Under the pieces are notes generated by a model. It worked only from the letters and a program-made list of their open reading frames with translations, had not been told where the DNA came from and searched no databases. From contig AP026132.1 of NCBI GenBank assembly GCA_030295235.1, positions 713,501 to 777,500 of the forward strand: a DNA stretch of 64,000 nucleotides, read 5' to 3'. The position numbers and the translations under genes were made by a program. The DNA comes from Fistulifera solaris (Eukaryota; Bacillariophyta; Bacillariophyceae; Naviculales; Stauroneidaceae). Below are positions 1-64,000 of this stretch, piece by piece. The stretch's first letter is position 1, and every line of letters begins with the position of its first letter.

Positions 1-217
1 GTTGACTTTTTGACGGCCGAGATGAGGCACGTTCGAGAACGGCTCTCTGCAGGGATAATGAATGCGCCGCACAGCCTTCGAAATAACAGCGTCGCGTAAA
101 GGATGTGATGGTACTTCATAATTAATGGATGGATCTTTCTCTTTGTTTTCCTTGCGGAGTATATTTATTTGCCAACGCAGTGAACAATTGAATGGCTTTC
201 TCATGAAGAATGTTCAG

Positions 218-640
218 CAAACTTCCAGAAATTCTGGAGACGGTGTCAAGCGACGCATTTATATTTTGTTCGCACCTCGAACTCGAACCTTATTGTACGG
301 TCTGCAGAGCTCCTTGGCACAATTACTATAGCGATAATAGTGGGTGAATTTATTCAAGACTGCATTTCAGTCATGAACTAGCAATTGAATACGTTTGATG
401 TAAATAAAATGTAGCATTGACATTGATACGACACACACACGACGCAACACACGACGCAAGCTCTCAGTAATCTGCAATGAATTTCAGAATCGTAAACGCA
501 GAATGAATCGAAAAAACATAAAAAATGGTGAAGCGACCAATGAATGTTTGGACATACAGAAATTCTGTGTTATTGTCAGAAATTTTGGAAGCGGTGTTCT
601 GTAAGCAGTGCTTTTCATGATGTTCAGAAATTATTCTGGA
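218..640. repeat. Dispersed palindromes of the CCAGAAATTCTGG family, cluster 1
   Basis: The palindrome CCAGAAATTCTGG occurs near 224-236. Variants CAGAAATTCTG (about 558), CAGAAATTTTGG (about 579) and CAGAAATTATTCTGG (about 617) follow. Short tails such as GGAGACGGTGT and GGAAGCGGTGTTCTG are shared among copies. The same palindrome builds the dense cluster at 46555-47360 and a small cluster at 29790-29905. Confidence 0.6.
323..377 (-). repeat. Solitary reverse copy of the dispersed repeat (two-box core)
   Basis: Read on the minus strand this contains GACTGAAATGCAGTC, a 5-bp-stem hairpin, then after a short gap a stretch ending in CTATAGTA. Both boxes match the core shared by copies at 17282, 29228, 43169, 57731, 60402, 60629 and 61000 and by each 229-bp satellite monomer at 48650-50116. 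Confidence 0.6.
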
Positions 641-665
641 GCAGTTTACTGTGTTGCTTTCTGTT

Positions 666-684
666 GGTTCTAACGGTCGTGAGT
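666..684 (+). repeat. 19-mer shared with 54013-54031
   Basis: GGTTCTAACGGTCGTGAGT is identical to the sequence at 54013-54031. Both copies lie 160-215 bp upstream of a gene start (846 and 54226). A shared promoter element or a repeat fragment would both fit. Confidence 0.45.
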
Positions 685-845
685 AACGGTACGAGGAAAA
701 GAAACGAAACCAAAACGACGCACATAACGCATCCATTGGATGGCTTGTGGCAGTTCTTGATCAAGACTCCTCGCTTCCGTCCCTATTACCGCAATACGTT
801 CACGAGATTGACCCACAGCGCAAGTTGGGGCAAACGATCGAAAGA

Positions 846-2765
846 ATGAGCGAAGGCACTTACACTCCATCCGCACGTGTCGCCTGCCGTACCTTTCCCG
901 ACAGTGACATCGAAGCCGCGTTGCACTTTTGTCAGCAACATGAGCAATTGCGTCCCTTCCTGGGGACGTCCAATGATCGTCTGGTCAAAATGGGCCGTAG
1001 TATGCGCAGTCTCCTCGATTTACTCGAGGGCGAACCGTTGGAATTGAGTCTCGAACTGTTGGTGCAAGAGTCGCAACTGTTGGTGGACGATTCGATTTCG
1101 TTGCACGTTCCGAAGGTGCGATTCGGTAAGACCGAATTACAAATGCCCATTGTCACATTGGGTTGTATGCGATTTCAACAAGAGTGGGGTCCGCGCATTA
1201 CCAACATGAACATGGTGGGGAGTGACTGTCAAGACAATTTGGTCGAAATCCTCAAGTTGGCCATTCTGAAGTACGGCATGATTCATATTGAGACAGCGCG
1301 GGGATACGGTAGTAGCGAGCTGCAATTGGGTTGTGCCTTGAAGCAAATTTTTCTAACGACGGACATTAAGCGTGAAGATCTGATCATCCAAGTGAAAGTC
1401 CGACCCATGAAGAGTGTCATTGAGTTTAGGGAAACAATCGGAGAAAGCTTTCAAAACCTACAAATTGATTACTGCGACTTGTTTTCGTTGCATGGCTTTA
1501 ATTATGAGGAGCAAATGAAGTGGGTGTTTGGAGAGGAAAAGATGACTGTTGTTGCACAGACAGAAAAGAACAGTGCCGAGAGCAACGACGAGGCGAAGGA
1601 TGCGAGTACACAAGAAGCCGAAGAAACGTGTATGTCTGTCTTGACACAATATATGGAAGCCGGAAAGATCAAGCATCTTGGTTTCACCACGCATGGACCT
1701 ACCGAACTCATCTGTCGACTCGTTGCAAAAGACGTATTCTCTTACGCGAACATCCACTACCATTACTTCGGATCGTATACAGCTACTGGGGGTCCTGACG
1801 GAAAGGGAAACGATTTAGCTGTCAAAATGATGCAGGAACGCGGCATGGGCATCTTTATCATTAGTCCCTTTGACAAGGGAGGGGCTTTGTATAAGCCCTC
1901 CAAGAAACTTCGCTCGCTCACGTTGCCGGATATGGAGCCGATCAACTTCGGTATGAACTGGATTTGGAATCATGACAAGCTAGCCGATGGCAATGCGCAA
2001 CTGCATACATTCACCATCGGAGCTGGTAGACCGTCCGATCTTGACAACGCTGCCGTTGCAGCGTATTTGCATACAACACGACCCGACGATATCGCAGCAA
2101 AGACAAAAGCTGTCGTCGAACGTTTGGATCGCGCCAAAATTGAAGCTCTGGGGAAGGATTTTGCCGATCACTGGTGGAAAGGACTGCCGAAAGCTTATCA
2201 GTGCAAATCTTTGGTTGAGCACAACCAGATTGTGTGGATCTATACGGTGATTAAGGCATTCGGAATGCTTGAATTCGGAAAGATGAGGTACGCCTCTTTC
2301 GAGAACAATTCTTCCAAGTGGAATGCAACCTTTTCGGCAGAAGAGAACATTGAAAAGAATATTGGTAAAGACCCTTGGGGGTTTGTACCTGGTCTTGCGC
2401 TCGATCCGAAAAAGGACTATGCCGACGAACTTGTAGGTGTCCCTGAGGAAAACAAATTGAGGGTCAAACAAGCTCAAGAATGCGTCATCAAATGGTGCAG
2501 CAAGGATCCGCCAGTCATCGAGCCTAAGAAAAGTTGGCCGAACATTCGTCGAATGTCGAACATGCTCTCGCGAAAGCCAAAAGCAAATACGAGTCAGGCT
2601 GGGGAAACTGGAGCAAACGAAGATAGTACAAGTGATGTAGACCTATTCATCGAGGAGGACTTCACCATCAAGCCGGACTGGGAAACGTCCTATGATATGC
2701 GTCCTTGGCCCGACTATCCTGATCAGCCAAAAGGGAGTAGATCATTAACATTTAAATGCTTTTAA
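846..2765 (+). CDS. Aldo/keto reductase family protein, long form
   Basis: A protein of 639 residues when started at the first in-frame ATG (846); the frame is open further upstream but only with non-ATG codons. Roughly residues 105-420 match the aldo/keto reductase TIM barrel: an LGCMRF start, HIETARGYGSSE (the usual site of the catalytic Asp and Tyr), IIQVKV (the Lys position), SLHGF (the His position) and AGKIKHLGFTTHG. The usual catalytic Asp of the DTAxxYG motif is Glu here. The family uses NADPH to reduce carbonyls; the substrate cannot be told. The length is about twice a classic aldo/keto reductase, because of a ~100-residue N-terminal extension and a helical, acidic C-terminal part. 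That layout resembles long reductase-like proteins of microalgae. The barrel assignment is firm; activity is uncertain because of the Asp-to-Glu change. Confidence 0.8.
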   Translation: MSEGTYTPSARVACRTFPDSDIEAALHFCQQHEQLRPFLGTSNDRLVKMGRSMRSLLDLLEGEPLELSLELLVQESQLLVDDSISLHVPKVRFGKTELQMPIVTLGCMRFQQEWGPRITNMNMVGSDCQDNLVEILKLAILKYGMIHIETARGYGSSELQLGCALKQIFLTTDIKREDLIIQVKVRPMKSVIEFRETIGESFQNLQIDYCDLFSLHGFNYEEQMKWVFGEEKMTVVAQTEKNSAESNDEAKDASTQEAEETCMSVLTQYMEAGKIKHLGFTTHGPTELICRLVAKDVFSYANIHYHYFGSYTATGGPDGKGNDLAVKMMQERGMGIFIISPFDKGGALYKPSKKLRSLTLPDMEPINFGMNWIWNHDKLADGNAQLHTFTIGAGRPSDLDNAAVAAYLHTTRPDDIAAKTKAVVERLDRAKIEALGKDFADHWWKGLPKAYQCKSLVEHNQIVWIYTVIKAFGMLEFGKMRYASFENNSSKWNATFSAEENIEKNIGKDPWGFVPGLALDPKKDYADELVGVPEENKLRVKQAQECVIKWCSKDPPVIEPKKSWPNIRRMSNMLSRKPKANTSQAGETGANEDSTSDVDLFIEEDFTIKPDWETSYDMRPWPDYPDQPKGSRSLTFKCF

Positions 2766-2877
2766 TATCCCTATTATTCATTTTTAGTTCACTTTGGCGA
2801 TACGACGGTTGCCGGTAATCAAAATTTACTTTATAGCTATGTTTTCTCACGTCCGTGATCATGATTGTTATCACAGC

Positions 2878-4991
2878 TTAACTGCAAAGATCGATTCCAC
2901 GTACTCCTTCGCAACCCTTCGGAGTAAACCAAACCAAACTGAATCGCTCCCCTTTGAACGGCATTGTCCAATGCCTCTGCGTCCATCCATTGAACTCGAC
3001 AGCTTTGTAGCGGATATCCTTTTTCTCTCCCTCCACCACAAGTTCACCACCGGCGTAAGTCCCGAGCCCCACGATCAAGCTCGTGCTCTGGCCAGCACCA
3101 GCACCGCTGTCAGTATGAGGACGAAATTGGGCGTTCCTGTTGATTGCGATGGTACTGCTCGGTTCTCTGTCTGGTCTCAAAGCCATCTCGAGTTCAAAGG
3201 CGGCTTTCATCAGCTCCGGGAAAAGAGAGTTTCCCTTTGGTTGAATGCATCGATCTCCAGGCATGGCTCCAACGGAAAAACTGCCCGATGCCCCGCCTTC
3301 TCCTTCAGCAAATATGTAGGCGGAAGATCTTTGACCCTTGTTATTTTTAGCCTTACCATGCGCATCCGCCAAAGAATTCGGAAGAACATCCTCGTCTGTA
3401 GCATTTGGATCGGTCAAACTGGAAATCATAACCATTTGCCGCTTGGGAGTCGTGCTTGGCCACAAGCCGCTGGCGTCCGCTTCGCGCAGACAACGTAGCA
3501 CTTTCTCGAATACAGCCGGTACAGTAGGATCTACCAAGTCGAGCGAAGGAATGAGTTCCGACGCTTCTGCAGCGGACTTATCGCTTACAGCTAGGGAAGA
3601 CTGTTTCCATTGTCGATACTCTTCTAATTGTTGGTTGGCTCTTTGCGACCACGGAGCAAGCACATTTTCGGTCCATTCACGCTCCGCCAGCAGTCGTCCA
3701 TCCTCGTCGAACCCATCCGTCAACCACGCCCGCGCAACTCGCTCGCGCACTAGGTCTTTCCAATACTCGTACCTCTTTATCGTATTGGCATCATTCCATC
3801 CTTCACTAAAACGATCAGCAATGCGAGGACTTAGTACAGCTTTAACTTTCCCCTCCCAATTTACATAATAAGCTTCACCGGCAATCATGCCCATCGATGG
3901 CGCTGCTGGGGTGGGAATCAAACTTCCGTACTTCTCGTCAAACAAACACTCGACTATATCTTGATTTACTAATCCGCGAGCCAGGGCTAAAAAGACCCCG
4001 ATGACGCGGCACACTTGACCGTGCAAGAATAAATCGCCGGTAAGTGACAACACCAGAAAGGGACGGCGTTCTCCGTCGAAACGAATCGTTGCCCGATGAT
4101 AAACACGATCCATCCGTCGATAAGCCACATATTCATGAGCCATGCACGACGGGGTGAAATTGTGAAAACGCCTTCGCTTGAGCAAATTTGTCGTGGGTTT
4201 ATTGCCATTCTTACTTTTCTGCTCATTTTTGGGTCGCTTCGATTGTTGCTCTCGCTCCATCTTTTTCGCGCTAGCATCTTGTTCGTCCGCATCCATGGGT
4301 GTAATTTGTGTCGTAAGACTCTGCATTTTTCGTTTCAGCCCAAACAAGTATTTTACAGTCGCCAGTGTCGGATAGTCTCGTCCCACCTTCGAAACGTATT
4401 CCGACGTTTCCGTAAAGTCCGGAAGCGAGTCGAAGAACTCATCACGAGACATGTTCTCAATATTGCTGCAGTACAGGAAATCCAAGGGAAGCATATATTC
4501 CACGCGACGATGTGTGACATCGATTTCGGCATTGAAGGTCCCCCTTTTCCCTTCATTTCGTGACGACCGATCAAATAAATCCCCTCGGGCTCCAGTTGAA
4601 TGTTCATTCTATCAATCCAGTTATCGACTGGTTCCAGTATAGAGGGTAGGCGTGTCGCCAACACTTCGGAAATGACACCGCCCGTCCCTTCATCTTGCTT
4701 GACAAGTTGAGTGCGACGTCCTATGTTCGCGTACGATCGATTGATTTTGTCCGGCTTGACGTCTTCTCCCTGCACAATTTTGAGTAACTTTTGGGCCGCA
4801 TCCGTCCCTTCGAGTCCATGATATCCATACAGAAGCAATACTTTGTGCCGATCCTGTTCTTGAAGATACTGCAGATACCCTTCATATTCTTCTTTCGACA
4901 AACACTGACCGCTGGTTTCCTTGAGGTGCCGAAAGACAGCGCTTCGGGAAGGAAACTCTTCGCCACAGCCATGACATGTAGCTTTCTGCAT
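2878..4991 (-). CDS. TruA-type tRNA pseudouridine synthase fused to a 2OG-Fe(II) oxygenase-like domain (frameshifted)
   Basis: Three parts can be read. The N-terminus carries a C2H2-like zinc finger (CHGCGEEFPSRSAVFRHL). Next comes a TruA-like pseudouridine synthase: FNAEIDVTHRRVEYMLP matches the RNA-binding F-x-A...R-x-Y block, and LSLTGDLFLHGQVCRVIG matches the conserved GxxFLxxMVRxxVG block. The C-terminal ~120 residues contain INRNAQFRPHTDSGAG, ...WTQRHWTMPF and FSLVWFTP, like the HxD...H...R iron/2-oxoglutarate site of dioxygenases. The canonical GRTDxGVHA catalytic motif is not visible; the matching stretch reads GRRTQLVKQDEGTGGV. Two overlapping frames are joined by a one-base frameshift in the C5 run at 4540-4544, where one extra base restores a continuous family-like sequence. 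The start at 4991 (MQKATCHGCG) is the first ATG. Confidence 0.75.
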
Positions 4992-5471
4992 GCTTTTCAC
5001 TGCAATCGAATAGCAAGCGAACACTTTGTAACGTTAAAATAAGCTTCAAATACTGGTAATTATGGGCGCAGAAATTTTTCATCGTTTTCTTCTTTGCGCG
5101 GGTTTTTTGCGGCTCGCGTTTCGTCGCCGGACCGACGGCAAGACGGCATTAAACATGAATCAATCATCATCGATCATCATCAATCACGAGTTCTGACGCC
5201 ACGTGTAGTATCTTCTACATAGTACACGCCATAGCGGTGTGTGTGTGGTCGCGACGAGAAGTTGGTTGACACACATCATTCTTCTTGCCATTTTTGTTGC
5301 TGCTTATGATAATTGCATCTTTCGTAGCGACGATCAACCCTTACTGCGAATACAAGGTCTTTCCTGCACATTATCGAACCTCTTGACACCCAAGTGAATA
5401 CAAGTTCAGAGCTCGGAAAGCTAGAACGCCCAAATTGAAAGATACATTTCATCATACAGCATCCGACAAAG
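4992..5471. other. Divergent intergenic region
   Basis: Lies between two divergently transcribed genes. It contains an imperfect CAATCATCATCGATCATCAT simple repeat near 5159-5187. No gene or RNA was recognised. Confidence 0.5.
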
Positions 5472-6311
5472 ATGACCGTCCTTCTGCAGCCCAGCCGTCC
5501 CGCATCGAGCGGCGAAATATCCACCTACATGACGGTAATTCTATTTTTTGTCACACACGGTATCGTCAATTCTCTACTACTGGCATTCAGTCCCATACGG
5601 TGTATTTACTGGAAACGGGCTGAATGCAATCCAGATGAGGCCTGGATGTTGAATTGGCTCGCGTTTGGAATGTTTCATGTCAATGTTCTGATTGCCTGCC
5701 TTGCCCAGAAGGCACGTGGTCACGTAATTCTGGAGCAGCGTCTGGTTTTTCTGGTGACTGCTCTTATATTGTCGTATCTTTCGACCGGAGTCTTTCTTCT
5801 CGATCACATCAACAAAGCCATTGCGGGCGTGCAATTGGCATTTTATATGGTACTACTCGTTGTCATCATTCAGCATCAATCAACGGCTCCATTTCAGGTA
5901 CCTTTGCCGGCACAGCTGCGATCAAGCTCATTTGATTTTCGCAAGCAATTCCCCATTGCGACGGTTGCAGTGGGATTGCAATGTGTCCTTTCGCTCTTTC
6001 AAGTGTGGGACATGACCTTTGGCAACGGACGATACTATTACCTCGGAGACCTGAGTGGCAGTATCTTTAACAGTATTTCTCATGCTGCCGTCACGCAAAT
6101 GTTGTGGGTGACTCTGATTTTGGGTTTCAGCGTTTTATTAGCGACACCCGAACAACAAAAGTCTTTGTTGAAAGGCGAAGCTTTTTCGCTATTCATTACC
6201 CTCGTTCTCCTATCTGGCGAGCAGGGCTCGAAAATGGACTTGACGCAGACGAGGGCAGCATGTGTAGGGACATTCTTTAGCATGCTAATTGCCTTATTTG
6301 GATCGGCCTAA
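5472..6311 (+). CDS. Polytopic membrane protein of unknown function
   Basis: A 279-residue protein starting at ATG 5472. It has seven or eight hydrophobic segments, for example VILFFVTHGIVNSLLLAF (about residues 22-39), WLAFGMFHVNVLIACLA, LVFLVTALILSYLSTGVFLL, LAFYMVLLVVII, TVAVGLQCVLSLF, MLWVTLILGFSVLLA and a C-terminal FFSMLIALFG segment. Short charged loops separate them (CIYWKRAECNPDEAW, LLDHINKA). There is no clear signal peptide or catalytic motif, and I do not recognise the family. An integral membrane protein, possibly a transporter or receptor-like seven-helix protein, is the most that can be said. It is a single exon, and the next gene begins about 740 bp downstream. Confidence 0.7.
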   Translation: MTVLLQPSRPASSGEISTYMTVILFFVTHGIVNSLLLAFSPIRCIYWKRAECNPDEAWMLNWLAFGMFHVNVLIACLAQKARGHVILEQRLVFLVTALILSYLSTGVFLLDHINKAIAGVQLAFYMVLLVVIIQHQSTAPFQVPLPAQLRSSSFDFRKQFPIATVAVGLQCVLSLFQVWDMTFGNGRYYYLGDLSGSIFNSISHAAVTQMLWVTLILGFSVLLATPEQQKSLLKGEAFSLFITLVLLSGEQGSKMDLTQTRAACVGTFFSMLIALFGSA

Positions 6312-7050
6312 TCAAGTGCAATTCTCAGCCTGAAGGGGCTATGCGGGTAACAAACCGTTCCTTCTTGCTGTGACTCGTTGCATGTGTTACGATGCAACCG
6401 TAATTCTGTAATGATAACTTTGAAATAAGGAAAAGAACTTATTCTAACCCAGCGTTTTAGGGAAAGACTATTTTCCACGCGAGCGCACAGAAAGCAAACT
6501 GGCAATCTACAACGTAACTGCAACATGTGATACTTAATTAGAGGTAGTAATACGGTTAAGATACACTTGTTCTGGCTGTGATTTGCATCCTTTAGAATGC
6601 GCTTCTCGCTAATTCTCCCAAATTGCTCCTCCTTCATAGATCATAGACCTTAGTTGCGATCACTTTTCTCGTGACTCGAGACTGAAATATACTCAATCAT
6701 GAGTCACCATTGGCCTTACAATAACCCTATTAAGTACTGAGTACACCGGTAATCGAACGGTGCTGGTGCGACAAACAGTGAAACGGACGATATATCGCGA
6801 TCGTTTTCACTTTTTCGCCCGCCGTTGCCGCCATTTGAAAGCAAGAACGACAATCCGGAAGCCCAGAAAGAAACGGCAGAGCTCAAATGGAAAACAAATA
6901 TCTTCCTTCTTACTAGAAACGATTTCATAAAATGGAAACGTTGAATTATTTGGCCGAGACGGATACGATAGTTCATGCTCATAAAAAAGCAGTCGAATGC
7001 TCGCATAAGCGAAACTTTCAAACCAAAAACAGATCTATCAAACCATCACC
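6312..7050. other. Intergenic region
   Basis: No gene found. A stretch at about 6682-6712 (GACTGAAATATACTCAATCATG) weakly resembles box 1 of the dispersed repeat but lacks a clear second box. The 3' part is the probable promoter and 5' UTR of the gene at 7051. Confidence 0.45.
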
Positions 7051-7839
7051 ATGAACATTCAGTCAACACCCGCTCTATCTCATTCTGGAATCTCAAAAAA
7101 CAAACTTGTGCGCTCCGAGCACTACTTCATTTTCCCCGACGATCTTACTGAAACGACGGGATCGTCTTCGAACGCAGTTGGCTCGATTGCACCAGTTGAA
7201 GCTCAAATTCAGCAAGATGAGATGAAAAACACATTCAAGGTCATTCCGCAATCGCTTGAAAGCAAGTATTTGACAAACTACATCCTTACCAGCAGCCTTC
7301 CTCATCGTGCGGAGGAAAATTTGGTTCCTAAGTGGATCGTTGCTCATGATGCCTCAAGCACAGTGATATCTGACATTTCTTTGGAAAGCGGATACTCATC
7401 GGATGACGACTCAAAAATCGAAGTATGGGACCTTCGTGACCATCCAAGTGCTGTGGGTGATTATTGTAAGCATTCTTGGACCATTGAGGTCTACAATCGA
7501 GATCATCGAGCCGGCGATACAGTTTGGTTTCGCGCGTTTAAGAACGGTATAGCCGGTTATCGTGAGTGCGAAGATTGCGAAATTCTTGATTATATTGATA
7601 TGACTATCAAATCGGATCCGCGGTCGTGCTTTTACATCAAGACTACTTTGAATGATCAAGAGTTCATTTCATTCTTCAGTTCCGATCTCATTCTTCATGC
7701 ACTACACGCAATCCTTCGGCGAGCAGAATACGAAGACGGGATTGTGCTTCCAACAAAACCCGGGAATAGCAGGAAGCGATTTCCAAGAGGCGAAAATAAA
7801 GTGAAGAAAAGGTTTTTATCTTGGCTGTTTCCCTTCTAA
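7051..7839 (+). CDS. Hypothetical protein
   Basis: A 262-residue protein with a good start context (CACC before ATG 7051). It has no signal peptide and no membrane segment. The N-terminal third is low in structure. A Ser/Asp cluster (SLESGYSSDDDS) lies near residue 120. The C-terminal half looks globular, with Trp, Cys and Asp-rich stretches (HSWTIEVYNRDHRAGDTVW, CEDCEILDYIDMTI), and ends in a basic/hydrophobic tail (KVKKRFLSWLFPF). I do not recognise a family. The good codon continuity, ATG context and isolated position support a real gene, but no homologue can be named. Confidence 0.6.
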   Translation: MNIQSTPALSHSGISKNKLVRSEHYFIFPDDLTETTGSSSNAVGSIAPVEAQIQQDEMKNTFKVIPQSLESKYLTNYILTSSLPHRAEENLVPKWIVAHDASSTVISDISLESGYSSDDDSKIEVWDLRDHPSAVGDYCKHSWTIEVYNRDHRAGDTVWFRAFKNGIAGYRECEDCEILDYIDMTIKSDPRSCFYIKTTLNDQEFISFFSSDLILHALHAILRRAEYEDGIVLPTKPGNSRKRFPRGENKVKKRFLSWLFPF

Positions 7840-9024
7840 TTTGACGTTTGAAGCGCAAGCAAACGTTACCTTGGTCAATCCTTTCGCGGTCAACACCAAA
7901 CTTTTGATAAAATTCAGTCCATTACGATTGTTTAGGGTTTTAGCTCGTATTCATTATCTACCTAGACCTAGTAGCATCACTTTTGGAGTTAAGCTTATTT
8001 GACGACTCGTTTGTGTTTTGGACCCACTCGGTGACGCTTAATCTCTGACAAATTGGATAGTTGAGATTTGTCTCGTTTCCCGCTTTTATGAAACCTAGTC
8101 CACGGTACATGTAGGCTAAGGACACCTTAGTAAAAGTTATTGTTGGAAGCTGATGGAGCTCGCTATAGAGGGCTTCTTCACCTACTCTACTAGAGAGGTA
8201 CAGCTGGTTGCATAGCGGCACTATTCTCATGTAGCCCGGTACAAATTCTACACAGCGCCAAAAATTAATTTCCATTACCGTGTAATTTATCGTATAAAAA
8301 TCCCATGTTAAATATCTTTTTGTGCAAAACGAGATCAGGCACGATATTTATATGACTAAATTCAGATTTTCAAGAGGAATGATATTGGTTATTATCGTGC
8401 CTGACTTGGCTTTTTTGACGAACCTCTGACATTTTTTCTACACAAGTCCGCGGAAACTGCTTTGTCGAAAACGATAATGACTTATATTTTTCCTCTTAAT
8501 TTGTTTTTAACCATATAATTATCGTTTTTCATTGATATAATTAAGAATGAAAAAATATCATGAAAAGTTTTTGCCGCAAAGACGCGATATTTTCTAGTGA
8601 GTGTAGAAAGTGTACCACACCGACGTGGGTCAGTGACCCCAAGCAAACAGCTGTATAGGTCTGAGTCTGAAAGCATGATGAATTCGACGGTACGCGGTAC
8701 GATCGTCCGACGTCCGACCGTTATACTTTGTACTTTACCAGTTCAGTATCGCGTACTGTAGAATGTATGAAAGAAACGTCGTTTCGATGAGAAAAGGTAT
8801 AGTGATACAAATAAGTAGGTTTATGATTGCAAGGAACATGGAATATTCCTATAGCACGGTTTCTACTTAACAAATATTTGTGGCAAGATTTCATGAATTC
8901 AAAACTCAAAAACCCGCAAGCCCGCAAGGTTTCGCCTTTGGTTATTATTTGTTGCTGCTTCGTTTGAGGACAAAACGCTTCGAGGCACAGTTGTGATTGC
9001 ATCAATCTTGTCTAAAAGATCAAG
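7840..9024. other. Intergenic region with an inverted repeat
   Basis: No convincing gene in about 1.2 kb. The middle is AT-rich. A 12-bp perfect inverted repeat lies at 8335-8404 and is listed separately. The last part precedes the signal-peptide ATG at 9025. Confidence 0.45.
8335..8404. repeat. 12-bp inverted repeat with a 46-nt loop
   Basis: TCAGGCACGATA (8335-8346) is exactly the reverse complement of TATCGTGCCTGA (8393-8404). This gives a stem-loop or the ends of a very short element, inside otherwise AT-rich non-coding DNA. Confidence 0.5.
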
Positions 9025-10525
9025 ATGCAGTTTCGTTCAGTGACTTTATTATTACTACCTGCCTGCACGGCAGGTTTCTTTTTAACAACAATTTAATCCG
9101 ACCTCCTGCCCCGACAAAGCCGAAGGTTTCGTCGGATGAAGAGCGCGCTGCTGCCATGTCACAATACCTAGCGAAAGCTCACGAGGAAAAGTTGCGAGCG
9201 GTGAAGGCCGCAGAAGATAAGAAAATGGAAGAAATCAGGTTGCTCAAAGAAGAGATTGCTGCTTTAAAAGCGGCCAAGTCTCCGGTGGTTGTGTCATCGC
9301 CGCCACCGGGCCCGATCGGAGAGTTAGCGAAATACCAAGAGTTCATGAAGACTTACATTGTAAATGCTCACAAACAGAAAGTCGATGCCATCAAGGCGGC
9401 CGAAGCAGCACTCAACAAGAGATGGGAAGCGAAATTGGCAGAGCTTGGATTCGGAGCTCCATCCCCAGCCGTTGCTCCTCCCAGTGACATTCTGAAACCC
9501 AAGGTCGTAAATGAGCTGCTGGCTGCTCGTAATGAGGGCGTAAAAGCGTCTGCATCTGCCGGAAAGAGTCGTTGGGGAGAATCAGAAGTGCACAAGGTGA
9601 AAACAGGAACTGAGTTGGGCTCTTTCGTTAAAAGCGATGCACCCGCGACCTTGTCGGCGCCGCCTCGAGTACCCGTCGTCGCATCGTCGCCAGGTGACAA
9701 AATTACAGAGACCCCTGAAATCATTGCTGCCGATCACGGTTTGCGAGCAGATGGAGGAGTCGGGGGACCATCGCTAGCTGAACGTGTCGCGTTGGGTCCC
9801 AACATTGGAGCCAAAATTGTTGCCGGTGTCACATCCGTGTCTTCTAAGGCACCTGCCAGCAGTCTAACATTAGAAGAGCGTCTGGCTGGTGGCGTGAATA
9901 TCGGGGCTAGAATTGTCAAACAAGGAAGCACAGTTGAGCCGGTTCCCGTTGCTACTGATGACTCCACTTTTTCAGCATGCGAAACGCCAAGGTCCTACAC
10001 GAAGCCGAAGCGGGCAAGTCACGTTGGGGCACCCAGGAAATTGAACGCGTGCGCACTCTTCCCCGTAGTTCCACTGCAGGAACAGAAAAAGCAGTAGTTC
10101 CCGTTCCCCCGGAAGTCGAGGCTGCGGATCATGGCTTGAGGGCCGACGGTGGAGTTGGCGGACCAACATTGGCCGAACGAATCGCATTGGGGGCCAACAT
10201 TGGAGCCGAAATTGTCGCACAAAGTGCTCCTTCGTCGACGAGTCTTTATGAAAAACGAAACGTTCAAGTTACTGCCGCTGCGGCCGCGGGGAAATCTCGT
10301 TGGGGTTCCCAAGAAATCGGGAAACTATCGAGTAAGACGATTGACTCGGTGGAAATCGTCAACAGTCACGAGGATATATTTGAACAGCGAAATAACAAAG
10401 TGCTTGCCGAATCAGCCGCCGGAAAGTCGCGCTGGGGAAAAGAAGAGATCACACGTCTCCAGATGCACAGTGGCTCGGCCAAAGGCTTTCCTGCGAAAGT
10501 AAACGGAAGTGTTGTAGGCGTCTGA
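9025..10525 (+). CDS. Plastid-targeted repeat protein with SRWG and AADHGLRADGGVGGP repeats (two frameshifts)
   Basis: ATG 9025 opens a signal peptide (MQFRSVTLLLLPACTAGFF) typical of a diatom plastid presequence. The frame then slips at the T5 run 9079-9083; one more T links it to the long frame. A coiled coil follows (EEKLRAVKAAEDKKMEEIRLL). The rest is built from two kinds of repeat: AGKSRWGxxE (near 9557, 10018, 10288 and 10421) and AADHGLRADGGVGGPxLAER (near 9724 and 10120), plus G-x-NIGAxIV blocks. A second slip occurs in the T5 run 9968-9972. Both slips are mended by one extra T, so they look like sequencing errors rather than decay. I cannot name a function; repeats of this kind suggest a structural or scaffold role in the plastid. 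Confidence 0.65.
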
Positions 10526-10739
10526 GACTATAGTTTGTCTAAGAGAAAAGTGTTTTACGAATCCATCTATTATTCTTCAATGATGACGGGAGCCGGTCGC
10601 ACTACTTAGTTGCTGATATCCACTGTAGATCTTTGGTATTCATTTGGTTTGAAGAATCAATAAAACTCGTTGAAGATGTTATATGTCCACACTTTTAGCG
10701 AAGCAGCGGGAACTGGGGGAACATGACAGAAGGCTATTA

Positions 10740-11858
10740 TTAAGTTTTATTGCTATTTTCTCCTTCATCGTCCTTACTTGAGTCTTCCTTCGCGATTGGT
10801 TTGCTATCTTCGCTTTCGTCGGCTGCGCCATCCTCGTCGGTCTCGTTACTAAACTTTACTTTCTTCGGTGAGTGCATTACTTCATGGTCGTCGTCGTCGC
10901 CGGCATGTTTCACCCCACTTGTAATTTGATCGAACGTTGCAACTTCCACGCCAAGAACCCCAGCTACTTCCCCCCCTTAGTTCAAGTAACTCTTTTGTAT
11001 TCGGACCTCGCCCATGTTCATCTCGAAATTTTTTGATGACTTGACTGAGCAGCATATTGAGCATCGCCGATCTTTCTTCCTCATCCAGATCTTCATCCTC
11101 ACCCAAAACAAAATCTTCTTCTTCGTCATCATCATCGGTATTACCATCATCGTCTTCCTCGTCTTCTTCCTCCTCGTCGTCATCTTCCTCAACTTCTGGA
11201 GCAACGACATCTGTCCGTGAAGCGAAATGAATGTACTCCTCGCGTGTATAATCGAGGAAGAAATCTTGATTGCTCGGTACTTTCAGCTTCTCAACTGCTT
11301 CGCCGTCATCGCCTTCTTGATCTAATTCTTCTTCAGTTTCCGCTACTTTCATAATGAGAATATCCCCAAAGACGCGGATCCCATCCAACGGCGGCTGCAA
11401 TAAATGCGGGTTCAAAGGCAGTTGCGCCGTGCGGAGCGCATTGACAAAATCGGTTTTCTCCACAAACCCCTTCGTATCCATCTGAAAGTCGTGACACAGT
11501 TTCCGCAACTGCGTGACCGACAGTTCGTCCAATTCATCCGGAAGTTCTTGACGCGCCATGACGACCGTCCCTTCCGTCGGGAATTGCCCGATAAAGGTAA
11601 AAGGTCCCCGAGGACTTGCGCCGCGGCGCTCTTGCTGGGCGTGGTATCGAGTTCGATTTCGTCAATGAGTTCCGTCAAGACGGGCCGTTGATGCAATTCT
11701 TCGGCATTCGCATAGGCGGGATGTGGTTTGATGTCTTTTCCGTCGGGACGCGCGTGTCGCAAGAGGACGCACTTGACGATGGGTCCCGACGACGAAAGAA
11801 TGGCACCAATGTCGACCCCGGCCAGTAAATCGGTTCCAGTAGTTTTCTCCTTTGACAT
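10740..11858 (-). CDS. Acidic conserved protein of unknown function (two frameshifts)
   Basis: Starts at ATG 11858 (MSKEKTTGTDLLAGVDIG). The N-terminal part (VKCVLLRHARPDGKDIKPHP) continues, after a slip in the G4 run at 11606-11609, into GPFTFIGQFPTEGTVVMARQ. A helical block follows that resembles a SAP/LEM-like fold (LSVTQLRKLCHDFQMDTKGF). Then comes a run of about 50 mostly Asp/Glu residues, a helix (MLNMLLSQVIKKFRDEHGRG) and, after a second slip in the C7 run 10970-10976, an acidic tail with PKKVKF, a possible nuclear localisation signal. The slips have opposite signs (one base missing, one extra). No enzyme motif is visible. A nuclear or chromatin-associated role is only a guess from the acidic tract and basic motif. 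Confidence 0.6.
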
Positions 11859-12324
11859 TGCAAATTATTACCTGTAGTTATACCTCTGAATGATATGTGC
11901 TTTTGGTGGTTTGGTTGTTGATGGCCCTGCTTCGCAATCATCTCCATCATAGCGATCGAGGTGAGTATCGGTTCGCATGCGGGCGCAAAAAAAAGGCGGA
12001 GGACGAGTTTATTGCGTTTTGGATACCGACAAAGGCGCGCAACTTGGGCTACTAAATACAAAACATCATCTTGTTTTCAAGTACTTTCATTCTAAAGATT
12101 AAATAGTAATAAAAATAGAACTCATATCCGTTGATCAAAGTATCTCTCCCGCTCTACACCAAAGAGTGGGCGGAAAGGGCGCGAAAGCGCGGACACTTTA
12201 CTATTCTCCCCCCAGTATTTCGCACGCGGGGGTCGACTTGCGGGGAATGCATGCATCCAAATGACGGAGCGTGCGAATGATTACTCCGTATCATTGATAT
12301 TCATTGAACTACTTTATTAATAAT
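11859..12324. other. Divergent intergenic region
   Basis: Between the minus-strand acidic protein and the plus-strand MCM-binding protein. Probably carries both promoters. No gene, RNA or clear repeat was seen. Confidence 0.45.
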
Positions 12325-13906
12325 ATGACAACACCACCCATCGTTTCACCCGCCAATTCTCAGGAGGAAAGTCACCGAAGCATTCATACATTTTGGTATT
12401 CGAAGCTACAAGATGGAATGTCACTGACCGAAGCGGATTGGCGATCCCTGGGAGACGAAAAGGTACGTGCGAAGCAGCTTACGGCATAGTCACAAACTAT
12501 GTTGAACACTCATCATTTCTGCTAGTCGACGCTCCCATGTTTTGATCAGGACACCCCGCATTCCGGTGTCGTTCGTTGTTTGGGAATGGTGCAAGATATG
12601 CTCGCACCCGAATACGATCACACCAACAACTCCACGTTGATGGAACGAACACCGCTCGTCATTGCACCGATTCCCCAAACCACTCCCTGGTTTCAGGAAA
12701 TAATGTACGACAGTGCCCATCGCGACAAGCGATTGTGTTGGGACGACAACAATTGCGCCGAACCCGCCGACCCGAAAGTAGTCGCCAACTTTTTCTACGA
12801 TCAATACGAACATCAACCACCCAAACTGCGACTCAATGAAGTCGTGGAACTGGTGGGTGTCATGGAACAGGACGTAGTGATGGAGGATCATCATCCACGA
12901 GAGACGTCGTGGAAAGATACGCTCATTTCGGCGTTTGATGCCGAGGAAGAAGAAGAAATGTTGCCCCTGCCGCGCCTACAAGTGTTGTGGTATCGAACAC
13001 TGGATCTCGATCAGTCAATTTTGCCGCCTTTACAAATGCCCAATCCTCCTTCCAATGAACTTGTTGCTTCGGCGCTTTCTCGGGCATTGTCAATCGATAC
13101 TCTCACGGCGAGTGCGATCTGGATGGCGTTGCTTTCTCTGGCGGAACGAAAGCCGTGTGGAACACCCCGAAGAACGCCTTACGCAACGACTTTGGGGTGT
13201 GCCTCGTTAGCAATTCTTCTGCCGGACGCGAGTGCTTGTCACCAGTTTCAGAAACGACTGGAAGACGTTCTTTCGTCGATATTGCCCTCGTTGGTGACGC
13301 CTCTTTTGAAAGATCTCCCGACACCGAGCAAGAAAAGCGGTCGACTGGCACAAAGTCCTCTGCAGTTGCCCAAGGGAGCGACGGTGCTGTTGAACGCGGG
13401 TGAGATACAGCCAGGTCCTCTTTCACCGCAGGGTTTGGAAATGTTACAAGCCGTCCAAGAATTGACCAGTGGTCATCAAGTCCCTTACCAGTTTGACGGT
13501 GGAATGCGTATACCGTTTGAAGCGGATGTTCGCATCATTGTGCTCTGTACGACGGAAACCAAAAGTTTACTTCCGTGTCTGCTGCAAATCAAGGGCCAGC
13601 CGGGGTTGGAACCGTCGGATGGGTCCGAGTCCATGTGCCAAACGATTCGGGAGCACTTGGCCCATGCACGATCCGGCCCACCGATCGACTTACCGTTGCA
13701 ACTACTCACCGACGCCCAGCAAGACTTTTTTACAGCGGCGCCAGGAAGCTCGCCTGCGCAATGCTACCGTCGATGAAATGGCCTTTCATCGTTGGCTGAC
13801 GTTGACAAGGTTAATTGCCCGCGGCCGAAGAGCCCAACAAGCGGCTACTTGCGACTGGGCGTCGGCCTTGCAACTAGACGATGCTATGCTCAGTTCTTTG
13901 TCATAG
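12325..13906 (+). CDS. MCM-binding protein (MCMBP/ETG1-like), two exons, one frameshift
   Basis: Exon 1 runs 12325-12462 (MTTPPIVSPANSQEES...LGDEK). A 63-nt intron, 12463-12525 (GTACGT...GCTAG), removes an in-frame stop. Exon 2 continues with STLPCFDQDTPHSGVVRCLG, the conserved core of MCMBP, and later TPLVIAPIPQTTPW, LPKGATVLLNAGEIQPG and an AAA-like region lacking a clear Walker A. MCMBP binds MCM helicase subunits and helps assemble or unload the complex in the nucleus. Near the end the frame slips in the T6 run 13726-13731; with one T fewer the protein continues to the family-like C-terminus (VDEMAFHRWLTLTRLIARG). It converges with COG5, 51 bp away. Confidence 0.85.
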
Positions 13907-13957
13907 CTACACAATTTTTATTAATTTCAAATAATGCACGATTAACTCGCTTACTCA

Positions 13958-16939
13958 CTAATGGCGTCTTTGTCTGTTCAGCTCCTGACCAAGCGTAATG
14001 ACAAGCTGCGCGACACGCACATCGCCGTCTCCGATGGCCCCAGCTGAAGCTCGCTGCTGATAGTCATCACAACAGCCGACAGTTACCATCCACGCGTCAT
14101 CTTCGCCTGCCTCTACCGACCCATCCAGCTGAACAAGCATTGAGCTCACGTATTCTTCGGCTTTCACGCGTTTGACATGATGCGGGGAAGAAAGTAGAGT
14201 TGGGGCGAAAGAGAATAAATAATGAAAGATTGTAGACGGTCTGATATCTCTCATCCAGGGCTCTCGCAAGAGCGCCTTAGCAAGTTCTGTCGAGCTCGTG
14301 TTCTTTGACTCTAAACCTGTCCAAAAGAGCATTTGTCGCACTCCGCGAAGTTCGGCATACGGCTTTCCCTTCTCGATTTGGCTCAGCGGCTTACTCGCGC
14401 CTCCACTAATCTTGCCTAAAAACTGCTCCAACACCAACTCAAGATCAGCGAGATCCTGCGTAATGTGCAATCGAGCCGTTTCCTCCAGAGGCCGGACGAG
14501 ACACACATTTGAAATGTATGTGTAAATAGTGAAAGTTGAGACTGTCGACGCCACAGTGCTAGAATATGGCGGTGGAAATTTCACCAAAAAATTCTTTGCG
14601 ATGGAATCAAAAATAGTCGACAAGTGTTTTTGAACGAACGATGGCTGACCTTCTCCGTCTTTATCACTAGAAGATTCCAGGTAAACCCCCATGTGAATTT
14701 TCGCCAAGACTGACGCAATCTGTCGATTGAGAGCACGGCACAATGGATTCAGAATGGTACTCTTCACCATGCGATTAATAGAGTCAATAGCTGGCGCCAA
14801 GGCCCTTTGGCATATCTTTGCAGCTTCTTCATGTTGAGAAAGCGTCGCTGGTAGATACGGACCAACAAACGTCTTGTGAGGTGCTTCCCGTAAATAATTG
14901 GCGAGGGTGAACATGATAGCGGCAACTTTGCGGTCATGCTGTAGATTCTCAGTCATAGCAAACGTATTTGCGGCAAGATAACCATTTTCGCCGACACCAC
15001 TGATGGCATTTTTGGCGCGCGTACAGAACTCTACTATCAGGTCAACGACGCAGTCAGCAATCATCGTGACAGTAGAAAAATCTCCGCCTCCTTCCTTTGG
15101 ATCCGCAAGAGACAGCTCCTGGCGAATATTTTGCTCAAAGCGCTGCAGATCATACTTGCTTGGTAGGAGTACGGTGGTAACGGCTCCAGCTATCGCAACA
15201 CCATCATCATCCACAGCAATATGCTCGGGGAACATGTATTGCAGTGGCTCATGTAAACGATCTTTGCATTTCTCAAGAAAAACTTGTTCCAGTCGGAATA
15301 TGCCACTTCCTGTTTCCTTATTGCCTCTAAACTCTTCCCACTCTATCGAGTTAAAGACAGCAGAAAGAGAAGCACCTGTCAATGCTGTGAAGTTTGATTC
15401 TCCGGGACTTTCCGAGTTCAGCGGTCGTGTCCACGTGTCTGCTGATACAGCAGCTTGCGGGTTATCAGGCAAACTGGCCATAGCTTTCCCTTGCGTCAAA
15501 AGTTCGTCATCTAGTGCAAAAGAGCCACCCAGAATACCAGAAGTACCGGCTGAAGAATCTTCGATCCCTGTAGCAGACGAGGATGATGCTCCTTTGCTAT
15601 CTTGAATTCGCGCGAGCAGCTCTATAGAAGCAGATCTAACCGCAGGATAGAGACTGGATATTTCCGCCTTCATTTTCCCTTTATCGTACTGGAGCGCATT
15701 GGCAATGATTTCGGCCAAAGAGCGTGACAACCTCGACCAGTACAGAGTAAACAGAGAAAATTTTTCTTGTGAATGTACACTGTATTCCGCTGGAATAGGT
15801 CCGGCAGCTACAACATCCAGAAACACACTACGACTAACGGGGTCAGTTTTACGGAGCAGCACTGTCTGCAAGTGAAACACTTGCAAAGCAGCTTCCACCA
15901 TATGGTTTGACCACTCCTGTACGACTTGTGTTCTTGCTTCCGTCAACTTCTTCGCTAATGACTTTGTATCTCCTTTCGCCGCTTTCTTGGCCTGTTCTTG
16001 AATCCCCGACAGCGTAACGGGGTTCCACAATTCTCGGCAGGCAGCTTCTGCTTTAGTGTGCGCATCATCGACCGCTTTCCAAACAGCATCTGGCAATTCA
16101 CCAAGATGATAATATACCTGAAGTGTAGCACCTAATTTCTGCAGAGCATTCATTTTTGCCGTATTCTGATGTTGTGCCATGAGGGAAGCCGCCGCTTTGC
16201 GGACCGCTCGGGCGGTGGATTCGGCCTCGGGTCTTAATTTCTCTACAATGTCAATTTTCTCATCGCTTGTTTCCTTCAACAGATCTTCTAGGACGGCTAC
16301 CGACGCAGCCGCTCGGGTCAGATCTCGCAAATCATCCAAGTCATAGCTCTGCAACTTTTCATTTTCGAATTGCATGCGGAGAATTTTTTTCAAACTAGCG
16401 CTCAACAGCAACACGCGCTCGAGATTCTTGCACGAAACTTCCATGCGAGTGAGTCCACGTGCGAGGGACGATTCCACGCGACGTGTCACCGTCTCGAGTG
16501 ACTCGGCCTGTTTTTGCAATCGATCTGCTTTTTCACGCATCGCTCGCAACGTAATAGTGGATAATTCTGCTTCAGCTTGGTGTTCTTCCAAATTGTATCC
16601 GTGCAATTCAAGGAAATGACCAGCCACTGCTTCGGGGCTCGTACGAGACAATTTCACAGCCAAAGATTGGACGAGAATCAGTTTGCGGTCGACGTCTTGC
16701 AAAGCAAGGTCGGCCTGCTGCTGTGTATCACCCCGTTCACCCTCTTTCTGTAGTAAGGTAGAAGCATACGCGAAAGCTACTTGATCGCCCGATCTGGATG
16801 CCTCCGTCAGTCCAAACTGTTTCAAGAGTGGATCCTCTTTGAGTAAGACTTGCAGACTCGCTGCCGCGGCGGATGCCGAATCAAGACCGTCGCCTCGACC
16901 CGTAGTTTTGCCGGAATGACCCCGACTGGAAGAGTCCAT
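13958..16939 (-). CDS. COG5: Conserved oligomeric Golgi complex subunit 5 (COG5)
   Basis: A 993-residue single-exon protein starting at ATG 16939. The N-terminal ~230 residues hold coiled coil (LSTITLRAMREKADRLQKQ, SLETVTRRVESSLARGL) followed by the COG5-like block LQKLGATLQVYYHLGELPDA, where the family has its WK...LD segment. The remainder is helical, as expected for a CATCHR-family tethering subunit. COG5 belongs to lobe B of the COG complex, which tethers retrograde vesicles at the Golgi. The length is somewhat above the animal protein (about 840). No frameshift is visible across nearly 3 kb, in contrast to the smaller neighbours. Confidence 0.8.
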   Translation of the reverse strand: MDSSSRGHSGKTTGRGDGLDSASAAAASLQVLLKEDPLLKQFGLTEASRSGDQVAFAYASTLLQKEGERGDTQQQADLALQDVDRKLILVQSLAVKLSRTSPEAVAGHFLELHGYNLEEHQAEAELSTITLRAMREKADRLQKQAESLETVTRRVESSLARGLTRMEVSCKNLERVLLLSASLKKILRMQFENEKLQSYDLDDLRDLTRAAASVAVLEDLLKETSDEKIDIVEKLRPEAESTARAVRKAAASLMAQHQNTAKMNALQKLGATLQVYYHLGELPDAVWKAVDDAHTKAEAACRELWNPVTLSGIQEQAKKAAKGDTKSLAKKLTEARTQVVQEWSNHMVEAALQVFHLQTVLLRKTDPVSRSVFLDVVAAGPIPAEYSVHSQEKFSLFTLYWSRLSRSLAEIIANALQYDKGKMKAEISSLYPAVRSASIELLARIQDSKGASSSSATGIEDSSAGTSGILGGSFALDDELLTQGKAMASLPDNPQAAVSADTWTRPLNSESPGESNFTALTGASLSAVFNSIEWEEFRGNKETGSGIFRLEQVFLEKCKDRLHEPLQYMFPEHIAVDDDGVAIAGAVTTVLLPSKYDLQRFEQNIRQELSLADPKEGGGDFSTVTMIADCVVDLIVEFCTRAKNAISGVGENGYLAANTFAMTENLQHDRKVAAIMFTLANYLREAPHKTFVGPYLPATLSQHEEAAKICQRALAPAIDSINRMVKSTILNPLCRALNRQIASVLAKIHMGVYLESSSDKDGEGQPSFVQKHLSTIFDSIAKNFLVKFPPPYSSTVASTVSTFTIYTYISNVCLVRPLEETARLHITQDLADLELVLEQFLGKISGGASKPLSQIEKGKPYAELRGVRQMLFWTGLESKNTSSTELAKALLREPWMRDIRPSTIFHYLFSFAPTLLSSPHHVKRVKAEEYVSSMLVQLDGSVEAGEDDAWMVTVGCCDDYQQRASAGAIGDGDVRVAQLVITLGQELNRQRRH

Positions 16940-17583
16940 CTTTCAGCGTTTGCAAATAAGTAGGCTATATTATTATCTTGAGTCTTTTCAGCGCTGGTGT
17001 TGTATGTTGTGATCGAATAACAAAAGCGTTGCGGGCATTATTTTTGGTTGTGGCCTTGGTTTTCTGATTAGGAATAAGGCTATAGGTGTTACTTCTTTGT
17101 CTCGTGTTGCGAGTTGCGAGTTGCGATGTTGCGGAAGCGGACACGCCGATTTGTAAAAAAAAAAAAAAAATAGAATGAATTGCTCGAAATAAGTACTATA
17201 ACAATAACTACGTCGTCAAACATGAGCTACTAAAAACCGCGTCAAAGTCTCGACCAGAAAGAATTCAGATTGAATTTTGATTCATGACTCATGACTGACA
17301 GGCAGTCGTGGGAACTGTAAACCAACACTTCAGTCTATAGTAAATACTAACAACGACCCGCAACATATTTTAGTTTTTCCACACTCTGAACTCCGCATTG
17401 CGGTAAAAATGCAATGCACATTGACAAAACAGAACTACCTCGTAAAGTGATGCTAGTAAGGATTACAAATCCAGCCTTCAATTGACAGGAAATACCAGTC
17501 ATAACGAAGGTGCAGAGGAGTCTAGTAATTACGGCTTACAACAAAGGTGCTGCCTCGAATTCTATGCTGAGCTGTCACAGTTG
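16940..17583. other. Intergenic region with poly-A run and repeat copy
   Basis: Contains an A homopolymer of about 16 nt near 17155-17171 and a plus-strand copy of the dispersed repeat at 17282-17346. It lies between the start of COG5 and the 3' end of CCT3. No gene was seen. Confidence 0.5.
17282..17346 (+). repeat. Dispersed repeat copy
   Basis: Box 1 reads GACTGACAGGCAGTCGTGGG and box 2 CAACACTTCAGTCTATAGTA. The hairpin arms GACTG/CAGTC are intact. Box 2 is almost identical to the reverse copy near 61003. Confidence 0.65.
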
Positions 17584-19323
17584 TTATCCGTCTCGTCTTT
17601 TTGATCCCGACACAATATCATCAATGCGCAGGATCATACACGCACTCTCAATTGCCGTTTTAATCGTCTGCTGTTTCACGCTTAGCGGTTCCCAGATACC
17701 ATATTCTTTCATGTCGACCAATTCTCCTGTTGTTCCATTCACCCCCCACGTGCACTTTGCATTCGCCTCGTAAGCTTCCGCATGTTTCGCGCGCAACGCG
17801 GTGATCGATCGAATCACACTTACACCGCAATTTTGCGCTAATGTACGGGGAATCACTTCAAGTGCTTCCGCGACGGCCAAGAAGGGTGCTTGTTGTACTC
17901 CCTTAATTTCGCGCTGTCCATAGCGCTTCAAGGCTACGGCAAGTGCCATTTCGGACGCACCACCGCCCGGTAGCAACTGAGGGTTCGTGACCACATTTCG
18001 CGTCACTTGCATGGCATCTTGTAAGTTGCGTTCGACTTCGTTGAGAACATCTTTCGATCCTCCCCGTAAGATGATTGTGCATGCTTTGGGCTCGTGGCAT
18101 TCTGTCAAGAAGCAGAACCACTCATCTCCTACTTTGCGCATTTCGTATAACCCGCAGCCCTTTCCAATATCTGATTCTTGAATTTCATCCGTTCGACTCA
18201 CAATCGTAGCCCCTGTAGCTTTCGCAACTCGATTGTTATCCGTCTTTCTCAAACGACGGAAGGCAGCAACACCCGCTTTGGCTAGATAATGTTGCGCTAA
18301 ATCGCTCACGCCTTTTTCCGTGATAACGACATCCGGCTTGTGCTCCAAGATATCCCGACACTGTTGCGCGACATATTCCTCTTCCAGTTGCAGCAAAGCA
18401 TTCCAGTCATTTTCTTTTGAGGCGTCAATCTCAACATTTGTTTGCGACTCTCCTTTCTTGTACTCCAGAGGCGTATCTAAAAGCAAAATGCGAGGATTCT
18501 CGACTCGGCGCGGCATGGATGAATGCACCGTGTCTTTGTTGAACATGACTCCTTTGAGTACCTCACATTCCTCAATTTCTCCGCCAGGGATCTTTTCTAC
18601 CTTGGCGTATCGCTTAATATCCACTTGTGCTTCGTTTCCACCCGCAGATTTGGGTTCTGCTACGGTCAAAACCGCCTGTAACGCAATATCCACCATCAAA
18701 TCATTCCAGCGGCTGCTGAATTTTGTTCCCAATGTCGACTGAATCAACGATTTCATGAGCTCTTTATCTTTTGCACATCAATATCAACAGCCTGTTCTTT
18801 CAGTAATTCCAAAGCTTTTGCCAAAGCTTTGTGATAGGCCGAAACGAGAACCGTGGGATGTACATTGCTGGTTTCATTGCGCAGAAATGGCTCCGCTTGT
18901 CCGAGCACTTCGGCCGCCAAAACAATGACCGACGTGGTCCCATCACCCACCTCCTCATCTTGCGCACGGCTCAATTCGATCATACTTTTGGCGGTAGGAT
19001 GCGAAACATCGACTTCTCGCAAGATGGCGTGTCCGTCGTTAGTGAGAATGACACTCCCCATCGGATCCAAAAGCATCTTGAGCATGCTGCGCGGACCCAG
19101 TGTGGTACGAATGATATTCGCTACAGCACGAGCGGCCTGAATGTTCGCAATTTGCGCTTCTCTACCCGTTTGTCTTTGTGTTTTTGAGTCTGTTTGTTTG
19201 AAATAAGAAGGTAAGATCATGGGATGCAACATTTACACGATAAAGCGTGAATGCATTGTAGATCGACTTACTTAAAACCATAATCGGCGGACCGCCGCCT
19301 CCCATACTTTGACCGCCCATCAT
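17584..19323 (-). CDS. CCT3: T-complex protein 1 subunit gamma (CCT3), two exons, one frameshift
   Basis: Exon 1 (19323-19272) encodes MMGGQSMGGGGPPIMVL; an 82-nt intron (19271-19190, GTAAGT...AACAG) follows; exon 2 starts NSKTQRQTGREAQIANI. The protein shows group II chaperonin marks: TTLGPRSMLKMLLDPMG, LTNDGHAILRE, QDEEVGDGTTSVIVLA (the ATPase GDGTT motif) and LPGGGASEMALA. CCT3 is one of eight subunits of the cytosolic CCT/TRiC ring that folds actin and tubulin. The frame slips at the T4 run 18769-18772; one extra base joins DVQK to the ELMKSLIQSTLGTKF block. Because this gene should be essential, the slip is probably a sequence error. Confidence 0.9.
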
Positions 19324-20163
19324 TTTATAAGATAGCGGTTGTTATTAAAGAAGATGAAAAGGTAGCAAGCAGCAAAGGCCAGCGAAAACAGCAACTAAAA
19401 ATTGTTCGTCTTTGTTATTGTTGCCCGTCTTTTTTTTCATCTCGCATCTTTCATCGCACGCAAAATAAAATGCGCGGACAAGAATGGAGACTTGTCTGCC
19501 CACCTCCCGTCGCCCTACAGTGTGTGTGGGAGTGGTTATACTACTATAGCTTAAAAAGAAGATTACTTTTTTCATGACATGAATCAATTCCAGTCCCGGA
19601 TCCCAAGAATGGACTACGTTCTTCTTTTTAGTTTAACTTATTTGTTCTTTGTTCACAAGTACGACGTCCAAGTCATCTCTGTCTCAAAGTAACTAGTGTT
19701 CCAAGCAATACTGAATCAGCTATATCTATATTACTGTGTATCATGGGGATGCTGATATAGTAATGAATTTGTCTTAATGCGCAAGCGGCTTGAGTCGGGA
19801 GGAGCTATGAATAACCACTTCTCCGGAATAGATCTCCGATAACTTATCTAAGAGCAGGTAATGGTCAATTTGTATTGCAACAGTATTCATCGGCCAGACA
19901 CATTCTACATGAGACGTGAAAGCGCCAGGCATACATCGATATCGAACACTTTGTGTAAATATATTACATTCATTATATCAGCGCATATACGTTGTTCTGT
20001 GTCTAAACCAGGTGCTGCTTTGAATGGTGGGTTTTGCAAGACTGATGTACATTCTAAGTTGATTGGTTTCGGTTGTTTCCTTCTTTGTCGTCAAGATTCT
20101 CTCCTCCTCCCGACTTTCGTGTACCGAAAAGTGGCAAAAATATCCACGCGACCGTAATTATTT
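19324..20163. other. Intergenic region
   Basis: About 840 bp between CCT3 (start side) and the 3' end of the DUF1279 protein. I see no gene, no tRNA and no clear member of the repeat families. Confidence 0.45.
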
Positions 20164-20676
20164 TCATTCTTCTTGTTCATCCGGTTCTTTCCCAATCAAC
20201 TTAGCTACAACCGGCGTCAAGAGAACGGTCGGTGGGAAACGAATGGGCGAAGCGGCCTTGTGGGCAGCATACGCAATCGCAAAGGTCCCCGCCGTCTCGG
20301 TGTTCTGATTCACCTCAATACCCACATTACTCAAAAGTCCGCCGACATCAACACCATTGTCGACCAAAGTATAGCAGATGGCGAACGAAATGAGAGCGAG
20401 GGGAATGGAAGTGGCCAAGTACGCAATTCCGTAGCGCTTCAATAATGACTTGGCAGTGGCGCCGCCGTCTTTCTGCTTCAAAGACTCGAGCAAACCGACT
20501 TCGAGTCCGTATTTTTCGGTCGTTTCTTCAATACTCTGCTTCGTCTCTTCTTTGGTGGGCGTAGCTCCCAGCACGGGTGTCAGTTGTCGGAGTGGATTGT
20601 GACGTGCGGGAGCCCATGCCGTAACGCTGCTCGTCCAGAGCGCCAAAAGAAGAAGAAACGAATTTCGTCCTAACAT
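20164..20676 (-). CDS. Plastid-targeted DUF1279 (FAM210-like) membrane protein
   Basis: A protein of about 170 residues from ATG 20676; the upstream open frame has no ATG. The N-terminus MLGRNSFLLLLALWTSSVTA followed by AWAP is a signal peptide plus ASAF-like transit motif, so targeting to the complex plastid is expected. After a short helix (GLEVGLLESLKQKDGG) comes the DUF1279 block: LLKRYGIAYLATSIPLALIS with one hydrophobic helix, then CYTLVDNGVDVGGLL. A second hydrophobic stretch (FPPTVLLTPVVAKLIG) lies near the end. DUF1279 proteins occur in mitochondria and plastids; their biochemical role is poorly defined. Confidence 0.75.
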   Translation of the reverse strand: MLGRNSFLLLLALWTSSVTAWAPARHNPLRQLTPVLGATPTKEETKQSIEETTEKYGLEVGLLESLKQKDGGATAKSLLKRYGIAYLATSIPLALISFAICYTLVDNGVDVGGLLSNVGIEVNQNTETAGTFAIAYAAHKAASPIRFPPTVLLTPVVAKLIGKEPDEQEE

Positions 20677-21181
20677 ATTGGATGAATCAGTATTCAATGA
20701 TGAATTCAGTAGCAAACAAATGTATGTTCTGCGAGAAAAAAGGTATCAGTTGGATGACAACAACAACAACGTCGCGGGCGATCGGTTTGCGAGAAAAAGT
20801 CGATGATGGCTCCGACTGTACGAATAATCTGTACGTGGGTGAGCCAAGAGAATGACGTGCCCCCATTCTCTTCACCGCCTGTACATGTACCGTCGTCCTT
20901 CGTATTCAACTTCAACTTCTTTACCGGGGATCGTCCACGTGGAGCTATCATGTGATCCGTGATTATTCGATTTACCGAAATATGGTTGGAAATGCGACAA
21001 TGAATCTAAGACACAACAAAGGATCTAGGGCGTGCAGTATCTAGACAACAAACCGTGTGTTAACCAGTGTTAGAAAGGGTCGATTGTAATTTTCATAGGG
21101 CGACACTTTCGTTCTTCTCCTAGAGATTACAGCGTCGTTGTTGTTCTTGATTCTAGAATTAGCCGATTAACCGAGTCATAT
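20677..21181. other. Intergenic region
   Basis: The promoter side of the DUF1279 gene and the 3' end of ispD. No gene or repeat was recognised. Confidence 0.4.
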
Positions 21182-21987
21182 CTATGCCAGCATGTTCACA
21201 GGTGCACTTTTTCTCTCTCGTAAGATAGCCTCCGCAACATCCATATCTTCGGGGGTCGTTATTTTCAGGTTCGTGTACTCCCCCAGTGTCAACTTGACAG
21301 GCTCTCCCAAGGCTTCCACAATCGATACATCATCCGTCACTTCCAAATTTTCGGCCTCCACTTTGGCGAAACCTCTCTGCAGTGTGTCAATACGAACCAC
21401 TTGTGGAGTATGGACTTCCCACAGTCGAGCCCGCGGAATGGTGCGCAATACGGTCGATCCATCTTCACTTTCCTTGATGGTTGCTTTGCAGGGAACGCCC
21501 AGAACAGCAGCTCCGTATTCCTTGGCGTCTCTCACGACATGACAAACTTCTTGGATGGTCACGAGAGGTCGTGCCGAATCATGAATGGCGGCGTATTGAC
21601 ATTGGCCCCCGACAGTTCGACCAATTTCGAGAGGCCATTTTCCACCGAACCTTGTCGTTCGACACCCGGATTGGCGAAGGCTAATTGATTCTTATAACGA
21701 TCCACAATGGGTTGATACTCGGGTTGATAAGTAGGATCCATCACCAATACAACAAACGGTGGAGGAGATTTTCCTTCTTTCTTGAGGAAGGTCGGCAGTC
21801 GCTCCAAAAATAGTTCCAACGAATGATGAAGAACGGGGACGCCTCGCAGTTCGAGAAACTGTTTGGGCATGGATGCTTTCATACGACTGCCTTTTCCTCC
21901 TGCTAATAACACAAAGCCGGTGTCGCTCATGTCAATGGCATAATCGTTGTCGCCATCGGAAAGTGCCAAAAGGATGGTCTCCGGCAA
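21182..21987 (-). CDS. ispD: 2-C-methyl-D-erythritol 4-phosphate cytidylyltransferase (IspD), one frameshift, 5' end unresolved
   Basis: The nucleotide-binding signature FVLLAGGKGSRMKASMPKQF opens the domain. HDSARPLVT (the family's HDAARP motif), TDDVSIVEALG and LKITTPEDMDVAE follow. The enzyme joins CTP and methylerythritol phosphate in the plastid MEP pathway for isoprenoids. The frame breaks around 21588-21597, just before IHDSARP, where one missing base restores the family sequence; this site is not an obvious homopolymer. The 5' end has no ATG before 21930. The same frame continues upstream past a TGA at 21997-21999 into a hydrophobic, signal-like stretch (about 22290-22340). An intron from about GTAAAA to GGAG could remove that TGA, giving a plastid presequence. 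The first exon is inferred only. Confidence 0.8.
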
Positions 21988-22389
21988 AGGCGATGATCAG
22001 CTTGTAGGAATGAGAAAGCGAATTGAGGTAAGAAGATTAAGCATAGAATCGTGATTGCTCGGCAGGAATACATCATGGCAAATCTTTTTTACTTTTCCGA
22101 TTGAACAAGTTGAAGTCGAATAGAGACGCGTTATTATCATGGTCGTTTCTGATCGGAGGATGCGAGCAGAATGACGTGCGCGGAGGAGCCATGGAATGTC
22201 ACACTGTACATCATTTGTTATTACTTTGAATCTATGAAATGTCGTACCGTGAAAGATGTATCTATGCAACCCGAAGCATTCCTTGACGCCGACGACGAAC
22301 AACAACAAAAACAATGTGAAGTTTTGAAACCATGTTTCGTTATACTTGCAAATAATTAACACCTGCTGCTGTCCTTCACGTTCTCTATA

Positions 22390-22977
22390 ATGCTAAAGTT
22401 GCGTATCACTCTTGTGCTTTTCTATCTACTAGGCGAAGGACTTGCATTTGTTACACATCCACCAGCCTTTACCTTGACATCGGTACGTGCCAGGAGAAAA
22501 TCTTGTCTGTCCCACTCATCGCGCTCTGATCTTCTCATCTTTCTGACTTGAACATCATCGTAGTCGAGTCGATTACAATCCGCATCCATTTCTACGGAAC
22601 ATTATTACAATCTCGAAGAGCTGGAAGACAAGGAAACCTGTACAACCGAAATTTTTCTCCGCTCCGACAAGTCGCTCCAAGTGGGCAAGACCGATGGTCC
22701 ACTCTACGTGAATGCTGCCGGAAGCTGGAGTCAAGAAGCCGACGGAACTTTTCGAATGACGTTGAAACGTTGGTATAATGCGGGAAGGACGCCAGCGAGT
22801 AAGACGGACATTGGCGAGTTTCAATTCGAGGTGGAACGTTTATTCGTCGGTGAGGTCACTACCGTAGGTGGAATTGCAGCGGTGTCTGGTTCCATGCACC
22901 ACATTGACGGGGATATTGACAGGGAAGTCGGATTTTTCAACTTGATTGATACTTCAGCCGTGCGAACGAAGAACTGA
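22390..22977 (+). CDS. Small plastid-targeted protein of unknown function, two exons
   Basis: Exon 1 (22390-22482, 31 codons) encodes a signal peptide ending in GEGLAFVTHPPAF, with LAF as the diatom plastid motif. The intron is 81 nt (22483-22563, GTACGT...CGTAG, phase 0). Exon 2 encodes a compact domain with CTTEIFLRSD, GPLYVNAAGSWSQ, FRMTLKRWYNAGR and FEVERLFVGEV, probably beta-rich. It ends at RTKN (stop at 22977). No catalytic motif was found and I do not recognise a named family. The alternating short strands could suit a lipocalin-like or photosystem-assembly fold, but that is only a guess. Confidence 0.7.
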
Positions 22978-23785
22978 ATAAGTCAGTACTAAACGGCTTT
23001 CGGCAAAGCGATTTACTGGTAAGGAAAGAGTCAATATTAGCAAAGAGAGAATGGATACTCTGTTGGATGAACCTATGAATGAATAAGCTATCAAGTCAGA
23101 CGATTCATCTAAGCGATTGACCCTTAAAGTTTTTTAGAAGAGGATTCACAAAAACTCCCCGTCGTTGTCATCCCTATATACTGTCGGCTAACACCCTTAT
23201 TTCATGTACTTTTGTTTGTTTTTGATTGACACCTATCAATGAGTGAATTGGCTCGTTTGGATGGATTTGGTCCATGATTGATTTGATGAGTTTTGCGTCT
23301 ATGGGAAGACTCTTCGCTACACAACAACATCATGTGCTTAATCACGAGTCGTCCCAGTCACACATCCAGTCACAGATTTTCGGCTTTGAAGTCTGATACC
23401 GCTAAGACAGTCATCCCCTTCTGTTAATCGTGTAGAACACTCTGTTGTATTCTATGTTTAGATCATTGAGTACCGAGTCCAGGATTGTTTCTGTCGATCG
23501 TGATTATTCGTGATACACGAATGTACTGGTGGAACCCAGAAGTTTCCGGACTTTCTTTTCTTTCGTGACAGCAAACGGCAACCAAGTGAAAAACCATTGA
23601 CGAGAAAGAGATCGAGCGGAGATCCTTGCAGCTTTCACATTATCTGTTAACCATCAACTACATACAATTGATAATAAAACAGCTCTGGCATAGCAATCAA
23701 GTCCGCGCTCCATGTTAATGACAGCGCGTTTTTTCTAATCTATTCTTTAGAATCTGTTTGATAGAGCGGGCTCATTGAATTGAGC
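22978..23785. other. Intergenic region
   Basis: About 800 bp between two plus-strand genes. No gene, tRNA or recognised repeat copy. The frames are short and stop-rich. Confidence 0.45.
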
Positions 23786-24952
23786 ATGGAAGTGCGTAAA
23801 GAATCACTCCGCAATGCCTACGCGGCCAGTGGGATGCTGCGCTCGCAGCTCAATGCGACCCCACAACGACGCAAACCACTCAACACTTCCACGACACGGA
23901 TTTATCGGGCCCCACAAGCGACGGTTCGTGACGAGACGGATGGGAAAACGCGGCGTCGACGTCAACCCGAGGATTCGTCCTTTTCGACGCTGGAAGCGCC
24001 GTGGGACGATGATTCCGATCGTGGCAATCGGTCGAGTCGGAGGAGTTTGACGTTGCGACAGGGGTTTGAAGAATTTTCCGAGTCGTTTGTGAATAACAAC
24101 GATTACGATGACTATCACAATGAATATTATGTCGAACCGCGCCGCAATGTATGGGCCGTCTTGCGAACGACCGTGAATTATCAGACGGTGGTACAAGTCC
24201 TGATTTTGTTAGTTTTTGCCGCCATGATTTTTGATTCTCATTCTCGGGTTCAGAAGCACCGAGTCCAGCTAGCACAGTACGATGAAGAACGAGCGCACAT
24301 TTTAGAACAAATGATGTGGATTGATAAAGCGGCAAAAAAGGTACACCGAAAGTACGCACAGAAAGACATTTGGGAATCTTTGGAAGATCAAAAGTTAGAG
24401 CACGAATCGCGAGGGGCGTTGTTGGAAGATACGGAGGGCTTGCGCGATGCCATGAAGAAACTACAGCTGCGCGTGCAACTGAATGCTCGAACGCGTATTG
24501 AAGATCGTTTTGGGATCCGGAATGCTTTTATCAATTTACCACTGGATGAAGAGGGAAAGGAACACGTACAGATTGGTTTGACGGATGACACTCCTCATGC
24601 TGCGGCTATTTTGCTGGAACAGTATGACCGCCATTTGTGGGACAAAGTGGAGTTACAACGCATTGGTGATGACGTGATACAAATATCCACCGATCAAACC
24701 ACCACATCACCCGTTTTAGAATTTATAGAGTCATCGCATTCCTGTCACGAGGTCGGGTCGGTGGTGTTGCGGCAATTGGAAGCGGAGACGATGGATTTGA
24801 ATGTAGTGGTACTGCGTGTGCACATGACCGAACATGTACCCATGGGTGCGGAAGATGTCTGTATCGGAAAGGTGACGGTCGGTCTTGAGTATTTAAACAA
24901 AGAGGGTATACCGCGCATCCACGAAACGCCACCTAGAGTCTACGCTTCATAA
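23786..24952 (+). CDS. Type II membrane protein with coiled coil and cyclophilin-like C-terminus
   Basis: A protein of 388 residues from ATG 23786. The N-terminal ~140 residues are charged and disordered. One membrane helix follows (VVQVLILLVFAAMIF, about residues 140-155) and then a coiled coil (YDEERAHILEQMMW, KLEHESRGALLEDTEGL). The C-terminal ~150 residues (HVQIGLTDDTPHAAAILLEQ, CIGKVTVGLEYLNK) resemble a strongly degenerate cyclophilin fold, where DTPHAA stands for the xxPxTxxNF segment and the end matches the DPCFGKVIEGFDVV region of the relative at 34216. Prolyl isomerase active residues cannot be seen. Paralogues lie at 27069-28526 and 34216-35495. A Golgi/ER type II topology is inferred. 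Confidence 0.65.
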   Translation: MEVRKESLRNAYAASGMLRSQLNATPQRRKPLNTSTTRIYRAPQATVRDETDGKTRRRRQPEDSSFSTLEAPWDDDSDRGNRSSRRSLTLRQGFEEFSESFVNNNDYDDYHNEYYVEPRRNVWAVLRTTVNYQTVVQVLILLVFAAMIFDSHSRVQKHRVQLAQYDEERAHILEQMMWIDKAAKKVHRKYAQKDIWESLEDQKLEHESRGALLEDTEGLRDAMKKLQLRVQLNARTRIEDRFGIRNAFINLPLDEEGKEHVQIGLTDDTPHAAAILLEQYDRHLWDKVELQRIGDDVIQISTDQTTTSPVLEFIESSHSCHEVGSVVLRQLEAETMDLNVVVLRVHMTEHVPMGAEDVCIGKVTVGLEYLNKEGIPRIHETPPRVYAS

Positions 24953-25385
24953 GGGGTTTCATTTGTCGACTCCCTGAGAAATATAAACTCTTTTACCGCC
25001 GTTAAAGTCACGCTAGTCAACACGTGTGGTTCGGACGAGTCACGAGTTTCACGTCATGATAATCTATAGTGACTACTTACTATCCGATTAAAAGTAGTAT
25101 CCATGACCCACCACCACGCAGGACGCGCCACGTGACCCCCGAATTCTCAGAACAACCGCAACCTGGGACTCGGTCTATTTGATTTCTATTGCAGTGACGG
25201 TACGATATGCAAGTCGCCAAAAAAACTAAATGCAATTCCTGTTTCTGGCCCGGCCGGAGGGAAGTTGTGAAAGGAAACTTGAATTTTGAAACCGGATCAC
25301 CGCTCACCCGCGCCATTTTTCACTCTGCTCGCGGCGACAGCCACCATTCATACTGTCATACTTTTTCGTTCTTGTTTCACGATTC
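24953..25385. other. Intergenic region
   Basis: Between two plus-strand genes; the 3' part may be 5' UTR of the NlpC/P60-like gene. No other gene seen. Confidence 0.4.
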
Positions 25386-26876
25386 ATGTAAGTGATGTTA
25401 TTCGTTCTTTGTTGCTGTGAGAAGTTCCCTCACTTCGTTTGCTTCTCATCACAAAACTTATAAAATGTGCCGTTGCAATATTCTTCGTCCCCGCAGGGCT
25501 GAACTTTATCTGACGAAGTCCAATTGGGCTATGCGCTCGAAGCGTTCGCGTATGCGCATCAAATGGGTGTCGGATGGGCCACTTCCAAACTCGTTTATTT
25601 GAAAAATTCCGGCATCAACAATCTCAGTGAACTATCGCTCGGTTGTAAAGAAGATACGTTGAATTTAGATCTCGAATTATTCGGTGTACCGCCGGAAGAA
25701 CTCTTTAGCGCCAAAACACTGCAACGCCTCAATGGCTTTTTACCGGGTCCGGTGGGCATTCGGTGCTTTCGTTTGGCTCAAAAAGCCGCACAAAAGGTAA
25801 AGAAAGGAACCGCCGATACAGAATACGTGCATCGCCCGGAGAATGGCAAAATTGGGGAAGAAGTCTGGTTGACACCGTCGAACGAAGAATGGGTCTTGCG
25901 CGTCGACTGCGCCGGCTTTGTCCGCAACTGCCTCAAGCACGTGACGAAAGATCCGTTCGTCATGTCACTCAGTGACCGGGATTTCATGCGGGCCAAGGAT
26001 TTCTTCACATTCTTCTCCAGTACACCGCATACCGTCATGGACACGGAAATTATGCCCGAAACGGATCGACGTATGAAATGGCGACAGTTCACCGATTTGC
26101 GACTCGTCATTCCAGGCGATGTCATTTGTTATCGACCGAAGGGCAATGCGGCCGGGGGTGCCGCGTTCACTTCGAATGATCGAAAAGATCTCAAGCGACT
26201 CTTGAAAGCCGTCAAAACGGCCCAACTCTGGCATGCGGAAGGGGGAAGTTGGACGAACATGGTCACACGCAATGTCGCCAAAGACCCCGTGGTCAAGACG
26301 TGGGTCACACAAGTCAAAACAAAATTAAACGCCATTGATATTCACACCGTCAAACAATTGCATCGGAATCTCGGTTCGATTAACCGTAAACTCACCTCCC
26401 TGGATTACCCCGCGCTGAGTCAAGATACGTTGGAGTTGATCCGAGAATGTTGCGAAAGTACGACCGTCAATACAGGACACATTGTGTTTGCCTCTGGCCC
26501 GGCGGTACGGCTCGATGACGATGGCTTGTATCGGATTCGGGTCGTGCACTCGACCAAGTACGGGATTGTGGGGAAGGATGGTCAAAAGACACAGGGCGTT
26601 CAGGAATATTATCGACGATTCCAGCTGTTACCGGATGGTCGTTGGACGCGACATAAGGAAGTGACCGTAAAGAAGGAAGTCAAAGTAATCAACACGTATG
26701 AGAGTGATGGCGAAGATCCCTTTGATGACATGGAAGATGATCCGGAAGACAATGAAGGGAGCGGCAGCGGCACGGAGACGGAAACGGATACGCCTTCCAA
26801 TGGGGAAACAGAACCAAACGACGATCTATCGGATAAAGACATGGTGGAAGTAATTGTGGCCCGTATGTGTTTTTGA
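25386..26876 (+). CDS. NlpC/P60-superfamily-like protein, start inferred across an intron
   Basis: The body (about 460 residues) contains VDCAGFVRNCL, then RLVIPGDVICYRP and VNTGHIVFASGPA. The order Cys (DCxGF), Gly-Asp, His (GHIVF) is the papain-like NlpC/P60 layout, typical of cell-wall peptidases and amidases and also of acyltransferase-like relatives. The C-terminus is very acidic (EDPFDDMEDDPEDNEG). The frame lacks an ATG until 25563. A candidate intron 25388-25496 (GTAAGT...CCGCAG) would join AT (25386-25387) to G (25497), making the start codon itself span the splice site. The downstream frame then needs one extra T at 25505-25507 to read MAELLSDEVQLGYALEAF. The fold call is moderate; the exact start is uncertain. 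Confidence 0.55.
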
Positions 26877-27068
26877 TTTGTGACTTCCACGGAATCATGG
26901 CGTACGTCGTAGATGGAACGAGACATTACCTTAGTTAGCTTTTGCAGCATAGAATAGCATAATTATTAGGTGAAGCATTTATTTTATTAAAATCAATTCT
27001 GTGCTCTATAGGCAGAAATCTAAGTCGATTACAGTGAAATGTGCGTCTTAAGAAGAACTTAAAGAATG

Positions 27069-28526
27069 CTATTCGAATAACCCGGCGGCTTTCCCTCGCG
27101 GAACACGACTGGCCGAGGCCGCTGTTACCGAGACTGGCTTGTTCGATCGCAGTGACGACACAAGTTTTTGTAGACTCCCGAATCCTTCCACAACTTTGCC
27201 GACGCAAACATCGAATTTTCGATCGGCGGAATTATCTTGCAAGTTGATGAATAGACTCAGACCTCCGGCGTCGTTTTCGGCCAATCCAACGGTCCAAGCT
27301 TCGTGTTTTTCCGACGCTGTTTCTACGAAATCGAGAGGTGCAGTAGGCTCGGGTGGGAGTGCCGTCAGAGTCGCGCCGTTGGGGGCTAACACAAACTGAC
27401 TGCCGGTCCATTTCCCGGATCGTATCTGGTCAATGAGAGTCCAGGCGGCGTGCGGTGTATCATACCATAAACTGATCGATATTCGCTCCGTGTCTTTCCC
27501 TATGTTGATATCAAAGGACACTTGCACAGGTCCTTCCCCATAGGTCCCAACAATGGAACTCCTCGCCACTTGTTGAAGCTTTGTCTGCAAACCCTTGAGC
27601 TCGTGTTGCAATTCTTCTTCCATCTGGTATAATTGCTGTGTCTGTACGTGTATCAACTTGGCATCAACGGGTTCATCGTTGTTATTGTTATTGGGTTTAT
27701 TGACGTTCTGAATGACGGTTCCGTCACTGAGTCTCCCGAGTACCTCGTGCAACTGCATCGATTTTCGTTCTAATCCCTGTAAATGCAACATGATAATGCT
27801 TTCATCATGCTTGAGCTTCTCAAACTGCTCGGACGTGATCATCGCGCGATGGTACGACTCCCACACGAGGCAGGTCACAATGAGAAGCACCAAGGTCTGT
27901 ATCCATTGAGAAGAACCGCTGGGCGAAGGCGTTTTCCATAAACACCGTGGAGCGGGGGGTTTGTCGTGTGGATACGATGCCGGAGGCATCCATTCTCGTT
28001 CATTGGATGCGACACTTCCATCATCCATACTCCCATTCGAGATGGCTCGTTTGCCGGGTCGAGAACGTAATAAAGGTCCATCGGCAGTCTTGGTTGGCTT
28101 GCTGGCATTCCTCCAGGATGCGGCGGTGCCGATGGCGCTATTGACGAGTCCCGACGACATGCTCCGCACGCGATTGGGAGCGCCGCGATTGTGATTCGAT
28201 GATGATGATAAGGTGGGTAATAAATCCCCTCTACCAGACTCGGCCGCGCGAAAAGTAGTAGTCGTAGACGATCGTTTGGGGACGCTCGGGGGCGAATCAG
28301 ATAATCTGAGATTAGGGATCATTTCGGATTGCGGTCGACTGTTTACCATGGTATTGTAGGTTGTTGAATGGCTACTAAAATTGCGTGGAGGTGGGGCTGA
28401 TGGAGGAGGACTTTGTAATTGTTGCGACGAGGGAAACGATGGGGTGCTGCCGAATGGGTTCGACGTTGACTCCCTTCCAGCGCTCCCCAGGTAGGTTTGG
28501 CTCTGCGAGCTTGCAACTCTTGGCAT
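27069..28526 (-). CDS. Type II membrane protein with coiled coil and cyclophilin-like C-terminus, paralogue 2
   Basis: A 485-residue single-exon protein starting MPRVASSQSQTYLGSAG. The first ~220 residues are disordered and Ser/Pro rich, ending in TPSPSGSSQWIQTLVLLIVT, which begins the membrane helix (WIQTLVLLIVTCLVWE). A coiled coil follows (FEKLKHDESIIMLHLQGLER; LYQMEEELQHELKGLQTKL). The C-terminal domain starts at PVQVSFDINIGKDTERISI, with YDTPHAAWTLIDQIRSGKW and VCVGKVVEGF. The latter corresponds to the DPCFGKVIEGF strand of cyclophilins, but catalytic Arg/Phe residues are missing. Same architecture as 23786-24952 and 34216-35495. It ends PRGKAAGLFE at 27069. Confidence 0.65.
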   Translation of the reverse strand: MPRVASSQSQTYLGSAGRESTSNPFGSTPSFPSSQQLQSPPPSAPPPRNFSSHSTTYNTMVNSRPQSEMIPNLRLSDSPPSVPKRSSTTTTFRAAESGRGDLLPTLSSSSNHNRGAPNRVRSMSSGLVNSAIGTAASWRNASKPTKTADGPLLRSRPGKRAISNGSMDDGSVASNEREWMPPASYPHDKPPAPRCLWKTPSPSGSSQWIQTLVLLIVTCLVWESYHRAMITSEQFEKLKHDESIIMLHLQGLERKSMQLHEVLGRLSDGTVIQNVNKPNNNNNDEPVDAKLIHVQTQQLYQMEEELQHELKGLQTKLQQVARSSIVGTYGEGPVQVSFDINIGKDTERISISLWYDTPHAAWTLIDQIRSGKWTGSQFVLAPNGATLTALPPEPTAPLDFVETASEKHEAWTVGLAENDAGGLSLFINLQDNSADRKFDVCVGKVVEGFGSLQKLVSSLRSNKPVSVTAASASRVPRGKAAGLFE

Positions 28527-28589
28527 CTTTGTAGCTCTACGCCTTTTATCTTCCAGTTATAAACAGTTTTGAACTATGATTTCAGCGCC

Positions 28590-28853
28590 ATGGAGTCTTC
28601 TTCATCTCATCAAAGCGTCCGCATGAATAGAAAACCAAAAAGCAAACCATCGCACGCAAAAGAGAATCCATCTATAGCATTAAAAGTACTTACGGCGCCT
28701 CTCTTGGGCGCCTCTCGCATCGTGGAGGTACTTTTTCTTCTATTCATCGATGGCCACCGGTCATTCGCGGTCAAAGCGTATTGGAGACTGCCTACAGGTT
28801 ACCGAACACTCAAGCAACTAAGTCATTGCAAAAAGTCATTCACTGTTGAGTGA
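28590..28853 (+). CDS. Doubtful small ORF, possible 5' exon
   Basis: An 87-residue frame (MESSSSHQSVRMNRKPKSKP...) divergent from the cyclophilin-like gene. It has a Lys/Ser-rich start and a short hydrophobic stretch (IVEVLFLLFID), and a possible splice donor (GAG/GTACTT) near 28727. No homology recognised; could be noise. Confidence 0.2.
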   Translation: MESSSSHQSVRMNRKPKSKPSHAKENPSIALKVLTAPLLGASRIVEVLFLLFIDGHRSFAVKAYWRLPTGYRTLKQLSHCKKSFTVE

Positions 28854-29227
28854 CAGACGGAAAGCCCCGAACCCTTTCCGGATCCTGAGGAGTCTAGTCG
28901 AACTAAGGTGATCGTCGACGAACCGGTTTTCCGTTTCTGACGAATCATCATAGACTAGTGTCCACAGCATCTGTCCTAGCCACGCAATCTGTATCTTGCT
29001 AAAGGTAAAAGATTGCGTGTCGACTAAAAAGTGGGATCCGACGCTTCCTGGTAAGAATTATTTGTCGTGGTAACTCACCAGAGCTCCATACTTCTTTTTC
29101 TTCTTCCCCTTCGCCACAGCATAATGTATATAGACGTAACATCTATGTTTGTATAAGCTTTTGTTTGAAAAAGTGCAAGAAAAACTAGACCTAAATACTC
29201 GCCGTCATAATTTTTTCCGTGCCTTCT

Positions 29228-29690
29228 CGCGACTGAAATGCAGTCATGGTCTCATAGAACCAACACTTTGCGGTCATAGTACTTGTAAATACAAGTACTC
29301 GTCGTTTCGCAAAGCTCTTCGACGGAATATTTGATAACGTCTACTGCAAACGCTACTAAAGACTATCTTATTTCATCAATTACACATGGAGCTCACGATA
29401 TTTGCTGAACGAACGAATTGTAGCTTGTATTGTCGCTCGAAAGAAAATGGTTTTATTTGAAGTTTGAAGTGCAGTCGTGGCGAAATACGGACAACGCTTT
29501 GGTCGATAGTAGATAGAGAGACAACGTTTCCAAGGCTCTTCGACGTAAAATATTGTGACTGGTATTGCAAAGCGCTGCTAAAGAATACTCCGTATCTCAT
29601 TGCAACAACGACAAATGAAACTCGAGTATTTGCTGAACAAACGAATTTTAGGCAGCATTGTCGTTCAATAAAATTTGGATTCGTGACTGT
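29228..29690 (+). repeat. Degenerate tandem dimer of the ~230-bp dispersed repeat
   Basis: Two units offset by about 231 bp. Both share box 1 (GCAGTCATGG at 29240, GCAGTCGTGG at 29471), box 2 (CAACACTTTGCGGTCATAGT and CAACGCTTTGGTCGATAGT) and later blocks such as GCTCTTCGACG, GCTACTAAAGA / GCTGCTAAAGA and TATTTGCTGAACNAACGAAT. The spacing matches the 229-bp satellite monomer at 48650. Confidence 0.65.
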
Positions 29691-29697
29691 ATAGTTA

Positions 29698-29739
29698 CTA
29701 GCCGCCTGCGGCGGGCTAGCCTCTGCGGAGAGGTTTTTT
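29698..29739 (+). terminator. Terminator-like double hairpin followed by T7
   Basis: CTAGCCGCC-TGC-GGCGGGCTAG forms a stem with one bulge (29698-29719). A second hairpin CCTCT-GCGG-AGAGG (29719-29732) follows and then TTTTTTT. It looks like a bacterial intrinsic terminator but lies in diatom intergenic DNA, so its role (transcript end, RNA polymerase III stop, or chance) is unknown. Confidence 0.35.
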
Positions 29740-29789
29740 TCGTTCTCGCCCTTGCAGAAAAGCAAAAAGAGTGACTGAAAAGAGTGACT

Positions 29790-29905
29790 GAACCCAGAAA
29801 ATCTGGTAACCTTAGTGTGGTGTTATCATTTCCACAGAAAATATACGGGGATGTGAAATGATTTCACGTTCCCAGAAAAACTGAGTGCGTGGTGTCATCA
29901 CATTC
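29790..29905. repeat. Palindrome cluster of the CCAGAAAATCTGG family, cluster 2
   Basis: CCCAGAAAATCTGG (about 29795), CCACAGAAAATATACGGGG (about 29834) and TTCACGTTCCCAGAAAAACTG (about 29865) match the units of the large cluster at 46555, including the TTTCACGTTCCC linker. It lies 130-250 bp upstream of the carnitine acyltransferase start. Confidence 0.6.
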
Positions 29906-30039
29906 ACAAAAACAAAGACTGCGGGCATTCGTCGCCTTTTTTCGATCCGAAATCTGAATCCGAACCTCCGTGGTCATGATCTTTCGATCTATTTGATCCA
30001 AAAGACGACCTATCCATCCCTACTCGTCTTCTTCTCACC

Positions 30040-32436
30040 ATGAAAGCAGGTAATCATACTTCTGAGTCGTCCGACGATGGCTCTTGGAATGGGAAATCGA
30101 AAGATGTACGATTCGCGCAAGTTCCCGAAACGCCGCTCTCCGTGCGCAGTTTACTGTCATGTACCGGCAATAGTGAGACGGGTAGCCTCACCTATGGATC
30201 GCAACATCAGCTCCCGCGTCTTCCAATTCCCTCTCTTTCGGAAACACTGCACAAGCTACAGAATGTCGTCTTGAAAGCATTATTGACCGAAGAAGAAATG
30301 CAGCAAGTCGAACAGGATATTCATGATTTTCAAAGTGGTTTGGGTGCTGCCTTACAAGAGGCACTCATTAATTACGACGAGGAAAGTGCCTCTTCGGGAG
30401 AGATTGGGAGTTACGTAGAGGAATTCTGGAATGAATCGTATTTGGCGTACGATGCGTCCGTCGTATTGAATTTAAACCCCTACTTTGTTCTCGAGGACGG
30501 TCCCGACCCGAAGGTAGCGCACGATCAGCTGAAACGAGCGGCTAGTTTGTGTTTTGCGGCGTCGAAAGTCGCCAGTGCTTTACGAAACGAAACGTTGGAA
30601 CCGGATACGATCAAAGGGAAACCGTTATGTATGGATCAGTTCAAAGTGTTGTTTGGTGCTAGTCGTCAGCCAAGCAGCCATCAAAATGATGATGTGCATG
30701 TTTACAGTGATAGCTGTCACGGTACGTTGTTCGGGGCTAATCTGAATATGGTATAGCACCGTCTTTCGTCTCACCATGCTATTTTTCGTTTAAGTGGCGG
30801 TTTTGTGCAACAATCAGTTCTATTATTTCCCGGTGCTTTGGCCCATGTCCGGAAATGTAGCAGTCGATGAAGGGGACATATTAGAAATCTTACGCGCCAT
30901 AGAGCGACATGCAATGGAGACTAGCCCTGAAGAGGCGAGTAAAGAAGCACTCGGCGTCTTTACGAGTCTACCACGAGCCCAGTGGGCTGCTGCTCGTCAG
31001 GATCTTATTGAGACTTCCGAAGCAAATGAGAATGCTTTGACATTGATCGACTCGGCCCTCTTTGTACTAGTCCTCGACAGTTATGCACCGCAAACCATTC
31101 ACGAAGCAGCGGCAAATATGCTTCATGGAACCAATCAACTGGCAGCTGGGGAAACAGCGCAAATCGGCACTTGCCTGAATCGATGGTATGACAAGTTGCA
31201 GATCATTGTCCTAGCCGACGGCACCAGTGGAATCAACTTTGAGCATTCTTCCATTGACGGCCACACGGCTCTTCGCTTTGTCTCGGATGTTTTTGCCGAA
31301 ACTGTTATTTCCTTTGCCGAAAGTATAGTTGACGTAATTCACGGTCGTGGGCGTATTCAACATGTCGTAGACGCTATAGTTGATCGGGCAGCTGTGTATG
31401 CTGATGAGACGGATCGCCCTGTCCTTGGTGTTGCGCCCAAGAAGATTATATTTCAAATGACAGATCAACTTAGGAAACGAATCTACTTTGCTGAAACTGC
31501 GCTTTGTGACGAACTCAGTGCGAGTGACACCTATGTGCTGGAGTTTAAAGACTACGGCAAATCACTCATCGTTGGGAACAAAATGTCACCAGACTCATTC
31601 GTACAAATGAGTATACTTCTTGCGTATTACAAACTGTATGGGAAGGTTGTGTGTATGTACGAACCCGTGCTAACAAAAGCCTTCTACCATGGTCGAACCG
31701 AAGCCATGAGAAGTGCCACGCCGCTTGCAAAAAGTCTTTTGTGAGGTATGGTGTGATCCTGAGTCGACTAGAGACCAAAAGCTGAGTGCTCTTCGGGCTG
31801 CAGTAACCGAGCATTCCAATCTTGTAAAGGAAAGCGCTGCAGGAAAGGGCGTCGATCGCCACCTTTACAGCCTGAAGTGCATTGCTAAACGGAGTGGTCT
31901 TGCCATACCTGCTTTCTTTGACAGTATCGGGTGGAAAACTTTGAACCATACGGTCCTTTCTACTTCGAATTGTGGCAACCCATCACTCCGTTTATTCGGC
32001 TTCGGCCCTGTTGTTTCCAGATGGTTTCGGAGTTGGGTACATCATTAAAGACCAGGGTTTGACTTATTCTGTATCGAGCAAACATCGGCAAACTCAGCGT
32101 TACGTGCGATCTCTTGCGACCACCTTGAAAGAAATACAAACTCTGCTTCGCCCGCTTTCGAATATCCAAGTTCACAAAAAGAGAACGAATTTGGCTGATA
32201 TCAAGGATTCTTTTAGGGATGGAACCCGTACGCTAGCGCGTCAAGAGTCGTCTGCGATTTCGGAGTATCCAGACATCTGGGGTGAGAGAAGCGCCCCATC
32301 CACTGACCAGAAAGTGGACGACCCTCCATTTGCTGTGCCAACGAAAAGTAAGCCGTTCTTTTCGGTTGTTTCAAGGCAGCACAGTTTCGACCTACTCAGC
32401 AAGATCGATCGACATAACAGTCTTGTCGATCTTTGA
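30040..32436 (+). CDS. Carnitine O-acyltransferase family protein, two exons, two frameshifts
   Basis: Exon 1 (30040-30721) has the family start LPRLPIPSLSETL. A 73-nt intron, 30722-30794 (GTACGT...TTTAAG, phase 1), follows; exon 2 resumes VAVLCNNQFYYFPVLWP. The catalytic His motif is INFEHSSIDGHTALRF, with DGTSG just before it. RTEAMRSAT and, further on, LSTSNCGNPSLRLFGFG and PDGFGVGYIIKD are carnitine/choline acyltransferase hallmarks. The family moves acyl groups between CoA and carnitine, in mitochondria, peroxisomes or ER. Two slips occur: the A5 run 31729-31733 and the T3 run 32014-32016; removing one base at each restores the family sequence. No clear targeting peptide was seen, and whether it prefers acetyl or long-chain substrates cannot be told. 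Confidence 0.85.
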
Positions 32437-32618
32437 AAGTTTCGTTACGAAGCTGATAGATAGTATCAAAAGATTCGGAGGACATTTGTTGCGTCCTGTT
32501 GGGTCGGCAGTGGTTGAGCTACTTAAAGTACGAAAGGAAACAGGAGTAGAAAAGGTTCTAAGTTTTGTACATGATTATGCTGATCTATCGTGTTTAACTT
32601 CCACGACTAGCGGAAAGT

Positions 32619-33482
32619 TTATGTTGAAATTGCTACGGAGCGAGGCGACGTCGAAGACGACGCTCCTCGGAGTGATTTAGTACGTGACTGTGCTGATTTG
32701 GATGTTGATGGTTCCCACTTTTCCTCCGATAAAACTGCTTGATATAATGCACTTTGAACATTTGCCACATGGTCATGGTCTTGTGGATGCAAAACTTTCG
32801 AGATGATATGGCGAATGAAACGAATGAGCTTTGCGTCAAGACCCAGTGTTTCGAGCGCGTTGCTAATCGACGCGTAAGCAATTGTCGACATACAGACCAC
32901 GAGAAATCGGCTGTCCACCACTGAGAGGTCAATTTGAAAGCTGCATAGTTTCTCGACTTTGCATCGAGTATCCGCTAGCATGACATTGGATGGAACAAGC
33001 TGAAGAAGTGTTCGTACGAATGAGTGTGTCGAAGGAGGATTCAACCGCCAACCAAGGGCAGCGACGAAAGTGGCTTCCATTTGTACAATCTCCTCGGGAC
33101 TGTAAAGGCCTCGACTTAGTCTGGACACCAATTGAGGGTCCATAGCTGCTGGCTCGTGTATTTTTACAGCTGTATAAAGGGCTGCCAAGCTCGCGAGTTG
33201 GTATTTAGCGCGATCGGATCGAACACTTGCTCCAGATGGGGTGAGCATGAAGCGATCCAAGAGATTGAGCGTAATCTCAACGGTTTCATGGCTAAAGCTA
33301 CAAATACCGGCCACTTCAAAGCACCATGTAGCTATTTTTTCTCGGCAATCCGCATCAACTATGTTGTGATGCAAGGGAATATTCTGCCTTTGTATCTCAG
33401 CTTGAGAAAGCCAGTCCCTTTGCCCGTAAACGGACGTTTCCTGACGTCGCATTGCAATTATTGTTTCTGCAATCCCTTCCAT
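32619..33482 (-). CDS. Cyclin (diatom-specific cyclin type)
   Basis: A protein of 287 residues from the first ATG, 33482 (MEGIAETIIAMRRQETSVYG). The N-terminal cyclin box is visible: ADCREKIATWCFEVAGICSF (the MRxxLxxWLxEV block), HETVEITLNLLDRFM, YQLASLAALYTAVKIHEP and VQMEATFVAALGWRLNPPST (ExxxLxxLxWxL). A second box continues to about residue 240, and a Ser/Thr-rich tail follows (SKSAQSRTKSLRGASSSTS). Cyclins activate cyclin-dependent kinases. Diatom genomes carry many extra cyclins of this simple kind, several responsive to light and nutrients. It is convergent with the carnitine acyltransferase. Confidence 0.8.
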   Translation of the reverse strand: MEGIAETIIAMRRQETSVYGQRDWLSQAEIQRQNIPLHHNIVDADCREKIATWCFEVAGICSFSHETVEITLNLLDRFMLTPSGASVRSDRAKYQLASLAALYTAVKIHEPAAMDPQLVSRLSRGLYSPEEIVQMEATFVAALGWRLNPPSTHSFVRTLLQLVPSNVMLADTRCKVEKLCSFQIDLSVVDSRFLVVCMSTIAYASISNALETLGLDAKLIRFIRHIISKVLHPQDHDHVANVQSALYQAVLSEEKWEPSTSKSAQSRTKSLRGASSSTSPRSVAIST

Positions 33483-34215
33483 TGCAACTTTTCTTGTAAC
33501 AGTTGCTCGCTTTCGTGAAAATTTAGATTTGAGATCAAGATCTATCGTGTTGAAAATGTGTTTTCGTTTGTCAAAAGGATTTTCTTTCAGAAAGTGAGAA
33601 ATGTAAAGCAAAGACTACATTTGCCCCACAAGGTCCTTGAGATTTGTGATCTGAATTCTGAATTGTGCTTTGTGTAGTATCTTGTTTCTTGTTGGGGAAC
33701 ATTACATGAGATGCGATAAAAACCAACTACATTTCACATGATACAAGTCCGTTAGGGATAAGTCATGTTCAAATAATACAGTACGTTGCGTCATTTGTCC
33801 TTAACTCCATGATGACCAATGACTGATGACCAACTCCTGATCAGTACACTATAGTATCGACGATCCACGACCTCACAAAATGACACCGATCAATTTTTTA
33901 CTCGTTGACATTTCTGTGAACTGTGTTTTTCGTTTTTCGAATGCAGAAGTCGAGTCCAAGTCGTAAAATCGTGAAACGGAGAAGCAGAAGTGGGAAGCTT
34001 GAATCGCGAACGGCCCGCTGAATAGCTAGAGACTCTTGCTGTTGCTCTAGACTAATCAATTGGGTGGAACGTAATAACGGCGATAAATTAAAAGTCATCA
34101 AAAAGCCATTCTTGCTGTGCTGTGTCGTTAGATTGAATGGTATCGCCTATTCTTTTTGTTTCGAGACAGCTATGTTACATAGAATTGCTGAAACCTAAAC
34201 TAGAATCAGTTGTCA
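33483..34215. other. Intergenic region
   Basis: Upstream of the cyclin and downstream of the cyclophilin-like gene. A possible very degenerate repeat copy (minus strand, GGTCGTGG...ACTATAGT) lies near 33849-33882. Nothing else was recognised. Confidence 0.4.
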
Positions 34216-35495
34216 TTATTTTTGCTGATTGTCGATTAGCTGAACGGAGATTATGTGGGTCCAAGATCGTTGGGCTTCTGGCCATGATTCGACTTCTGTT
34301 TCGACAATCTGCTCCGTTCCAGCAACAACGTGCTCCGTTTCTAAGTGACGTTTCCTGCCCAAGTCTACAATAGCATCAACCACGTCGAATCCCTCTATTA
34401 CTTTGCCAAAACAGGGATCAGCGTCTTCTGGTAGCAAGTGATGTCGTTGTGATCCAGGTCCATGTACATAGCTATTGTCGATCGTGTTGATGTAGAATGT
34501 GGGACCTTGTCCGGAAAAGCCTAGCGTATATTTGTTGTGCTTGTATTCCTTGGCCTGCTCCGGGAATCCCAAGGTGGCCCAGCCCAACGAATAAAAGTGG
34601 CTGTGTTTAACCTTTTGCGTATAGTAATCAATGGGTGCGGTAGCCATGACATGGTTCATATGATGCAGAAACACGGTATCATCCCACGTATGAGATGTCA
34701 CCAAATCCAAGAAGAAATACACTGTATGAGGTAGCTTGTCTACCGGGTAGAGTTCGACGACGAAGCTTCTCGTGTCGCCAGCCGCTAATTCGGCTGTGAA
34801 CTTGACATGATGTGGACCAGGGCCAAACCTGTTGTTGTTTTGATGGATGAGTACTACAGGAACGACATTGCATACAGTATAAGGAAAGAGACGTACCGTT
34901 CTAGGACCGCCAGTCGGCTGATATGTTGCAAATGATCGCTGAGCGCATCGACTTGACGTTGCAGTCCTCCTCGTCGATGCAGCAGCCACTCATCGACCAA
35001 TTGTTTGGATGGCTTATCGGGCAACGGAAACATATGTACATGGGCTTCCGCCAATTCGTGCATGACGGATCGCTCGTGCTCTAACGCATCTTTGGTTTTG
35101 ATCCATTTGCGCAACAACGCCTGTTTTTGCTTCGACTCCCATTTGACTTGATCCAGCGTTTCGAACAGTTGCTCATAATGCAGTTTATTTTGTTGCAGTT
35201 GATTTTGCAGTTCGTACCATGTCGTCGACGTGTGTTGTGTAATAAGAAGCGCCGCCAACAACCAGGAACACAGAATGAAAGCACCGTAATATGTTGGAGT
35301 GGAGGTCGCTGGTCGTTCGCGGACTTCGCACGATGATGCATTCGTAGGACTGGTATTGGGTGAAATTCCTTCGACCCAATCCTCATTGGCGTGAAGAGGA
35401 CTGGCGGGCTCGTCACCGCCGTATGGCAGAAGCGAAGAGGATCGCTGTTCCATCGTGATTCGAGGCCTTGGTTTCCACCATGATACGACATCCAT
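34216..35495 (-). CDS. Type II membrane cyclophilin-like protein, two exons
   Basis: Exon 1 (35495-34897) starts MDVVSWWKPRPRITMEQRSS. A membrane helix (FILCSWLLAALLIT, about residue 75-90) and a long coiled coil follow (ELQNQLQQNKLHYEQL, KTKDALEHERSVMHEL). The 68-nt intron 34896-34829 (GTACGT...AACAG, phase 2) joins VLER to FGPGPHHVKFT. Exon 2 is the clearest cyclophilin-like domain of the three paralogues: RSFVVELYPVDKLPHTVYFF, YTLGFSGQGPTFYINTIDN, HGPGSQ and DPCFGKVIEGFDVVDAIV. The catalytic Arg of the FHRxI motif is not present (VFLHHMNHVM instead), so isomerase activity is doubtful. Probable ER/Golgi lumen domain, with the short N-terminal tail in the cytosol. Confidence 0.75.
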
Positions 35496-36010
35496 CTTTG
35501 ATGAGCTTACTTATTATGATTCACTCAACTACCCGCCGTCGAAACAATCGTTTCTTTGATGTCTTTCTTTTCCTTCATTCGTTTTGTGGCATTCGGCCTG
35601 CCATCCAAGCATTCGATCGCTAAGAAATTCAAATCACGCCTGTCATCCTTTTCCTACTCGACCGCGAACTGATCAACGGAAAATAGCTGGCCACGTACTA
35701 TAGTGATTGAGTATATTACTTTTTTGGGCTAGATTTGCGTTTAAACAAGTATTTCCGTTAAAGATTAGGAGGTACTTATTGTATGAGCTAAATACCAGTA
35801 TGAACTATTGTGTGTGCCACGTGGAATGTTGTTGCAATGCAAAAAGGGGGGGCGCAAAACTCGCAATCGCATTTGAGACTGCAAAAACGCACCTCTGAAA
35901 AGAAGACTTCTTAATCATCTCTTTTCTATATCCTCCCTTCTGAGCACCGGTGAATCGTTGCTCAATTAGAAAAGAATCTAGTTCAGTATTGAGGAGTTTG
36001 CATTCACAAC
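35496..36010. other. Divergent intergenic region
   Basis: Shared promoter region of the cyclophilin-like gene (minus) and the thioredoxin/thioredoxin-reductase gene (plus). No gene or repeat-family member recognised. Confidence 0.45.
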
Positions 36011-37986
36011 ATGCGGGCCCGTCTATTGTTTCTGTTTCTACTGTCATCTTTCGCATCCTTCATCGCGGCCCGACCGGTCGTCCGCAACATTCAATCCGCG
36101 CATGAATTTGACCGCTTGCTGCAAAAACACGGAACCGAAACGGGTCTTCCGGTCGTCGTGGACTTTTATTCCGATTCCTGTGGTCCGTGTCGCATGATGG
36201 CACCTATTTTCAAAAAAGTGGCCGCCGATTACGTTGATCGCGCCGTCTTTGTCAAAGTCGATACGAATGCGCAGTACGAACTGTCCGGCCGGTACCAAAT
36301 ACGTTCGCTGCCGACCTTCCAGTGGTTCATTGCCGGAAAACAAGTACAAACCGAAGTGGGTGGGATCGGTGAGCAAGGACTCCGTCATCATACCGATGGG
36401 ATTCTTCGTCGGGCGGAAATTGAGAATGTGGTCATTACATTGGAAGCACTGGAAGAATTTTATCAAAAGCGGATCCTTCGAAAACGGACGTTGCGTCGGT
36501 ATTGAAAAAATGTGCCGATATGACCAAAGCCAAAGGATTGTGTGCGGGCAGTGCGGCGAATCAATTGGCGCGGAAATTGCGCAAAAAGTACGGCAGCATG
36601 CCCAAAATGATTCCTCGATTCAGTGGCGAACCACCCAAACCAGAAACCACCGAAGAACCGCCCACTCAAAGCAGTAGTAGTTCTTCGAAACAACAAACGG
36701 CCAATTTACATTTGGCGACACTGGAAGAACTGCAAGCCGAGCTGGAAAAACGACAAGATCAATTGCGCGACGAAATGGTCGAAGCGGAGGATGCCAACGA
36801 AGATGAAGCGGATCCCGATTTCACTCCATGGACTCCCAAAAGCTATCCCGAGCGTGTCGTGATCATTGGAGGAGGACCCGCGGGTTTGGCGGCGGCCTTG
36901 TACTGTGCGCGAGCAGGGCTCGATCCGCTCGTCATTGCTCCCATTTTGGGTGGGGGTCAATTGCAAGGAAAAGGTGTCGTCGTTGAGAATTATCCTGGTT
37001 TGATCGGGGAAAGCACGACTGGACCCGAAATTGTGTCGAAAATGCGGAAACAAGCGGCGCATTTTGGTGCTTTCTTTGAGGACGATGTTGTGGTGGCGGT
37101 GGACGCGTCACAACGGCCCTTCAAAGTGCAGACGAATGCGACGGGCACCATTGAAACGCATACCATCATCGTGGCCACTGGAGCCGAATCCAATTGGTTG
37201 GGTATTCCGGGTGAATGGGAACTGCGTGGAGGAGGGGTTTCGAGTTGTGCTACGTGCGACGGCTTTTTGTACAGTAATCGCCATGTTGTCGTAGTAGGAG
37301 GAGGAGATGCCGCCATGGAAGATGCATTGGTTCTGGCGCGTACGAGCCAATCGGTCACGGTAGTGCATCGTCGCGATCGTTTCCGAGCATCCAAAGTACT
37401 GGCGGACCGTGTCCTCAGCCATCCTGCTATCACGGTGCGGTGGAATACGGTGTTACAAGAGATTGTCGGCAAAGAGCTACCAACCGAAGACAAGTCAGAC
37501 AGTGATGTAGACCTTGATCAAATTCCCAAGGTTGTGACTGGTGTTGTTCTTCAGAGTACAGAAAGTGGCGAGACGGAGGAACTTGCATGCGATGCTGTCT
37601 TTGTTGCAATCGGACATACTCCTATCACTGGTTTTCTTAAAGATGTTGTTGAATTTGATCCTGCCTATCCGGGATACTTAGCAACAGTTGGCACCAGCAC
37701 GCAAACCTCTGTCAAAGGAATATTTGCCGCTGGTGACGTTGCGGATCCGACGTACCGCCAGGCAATTACCAGTGCGGGTAGTGGAGCAGCTGCGGCACTG
37801 GATGCTGAGCGATACTTGTCGGAAAATGGTTTGGGGAACGAAGCAGCTGAGCTCGAGGCGGAGCTTTTGGCAGAATTGATGGGCAACGACGATGCCACCA
37901 AGTCAAGCTCATCTTACAACGTCTACGAAGACGCTGGTGGACGCGTACACGGAGTTAAAGAGAGCGTAACTGGGGGAGAGCTATAA
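36011..37986 (+). CDS. Secretory thioredoxin-thioredoxin reductase fusion, one frameshift
   Basis: Starts with a signal peptide (MRARLLFLFLLSSFASFIAA). Residues about 30-130 are a thioredoxin: VVVDFYSDSCGPCRMMAPIF holds the CGPC redox site, then VFVKVDTNAQYELSGRYQIR and the cis-Pro segment RSLPTFQWF. A linker with Cys residues (CADMTKAKGLCAGSAANQL) and a charged coiled coil follow. Next is a low-molecular-weight thioredoxin reductase: VVIIGGGPAGLAAALYCARA (FAD), SSCATCDGFLY (CATC redox site), VVVVGGGDAAMEDALVLAR (NADPH) and IFAAGDVADPTYRQAITSAG. It should pass electrons from NADPH through FAD and the CATC site to its own CGPC site. The frame slips in the A4 run 36465-36468; one more A joins the halves. 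Order is thioredoxin first, opposite to plant NTRC. Confidence 0.85.
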
Positions 37987-38084
37987 GTTTCTGCCGCAGT
38001 CCGGTTATGTCTCAATAAAATTTATAGAATATTCTTTTGATTGAGACGGCTTTTTTCAAAGAGTGCTAGGATAAATTCATTCGA

Positions 38085-39542
38085 TCAGAAGAAGGAACGG
38101 CAAAATGGTAAAATTGATCGGACGTGCCATGGTGCTTTTCGAACTTCCTCCTTTTCAGGTGGCTGTGCGAACGACTCGAATCTGTTCCATTCGTCAGTGA
38201 ACGCGGCTTTGACTTCCATTGAGTCGTCACTTGCATCATTGTACACCAGCAACATGTTGCTTTCCACGTCTTTGTAGGTAGATCGTCCACCGTAATTCCC
38301 TGAACCATGGACAGTAGCAATCAAAGAAGAGGCATCTGGAATTGAAAAGCGTTTGTCTATCTCTCCTCTTGTCAACCAAATGCCTTTCGCATGATACGTC
38401 CATCCTTCACGCTGATAAAACCAAATAGAAGAGTGCTGCGCCGTCCGCCGTGCTAGCTGAGCATATACAGTTGGTATCCATTCGCGACCTTTGTTCCCCG
38501 CCTTCTTCTTTGGTTTGAAACCATGAGATATCCTACCCGCTGTCAGCAAATGACTCTTCCCCAACACTCGGCGCAATCCATTTGTGAGATTCAAATAAGC
38601 TGAGCTCATCCGCAGAGTCACATCATCAGGATAAAGACGATGCACAATAGATAGGAAGCTCTGCAACACGTCAACATCCAATGGCATGTATTCCTTGCGT
38701 GACAAACATTTGCAAAAGTGGCGAGGTGCCTGAAAGGTGGGCACGGCAAAAGCTACGGCGTTCGAACTCGATGACGTTCCTACTGAATTCACGGGATCGC
38801 TATCTTGTGGAACTGTGAAGAGCTTCGACAGAGAACGGATCAAGTCCTTTCGAGATGGTGAAGAAGGTGCGGTAAGCGAGTTTCGGCTTCCCGGGTCGTA
38901 TGTATAACTGTGCTGTGACAGAACTTTGAAGACGTCAGCATAAAACTCAACCAAGCCATTTCCACCATTCTGTATACATAAATAGCGATCGATACGGTCT
39001 GAAAAGTACTCTTCGGACAAATTGGCACCTGATAGGATCATTTCATCATCAATAATGTAACATTTCATGTGAAACACGCCAGAAACTTCGTCGTAGGGGT
39101 TCTTAAGAATAGATTGGAGCCACTTTGGAAGCACCGAGAACAAAAACAGCTTCGAATGCGCGTTGTTCGTATTTATCGATCTATGACATGCCTCGGCAGA
39201 AGTTATGAATGATGATGTAGGAGTGGGCACAGGACGTAGCGCTCTGCCCTTATCCAATAGGATTTGGACGTCGGGACATTCGGTCGTTTTCAATGCGTCT
39301 AATAGTTCTACTTCACGCTTATGCAGAGAAGGATCGGCAGCTGGACCGATATATAGCGCAGCTAGATGTACGCGTTGTTTAGCATTGAGAATCTTGTCGC
39401 ATAAATGGCCATGGAACTCGGTCGGACTAAAGCCAGTGCAATCTAGCCGGAAATGCTCTTTATGCAGAGGAAAATACCGCAGCAAAGATTTTGACTTCGT
39501 GAATGAGCCGCGAGCCGCATTTAGGAGTTGCTTGGGAGTCAT
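38085..39542 (-). CDS. Phosphatidylglycerophosphate synthase (PGS1-like, phospholipase D superfamily)
   Basis: A 485-residue single-exon protein from ATG 39542. It has the two HKD-like motifs of the PGS1 branch: VFHMKCYIIDDEMILSGAN followed by LSEEYFSDRIDRYL, and WTYHAKGIWL followed by SGNYGGRSTYKDVESN. These make the active site for transfer of phosphatidyl from CDP-diacylglycerol to glycerol 3-phosphate, the first committed step to phosphatidylglycerol and cardiolipin in mitochondria. An N-terminal basic, Ser-rich stretch (MTPKQLLNAARGSFTKSKSL) would fit a mitochondrial presequence. No frameshift is seen. It is convergent with the thioredoxin reductase fusion, about 100 bp apart. Confidence 0.85.
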   Translation of the reverse strand: MTPKQLLNAARGSFTKSKSLLRYFPLHKEHFRLDCTGFSPTEFHGHLCDKILNAKQRVHLAALYIGPAADPSLHKREVELLDALKTTECPDVQILLDKGRALRPVPTPTSSFITSAEACHRSINTNNAHSKLFLFSVLPKWLQSILKNPYDEVSGVFHMKCYIIDDEMILSGANLSEEYFSDRIDRYLCIQNGGNGLVEFYADVFKVLSQHSYTYDPGSRNSLTAPSSPSRKDLIRSLSKLFTVPQDSDPVNSVGTSSSSNAVAFAVPTFQAPRHFCKCLSRKEYMPLDVDVLQSFLSIVHRLYPDDVTLRMSSAYLNLTNGLRRVLGKSHLLTAGRISHGFKPKKKAGNKGREWIPTVYAQLARRTAQHSSIWFYQREGWTYHAKGIWLTRGEIDKRFSIPDASSLIATVHGSGNYGGRSTYKDVESNMLLVYNDASDDSMEVKAAFTDEWNRFESFAQPPEKEEVRKAPWHVRSILPFCRSFF

Positions 39543-40060
39543 ATTGCGATATTCAATAAAGTCAAACGATCAACTTTGAAAGCAAGTCTTCATGGTTAGG
39601 TTCTTGAGATCGAGAAAAGATTCATTTGTCGTCGAATTCGAAGGTTCGAGCGAAAAAGTCGTTCGAAAACACTCACGGCTGACGCCAGACGATCCGCGAA
39701 AACGCGGCACGCTTGCTTCGTCTATGTAATAAAACTTACTTAGGAAAGAAATGTCACATTCTTGAATGCGCGCTTTCCAAAACCTTAACAAAAAATGCGC
39801 GAAGAACATGTAAGGTATATATAGATATTCGTGTATAAGTAAGTTCAAATGCCGAAGTGATTTTGTCATCACAAAAATCTGGTCACAAAATCTATCGCCA
39901 GAATGGAAAAAATGAAGTGACAATAAGAGCAATTCGGCAATTTATCACCACAACACATTCCGCAACACACAAAGAGCGTATCATCTCTCAAGTTCAAAAG
40001 CAGCCTTCGGTGGCGCTTCAATCTTGAGACCAAGTTAATCCTTGTAACAAACACCACACC
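39543..40060. other. Divergent intergenic region
   Basis: Between the PGS1-like gene (minus) and the mucin-like gene (plus); likely holds both promoters. No gene or repeat recognised. Confidence 0.45.
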
Positions 40061-42476
40061 ATGAAACTGCACAAACCTCTAGTTATCTCCCTCCTCGCCC
40101 GAGGCGTCTGCGGGTGGGAACTCCCCGAGTTTATGCAAGAGTATGCAGCTAACAAACAGATCACGGAACAGCAGAAATATCGGAACGCTATGGTGAAACC
40201 AATTTTATTGCCGGAATCATCGAATGGACGCAGCTTGGCTGAGACCGAAGGACCGACGGAATCGCCCGCCCCTTCACCGTCCCCGTCGTGGCAACCAACT
40301 CTCACGCCGACTGAAACGTCCCCGCCGACCATCGATAACACACCCGAGCCTACAGAGTCACCGGCCCCGTCTCCCAGTCCTAGTTGGATGCCAACCTTGC
40401 AGCCCTCGGATACTCCCAGTGAAAGTCCTTCAAACAGTCCGACACAAACACCCTCTCAGTTGCCATCACTGGCGCCGACAATCACTCCAATGCCTACAGG
40501 ACAGCCATCTGCAGCTCCTTCAGATGTGCCCTCTTCCGTGCCTTCGGCAATGCCGACAATGATGCCATCGATATCGGCACAACCGAGCGCAATGCCGTCA
40601 GACCTTCCATCCAGCCAACCATCGCCAGCGCCCTCAATTTCGTCAGCCCCATCCTCTAATCCGAGTGAGGCACCGACCATGCTTCCAAGTGCTGTACCTT
40701 CGATGGAGCCTAGCGCTCAACCGTCTGGGGCTCCTTCGCTCAGTGAACAGCCTTCGACCATGCCCACGATGGTTAGAATTGAGGGCGATTCGTTCGTTGT
40801 TGCGCTTCCTTTCGAAAGTCCTTTGAATGATACACAAGTGGCTGCCTTTGAAAGAGGAACCATGAAATGGCTTGAACAAAACGGTGTTTCCTCTGGCTCA
40901 ACAACGAATGTTGTCGTGACTGTTACTGACCAGGTAGTCGTTCTGACCTACGTACCGCCGTCCCGACGACGTGACTTACAAACTGTTTCAGCCCCAGCAC
41001 TCACCCTGAAAGACTTGGAGGTGACTTTCAGCGTGAACGTAACTTATTATGGCACAGATCCGGCGTTCAATCTACAAGCCGAATTGGATCCAGAGTTTCA
41101 AGGCAAGAACACTCTGTGGGTTCGCGAGCTGATCAACGCTGATTCCAGTTTCATTCAGCTAGATCCTGTCGTTATTAGTATCCAAGATATGGACAATGAG
41201 AAAAAGCGAACCAAAGCTTCCGACGGAATGGGGGCCGCATCTGCAGCGATTATCTCGGTTGTTGCCATCGGAGCCGCAATTCTGGGTATCGTGGCATCGG
41301 TGTATTCTATCCGCAGCTATCGAACATCGGTCTATGGCGAAGAACTCCACAGTCCAACCTCTCAGGATAATAGCTTCTTTGGAGATCAAGGTATGGCGGA
41401 TATGAATATGACAAGGACGTTCGACAACGAAGCAGCTTATGAAGAGCCTACGGCGAACAAATTTTGCCTTGAACCGGACGAGGAGCAATCCTGTTTGAGC
41501 ATGCCTCGCCCGCTCAGCCCTAACACACTCGAGAAAGGTTGCAACCCAGTCAAGCCCATCTTAGACGGTATTGTCTTTCGACAGACGGATTCAAGTGCGC
41601 ATGCCATGGACCCTCCAACTGCTGCCTCGGAAGCGGGTGCACCCTCTCAACCTGAAGAAAAGCGTATTTCTCTGACAAAAGAAACAACAACCCACGTAGG
41701 CAAAGTACGTCGTCGCTCGAGTCCTAAGAATGCCGAAGAGGAAGATAGAGCACAGTATCGCCAGAAAGCCATTTTCGATGAGGTACGTTTCAACATTTGA
41801 CAATCCAGAAAACTCGTCCTCAATCGCATTTAGTCTCACGACGCATTGTGCGCTTTCTTTACAGATGAATACACCATCCGAGATGTCATCTCACTTTGGA
41901 CGAGATAAACGAGCAACATATGGCCGAGACTCTGTAGAAAGTGAACTAGCGGAAAAGCTGCGTTCGACCAAGATTACCAATGAGGGCGCGTATCCTGTCA
42001 GCAACTCGTCTCCGCAGGCACAGTCCGATTGGAGCTCACAAGCCAACTCGTTCTTTGCCAACATTATTGGACGAAAGAGTAACAATGGGCAAAGAAAAGA
42101 CTCGATTACCAGCAACGCGAGATCACGTCAAGCTCTACCCAAACAAGCTGCCGTACAACCAGCCCACGGTGAAGCTCGAAGAAAGGATCGCACTTCATTT
42201 GAATCATTTGCCCGTCGTTCGGGTGGTGTATACGATGTCTTTGCTCCGGCTGGACCAATCGGTATTGTCGTTGACACTACTAAAGACGGACCCGCGGTTC
42301 ATTCGCTCAAATCAACTTCTCCGATGTTGGGTTTGATCAATCCGGGCGATTTAATCGTCGGACTGGATGATATGGACACTCGAGCCATGACGGCTGCCTC
42401 ATTGACGCGACTGATGGCGCAAAAAGCGAACCAGAAAGAACGAAAAATTACCCTTTTGGCGGGTGACAATTACTAA
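40061..42476 (+). CDS. Mucin-like single-pass membrane protein with PSxxPS repeats and C-terminal PDZ domain, two exons
   Basis: Exon 1 (40061-41782) encodes a signal peptide (MKLHKPLVISLLARGVCGWE), then about 180 residues of Pro/Ser/Thr repeats (TESPAPSPSPSW twice, and many PSxxPS units), a globular extracellular region (residues ~245-375) and a membrane helix (AAIISVVAIGAAILGIVAS, about residue 397). An 82-nt intron (41783-41864, GTACGT...TACAG, phase 0) follows. Exon 2 encodes a cytosolic tail ending in a PDZ domain (PAGPIGIVVDTTKDGPAVHS; GLINPGDLIVGLDDMDTRAM). Total 777 residues. PSxxPS proteins are frequent at diatom surfaces and in adhesion; a PDZ on the cytosolic side would link a glycosylated surface protein to the cell interior. 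Function is inferred from architecture only. Confidence 0.75.
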
Positions 42477-42547
42477 ATGTCAGCGTTTATAAATATAAAT
42501 AAAGAGTGTTTCGTCTTTTTAGCATCGAGATGTCAATGTATCAGCTG

Positions 42548-43021
42548 CTATCGTCTCCACCAAGGAGTCATGCTTTTGAGAATCGCCCCCGCTTGTTGTG
42601 TCATGTCGGAAAGATCTTTGGTTTTGTTGTGCGATGATTGTAGTGTAGTTCGATTTCGCGCTAATTCTTCTTGTATGCCTAAACTGATTTCTTCAGTCTC
42701 CATCATGGTACTTCTCGCTCGTTCCAAAGTTTCATTCTGTTTCGTCAGTTGATCCTCATTCGATTTTAAGTGTGCATCCGCATTCGAGGATGATAAGAGA
42801 AAGGATCGTTGTTGCTTTGTGGCCATGGCCGCGACGTTCTGTTTGTACTGCAACGTTCGTTCCAAATATTCTTCCTTTTCCGCCATGCATCGGGCTTCGG
42901 TGCTCATTTGTTGTAAAATCAGCTGCAATTCTTGATAAAGTTCGTCGGAAGGCGACTGAGCGTACTCGGAAACGAGACGTTGGTATTCTTGATAATACGC
43001 ATGATAGGCTTCCTGGCTCAT
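42548..43021 (-). CDS. Qb-SNARE-like (Vti1/GOSR-type) helical protein without membrane anchor
   Basis: A 157-residue all-helical protein starting MSQEAYHAYYQEYQRLVSEY. The C-terminal ~65 residues fit a SNARE helix of the Vti1/GOSR kind: LERARSTMMETEEISLGIQ, EELARNRTTLQSSHNKTKDL and SDMTQQAGAILKSM, with E/Q positions at the layer spacing. Such SNAREs drive fusion at Golgi and endosomes and normally end in a transmembrane tail. Here the frame stops after MTPWWRR. I found no hydrophobic segment in the following ~80 bp in any frame. It could be a soluble member, or a coiled-coil protein of another kind. Convergent with the PDZ gene. Confidence 0.45.
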   Translation of the reverse strand: MSQEAYHAYYQEYQRLVSEYAQSPSDELYQELQLILQQMSTEARCMAEKEEYLERTLQYKQNVAAMATKQQRSFLLSSSNADAHLKSNEDQLTKQNETLERARSTMMETEEISLGIQEELARNRTTLQSSHNKTKDLSDMTQQAGAILKSMTPWWRR

Positions 43022-43436
43022 TGCTAATTGATACGGCGTTTCTCTCTAAACAGTCAATTATCACTTTTGGTTGCAATGAATTTTCTTTTTAGTCAATGAC
43101 AAGGGTACGGTACCATTCGACTATTTCAAAGAAATCAGCAGACCGCGCATATATCTCTAGTTGGTGCCTCGTGACTGAAACGCAGTCTTGGTTCCTAGAT
43201 TGTACACCCGGGGGCATAGTAAACATGCATCATTTCATCGGCATTTTGGCATCCTTCGGGGCCGGGTAGCCTAATGCGATGCTGAAGATAGGCATAATAC
43301 CGAGTACTGTTCATTATAATATTATCCATTCTAAAAACGCTGAAAAGCAGGAGGAACGGAGTGAGCGTAAAGATAGACGTTCTTCTTACTCCGGTCGATA
43401 AAATTTACCCTTTTGATAGTCTTCACGAGGCGGAGT
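43022..43436. other. Divergent intergenic region with repeat copy
   Basis: Promoters of the SNARE-like gene (minus) and the sulfotransferase (plus). Contains one plus-strand copy of the dispersed repeat at 43169-43221. Confidence 0.45.
43169..43221 (+). repeat. Dispersed repeat copy
   Basis: GTGACTGAAACGCAGTCTTGG with intact GACTG/CAGTC arms, followed after a gap by GGGGGCATAGTA as box 2. Downstream GCATCCTTCGGGG resembles GAGCCTTCGGTG at the same place in the copy at 60629. Confidence 0.6.
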
Positions 43437-44857
43437 ATGAATATTGACAGTGGCGACTGCGACGATGACTCCTCTCCGACGGAATGGGGGCTCTTTCATT
43501 TTGACGAAGAACCAAGAAGAAAACGGTTCAGAAACAAGTACGTCCTGCTTCTCTTTGTTAGTGGTATCCTGGTCATCGCTTCTGTATTTCGTCTGGAGAG
43601 ACTGCCCGCATTTCTTCTTCCGCAAGAAGCCAGCAGACCGACGAGTGTCTCGCAAGTCTCCTCGACGTCCCCACCGGAGTATCGCTACAAAGACGATATA
43701 ATTCGCGGCGATGATATTCAGAAGGCCGTCGCTCGAGATATTGCGCGATTTCGAAGAGAATGTGCGGACAAGAAATGGGCACTCGAGATTTTACATTCGT
43801 CCGATGGCATTTTCGAAATGGACGGCAAGACCTGTCGAAGATTACCCACGCAATCTGAAGTGTCGCGATTGTATGGAACAGATCCGGTCGTATATGGAAT
43901 GGAAACCTGCGAGCAGTTTCGAATGAATGTTCAGCAGGTTCGAAAGGAAGCCGCTGACTCTGAACGCGCCCTGCCGACCGTTCGCGTAGCGGGCTTGTTT
44001 AACACGGGAACTAACGCCATGGCCGCTTCTTTGGCTAGAAATCTGCAGCAAAACTATCCGCTGGGGGATGAAGAGACACTCAACTTTACAAAGATTGATG
44101 AACTGCTCCGTGTTCCTTGGGATAAGCATGTGCCGCCCCGGTTTCGTGGTATTAATGTGCTCGACAGAGATCAGGGAATTGACCTTCGCCTGGTGCTGCC
44201 GGTGGTTATGGTACGCGACCCTTACGGATGGATGCAAAGTATGGTAGGTCGGATTGTGTATGCGTGGTGTATGTTTGGTTGTAACATCATGAAGACGACT
44301 CAACAGAATAGTCTATAATCTTTCGCTCCGTCTCGTGATAAAAGTGCAAAGCACACTACGATGCTGCATGGAACAAACGCGAAAATCGATGCCCCGATCT
44401 ATTAGACGATAATGGTGTCAATTCGGTTGGCGTCAATTTCGAGAAACAGTTTTACGTTGCGTACGACAGCTTGGTCCATCTATGGAATGATTGGAATCAA
44501 GAATACGTGCAAGCAGAATTTCCGCGACTGATGATACGTTTTGAAGATCAGCTCTTCCACGGCGAGAAAGTGATGCAATTGATCAGTAACTGCACCGGTA
44601 TACCATTGAAAAAGCCATATATTTATCAATGGAGTGAGAGTAAGCTACATGGCTACTCTAGTAATCTCATCTCGGCGATCTCCAAGTATGCAAAAAAGCA
44701 AAGAATGCAATTGTCGTGGACTAAATCAGACTTGGAGTTCGCGAAAGCACACCTAGATCCAACTCTTCTACGAGTGTTCGGTTACGATAGCGAAGCGAAT
44801 CGACCTCGCGTAAGTCTTTGGTCTCACCTGAAAGTTATCCGCGCTTGGGTTGGTTAA
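43437..44857 (+). CDS. Type II membrane sulfotransferase-like protein, two exons
   Basis: Starts at ATG 43437 (MNIDSGDCDDDSSPTEWGLF). A membrane anchor (YVLLLFVSGILVIASVF) lies near residue 35-52. The lumenal part shows VRVAGLFNTGTNAMAASLAR, like the 5'-phosphosulfate loop, and LPVVMVRDPYGWMQSM, like the 3'-phosphate binding RDPxxWxxS motif of sulfotransferases. A 101-nt intron (44244-44344, GTAGGT...AAAAG, phase 0) joins MQSM to CKAHYDAAWNK. Exon 2 continues to FGYDSEANRPR, ending at 44857. Another donor (GTAAGT at about 44811) just after NRPR suggests a possible third exon with a different C-terminus. Such enzymes use PAPS to sulfate glycans in the Golgi; the substrate is unknown. Confidence 0.7.
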
Positions 44858-45257
44858 AAGAAAACCTGGGTCGACTTTCCCCGATTGAGAATATGATCCT
44901 CGAAGATCAACTCTTATGGCGAGAAATTTCTGTAGACTATCCGCTAAGTGTCCGTAAAATTGATCAGATCAAAATAAGATCCACTGAGCTTTTTGTAACC
45001 TCGTCGCGGCGTTGTCGGAATATAGCAATTGGCGTGATTGACTTTTATTGACATGGAGTTTCTAAGTAATTTTGCATTTAACCCAAGTCATTTCCTCAAT
45101 TCCTTCCTGCGTATCGCAAAAGCTTTAATGACGTTGCGTTTCTGTGAAAGGATCAGTTCAAGCTAGTCTAAAATTACGGTGCTACTCGTTTGTCTACGTA
45201 TTCCGCATATCTAAATTGGTACCTCTAAATCATGCGCACCCGATCATAGAATCGCAA
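44858..45257. other. Convergent intergenic region
   Basis: Between the 3' ends of the sulfotransferase and the TPR-Aha1 gene. It might contain a third exon of the sulfotransferase (see that entry). No other gene seen. Confidence 0.4.
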
Positions 45258-46429
45258 TCAATACTTTTCTTGAAAGTGTCGGACCCAGTTATCAATTGAT
45301 TTGTGCAGCGCGTTTCGCAATCCGCCACGGTAAATATTATCTTCCACGAGAGACGTTCGGGTACCCGTCGAAACCGTGAAGCCCGTAGCATCGTACGGTT
45401 CACCCACCATACAAGTGCCATCAACGTCCGGAAATTCGAGCTTGCCCCTGCAATCCATAAAGGACCAGTGTACTACGATGGACCATTCATAGATAAGTCG
45501 TTTCTTTCCACGGACGGTCGCCACACTAGCGTGTCCGGAGACAGTGGCGCTCGTGACTGTTGCCAGACCCTCCGAATGCTGAAAGGTGGTAGCTTGCAAT
45601 GATTCCCGCAACGATTCTTGGCCCCACGCCGAGACATCTTTTTCTTCCCAAGTTCCCGCTTTGTTCCACGCCGACTTTCCCGCTTCTTTGGTAGATGTAT
45701 CCTCAAAGGGTACTGTCTCTAGCTTTTGTGGAGCAATGTCACCAATCAACTTTTTGCATCTTCCGAGAGTTCATTGTGAAAGTAAGATGTCTTCTTTCCG
45801 TTGACAATTTTGTATCCTTTGACGTGATCCGATTTTGTAAAATTACCTTCTTCGTCTACGTCAACCTCCATGGGCTCCGATGTTGACGATACTGTACTGG
45901 ATGCTTTCGAAAGAGACTTGGCAGTGCTGGTTGTGGTGGTCGTCTTTGTAACGGATTTCACCGTCGTACTGACTACCTGTTGAGGTGCCTCGGACGCTTG
46001 CTTTTGAACCTTTTCCAGTTCCTTGATCAGAGCTTTGTTTGTCGGATCCAACGATAAAGCTTTTTGTAAAGTAATAACAGCATCTCCAGCTTTCCCTACC
46101 GATACTTGGGCCTGTCCTAATCGCCACCATCCTTTCACATAGGTCGCATCCAAGTCCACCGCCGACTGCGCCGAATGCAAAGCATCTTCCCATCGATTCA
46201 TCTTTCCCTGCGCTAAAGACAAATTGCTGTGTAAAATCGATTGTTGATTCGCGTCGGATGTGCATTCTAGAGCTTTCTTGTAGAGAGCAATCGCATCGGG
46301 CCAAACTTGCGCCTGAATCGCCCGTTTCGCTCGATCTTTGCATTCTTCGAGCATCCGCGTCTTGGCGGCCTCATCCTGGGGCTTGGCGTCGAGAATATCT
46401 TGATGTGCGGAAGCGAAGGGTTGATTCAT
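45258..46429 (-). CDS. TPR-Aha1 Hsp90 cochaperone, one frameshift
   Basis: Starts at ATG 46429 (MNQPFASAHQDILDAKPQDE). Three TPR units are visible in residues ~25-130: AIALYKKALECTSDANQQSI, LHSNLSLAQGKMNRWEDALH, WWRLGQAQVSVGKAGDAV. A Ser/Thr linker follows. After a slip in the T5 run 45751-45755 (one extra A on the coding strand restores the frame), the C-terminal ~160 residues match the Aha1 N-terminal domain: SAWNKAGTWEEKDVSAWGQE, LIYEWSIVVHW and MCRG-like GKLEFPDVDG. Aha1 stimulates the Hsp90 ATPase, and TPR domains bind the Hsp90 MEEVD tail. The two on one chain make a plausible single Hsp90 regulator. Upstream lies the palindrome cluster 46555-47360. Confidence 0.8.
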
Positions 46430-46554
46430 TGTCGGTAGCGCGAAAAGATAACAAGAAGGGAATAGCAAGACGTCCTTAGTATGACGACGAAAGCGAAAAA
46501 GGAAAATGGCCGGTGCTGCGATTTTTGGGCTCCACGTGTAAAAAATCATGGAGT

Positions 46555-47360
46555 GTCTTTCCAGAAATTCTGGAACGACTTCCACAGAATTTCTGTATGA
46601 TCAAAGTTCCGATGTTCCAGAATTTCTGGAACGAATACCACAGAATTTCTGTATGATCGCAAACAACGTTGGTCCAGAATTTCTGGAACGACAACCACAG
46701 AAATACTGGAGAGTGTTTTCACGTTCCGGGAAAATCTGGGAGAGCGGTGTCTACACGTGGTCCAGAAAATCTGGACCATTTGTACTTTCGCGTTCCCAGG
46801 AAATCTGGGCAAGTTGTACTTTGTCGTGGTCCAGAAAATCTGGTGCAGGTATATTTTCACCTTCCCGGAAAATCTGGGAGTGTGCTGTTTTAGCGTGGTC
46901 CAGAAAATCTGGACCAGATGTATTTTCTCTTTCCCAGGAAATCTGGGCGTATCGTTCTTTGACGCGGTCCAGAAAATCTGGACCAGGTATATTTTCACCT
47001 TCCCGGAAAATCTGGGAGTGTGCTGTTTTAACGTGGTCCAGAAAATCTGGACCAGATGTATTTTCACGTTCCCAGGAAATCTGGGGATGTCGTACTTTGT
47101 CGTGGTCCAGAAAATTTGTGCTGTTTTAAAACGTGGTCCAGAAAATCTGGACCTGGTATATTTTCACCGTCCCGGAAAATCTGGGAGTGCAGTGTTCACA
47201 CGGGGTCCAGAAAATCTGGACCAGAAGTAATTTTACGGTCCCAGGAAATCTGGGGATGTCGTACTATGACGTGGTCCAGAAATTCTGGACCAGGTGCCTT
47301 TTCACGTTACCGGAAAATCTGGGATTGCGGTTTCCCTTTGGACGACCACCGAATTTCTGT
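46555..47360. repeat. Array of about two dozen HSE-like palindromes, cluster 3
   Basis: The first ~150 bp alternate TTCCAGAAATTCTGGAACGA-type and ACAGAATTTCTGT palindromes. From about 46700 the array settles into 34-36 bp units centred on CCAGAAAATCTGG, CCCGGAAAATCTGGG or CCCAGGAAATCTGGG, separated by linkers such as TATTTTCACCTT, GTGTGCTGTTTT and GTCGTACTTTGTCG. GGTCCAGAAAATCTGGACC is a near-perfect 19-bp palindrome. The array lies between divergent genes (TPR-Aha1 minus, LRR plus). Long open frames on both strands here are by-products of the stop-poor unit and are not genes. Confidence 0.85.
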
Positions 47361-47700
47361 TTGATTGCAAACACCGGTTACTGCGAACTGCAAACTATAA
47401 CGACCAGGTAAATTCGAAGAACAGAACGACAACACCACAAATGACCCTTCTAGAACTATAAAAAAGTTGAAATGTTCGCATTTGGACGCGTTCTTTCAAA
47501 GAAATAACCGATTACCTTTCTATCTTCAGTGCAAGGTGCAAGGGTTCACAAATCCAATTTACAGAACGTCAGATGAAGAAAAACCTTCCCCAAAGAGCTT
47601 TCAGCTCTTGCGCCGACAGGTGACAGGTCGATATTCTTTCGCTATGGTCACAATTTTGTGAATCATCTCCGACCTGAAAGCATCGCTCAACAATTCCATC

Positions 47701-48288
47701 ATGTCGTTTGAACTCGCCAACGAAACTATCTCCTTCTCGAATCTCGTCGCCAAGATCGAACGAGTCAGCCAGCTTCAGAGTTTCTCCTTGGATTCGATTA
47801 CTCTGGAGGGAGATGAAGATGATTTACAAGTATTCACTAAATTCTTTCGCGGTCATTCGCACCTCGAGTCGGCAAGTTTCCGCAATGTCCGTTTTGTGAG
47901 CGAAGGAATGGACCTCGAACTCGTCTTGTCCATGTTGCTCATTTCGACCGACAAGTTGCGAGTGTTGAGCGTGGATGGATGTCCCATCAAACCCTCCGTC
48001 ATTACTGCTATTACCTACAATTCGACCTTGGATACGATTCGCATGGTGAACTGCGGTTTGACCGACGAGAATGCCATGAAGCTGGTGGACTCTTTGGCCA
48101 AGGCCTCCAGAATCACATCGGTGGATGTGTCGGGCAATAAATTCACGGATTTTGGGTCGCATGCCTTTAGTCAGGGTCTCAAGCAGCGCACCCAGGTCAC
48201 CAATGTTCAAGTGGATGGAGTGACGAAAACCGGAGAAGGCTCTGCGGTGAAAGGTTCGGCTCAGACGGTGTCGGCCAAGTCGGCCTAG
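47701..48288 (+). CDS. Leucine-rich-repeat (RNI-like) protein
   Basis: A 195-residue protein starting MSFELANETISFSNLVAKIE. It has a run of about 28-residue units with an RNI/LRR pattern: LQSFSLDSITLEGDEDDLQV, HLESASFRNVRFVSEGMDLE, LRVLSVDGCPIKPSVITAI, LDTIRMVNCGLTDENAMKLV, ITSVDVSGNKFTDFGSHAF and VTNVQVDGVTKTGEG. There is no signal peptide or membrane helix, so a cytosolic or nuclear adaptor is likely, as for other RNI proteins (Ran GAP-like). It resembles the short LRR proteins common in diatoms. It ends just before an AT-rich region and the satellite array. Confidence 0.7.
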   Translation: MSFELANETISFSNLVAKIERVSQLQSFSLDSITLEGDEDDLQVFTKFFRGHSHLESASFRNVRFVSEGMDLELVLSMLLISTDKLRVLSVDGCPIKPSVITAITYNSTLDTIRMVNCGLTDENAMKLVDSLAKASRITSVDVSGNKFTDFGSHAFSQGLKQRTQVTNVQVDGVTKTGEGSAVKGSAQTVSAKSA

Positions 48289-48649
48289 ATTGTACTTGTA
48301 GCGCTATCGATTGATTAAACTGATGCATTTTTTGATCTGTATGTTTAAGTAAATATATATACTAGAAGCTAGAACGAAATACGATCTTCCGATTTCGGGC
48401 TTCGGGCGTCCCGCAATCAACTTAAGCTAGAATTTATTCTTTGCTGACATTAAAACGGAGAAGTCGACCACTGGTCTAGTTGAACTTGTAGTAGGGCTCT
48501 TACATCTTACATAGGTCCTTCTATACTGATCGATGTTATGGTTATGGATGAGTTTGTTAGATTGACAGGCACCAGGCACTTAATCTCTAAAATAATAATA
48601 ATCATGCATTATGTCTGAAGAACAATCCGACTCAAACAAATCCGGTCCC
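48289..48649. other. Intergenic region before the satellite
   Basis: AT-rich, with no gene. The satellite similarity begins at about 48650. Confidence 0.4.
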
Positions 48650-50116
48650 GGAAATCGAAATCCAGTCGTGGATCGGTAGAATCAACTGTATGGATCATAG
48701 TAAAAACATGAAGGTCAGGACTCGAAGACCTTGCCGGCTGAAATCGCAATTGCGCGAAGTTTCAAGGTGAGAGCATAACTAGTCTTAGATCTATTATTGT
48801 AATGAGACTATAATCAAACGCAAAAAAGACAAACAATTCGCGCTGCAGGCTGCATGTACAAAGGGATTGATGCAGTCTCATAACTGAAATCCAGTCGTGA
48901 ATTGGTGCAACCAACTGTATGGATGATAGTAAAAACTTGAAGGTCAGGACTCGGAGACCTTGCCGGCTGAAATCGCAATTGCGCGAAGTTTCAAGGTGAG
49001 AGCATAACTTGCTTTGGATCTATTATTGTAATGAGGCTATAATCAAACGCAAAAAAGACAAACAATTCGCGCTGCAGGCTGCATGTACAAAGGGATTGAT
49101 GCAGTCTCATAACTGAAATCCAGTCGTGAATTGGTGCAACCAACTGTATGGATGATAGTAAAAACTTGAAGGTCAGGACTCGGAGACCTTGCCGGCTGAA
49201 ATCGCAATTGCGCGAAGTTTCAAGGTGAGAGCATAACTTGCTTTGGATCTATTATTGTAATGAGACTATAATCAAACGCAGAAAAGACAAACAATTCGCG
49301 CTGCAGGCTGCATGTACAAAAGGATTGATGCAGTCTCATAACTGAAATCCAGTCGTGAATTGGTGCAACCAACTGTATGGATCATAGTAAAAACTTGAAG
49401 GCCAGGACTCGGAGACCTTGCCGGCTGAAATCGCAATTGCGCGAAGTTTCAAGGTGAGAGCATAACTTGCTTTGGATCTATTATTGTAATGAGACTATAA
49501 TCAAACGCAGAAAAGACAAACAATTCGCGCTGCAGGCTGCATGTACAAAGGGATTGATGCAGTCTCATAACTGAAATCCAGTCGTGAATTGGTGCAACCA
49601 ACTGTATGGATGATAGTAAAAACTTGAAGGTCAGGACTCGGAGACCTTGCCGGCTGAAATCGCAATTGCGCGAAGTTTCAAGGTGAGAGCATAACTTGCT
49701 TTGGATCTATTATTGTAATGAGACTATAATCAAACGCAAAAAGACAAACAATTCGCGCTGCAGGCTGCATGTACAAAGGGATTGATGCAGTCTCATAACT
49801 GAAATCCAGTCGTGAATTGGTGCAACCAACTGTATGGATGATAGTAAAAACTTGAAGGTCAGGACTCGGAGACCTTGCCGGCTGAAATCGCAATTGCGCG
49901 AAGTTTCAAGGTGAGAGCATAACTTGCTTTGGATCTATTATTGTAATGAGACTATAATCAAACGCAAAAAAGACAAACAATTCGCGCTGCAGGCTGCATG
50001 TACAAAAGGATTGATGCAGTCTCATAACTGAAATCCAGTCGTGAATTGGTGCAACCAACTGTATGGATCATAGTAAAAACTTGAAGGTCAGGACTCGAAG
50101 ACAATGCCGGCTAAAC
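48650..50116 (+). repeat. 229-bp satellite array, about 6.4 copies
   Basis: The word TCCAGTCG recurs at 48661, 48890, 49119, 49348, 49577, 49805 and 50034, giving spacings of 229, 229, 229, 229, 228 and 229. Neighbouring copies differ at only a few positions (for example GATGATAGT/GATCATAGT and an A-run of 5 to 6). The first unit is the most diverged. Each monomer carries the two-box core of the dispersed repeat: ACTGAAATCCAGTCGTG and, about 20 bp on, CAACTGTATGGATGATAGT. It also has CGCAATTGCGCG and GCAGGCTGCATG self-complementary words. The array ends about 100 bp before the RadA-like start. Confidence 0.95.
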
Positions 50117-50215
50117 CTTACGCGGTGTACGGAGTAATATTGCGCGACCCTCCTCAGCCTCGGCAAGGACACCAAAGACCAAAGTCAATATGTTAATTAC
50201 AAAAATGGGTTAGCT

Positions 50216-51259
50216 ATGAATCAGATATTCCCCCTGTCTCATTTTCTTTGTCATTTCCTGCTTCTGGGATGTTGTAGTGCCTTTTGTAATTTTAAGGCGG
50301 AGAGGAAGCCACTCCTGACGCCCTTATTTGGACGACTCGCTTTCCGTGAAGAGCCGGCGCCGAACGATGATGAAGACGACGAAAATGAGGATTTTTTGGA
50401 AGTCGACGCCTCTCGTTTCAAGGTTCCGCGCTTTCTGACTTTCGGTTTGAATGGAAGATCCGCTCCCGCTCAACGGAAAGCGATCGGTCTTTCTCGATCT
50501 TCTAACGCAACAATACACTATTGCGAAAACTGTGGGACGGAGTACGTTCAATGGGTGGGTCGGTGTTCGACCTGCCAACAATGGAATACACTGCGATCGC
50601 ACAGCGTCCCTAGACGTACAGCGGATGAGATATTGCGGGAAAGGGAGAAGACGCTCAACGCACAAGATGAGGATGCCTCTCTATTCGATGATTCTACCGG
50701 TGACACCTTAGAGATGATTTCAGCATTTGATGTTGAAGAGTATAGGAATAACTTGAACGGAAGTTCTGCAGACTACTCCGAAATGGATACTAATCGTCTC
50801 AATGCCGTGGAAGGCCGTGCTATGACCATTTCTGGAGGGAAACCTGTGGCTGTTGACGCCTTGGTGGTAGCAGGGAGTGGTCTACGAAGTGCAGTGGGAA
50901 TCGATCTTGGGCGCCTTTGCAGAACGCTGGCTATTATGCAAAAGAAGTTTGGAATTGATTTTAGAAAATTTGATGTGTACGTTGAATGCTCGGCTCAAGT
51001 GGGGCATAGTGCTGACCTGGCTGTAATGGGAGCAGTTATGAGTAGCCTTTCGGCTGTTCCTGTCCGAACTGATTCCTTTCTTATCGGGAAGATTGATCTT
51101 CTAGGGGGTCTTCAACCAATAGACGAAGAAAATGATCTGAGTTCTTTTTCCCGTATTGTCTGCGCTAACGAAAAGGAATTTCAGGGCAACACAGTTCTGT
51201 GTCAATCAATATCGGAAGCGCTGGACCAAGTTCTGGTGAGACGCTTTCCAAAGCTTTAG
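50216..51259 (+). CDS. Plastid-targeted RadA/Sms-like protein lacking the RecA-type ATPase core
   Basis: A 347-residue single-exon protein from ATG 50216. The start (SHFLCHFLLLGCCSAFCNF) is a signal peptide with a SAF/C plastid motif. The RadA zinc ribbon is intact: CENCGTEYVQWVGRCSTC followed by QQWNTL (about residues 100-125). The C-terminal ~130 residues match the Lon-like domain of RadA: RSAVGIDLGRLCRTLAIMQ, FDVYVECSAQVGHSADLAV and FLIGKIDLLGGLQPID. The ~200-residue RecA-like part between them is absent: there is no GxxGxGKS Walker A, no KNRFG motif, and the linker is only about 80 acidic residues. Full RadA processes recombination intermediates with RecA. This form cannot be an ATPase motor. 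Confidence 0.8.
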   Translation: MNQIFPLSHFLCHFLLLGCCSAFCNFKAERKPLLTPLFGRLAFREEPAPNDDEDDENEDFLEVDASRFKVPRFLTFGLNGRSAPAQRKAIGLSRSSNATIHYCENCGTEYVQWVGRCSTCQQWNTLRSHSVPRRTADEILREREKTLNAQDEDASLFDDSTGDTLEMISAFDVEEYRNNLNGSSADYSEMDTNRLNAVEGRAMTISGGKPVAVDALVVAGSGLRSAVGIDLGRLCRTLAIMQKKFGIDFRKFDVYVECSAQVGHSADLAVMGAVMSSLSAVPVRTDSFLIGKIDLLGGLQPIDEENDLSSFSRIVCANEKEFQGNTVLCQSISEALDQVLVRRFPKL

Positions 51260-51505
51260 CTCTGCATAACAATGAAGCGAATCGGCCAAAACTCTTGTTG
51301 CTCTCAATTTTTTACGCGTCGCTGGTATGTTCTTCGGGCTGCGCCAGACAATCACCCTCGAACTTTGCAATCAAAGCATCACGCAACAGGCACGCGAATC
51401 ATTATAGGCAAAAAACGGCATTTTTAATCTAATTATATTGAACAAAGCTAATGCTAGCAATTCAAATTGTCATAAACTTTAGTCGATTAAACGCTACATT
51501 AGTTC
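51260..51505. other. Convergent intergenic region
   Basis: A short gap between RadA-like and LtrA-like 3' ends. No gene seen. Confidence 0.4.
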
Positions 51506-53517
51506 CTACACCACGCCTTGGGTAAACGAAGAAGAATTCAAAGATGCGACGGAGTCATAGCCACGCATTTCTCGCTCCACAGAATGGGCCAGTAAGGGAC
51601 TCAACACAGAGGACAGTCGGGAGGAACTTGTGCTTCTTCTTCTCTGATTTATTTCGTCCTGTACTATGTGCTCTTCTTCTTCCAAGGAAACATCGGCTGG
51701 ACGCTGGCAGCAAAACCAAAAGCCGAACGGAGATACACGATAAGCTCTTGAGTGTTCAACACTTTCGTATACAGCAAGTTCCAAACCTTCGTCCAGCCAG
51801 CTCATCACAACAACGACGACTGCAGACCCCGCAAGGGCGAACACAAGCGCAATGTCACTCTGCAGAAGCGACTCTAATGCCCCGTTTCCAGAAATCCCCA
51901 TGCTGGCGGCAGCGGAAATGCCGGCAACCGCGAATAACACCATTGTCTGGATTAGATAAGCACCGATGAAGAGAGCTCGATTGCGAGGGTCAATGGGAAT
52001 ACGTTTCACGTGCATCGACTTGATAAAAAATATCGAGACCAGACTAGCAGCAAAGCCTCCACACACAAGGGACTTCTCTGGTCCTGGCAAGGCTGCCGTT
52101 GCTGCCAAAAAGGAATGGGTCAGAAGATTGAGCCCGGAACCTAGTACCGTGGTACTAAGCAGTAGAAAGAATTGACCAGCGTGGTAGAAGAACGCGGCCC
52201 ATCGGTTTCCGAGCAAGGCGTGATCCTGGGCCAAAGTGTCTGCGTCGTCATTGACATAAAGCAATTTGATGCAGAAAAACAAAAGACAGACGGAACCGAT
52301 GAACGAGTAGTCCTGTAGCTTTGGCGTTTGGTAGGCAAAAAATTCACTCGCGACTACAACAACACTCTGTAGCAAAAATCCAAGCAAAGAATGAAAAGCA
52401 AGCCACGCTTGGACGCAGCAGCTTTAGTGGTAATAAGAAAAAATGAGCTTGAGTGAAAATTATGTGTAGCAAAAGAATAACGTAGCGAAAGTACACGTAC
52501 CATGAAAATCGTTCGCCAAAAATGCTCTAGGTATTCTCAATCCAGCCAAAGCAAGAGCCCCGACAAAGATGGTCCACCGAAAGTCCCAGTCCATTGGCTG
52601 GCCAAAAACTCCATACAACCAAACTCCCGCCTCACAAGCCGTCATTATGATGTTAAATGTGGCGTGATGCGTCAAATTGCGCCTCAAGAGAATGGTGGCA
52701 GGATCCGTAGAGTCGCCTTCGGATCGTGCTGCGAAAAGAACGCGCAAGTACAAACCGCAATGCAATAACGCTATGGCCGCGGCCATGATCATAATGCGAT
52801 TGGCATCCAGTGACTCGATGGGCGCCTGCACCGAAAGCGACGCAAACAGAACGGCGAAGCACATGAGCAAATGCGTTATTTGAGCACTCAGGTCCGTCGT
52901 GTCAAAGCGCGTCGAGTAGCTGGCTTGCTTGGACCATACATTGAAAAAGATGGCAAAATAGCAGAAGCTACTAAACCCGATCTTGCCCTGTTCACTCATG
53001 GCCACGCCCACACGGGTAAATCCAGTCACAATCACCAGATTGAAGAATAGGTCTGTCAAGGAGATGCTCTCTCGAACCATTACCTTGCCGCTCTTTTCAA
53101 ATCCAGCCGACCCAATGGACGGCAAGACTTGCGGAGCGCGCCAAATTCCTCCCGAATACCAAGCCTTGTCCGAGGACTGGCGCTCCAAAGTACGAGATGC
53201 TTCACCGTTTTTGAAACGACCGAGCTCTTCCGCCAACTTGACGATGGAATGAAAGAGTTTCCGTTTCCCGGCTTTCTCGGTAACGATTTGCTGTTTAGCG
53301 GCAGCCAACTGTTCTTCTAATGTCAGTACCTCAGCTTGGGTCTGTTTCTGTCGTCTTTTCTCGGTGTCTCCTCCGCTTCGGCTTGTCTAAGAACGTACAT
53401 TATGCGTGCATTAGTAAGACTCAAACAAAGAATACCGAAATCAAGTTCGAGACATCGAGATATAACTTTTTCTATCCAAATCTTCCTTACCTTCTTGGGG
53501 TTGTCGGAAGGCGCCAT
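51506..53517 (-). CDS. LtrA-like (low temperature requirement A) polytopic membrane protein, three exons
   Basis: Exon 1 (53517-53491) encodes MAPSDNPKK. The first intron is 53490-53387 (104 nt, GTAAGG...CTTAG, phase 0). Exon 2 opens TSRSGGDTEKRRQKQ and leads into a charged stretch and then LTDLFFNLVIVTGFTRVGVA, the conserved ELFFDLVFV-like block of the LtrA family. The second intron is 52500-52408 (93 nt, GTACGT...CCAAG, phase 1) and joins ANDFH to WLAFHSLLGFLLQ. Exon 3 has further helices (SFIGSVCLLFFCIKLLYV, ALFIGAYLIQTMVLFAVAGI) and a Ser-rich cytosolic tail. About ten membrane segments in all. LtrA is best known from bacteria; its function in algae is unknown. Confidence 0.7.
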
Positions 53518-54225
53518 TTCTGAATCGAATGAAAATTTCACGACAAATGATATTCAAAGATTTTGAAAGATACGAATCTTTGCCCTAGCACTATGACGAA
53601 TTCAAAAGAGACTTTCCGTTTCCAGCGTAGAAAGCGCAGCTTTACCCCTCGTAGAATCAACTCTTTGCTGGGTGAATAACGTTATTGCAGGTTTCAGGGT
53701 CAGGAAGAGAAGACGGTGCAAAAGAGAATCATCATCATGCTGCTCTGTTTTTGTTTTGTTCGGGTTGTCGTCGTCGTCTTTTTTGAAATCCGGCACTCGA
53801 TCACGTTATTCGCATAACAATAGTAGTGCCTGTTGGGCGCCAAGCGGTACTTAGTTTCAAAAAAATTAGTAAGAAATGTCCATTTGTACTATTATCCCAT
53901 AGTGACTGTTACTATGATACTTTATGTTAGTTTTTATTTGGTCGTGAGTGCCGCTCGGTAACGAAAAATACCTATTTCAGTATAGTAGTATTATACTCTG
54001 ATGCTCTATGTAGGTTCTAACGGTCGTGAGTGCCGCTCGATAACGAGATTGTTCCGCAGGCGGCAGGCGAGCTTATTGCGCGAGCAAGCACTCGGAAGCG
54101 TGCTGTTTCACGCGACATGACCGTATAAAACGCAATAATCGCAATCGATGCCTTTTATTCATTCAAAAAAATAATCACGACACAAGAAAGACAACTTTAT
54201 GAAACCTTTCCGACCATAAGGAATC
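53518..54225. other. Intergenic region with short tandem repeat
   Basis: Upstream of both the LtrA-like (minus) and DHHC (plus) genes. GGTCGTGAGTGCCGCTCG occurs twice, at 53940 and 54022 (82 bp apart). The second copy extends the 19-mer shared with 666-684. No gene seen. Confidence 0.5.
53940..54045 (+). repeat. Tandem pair of GGTCGTGAGTGCCGCTCG, 82 bp apart
   Basis: Both copies continue with RTAACGA. The second copy is preceded by GGTTCTAAC, giving the 19-mer found also at 666-684. It lies about 180-285 bp upstream of the DHHC start, so an upstream regulatory element is possible. Confidence 0.5.
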
Positions 54226-54993
54226 ATGGCGGACGAAGGCGAGTCTGTGATCGAAAAGGGAAGCGAGAAAGGGGAAGGAAAAACAGAACGAATCATAGAA
54301 GCCCTCGAAATTGACGAACCCATTCGAACAGCGACGGATCCTCCAGCAGACGACGAAGAAATTGGCAACGATTTAGACGACGATGACTTGAAAGAGTTGC
54401 TACCTGTTTCTTCGCACCGACCGGAACCGAAAAAGCCTCGCTGCTCGTCGTGTTGCATACCCTGTGAAAGAGTTGGGAGAATGACTATATTTCTGCCTCG
54501 CGTGTATTATGCCACTGGATGGGGCATACAAGGACCGCACTGGTTTGGTCCCCCGTGTGTTTTATTTGTGCTCATTCTGGCGACAATACACTTGGTGAAC
54601 GACACTTGGATAGAACGACCGTATACAGCGGTGACCTGCACAATTTTCTCGGTGGTATGTACCTATCATCTCCTTAACGCAGCTTACCGCGATCCTGGGC
54701 TCATACGGGCCAAGATTTCCGAAGAAGAAGCTGGTCGTGATTTCTGTTGGTGTGATTTTTGCAACAATTATCAGCCTCCTGGTGGTGCACACTGTCCGCA
54801 GTGTAATGTTTGTATTGCAGGCTATGATCATCATTGCGTCTGGATGGGACTTTGCATCGGAAGAAACAATTTCAGACAATTCATAAGATTTAATTTAGCT
54901 TGGCTGGTCTATCTGGGGTACGCCCTTGTATGGGTGAAGGTAGTTGGTGCGATTTCAATTTCACATGGACACCACAAAGACGATGAGTCATGA
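54226..54993 (+). CDS. DHHC-type protein S-acyltransferase
   Basis: A 255-residue protein from ATG 54226. The first ~80 residues are acidic (SVIEKGSEKGEGKTERIIEA). Two membrane segments follow (PPCVLFVLILATIHLV and TCTIFSVVCTYHLL), then the cysteine-rich domain: CDFCNNYQPPGGAHCPQC, NVCIAGYDHHCVWMGLCIG and RNNFRQF. The catalytic Cys is in DHHC; it takes palmitate and passes it to target cysteines at Golgi or plasma membranes. After the domain one more helix is present (LAWLVYLGYALVWV) and the protein ends soon after, while most family members have a fourth helix. The end may be real or the result of an undetected slip or intron near 54980. Confidence 0.85.
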   Translation: MADEGESVIEKGSEKGEGKTERIIEALEIDEPIRTATDPPADDEEIGNDLDDDDLKELLPVSSHRPEPKKPRCSSCCIPCERVGRMTIFLPRVYYATGWGIQGPHWFGPPCVLFVLILATIHLVNDTWIERPYTAVTCTIFSVVCTYHLLNAAYRDPGLIRAKISEEEAGRDFCWCDFCNNYQPPGGAHCPQCNVCIAGYDHHCVWMGLCIGRNNFRQFIRFNLAWLVYLGYALVWVKVVGAISISHGHHKDDES

Positions 54994-55194
54994 TGCTTTC
55001 GCCTTTTTACAACTCTTAGCACCATCGTACAATGACATGAGTCCCCACTGTCTAAAGAAGATCACCGTAAATATAAATTAAATCAAATTTAGTATATTAA
55101 AAGCAATTCACAAACCTAAAAGGTTAACTGCTTTTCGCTCTTTCGTCAGAAAGGTCTTTTATCAATGTAGGGAACACGCGGAACGAGAGTCCAT
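54994..55194. other. Convergent intergenic region
   Basis: A short AT-rich gap between convergent genes. Nothing recognised. Confidence 0.4.
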
Positions 55195-56637
55195 CTAGGC
55201 AGTAGCAGCAACCGAAGCGCTACCATGAGCTGCTTTCATAGTGATCTCGCAACTGTTGGCGCTCTTAAACTCGGGGAAAGGCCCTTCCTGCAACGCCGCG
55301 GTGAAAGTATTCTCCCAAGCATGCAACGCCGCTCCACTGTCGCCCAAACCAAGCATCACATCGTCATCGGGAGGACACAAACGGCATCCCCATCCGCCCA
55401 TGTAGAAGTAAGCAGAGGGCTTGGGAGTCTTGAAACGGTTTTTGTTTTTGGGATGTGCTCTGGGGTCGTTCTTGTTGTAGGTCAGCATGTCTTCCGTCGA
55501 CTCAACACCGAGGGCTTCCCCCTTGCGACGCTCGACATGATCAAAATGCAAACCAGAGAGAACCGCATCGCCATTGTCCGTCTTCAAGTGAACCTGATTG
55601 TAAGCCTCCTGAAGAGCGTGGCCGGCGTAAGCGAGAGCCTTCAAACTCAAGTTCGCCTCGTCAACAGCCTTGCAGTCGAATGCCACCTCCACCGGCATGC
55701 CGTCGATGTCTTCCGTACCGTCGACCTCGGATGTGAGCAAAGCAAGATGAGCGTCCGAAGCAAGTTGAGCCACTTTGACGGATTCATCGGAAAGCATGGT
55801 AGCGGATTTCTTCGCAGCGTGCATGTTGATGTCGCATTTCTGGACGCCACTGAACTCGGGGAAGGGACTGTCTCGCAAGGCCTTCGCGTACGCATTCTCC
55901 CAAGCAGTCAACGCAACTCCACTGTCGCCCAATCCAAGCATGACATCGTCATCAGGAGGACACAAACGGCAACCCCATCCACCCATGTAGAAGTAAGCAG
56001 AGGGTTTGGGAGTCTGGAAACGACCTTTGTTTTTGGGATGTGCTCTGGGGTCGTTCTTGTTGTAGGTCAGCATGTCTTCATCCGACTCCAGCCCGAGAAT
56101 GGCTGCCTTGCGACGCTCGACGTGATCGAAGTGCAAACCAGAGAGCATCGCATCGCCACCATCCGTCTTCAAATGCACCTGGTTGTAGGCCTCTTTGAGA
56201 GCACCGGACGAGAACGCCAGCGCTTTCATGCTCAACTCACTCTCCTTGAGACCCTTGCATTCCACCTCGAGTTCGACCGGCATGTCAGCTACCGGAGCAG
56301 GAGCTCCAAGTCTCGCCGCAGGAAGATCATCCCGGAGATGAATGTTGCACGTTGGAAGGATCCCGGTACGTTGAAAGACGTCAAAGGCCACCATCCCCTG
56401 CCACGACAAGACTTGATGATACTTCAGATCATCGCACCCGACGCACTCAATCGTAACCGAATGGATCGAATCATCCGTCAACTGGACATCACCGACAACC
56501 TGGACGTCCTGAATCACATCCGAGACGACTTGGTCGAGCGAGACCGCAGCGGGAATGCCCGAACACTGGACGTTCAGCAACATCGACTCCGAAGACGCCG
56601 AGAAGAGAGAGGCAATGACTCCAGCACCGAAGAACAT
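55195..56637 (-). CDS. Secreted protein with two near-identical ~155-residue repeats
   Basis: A protein of 480 residues from ATG 56637, with a signal peptide (MFFGAGVIASLFSASSES). After a Cys-containing N-terminal region (residues ~20-105; SVTIECVGCDDL) come two copies of one domain, at about residues 115-290 and 315-480. Both contain EAYNQVHLKTD, SGLHFDHVERRK, EDMLTYNKNDPRAHPKNK, PKPSAYFYMGGWGCRLCP and PPDDDVMLGLGDSG. The core of the repeats differs at only a few residues, so the duplication or gene conversion is recent. Cysteines in CRLC and CDI/CEI suggest disulfides. I do not recognise a named family; an abundant extracellular or lumenal protein is likely from the base composition and strong codon bias. 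Confidence 0.65.
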   Translation of the reverse strand: MFFGAGVIASLFSASSESMLLNVQCSGIPAAVSLDQVVSDVIQDVQVVGDVQLTDDSIHSVTIECVGCDDLKYHQVLSWQGMVAFDVFQRTGILPTCNIHLRDDLPAARLGAPAPVADMPVELEVECKGLKESELSMKALAFSSGALKEAYNQVHLKTDGGDAMLSGLHFDHVERRKAAILGLESDEDMLTYNKNDPRAHPKNKGRFQTPKPSAYFYMGGWGCRLCPPDDDVMLGLGDSGVALTAWENAYAKALRDSPFPEFSGVQKCDINMHAAKKSATMLSDESVKVAQLASDAHLALLTSEVDGTEDIDGMPVEVAFDCKAVDEANLSLKALAYAGHALQEAYNQVHLKTDNGDAVLSGLHFDHVERRKGEALGVESTEDMLTYNKNDPRAHPKNKNRFKTPKPSAYFYMGGWGCRLCPPDDDVMLGLGDSGAALHAWENTFTAALQEGPFPEFKSANSCEITMKAAHGSASVAATA

Positions 56638-57985
56638 CGTGGAGACAGGAAAATAAGAACTTGTAAGAGAGAACTGCAACAGATCGTTTGCAATGTGCGT
56701 CAATGCGAATTTATGAGAAGGTTGATTGTCGTTTGCAAAACGTTCGATTTTGTGGTGGGAGTCCTAGATCTTGTGTGGGAGTCCTCATGGAAAGCAATCG
56801 ACGCCCGCCAAGTGGGCGCCAAAACACGCCCGCTCTAAGATCTTACCGATATTTCGATCTTCATTTAGAGAAAAGCAATCACGAGTGCTGCTTTCTGCGT
56901 GAAAGAAAATAGTACAATGAACAAGCATTCGATGCATCATGCACAACATTTCCGGAAACTCTTATTGATGCATTCCCCACATCAAAAGAAACATGAAATA
57001 CGTTTGACGTTTTTTGTCGATCGTTTATTCACGATGTGAGAATAAAAGGAAGCCACGGTCTTGCCCATTGAATGACGTTGCTTCGAAAGTGTGACGGCAT
57101 TCATTGAACATCAACGACGTTTCTCTCGGTTCAGAGAATGGCAATTGAATGAATTGTGACTACCTTAAGAGAATCAACAGATGACATCCTCCGAACCTTT
57201 GAAAGAGGGTCGATGGACTGGTACCGTAAGCAATGCTCAGTTACAAGCAACAATATTCAGAAAGAACATTCATGGGTCAAGCTGACAATCTGTCTGCGAT
57301 TGGTCTTTGTAACGAGGCCGACTCAACGTAGTTACCCCTCCATGTTCTTCCATCATTTTCATTCCCTCCAAGAGCGTCGTCGTTATCTGAGCTCATGTGA
57401 ATAAATCCTGAACGTATTGATGCCTTTTTATCAATTCCGATGACCTATCGTCGCCATGGTCGCCGCGACGTGATGCTGAGCCTTTTCTTACCCTTTTCTC
57501 GTTTTTATCGTGTTTTGCTGATTCGTTACCAGTAGGACAGTCTCATCTTAGTGCTTCATGATGTTATGTTAGGCGATCCTTTAGATGATTGAGCCGTGTA
57601 ATCAATGTCCCTCTAGATCTAATGAAAAGTAATAACGAAATATATTAGTTCATTAATTGGTATGGTTGTACAATGAACAAATAACATATTATTAGGTAGA
57701 CATAGCATTCTAACTCGAAGGGTGTTCATTCATGACTAAAACTCAGTCGTACCAAAGTGCGCATACACATTGTGGGTATAGTCGGTACCAAATGATGCTT
57801 TAGTCGCACTGGTTCGATTGCCACGTCAGCATTGGCTCCGTATGCGACGATCGATGGCAATGCGATGCGACTGCGGGGTCTTTTGCGCCGCCCCATTCCC
57901 ATTCTCGTAACGACGACAAAGCTGCTTGATGATTCTTTCAATCGTAATTACGCAATAATCTGCTCGAGCGTTCTCCCGGGTCGTC
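56638..57985. other. Intergenic region
   Basis: About 1.35 kb with a repeat copy at 57731-57785. Small frames near 57156-57404 have no coding signs. The last ~200 bp is the promoter/UTR of msrA. Confidence 0.45.
57731..57785 (+). repeat. Dispersed repeat copy
   Basis: CATGACTAAAACTCAGTCGTAC, with GACT/AGTC arms retained by a paired change (GACTG/CAGTC shortened to GACT/AGTC), then ACATTGTGGGTATAGTCGG as box 2. Confidence 0.55.
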
Positions 57986-58577
57986 ATGAAGCTTTTCGTT
58001 CCGGTCAGTCTGTTGACATTCGCGCTTACAACCAGTGCGTTTTTACAGAAACCGTCGTTCCGTGCGCTTTCCGGCAACATGGTCGATACATCCTTCGATA
58101 CTTCGTTAGACATGGTCCGCGGCGTCCCCAAATTGTGCCCGGAACTTCCGTTAACTCCTTCTATAGCTGGAAATGAAATTGCGATTATTGCCTGTGGATG
58201 ATTTTTGGGGGCCGCAGCCTGCCCTAAAGGCTGTACCCGGCGTGCAACGATGCATTGTGGGATATTCCGGAGGCTTGCAACCGGATCCGACCTATCAGAA
58301 TATTATGGATTACACCGAAGCTTTGTTGGTCGAATACGATCCTTCAATTATTACTTTTGAGGGAATTTTGAAGAAATGGAGGTCGTTCGGACAGCCGTAT
58401 CCTGCAAAAACACAGTACAAGTGGGCGGTGTTTGCTATGAACAATGAGCAAGCTCGGGTCGCGAACGAATTCTGTGCCGGCGAAAAGTACATTGCGATCG
58501 AACCTGTCACTACATTCTACATGGCAGAAGAGTATCATCAAGATTTCATGAAGAAGACGGGTAATTTAAGATATTAA
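57986..58577 (+). CDS. msrA: Plastid-targeted peptide methionine sulfoxide reductase A, probable selenoprotein
   Basis: ATG 57986 opens a signal peptide MKLFVPVSLLTFALTTSAFL with a SAF motif for complex-plastid import. The catalytic GCFWG motif of MsrA is expected after NEIAIIAC; the sequence reads ATT GCC TGT GGA TGA, with the UGA (58199-58201) exactly at the catalytic Cys position. After it comes T5 (58202-58206); with one T fewer the frame reads F-W-G-P-Q-P and on to VQRCIVGYSGGLQPDPTYQ, VEYDPSIITFEGIL and FYMAEEYHQDFMKK. So the most economical reading is Sec (U) in GUFWG plus a homopolymer over-call. An alternative is Cys (TGT) with an inserted A. MsrA reduces methionine-S-sulfoxide. The motif GHAE is replaced by MDYTEA. 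Sec-MsrA is known in Chlamydomonas. A SECIS-like hairpin lies at 58637-58696. Confidence 0.8.
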
Positions 58578-58636
58578 AGGCCGGCGCGGATGTATTGTGT
58601 CAGCATCAGCCATTCTCGCAACGTGACGTTACTTCG

Positions 58637-58696
58637 ACTGGAATGACGGATGAATTTTCAAACGCCCATGCTGCGAAAAATCGTCTTGATATCAGT
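58637..58696 (+). promoter_or_regulatory. Candidate SECIS element in the msrA 3' UTR
   Basis: 60 nt after the stop. Helix I: ACTGG with CAGT and ATC partners. Core: ATGA (58643-58646) opposite TTGA (58686-58689 area), giving tandem A.G and G.A pairs with a U.U beside them, as in the SECIS quartet. Helix II: CGGATGAATTTTC with GAAAAATCGTC, about eleven or twelve pairs with one A.A mismatch and wobbles. The apical loop starts AAAC, matching the unpaired AA of the SECIS loop. Folded by eye only. Confidence 0.55.
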
Positions 58697-58839
58697 TACC
58701 GGTAAAGTCAAGTTGTTTGAGAAAAATATTGCTTGACAATAACCCCGTGGTCGATTAAAGCATGTTGCTAAACTCGCATCACAGTTCTGACCTTAGACGG
58801 CTTGGTCCTTGTAGTTTTTACAATCACTCACTCCGAAAG

Positions 58840-60090
58840 TTAATTGTGTTCTTCAACAGTCTCATCACCTTCGGCGTCTTCTCCTTCTTCATAGTCACCG
58901 TTCGACCCCCGTTTCCTCCGCTTGAATCGACGATTTCGTGCCTTGGCGGTTTCCACACGCGAAACATTTTCCCACGGTTTAGTATGAGTCGGCCCTCTTG
59001 TTTCACTGTGTTTTTCAATCGTAACATTTCCCGTGTTGTCACGCTCTAGCAACGTTTGGGGCATGTCGGTGATTTCCAATTTCTGGGTCGTTTCCTCGAG
59101 AGTGCGTCGAATCTTGGACACATAATTGTCCACTATTATCAAGTGAGATTTCTTACTTGTAGAATCCAATTGAAGTTCTTGAAGAAAGGGTGAATCTCGT
59201 ACCAAGATAAAGAACTGAGACGAGCCCCTTCGGGCCAGTCCCAATGGTTGTGCATGACATTCAATTCGGACTCCGTGCGAAACGGTTTCATTTTGCCAAG
59301 CAAAGAAATCGACGTACATTGCATCGTCATAAATGACGGCCAAATACTTTCCTGACCCATCCCACAAAATACTAGTCGGAATGGGTCGAATGCTCTGTTC
59401 AGTTGCATTCTCGTCGTCTACTGTCGATATGGATGCCAATTCCTTGCACGTGACAAGATCCCACATCCGTATCATTCGATCTCCTCCAGTACTCGCGCAC
59501 GTATTGCCGTGCACATCAAAGGAAGACACAAAGGCCAAATGACCTAACAGATACCCATGGATGCGATAGGTATCGGGGAAATAAGAAACCCGAATCTTTT
59601 CATCCCGGTCGGCCGTCACAATGTAATTTTGATGGACCAGCACTTTCGTCAACATACTAGCTGTGTGGCCTAAGAGCAGACGACATTTTGTTTCTTGGTT
59701 CTTGTTGTCTTCTTTGCCGTCCTTTGGGTCTTCTTCGACAGAATAAGCAATCGCATCACCCGCCAAATCACTCACCACGACGACCGTCATACTCAGTTGG
59801 TCGTCACCCACCGACGCAAAACACAGCGAACTGACTCGCTTGGGAGTGGCATACGAAACCACCAAGTCCTTGTCGCGAAATATCTGCAATCGTTTGCTCG
59901 ATCGAGCCACGGCATACATCATGGGCCCGTCCGGTAGTTGGGTCAAAGCCACGGCTTGAATCATCGTCTCGTCGGCGTCCCCGAGAGGTGTCGCGGAACA
60001 TTCGTCGGCGGCGATTGCCATGACAATCGCTTGATGGCCCAACGCGACAATGATGTGCGATTCTTGAAATGTTTGAATGAGTTGTTTCAT
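58840..60090 (-). CDS. tRNA (guanine-N7)-methyltransferase non-catalytic subunit (Trm82/WDR4)
   Basis: A 416-residue single-exon protein from ATG 60090 (MKQLIQTFQESHIIVALGHQ). It has WD-repeat blades, with the family's hallmark segment: LLLGHTASMLTKVLVHQNYI, VTADRDEKIRVSYFPDTYRI and HGYLLGHLAFVSSFDVHGNT, then GGDRMIRMWDLVTCKELASI. TADRDEKIRVS is highly characteristic of Trm82/WDR4. This protein forms a heterodimer with Trm8/METTL1 that makes m7G46 in tRNA. The C-terminal ~60 residues are basic then acidic (NRRFKRRKRGSNGDYEEGED), a likely nuclear localisation signal. No frameshift. Confidence 0.9.
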   Translation of the reverse strand: MKQLIQTFQESHIIVALGHQAIVMAIAADECSATPLGDADETMIQAVALTQLPDGPMMYAVARSSKRLQIFRDKDLVVSYATPKRVSSLCFASVGDDQLSMTVVVVSDLAGDAIAYSVEEDPKDGKEDNKNQETKCRLLLGHTASMLTKVLVHQNYIVTADRDEKIRVSYFPDTYRIHGYLLGHLAFVSSFDVHGNTCASTGGDRMIRMWDLVTCKELASISTVDDENATEQSIRPIPTSILWDGSGKYLAVIYDDAMYVDFFAWQNETVSHGVRIECHAQPLGLARRGSSQFFILVRDSPFLQELQLDSTSKKSHLIIVDNYVSKIRRTLEETTQKLEITDMPQTLLERDNTGNVTIEKHSETRGPTHTKPWENVSRVETAKARNRRFKRRKRGSNGDYEEGEDAEGDETVEEHN

Positions 60091-60401
60091 ATTTGTCTCT
60101 ATCTATTCTGTGTATTATTGGTCGGTTCGATGGTCAATTATTTTATCGTAGTTTGTGCTGGATGTCATTTCCTTGGTCGTTTTTCGCCGCGCTTTTTTTA
60201 CTTGGCCGCAAAAGGTGCGTCTGTCCGCTGGTCGCTTCGGTTGGCAATGCAGGATCCAAACAGATTTTCGACCCGTTGCTCAAGAATTTAATCAATATTA
60301 TTGACATCGACAACATCCCTACTCTTGATATGTTCTTCATACTTCCGTTTAAAAGGATCGATTGTTGCCGTTTCAATGGCTTTCCCCTGTATTCGATATG
60401 A

Positions 60402-60850
60402 ATGACGAGAATCCAGTCGTGATTGCCGTAAATCAACACTTCGAGATTATAGTGAAATTGGGAATCAACGATGCGAAGACGTTTGTGAAGCTAATCATCG
60501 AGCTGTTGCGCGTTTCGAATCAAGTTAATAGATAATATCAACCTCGTCTGTGTTTTTGCATTGATTAAGGACTTACGGCTTTTGTTTTATGGACCTATTT
60601 GTAGTTCAAAGTGTTTTAGAATTTCGGTCGTGACTGAAACCCAGTCGTGGAGAATGTCGTCTACACTTTGGGCCTATAGTGGGTTGGGAAATGCAACGAT
60701 CGCGAGCCTTCGGTGAAACATTTTCAAAATGAGTTATGTTCATCCGCAACGCCTTAATTGCCATTGAATTTATTTCGCTAGACAAGAATCACTTGCATCG
60801 TCAAATCAACATAGTGATTGACGCGATTCAAGCGTGGTGATGATGATATC
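60402..60850 (+). repeat. Degenerate dimer of the ~230-bp dispersed repeat
   Basis: The first unit has GACGAGAATCCAGTCGTG (60405 area) and CAACACTTCGAGATTATAGT; the second has GTGACTGAAACCCAGTCGTGG (60630) and CTACACTTTGGGCCTATAGT. Their offset is about 228 bp, close to the satellite period at 48650. Confidence 0.65.
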
Positions 60851-60999
60851 TTAACTTTCTTGCATCTCACATCCGCAATGGTGAAGTATCTTTCATTGGT
60901 ATAATCTGATGATCACTGTCGGAACAAATCTGCTTTATTGCGGGATTACCGTTCGCTCATAGTTGTTGTTGAAACCCCTCGTAATTCACTTGTACTTTT

Positions 61000-61055
61000 C
61001 ACTATAGGCTGAAGTGTTGTCCGTTTTCGACGCGACTCCTCTATTTCAGTCATGA
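61000..61055 (-). repeat. Reverse copy of the dispersed repeat
   Basis: On the minus strand: CATGACTGAAATAGAGGAGTCG, with GACT/AGTC arms, then CAACACTTCAGCCTATAGTG, which differs from box 2 at 17325 in two positions. Confidence 0.65.
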
Positions 61056-61201
61056 GCCATGTGTACGAAAAAATCGCAGCGGCACCGCACCGCGCTCCGC
61101 GTTTTCATCGCCGCGACGATAATGAAAGTGAATATGATAACACAATTATCTTGTTGCAACTACAATTCTTACTAGCTATCAATATCGTCCTAAAATAAAA
61201 A

Positions 61202-62098
61202 ATGAGCACAGAAGCAAGTCATGCGGCAGATCAAGCAGGCGGTGAAGTCATTTTCGCGGACGATGGCTTAGAACCACTGGCACCGGTCAAACCGCCTCCG
61301 CACATTCAGCAAGATGTGTTTGAGTCGGTCATGACAAACGAACAAGCGTTTGCCGTTTTTGCCGATCAAATGAGTCACGAAAGTCCTATTCAGCGTTTGA
61401 AACGCCTACAAACTGAATTAGAGCAATTGCAACACGAGTTGTCGAGTGAAACGACGCCCATGATCACGATGGATCAAATACAAGCATTGCAAGAGCAATT
61501 GCAGCAGACGCGATTGTTGCAGTCGCAGCGCGCCGAACAACTTTCGTCGAGTATCGAGTTGTCTCCCGTACCAGAAAGTAATGAAGGAAAGGCGGATGAT
61601 GTTTATGAGTCTTTAGAACAGCGCTTGAGACGACTGGAAGCAGGGAGGGTGAATCAACAAAGCGTACAAGAACGACTGCAAGCTCTTGAAGAACGAAGTA
61701 AAAGTTGGGATAGTAAGCAAATCGACGTATGGCAACGCAAGGCAAAGACGATACGACAAGATTTGGAAGCAGCGGCCAAGGCGCGCAGTAAATTGAATAC
61801 GATGAATGTCAGTAGCGTCGACAATAAAACGTTGACGGAACTTTACGACTCGCTGCAACAGGTACAAGGTTTCATTCCTCATTTACCGGCTCTAGTGCAG
61901 CGATTACATGCGTTATCGGCACAGCATAACGAAGCGTCGACGTGGGGTGCTCGTTTGGCGGCGACCGAAGCCGTGGCGGCTGCTCTGCAACAGCAACTGG
62001 GATCGGCGGAACTGGCCATTGCACAACTAGAACAAAGTATGCAAGAGAATTTGCAGCAAATGCAAGCCAATGTAAAAGCATTGGAAGGAATCAAGTAA
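61202..62098 (+). CDS. Dynactin subunit 2 (dynamitin)-like coiled-coil protein
   Basis: A 298-residue single-exon protein from ATG 61202. The N-terminus has VIFADDGLEPLAPVKPPP and IQQDVFESV, similar to the DVYE region of dynamitin. SPIQRLKRLQTELEQLQHEL starts a long coiled coil, and later LPALVQRLHALSAQHNEAS matches the LPxxVxRLxxLxxLHxxA segment of the family. The C-terminal heptads run to ANVKALEGIK. Dynamitin forms the shoulder of dynactin, the cofactor of cytoplasmic dynein. It could instead be another coiled-coil protein, as sequence similarity in such proteins is weak, but the LP...RL...H pattern favours dynactin. Confidence 0.65.
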   Translation: MSTEASHAADQAGGEVIFADDGLEPLAPVKPPPHIQQDVFESVMTNEQAFAVFADQMSHESPIQRLKRLQTELEQLQHELSSETTPMITMDQIQALQEQLQQTRLLQSQRAEQLSSSIELSPVPESNEGKADDVYESLEQRLRRLEAGRVNQQSVQERLQALEERSKSWDSKQIDVWQRKAKTIRQDLEAAAKARSKLNTMNVSSVDNKTLTELYDSLQQVQGFIPHLPALVQRLHALSAQHNEASTWGARLAATEAVAAALQQQLGSAELAIAQLEQSMQENLQQMQANVKALEGIK

Positions 62099-62163
62099 CG
62101 GCAATTGTAAACCCTTTATAGTTTTAGCATACGGTGCATTATTCTATCAATCTTAAACTAGTT
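62099..62163. other. Convergent intergenic region
   Basis: 65 bp between convergent stop codons; AT-rich. Confidence 0.4.
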
Positions 62164-63449
62164 TCATAGTTGCTGTTGCTCATGAAAAAGGTCTATCATA
62201 TGCTGCGGTGTGATGTAATGACACAAATGAGACGAGTGTGTGCATAGAGTATCGTTTTTGTGCAAACATTCTTTCTTTTGTTTACGAGATCCGTATAATT
62301 GTTGTCCGGCAAATCGCACGGACCCGTTGTATCCCAGCAAGCGATCTTCTTCATAGTACATGATGGGACCCCGGGGATGTCCTCCCCCTGGAACGGTCGC
62401 CGCATGTTCAGCGATGCGATAAAAGTTGATAAAGTAGGCCAAAGCAGTGTCAGAATGTAAACAGAATCCCACGTCATTCCACTGATCAAAGTTTAAATAG
62501 GGCTGATCCGCACTGTATCGATACATGAGCTCCAACAGACTCATGCCGTCTTGAAACAAGTGCAGTTCGCCTATTTGATTTTCCTGCAAACGCCGACAAG
62601 CGAATTCTTCAAAGTCAGTCTTCGTATTTTGACAATAGAGTCGATGTCGCCACAGCTCCAAGGTCTTATGGCTGAAAAAGTGCCCCATCCTCCGTAAGGA
62701 AACGAGAAATTCATCCATCGCACCCGAGACAAGCATCCGGCAAAGACATGTGCACCATCGTATTGCTGCAAATAATCGAGGACGGCCGGCATTTGCACAT
62801 AGGTGTCATCGTCGAGTAAAAATAAATAGTCGGGCAAGCTTTGTTGCGCATAATAGTCCCGGAATATCGAATACAGTCCATCGATGGGCCGCTTTTGCGC
62901 GCACAGCCAGCCGGCAACGTTTCCTGAAGAAATAGCTGAGATTGCCATTCGACAACAGCATGTCACAACAGCAACGTAAACAACGCTCTTTCGCTTCTTC
63001 TCACCTTTCTTTTCGAGATACTGCGGAGAAGCAAAGAGTCGATTGAAGTATTGCAGAGTGTTGTATTTTTTCCGACCTTTCGAACAACGATACCGTATGG
63101 CGTGCACTTGCTCCGTCGTCAAATTGCGATGACAGTCAATTTCGGTATCGTTATATTCATTGAGCCGAAAGAAGTGGCGTACAGAAGGATGTGAACCAAA
63201 GGTTTGTTGTTGTGCCTCTTGATACTGAGGCCGTGTCATCGATCCGACGGTGATAATGTCAATCACCAAATCCGGTTTGTGAATGAGCCTCTCTTCATCA
63301 TGTACAACATTTACTGAAGTGCTCGTCGATGTTCGCCGCAATAGAAGCATACAATTCAATAGAAAAACTGTAAAAGCGAACAGAAGACAAGATTTTTTCT
63401 TCCACCGAAGGAACGATTTGCTTGCGGGCCGTGTCGGCATATGAGCCAT
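62164..63449 (-). CDS. GT31/fringe-like glycosyltransferase, type II membrane, two exons, one frameshift
   Basis: Starts at ATG 63449. An N-terminal anchor (CLLFAFTVFLLNCMLLL) lies at about residues 20-37. PDLVIDIITVGSMTRPQYQ begins the catalytic domain. An 81-nt stretch, 63004-62924 (GTGAGA...CTTCAG, phase 1), is in frame and stop-free but has all the marks of an intron and interrupts the fold. PDYLFLLDDDTYVQMPAVLD holds the DDD metal-binding motif of fringe-like GT31 enzymes, and NFSFPYGGWGT is the second family motif. The frame then slips in the A5 run 62675-62679; one extra T on the coding strand restores FFSHKTLELWRH and the rest to EQQQL. It should add a sugar to glycans in the Golgi lumen; the donor is unknown. 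Confidence 0.75.
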
Positions 63450-64000
63450 TATTGCAGTGTACTTAAGTAATCCTCGATATCGCCGTGACGGCTATAACGC
63501 CCTAAAACAGTTCCTTATATCACTGCTATCATGATTGAAGGATGATAAGAATAAACTGAAAGTTGCTCGGAAATGAATAATAAACGCCATGTGAAAAAAA
63601 ATAAAGGAAAAAAGTCATTCTTTAACGGGACTAAACAATGGAATGAGTCGCGCACTGGGACATGATAATATTATACGGAGTAGTAAAATCTAAAGCGATG
63701 CAAAATTGCAATAACATCCTTTCGCAATCATGAGGAACGAAACATGCATGAAAATAAGTCTACTATTAATCCCAGTCGATGACAAAATCTATTGATTATT
63801 TGTCGACTCTCAATTACGTCGAAACTGCTTATCTACCGCTCATAACCATGATTTTTCGATAGTGTTTGCTTGGCACGATTTGCGTTGTCAATCGTAAGCA
63901 TCGGGCAAAACGGGCTTCGCTGAAGGATTCCGCAATTGCCGTCATTTCGCAAGAACACACTACTTGAATTTCATCAGTTGCAAAATGGCGTTTTTGCTTT
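63450..64000. other. Intergenic region to window end
   Basis: AT-rich, with no gene, tRNA or recognised repeat copy. It probably begins with the promoter of the GT31 gene. Confidence 0.4.

What the first reader, a model, noticed from the sequence alone, without database searches (positions are those of the whole stretch)
57986..58696. Plastid MsrA selenoprotein: UGA at the catalytic position and a SECIS-like hairpin in the 3' UTR
Seen: the only disruption in this MsrA gene is a UGA (58199-58201) in the exact codon where the family has its catalytic Cys (GCFWG). The downstream frame resumes F-W-G if the following T5 run is really T4, the same kind of error seen in other genes here. 60 nt after the stop there is a hairpin with an ATGA/TTGA core, about eleven or twelve pairs in helix II and an AAA-started apical loop. 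Known: Sec-containing MsrA exists in Chlamydomonas, and Sec machinery is present in diatoms. Inferred: a selenocysteine MsrA imported into the complex plastid through a SAF presequence. The combination of plastid targeting and Sec in MsrA would be notable.
Basis: partly seen in the sequence, partly recalled or inferred. Interest (0 to 1): 0.86.

Follow-up and report, generated by a model that had tools for sequence, protein, structure and literature searches.

The report
Algal selenocysteine MsrA with sequencing slip
This looks like a nuclear algal (probably diatom) gene for a selenium-containing repair enzyme, methionine sulfoxide reductase A, whose in-frame UGA codon and downstream RNA hairpin fit selenocysteine insertion; selenium versions of this enzyme are already known from diatoms, so it is a new example of a known kind, with a one-base frame break beside the key codon that is probably a sequencing error.

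Summary
The observation largely holds. The frame from 57986 stops at UGA 58199-58201, exactly where MsrA has its catalytic Cys; the rest of the enzyme follows one base out of frame, so there are two defects, not one. An edit scan places the shift at 58201-58206: removing lone A58201 (giving Cys) or one T of the T5 run with UGA=Sec yields the same best protein, so the protein alone cannot choose. Three things favour Sec. (1) A SECIS-type hairpin starts 65 nt after the stop; it is the best of 6 sites in both strands of the window under mostly published limits, and random sequence gives 1.35 as good per Mb per strand. (2) The window shares a four-residue deletion with bacterial Sec-MsrAs; 3 of 95 relatives carry TGA at this codon. 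(3) Three conserved genes here are split by one-base slips, one of them by a base too many, which I read as an extra A in an A5 run. Against: Rfam SECIS_1 scores 13.8, cutoff 35; the tree is weak. Sec-MsrA in a diatom was listed in 2007 (PMC2375036).

The parts
57986..58198 (+). 5' part of the MsrA reading frame: putative bipartite plastid presequence (MKLFVPVSLLTFALTTSA|FLQKPSFRAL...) and the start of the catalytic domain (NEIAIIACG)
   Evidence: open frame; presequence judged by eye and by residue counts only; no Pfam or NCBIfam match for this part alone
58199..58201 (+). TGA codon at the catalytic Cys position, proposed Sec codon
   Evidence: aligned with C in 92 and TGA in 3 of 95 relatives; alignments A1 and A2
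58202..58206 (+). TTTTT run, proposed true length 4; site of the one-base frame shift
   Evidence: edit scan; frame relation 'one base too many'
58203..58577 (+). 3' part of the MsrA reading frame (from the F-W-G frame) up to the TAA stop 58575-58577
   Evidence: PF01625 7.2e-22 for the frame 58173-58574 alone; 1.3e-25 with the frame restored
58636..58703 (+). SECIS-like element with lower stem, as aligned by Rfam SECIS_1 (below gathering score)
   Evidence: fold z-score -2.3, 3 of 200 shuffles as good, for 58625-58710
58643..58690 (+). SECIS core: ATGA, quartet TGAC/TGAT, 12-position helix II with one mismatch, AAA-started apical loop of 15 nt

Best explanation
A nuclear gene for a selenocysteine-containing, bacterial-type MsrA in a photosynthetic eukaryote with a complex plastid (probably a diatom). 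UGA 58199-58201 is read as Sec with the help of the eukaryotic-type SECIS at 58643-58690 in the 3' UTR, through SBP2, eEFSec and tRNA-Sec (established pathway, not tested here). The Sec selenolate then reduces methionine-S-sulfoxide, as in C. oremlandii MsrA (inferred). The extra base that breaks the frame just after the UGA is most likely an assembly or sequencing error in the T run (T5 for T4; inferred). Import into the plastid is inferred from the N-terminus only.
For: UGA exactly at the catalytic codon, and the best-scoring repair just beside it. Restored protein: PF01625 1.3e-25. The best solved-structure match by sequence, for the 3' part, is C. oremlandii Sec-MsrA, E 5.7e-17. Model core pLDDT mostly above 90, and the 45 PDB fold matches with E <= 1e-3 are MsrA chains (7c13_A by its name). 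SECIS hairpin best in the window and rare in random sequence. Rfam SECIS_1 aligned in register, E 3.4 over 4227 families, i.e. about 8e-4 for that one family in 111 nt. The four-residue deletion (12 instead of 16 residues between GYxGG and HxE) is found in 4 of the 92 relatives with the motif, namely the three TGA genes and Cys-bearing L035, and also in C. oremlandii MsrA and the window. One-base slips split other conserved genes in this window. Sec-MsrA is listed for T. pseudonana (PMC2375036).
Against: Two separate deviations are needed (UGA plus an extra T), while one inserted A explains both. Rfam gathering score not met; a wider Rfam search of 58480-58900 did not list SECIS_1 at E <= 10. 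Of the five other frame breaks, four are one base short and only one is one base too many. The window protein has Tyr where 95 of 95 relatives have His at column 109 and a very long branch. No reads, transcript, close relative or Sec machinery could be examined.
Confidence: 0.85

Rival explanations
1. Ordinary Cys-MsrA: the true sequence is TGT TTT TGG and a single inserted A made both the UGA and the frame shift; the hairpin is chance or a relic SECIS.
For: One event instead of two; removing A58201 gives the same top-scoring protein with Cys and no recoding. A SECIS behind a Cys gene is reported in that paper's section on Sec substitution (PRX of S. minutum; PMC7539508, section 10 read). L035, with the same deletion as the Sec genes, has Cys.
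Against: The inserted letter would have to be an A that makes TGA, at the one codon where TGA means Sec; a hairpin this good is expected about 0.0007 times in 500 nt. The only other one-base excess found, in carnitine acyltransferase, lies in an A run by my reading.
Confidence: 0.09
2. Decaying pseudogene or defective allele: the UGA and the frameshift are real mutations.
For: Two adjacent defects, long branch, loss of a His present in 95 of 95 relatives.
Against: No other stop or shift in the 196 codons; G71, F73, W74 and Glu111 kept; SECIS shape intact. Housekeeping genes such as TCP1 are broken in the same way in this assembly.
Confidence: 0.04
3. Programmed +1 frameshift at GGA-UGA or on the U run, with or without Sec insertion, on a correctly assembled gene.
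For: A +1 step over UGA would give G-D-F-W-G (product with Asp); the U run could slip.
Against: Asp at the catalytic position would not be expected to work as MsrA; unrelated genes nearby show the same kind of break.
Confidence: 0.02

Closest known systems
Sec-MsrA of algae (Ostreococcus, Thalassiosira pseudonana, Chlamydomonas; MSRA family of algal selenoproteomes; PMC2375036, PMC7539508)
   Same: Sec at the catalytic position of MsrA in a photosynthetic eukaryote; those genes were found through their SECIS or by homology
   Different: Their sequences were not held here, so orthology was not tested; this copy has a frame break and a possible plastid presequence
MsrA_b, 'bacterium-like MsrA selenoprotein' of Mamiellophyceae (PMC6627142, passages)
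   Same: A eukaryotic Sec-MsrA closer to bacterial ones
   Different: Reported there only from picoplanktonic Mamiellophyceae and M. viride; sequences could not be compared
Clostridium oremlandii Sec-MsrA (PDB 4lwj, 4lwk; PMC4479559, passages)
   Same: Best solved-structure match by sequence; GxFWGP motif; the same 12-residue spacing before HxE
   Different: Bacterial Sec decoding; extra C-terminal helical domain; it contains no Cys, whereas the window protein has Cys at 51, 70, 89 and 163
Rfam SECIS_1 (RF00031)
   Same: Full-length match in register, 58636-58703
   Different: 13.8 bits against a gathering score of 35

Membership tests
MsrA (PF01625) | Family profile above the curated cutoff | tested here: met
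   78.7 bits for the 3' part alone, 90.9 with frame restored, Pfam cutoff 23.7. NCBIfam cutoffs were not reached by the 3' part (TIGR00401 68.3 of 108.1); the restored protein was not run against NCBIfam
MsrA (PF01625) | G-(C/U)-F-W motif and catalytic Glu | tested here: met
   G71, F73, W74, E111 are invariant in the 18-row alignment, with UGA read as position 72
MsrA (PF01625) | His two before the catalytic Glu (HxE); common to the relatives, I do not count it as defining | tested here: not met
   Tyr in the window; His in 95 of 95 relatives
Eukaryotic selenoprotein | In-frame UGA at a redox Cys position, with the frame continuing | tested here: inconclusive
   UGA is exactly at the Cys column, but the frame continues only after a one-base correction
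Eukaryotic selenoprotein | 3' UTR SECIS: AUGA/GA quartet, 7-15 pair stem with at most 2 mismatches, A-containing apical loop of 8-20 nt | tested here: met
   Limits as printed in PMC11227280 for its type I eSECIS-like model. That the stretch is a 3' UTR is inferred from the TAA
Eukaryotic selenoprotein | Sec machinery in the organism | not testable with these tools
   No genome is held for the window; ARAGORN lists no tRNA in the window
Eukaryotic selenoprotein | Sec shown in the protein | not testable with these tools
   needs 75Se label or mass spectrometry
Rfam SECIS_1 RF00031 | Gathering score 35 bits | tested here: not met
   13.8 bits; no family reaches gathering in the whole window
Bacterial-type Sec-MsrA clade | Clade membership in a tree | tested here: inconclusive
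   93/80 in 87 rows, 60/25 in 31 chosen rows, and a rival placement is not rejected, p-AU 0.57
Bacterial-type Sec-MsrA clade | Four-residue deletion before HxE | tested here: met
   12-residue spacing in 4 of 92 relatives and in the window (YxE there); 3 of 95 rows gave no motif match
Diatom plastid-targeted protein (ASAFAP presequence) | Signal peptide, then a transit peptide starting with F/W/Y/L, positively charged | tested here: inconclusive
   F at +1 by eye; 2 K/R and 2 D/E in the first 20 residues; no SignalP or ASAFind; my crude pattern with a hydrophobicity floor did not pick it up

The most novel reading that the evidence does not exclude
The assembled sequence is correct, and one mRNA uses both Sec insertion at UGA and an immediate +1 step on the U run to make a plastid-imported Sec-MsrA, i.e. 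two recoding events on adjacent codons.
Probability: 0.02. Interest if true: 0.85.

Novelty: new member of a known kind. Interest (0 to 1): 0.32.

Why it matters
If confirmed, it adds a eukaryotic Sec-MsrA that shares a motif and a deletion with bacterial Sec-MsrAs, and that may work inside a complex plastid. That would bear on how selenium-dependent repair protects photosynthetic organelles and on whether this enzyme came from bacteria. It also shows how a UGA next to a sequencing slip can hide a selenoprotein from gene callers.

Tried and rejected
Whole-genome search for the window: no genome is held. Close relatives in viral contigs: none for the 3' part alone. The Sec-form DNA motif in viral contigs gave 30 stretches, of which 0 hold a tblastn match to the window MsrA (the 95 matches lie in the 15 loci and the 80). 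No diatom homologue could be reached, so the decisive T4/T5 question stays open. An intron around the break was considered and rejected by reasoning only: it would have to remove the GxFWG motif. The tree was rebuilt with 31 chosen rows because of long branches; support fell to 60/25, so I do not rely on it. A crude presequence scan was uninformative. My first SECIS descriptor was written after I had seen the hairpin, so I repeated the scan with stem, mismatch and loop limits from a paper; the ATGA start, quartet spacing and AA rule were still mine. With looser settings of my own (bare TGA, or 3 mismatches) further sites appear, the best of them -6.2 at 59141 on the minus strand. The edit scan tried one-base removals and insertions of two identical letters, not of two different letters. 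Structure model: the presequence is partly of low confidence. The metagenome collection was not searched: its cap is 0.

Full report
What is there. The window is eukaryotic by its genes: TCP1 chaperonin, COG5, dynamitin, cyclin, MCM-binding protein, DHHC transferase. It also holds IspD of the plastid-type isoprenoid pathway and, by eye, another leader of the plastid kind in the frame 20167-20745. I take it to be a diatom or similar stramenopile alga; that is inference, since no genome is held. The frame from ATG 57986 runs 71 codons to TGA 58199-58201. The rest of an MsrA lies one base out of frame and ends with TAA 58575-58577. The 3' part alone matches PF01625 at 7.2e-22; the 5' part alone matches nothing. 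With the frame joined at the UGA the match is 1.3e-25.

Where the break lies. I scored one-base removals, and insertions of two identical letters, along the whole gene against a profile of 17 relatives, with and without reading UGA as Sec: 1896 distinct products of 40 residues or more. The best score, 114.4, is one product reached in two ways: removing lone A58201, which makes TGT=Cys, or removing one T of the run 58202-58206 with UGA read as Sec (the listing shows the first four edits for that product). The next product scores 108.9. So the protein family fixes the place but cannot say Cys or Sec.

Is the UGA at the catalytic residue? In 95 relatives (15 viral-contig and 80 prokaryote-genome loci, one match each) the aligned residue is Cys in 92 and a stop in 3, L017, L024 and L050. 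All three stops are TGA followed by TTCTGG, inside longer open frames. I take these as bacterial Sec-MsrAs, from assemblies labelled Myxococcota, Chloroflexota and Bacillota; their own SECIS was not examined. The best solved-structure matches by sequence are chains of the natural selenoprotein MsrA of Clostridium oremlandii (PMC4479559, passages read). Window and C. oremlandii share G-x-F-W-G-P.

A shared deletion. Between GYxGG and HxE, 88 of the 92 relatives where the motif was found have 16 residues and 4 have 12: the three TGA genes and L035, a Cys-bearing Halanaerobium gene. Three of the 95 rows (L015, L034, L056) gave no motif match and were not counted; by eye they have 15 or 16. Window and C. 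oremlandii have 12. A tree of 87 rows put the window beside this clade at 93/80. A tree of 31 chosen rows gave only 60/25, and a tree holding the window with another group was not rejected (p-AU 0.57). I treat the deletion as a good lead and the tree as inconclusive. The retrieval was seeded with an alignment that held the C. oremlandii protein, which favours such relatives, and kept only the best 80 of at least 486.

The hairpin. ATGA begins after 65 nt beyond the stop. The quartet is TGAC/TGAT; helix II has 12 positions with 11 pairs, two of them G-U, and one A-A; the loop of 15 nt starts AAA and may hold a two-pair ministem. Folding gives -22.3 kcal/mol for 58625-58710, z -2.3, with 3 of 200 shuffles at least as good. 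With stem, mismatch and loop limits taken from PMC11227280 (passages read) and my own ATGA, spacing and AA demands, 6 sites exist in both strands of 64 kb, about what random sequence predicts (62 per Mb per strand). Ranked by stem energy this one is first at -7.0, the next being -1.9, and random sequence holds 1.35 per Mb per strand at that energy. My earlier descriptor, set after seeing the hairpin, found this site alone (null, where looser settings also list a -6.2 site elsewhere). Rfam SECIS_1 aligns full length at 58636-58703 with 13.8 bits, below its gathering score of 35. Its E of 3.4 counts 4227 families; for that single family in 111 nt it is about 8e-4. In a wider stretch it was not listed at E <= 10, and no Rfam family reaches gathering in the window.

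Is the frame break an error? I scanned 39 stop-to-stop frames of the window. Three genes with one Pfam family on both sides are split by one base with the profile running on: TCP1 (114 to 116), IspD (88 to 90) and carnitine acyltransferase (442 to 443). Two more, Trx/TrxR and TPR/Aha1, look split in the same way but have different families on the two sides, so they are less certain. Four of these five are one base short and one, carnitine acyltransferase, is one base too long. By my reading of the printed junctions an A run is the natural place in TCP1, Trx/TrxR, TPR/Aha1 and carnitine acyltransferase (A5); IspD is unresolved. Breaks in TCP1 and IspD are most simply sequence errors, though defective alleles or copies cannot be excluded.

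Fold and function. The model has mean pLDDT 80.7, with the catalytic core mostly above 90 and much of the presequence below 50. The 45 PDB matches with E up to 1e-3 are MsrA chains (entry 7c13 is titled for a glutaredoxin, but names its chain A MsrA). Glu111 is kept. Tyr replaces a His present in 95 of 95 relatives, which is a reservation about activity.

What is known. PMC2375036 (passages read) lists one Sec-MsrA in Thalassiosira pseudonana and in each of two Ostreococcus species, and names Chlamydomonas MsrA as a query. PMC7539508 (abstract, sections 5 and 10 and passages read) counts 20 to 44 selenoprotein genes in diatoms and names MSRA among the most widely distributed Sec proteins of algae; it is not among the four (GPX, SELENOU, SELENOT, TXNRD) found as Sec forms in more than half of 36 genomes. 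PMC6627142 (passages) describes a bacterium-like Sec-MsrA_b in Mamiellophyceae and notes that some predicted algal selenoproteins had no predicted SECIS. PMC5139114 (passages) reports MsrA protein rising under high light in T. pseudonana; in the passages seen it is not called a selenoprotein. For a plastid Sec-MsrA I searched the library with the terms and saw no title or abstract opening that states one; most listed papers were not opened.

Verdict. Most likely a real Sec-MsrA gene with a one-base slip beside the Sec codon: a new member of a known kind. Shown: UGA position, frame break, hairpin geometry, family. Inferred: Sec insertion, the T4 length, plastid import, the organism.

Noticed in passing
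window 18771, 21607-21621, around 31730: TCP1 chaperonin, IspD and carnitine acyltransferase are each split by a one-base frame shift with the Pfam profile running on, which suggests indel errors in this assembly.
   Followed up: yes
window 35993-37983: A thioredoxin domain appears to be followed by a pyridine nucleotide-disulphide oxidoreductase (thioredoxin-reductase-like) in one gene, with an apparent one-base break between the two parts.
   Followed up: partly
window 45261-46600 (-): A TPR protein appears to run into an Aha1 N-terminal domain across a one-base break at an A run.
   Followed up: partly
window 48657-50112: Tandem array of a 229-base unit, 6.4 copies, 97% matches.
   Followed up: no
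window 46559-47328: Complex tandem array built on short palindromic units of the type CCAGAAAATCTGG, with periods such as 34, 69 and 138.
   Followed up: no
L017 2001-2399, L024 2001-2390, L050 632-1072: Bacterial MsrA genes with an in-frame TGA at the catalytic codon, from assemblies labelled Myxococcota, Chloroflexota and Bacillota; probable bacterial selenoproteins.
   Followed up: partly
window 55198-56763 (-): Long reading frame with two similar copies of a stretch containing YFYMGGWGCRLCPPDDDVMLGLGDSG and no Pfam match at E <= 0.001.
   Followed up: no
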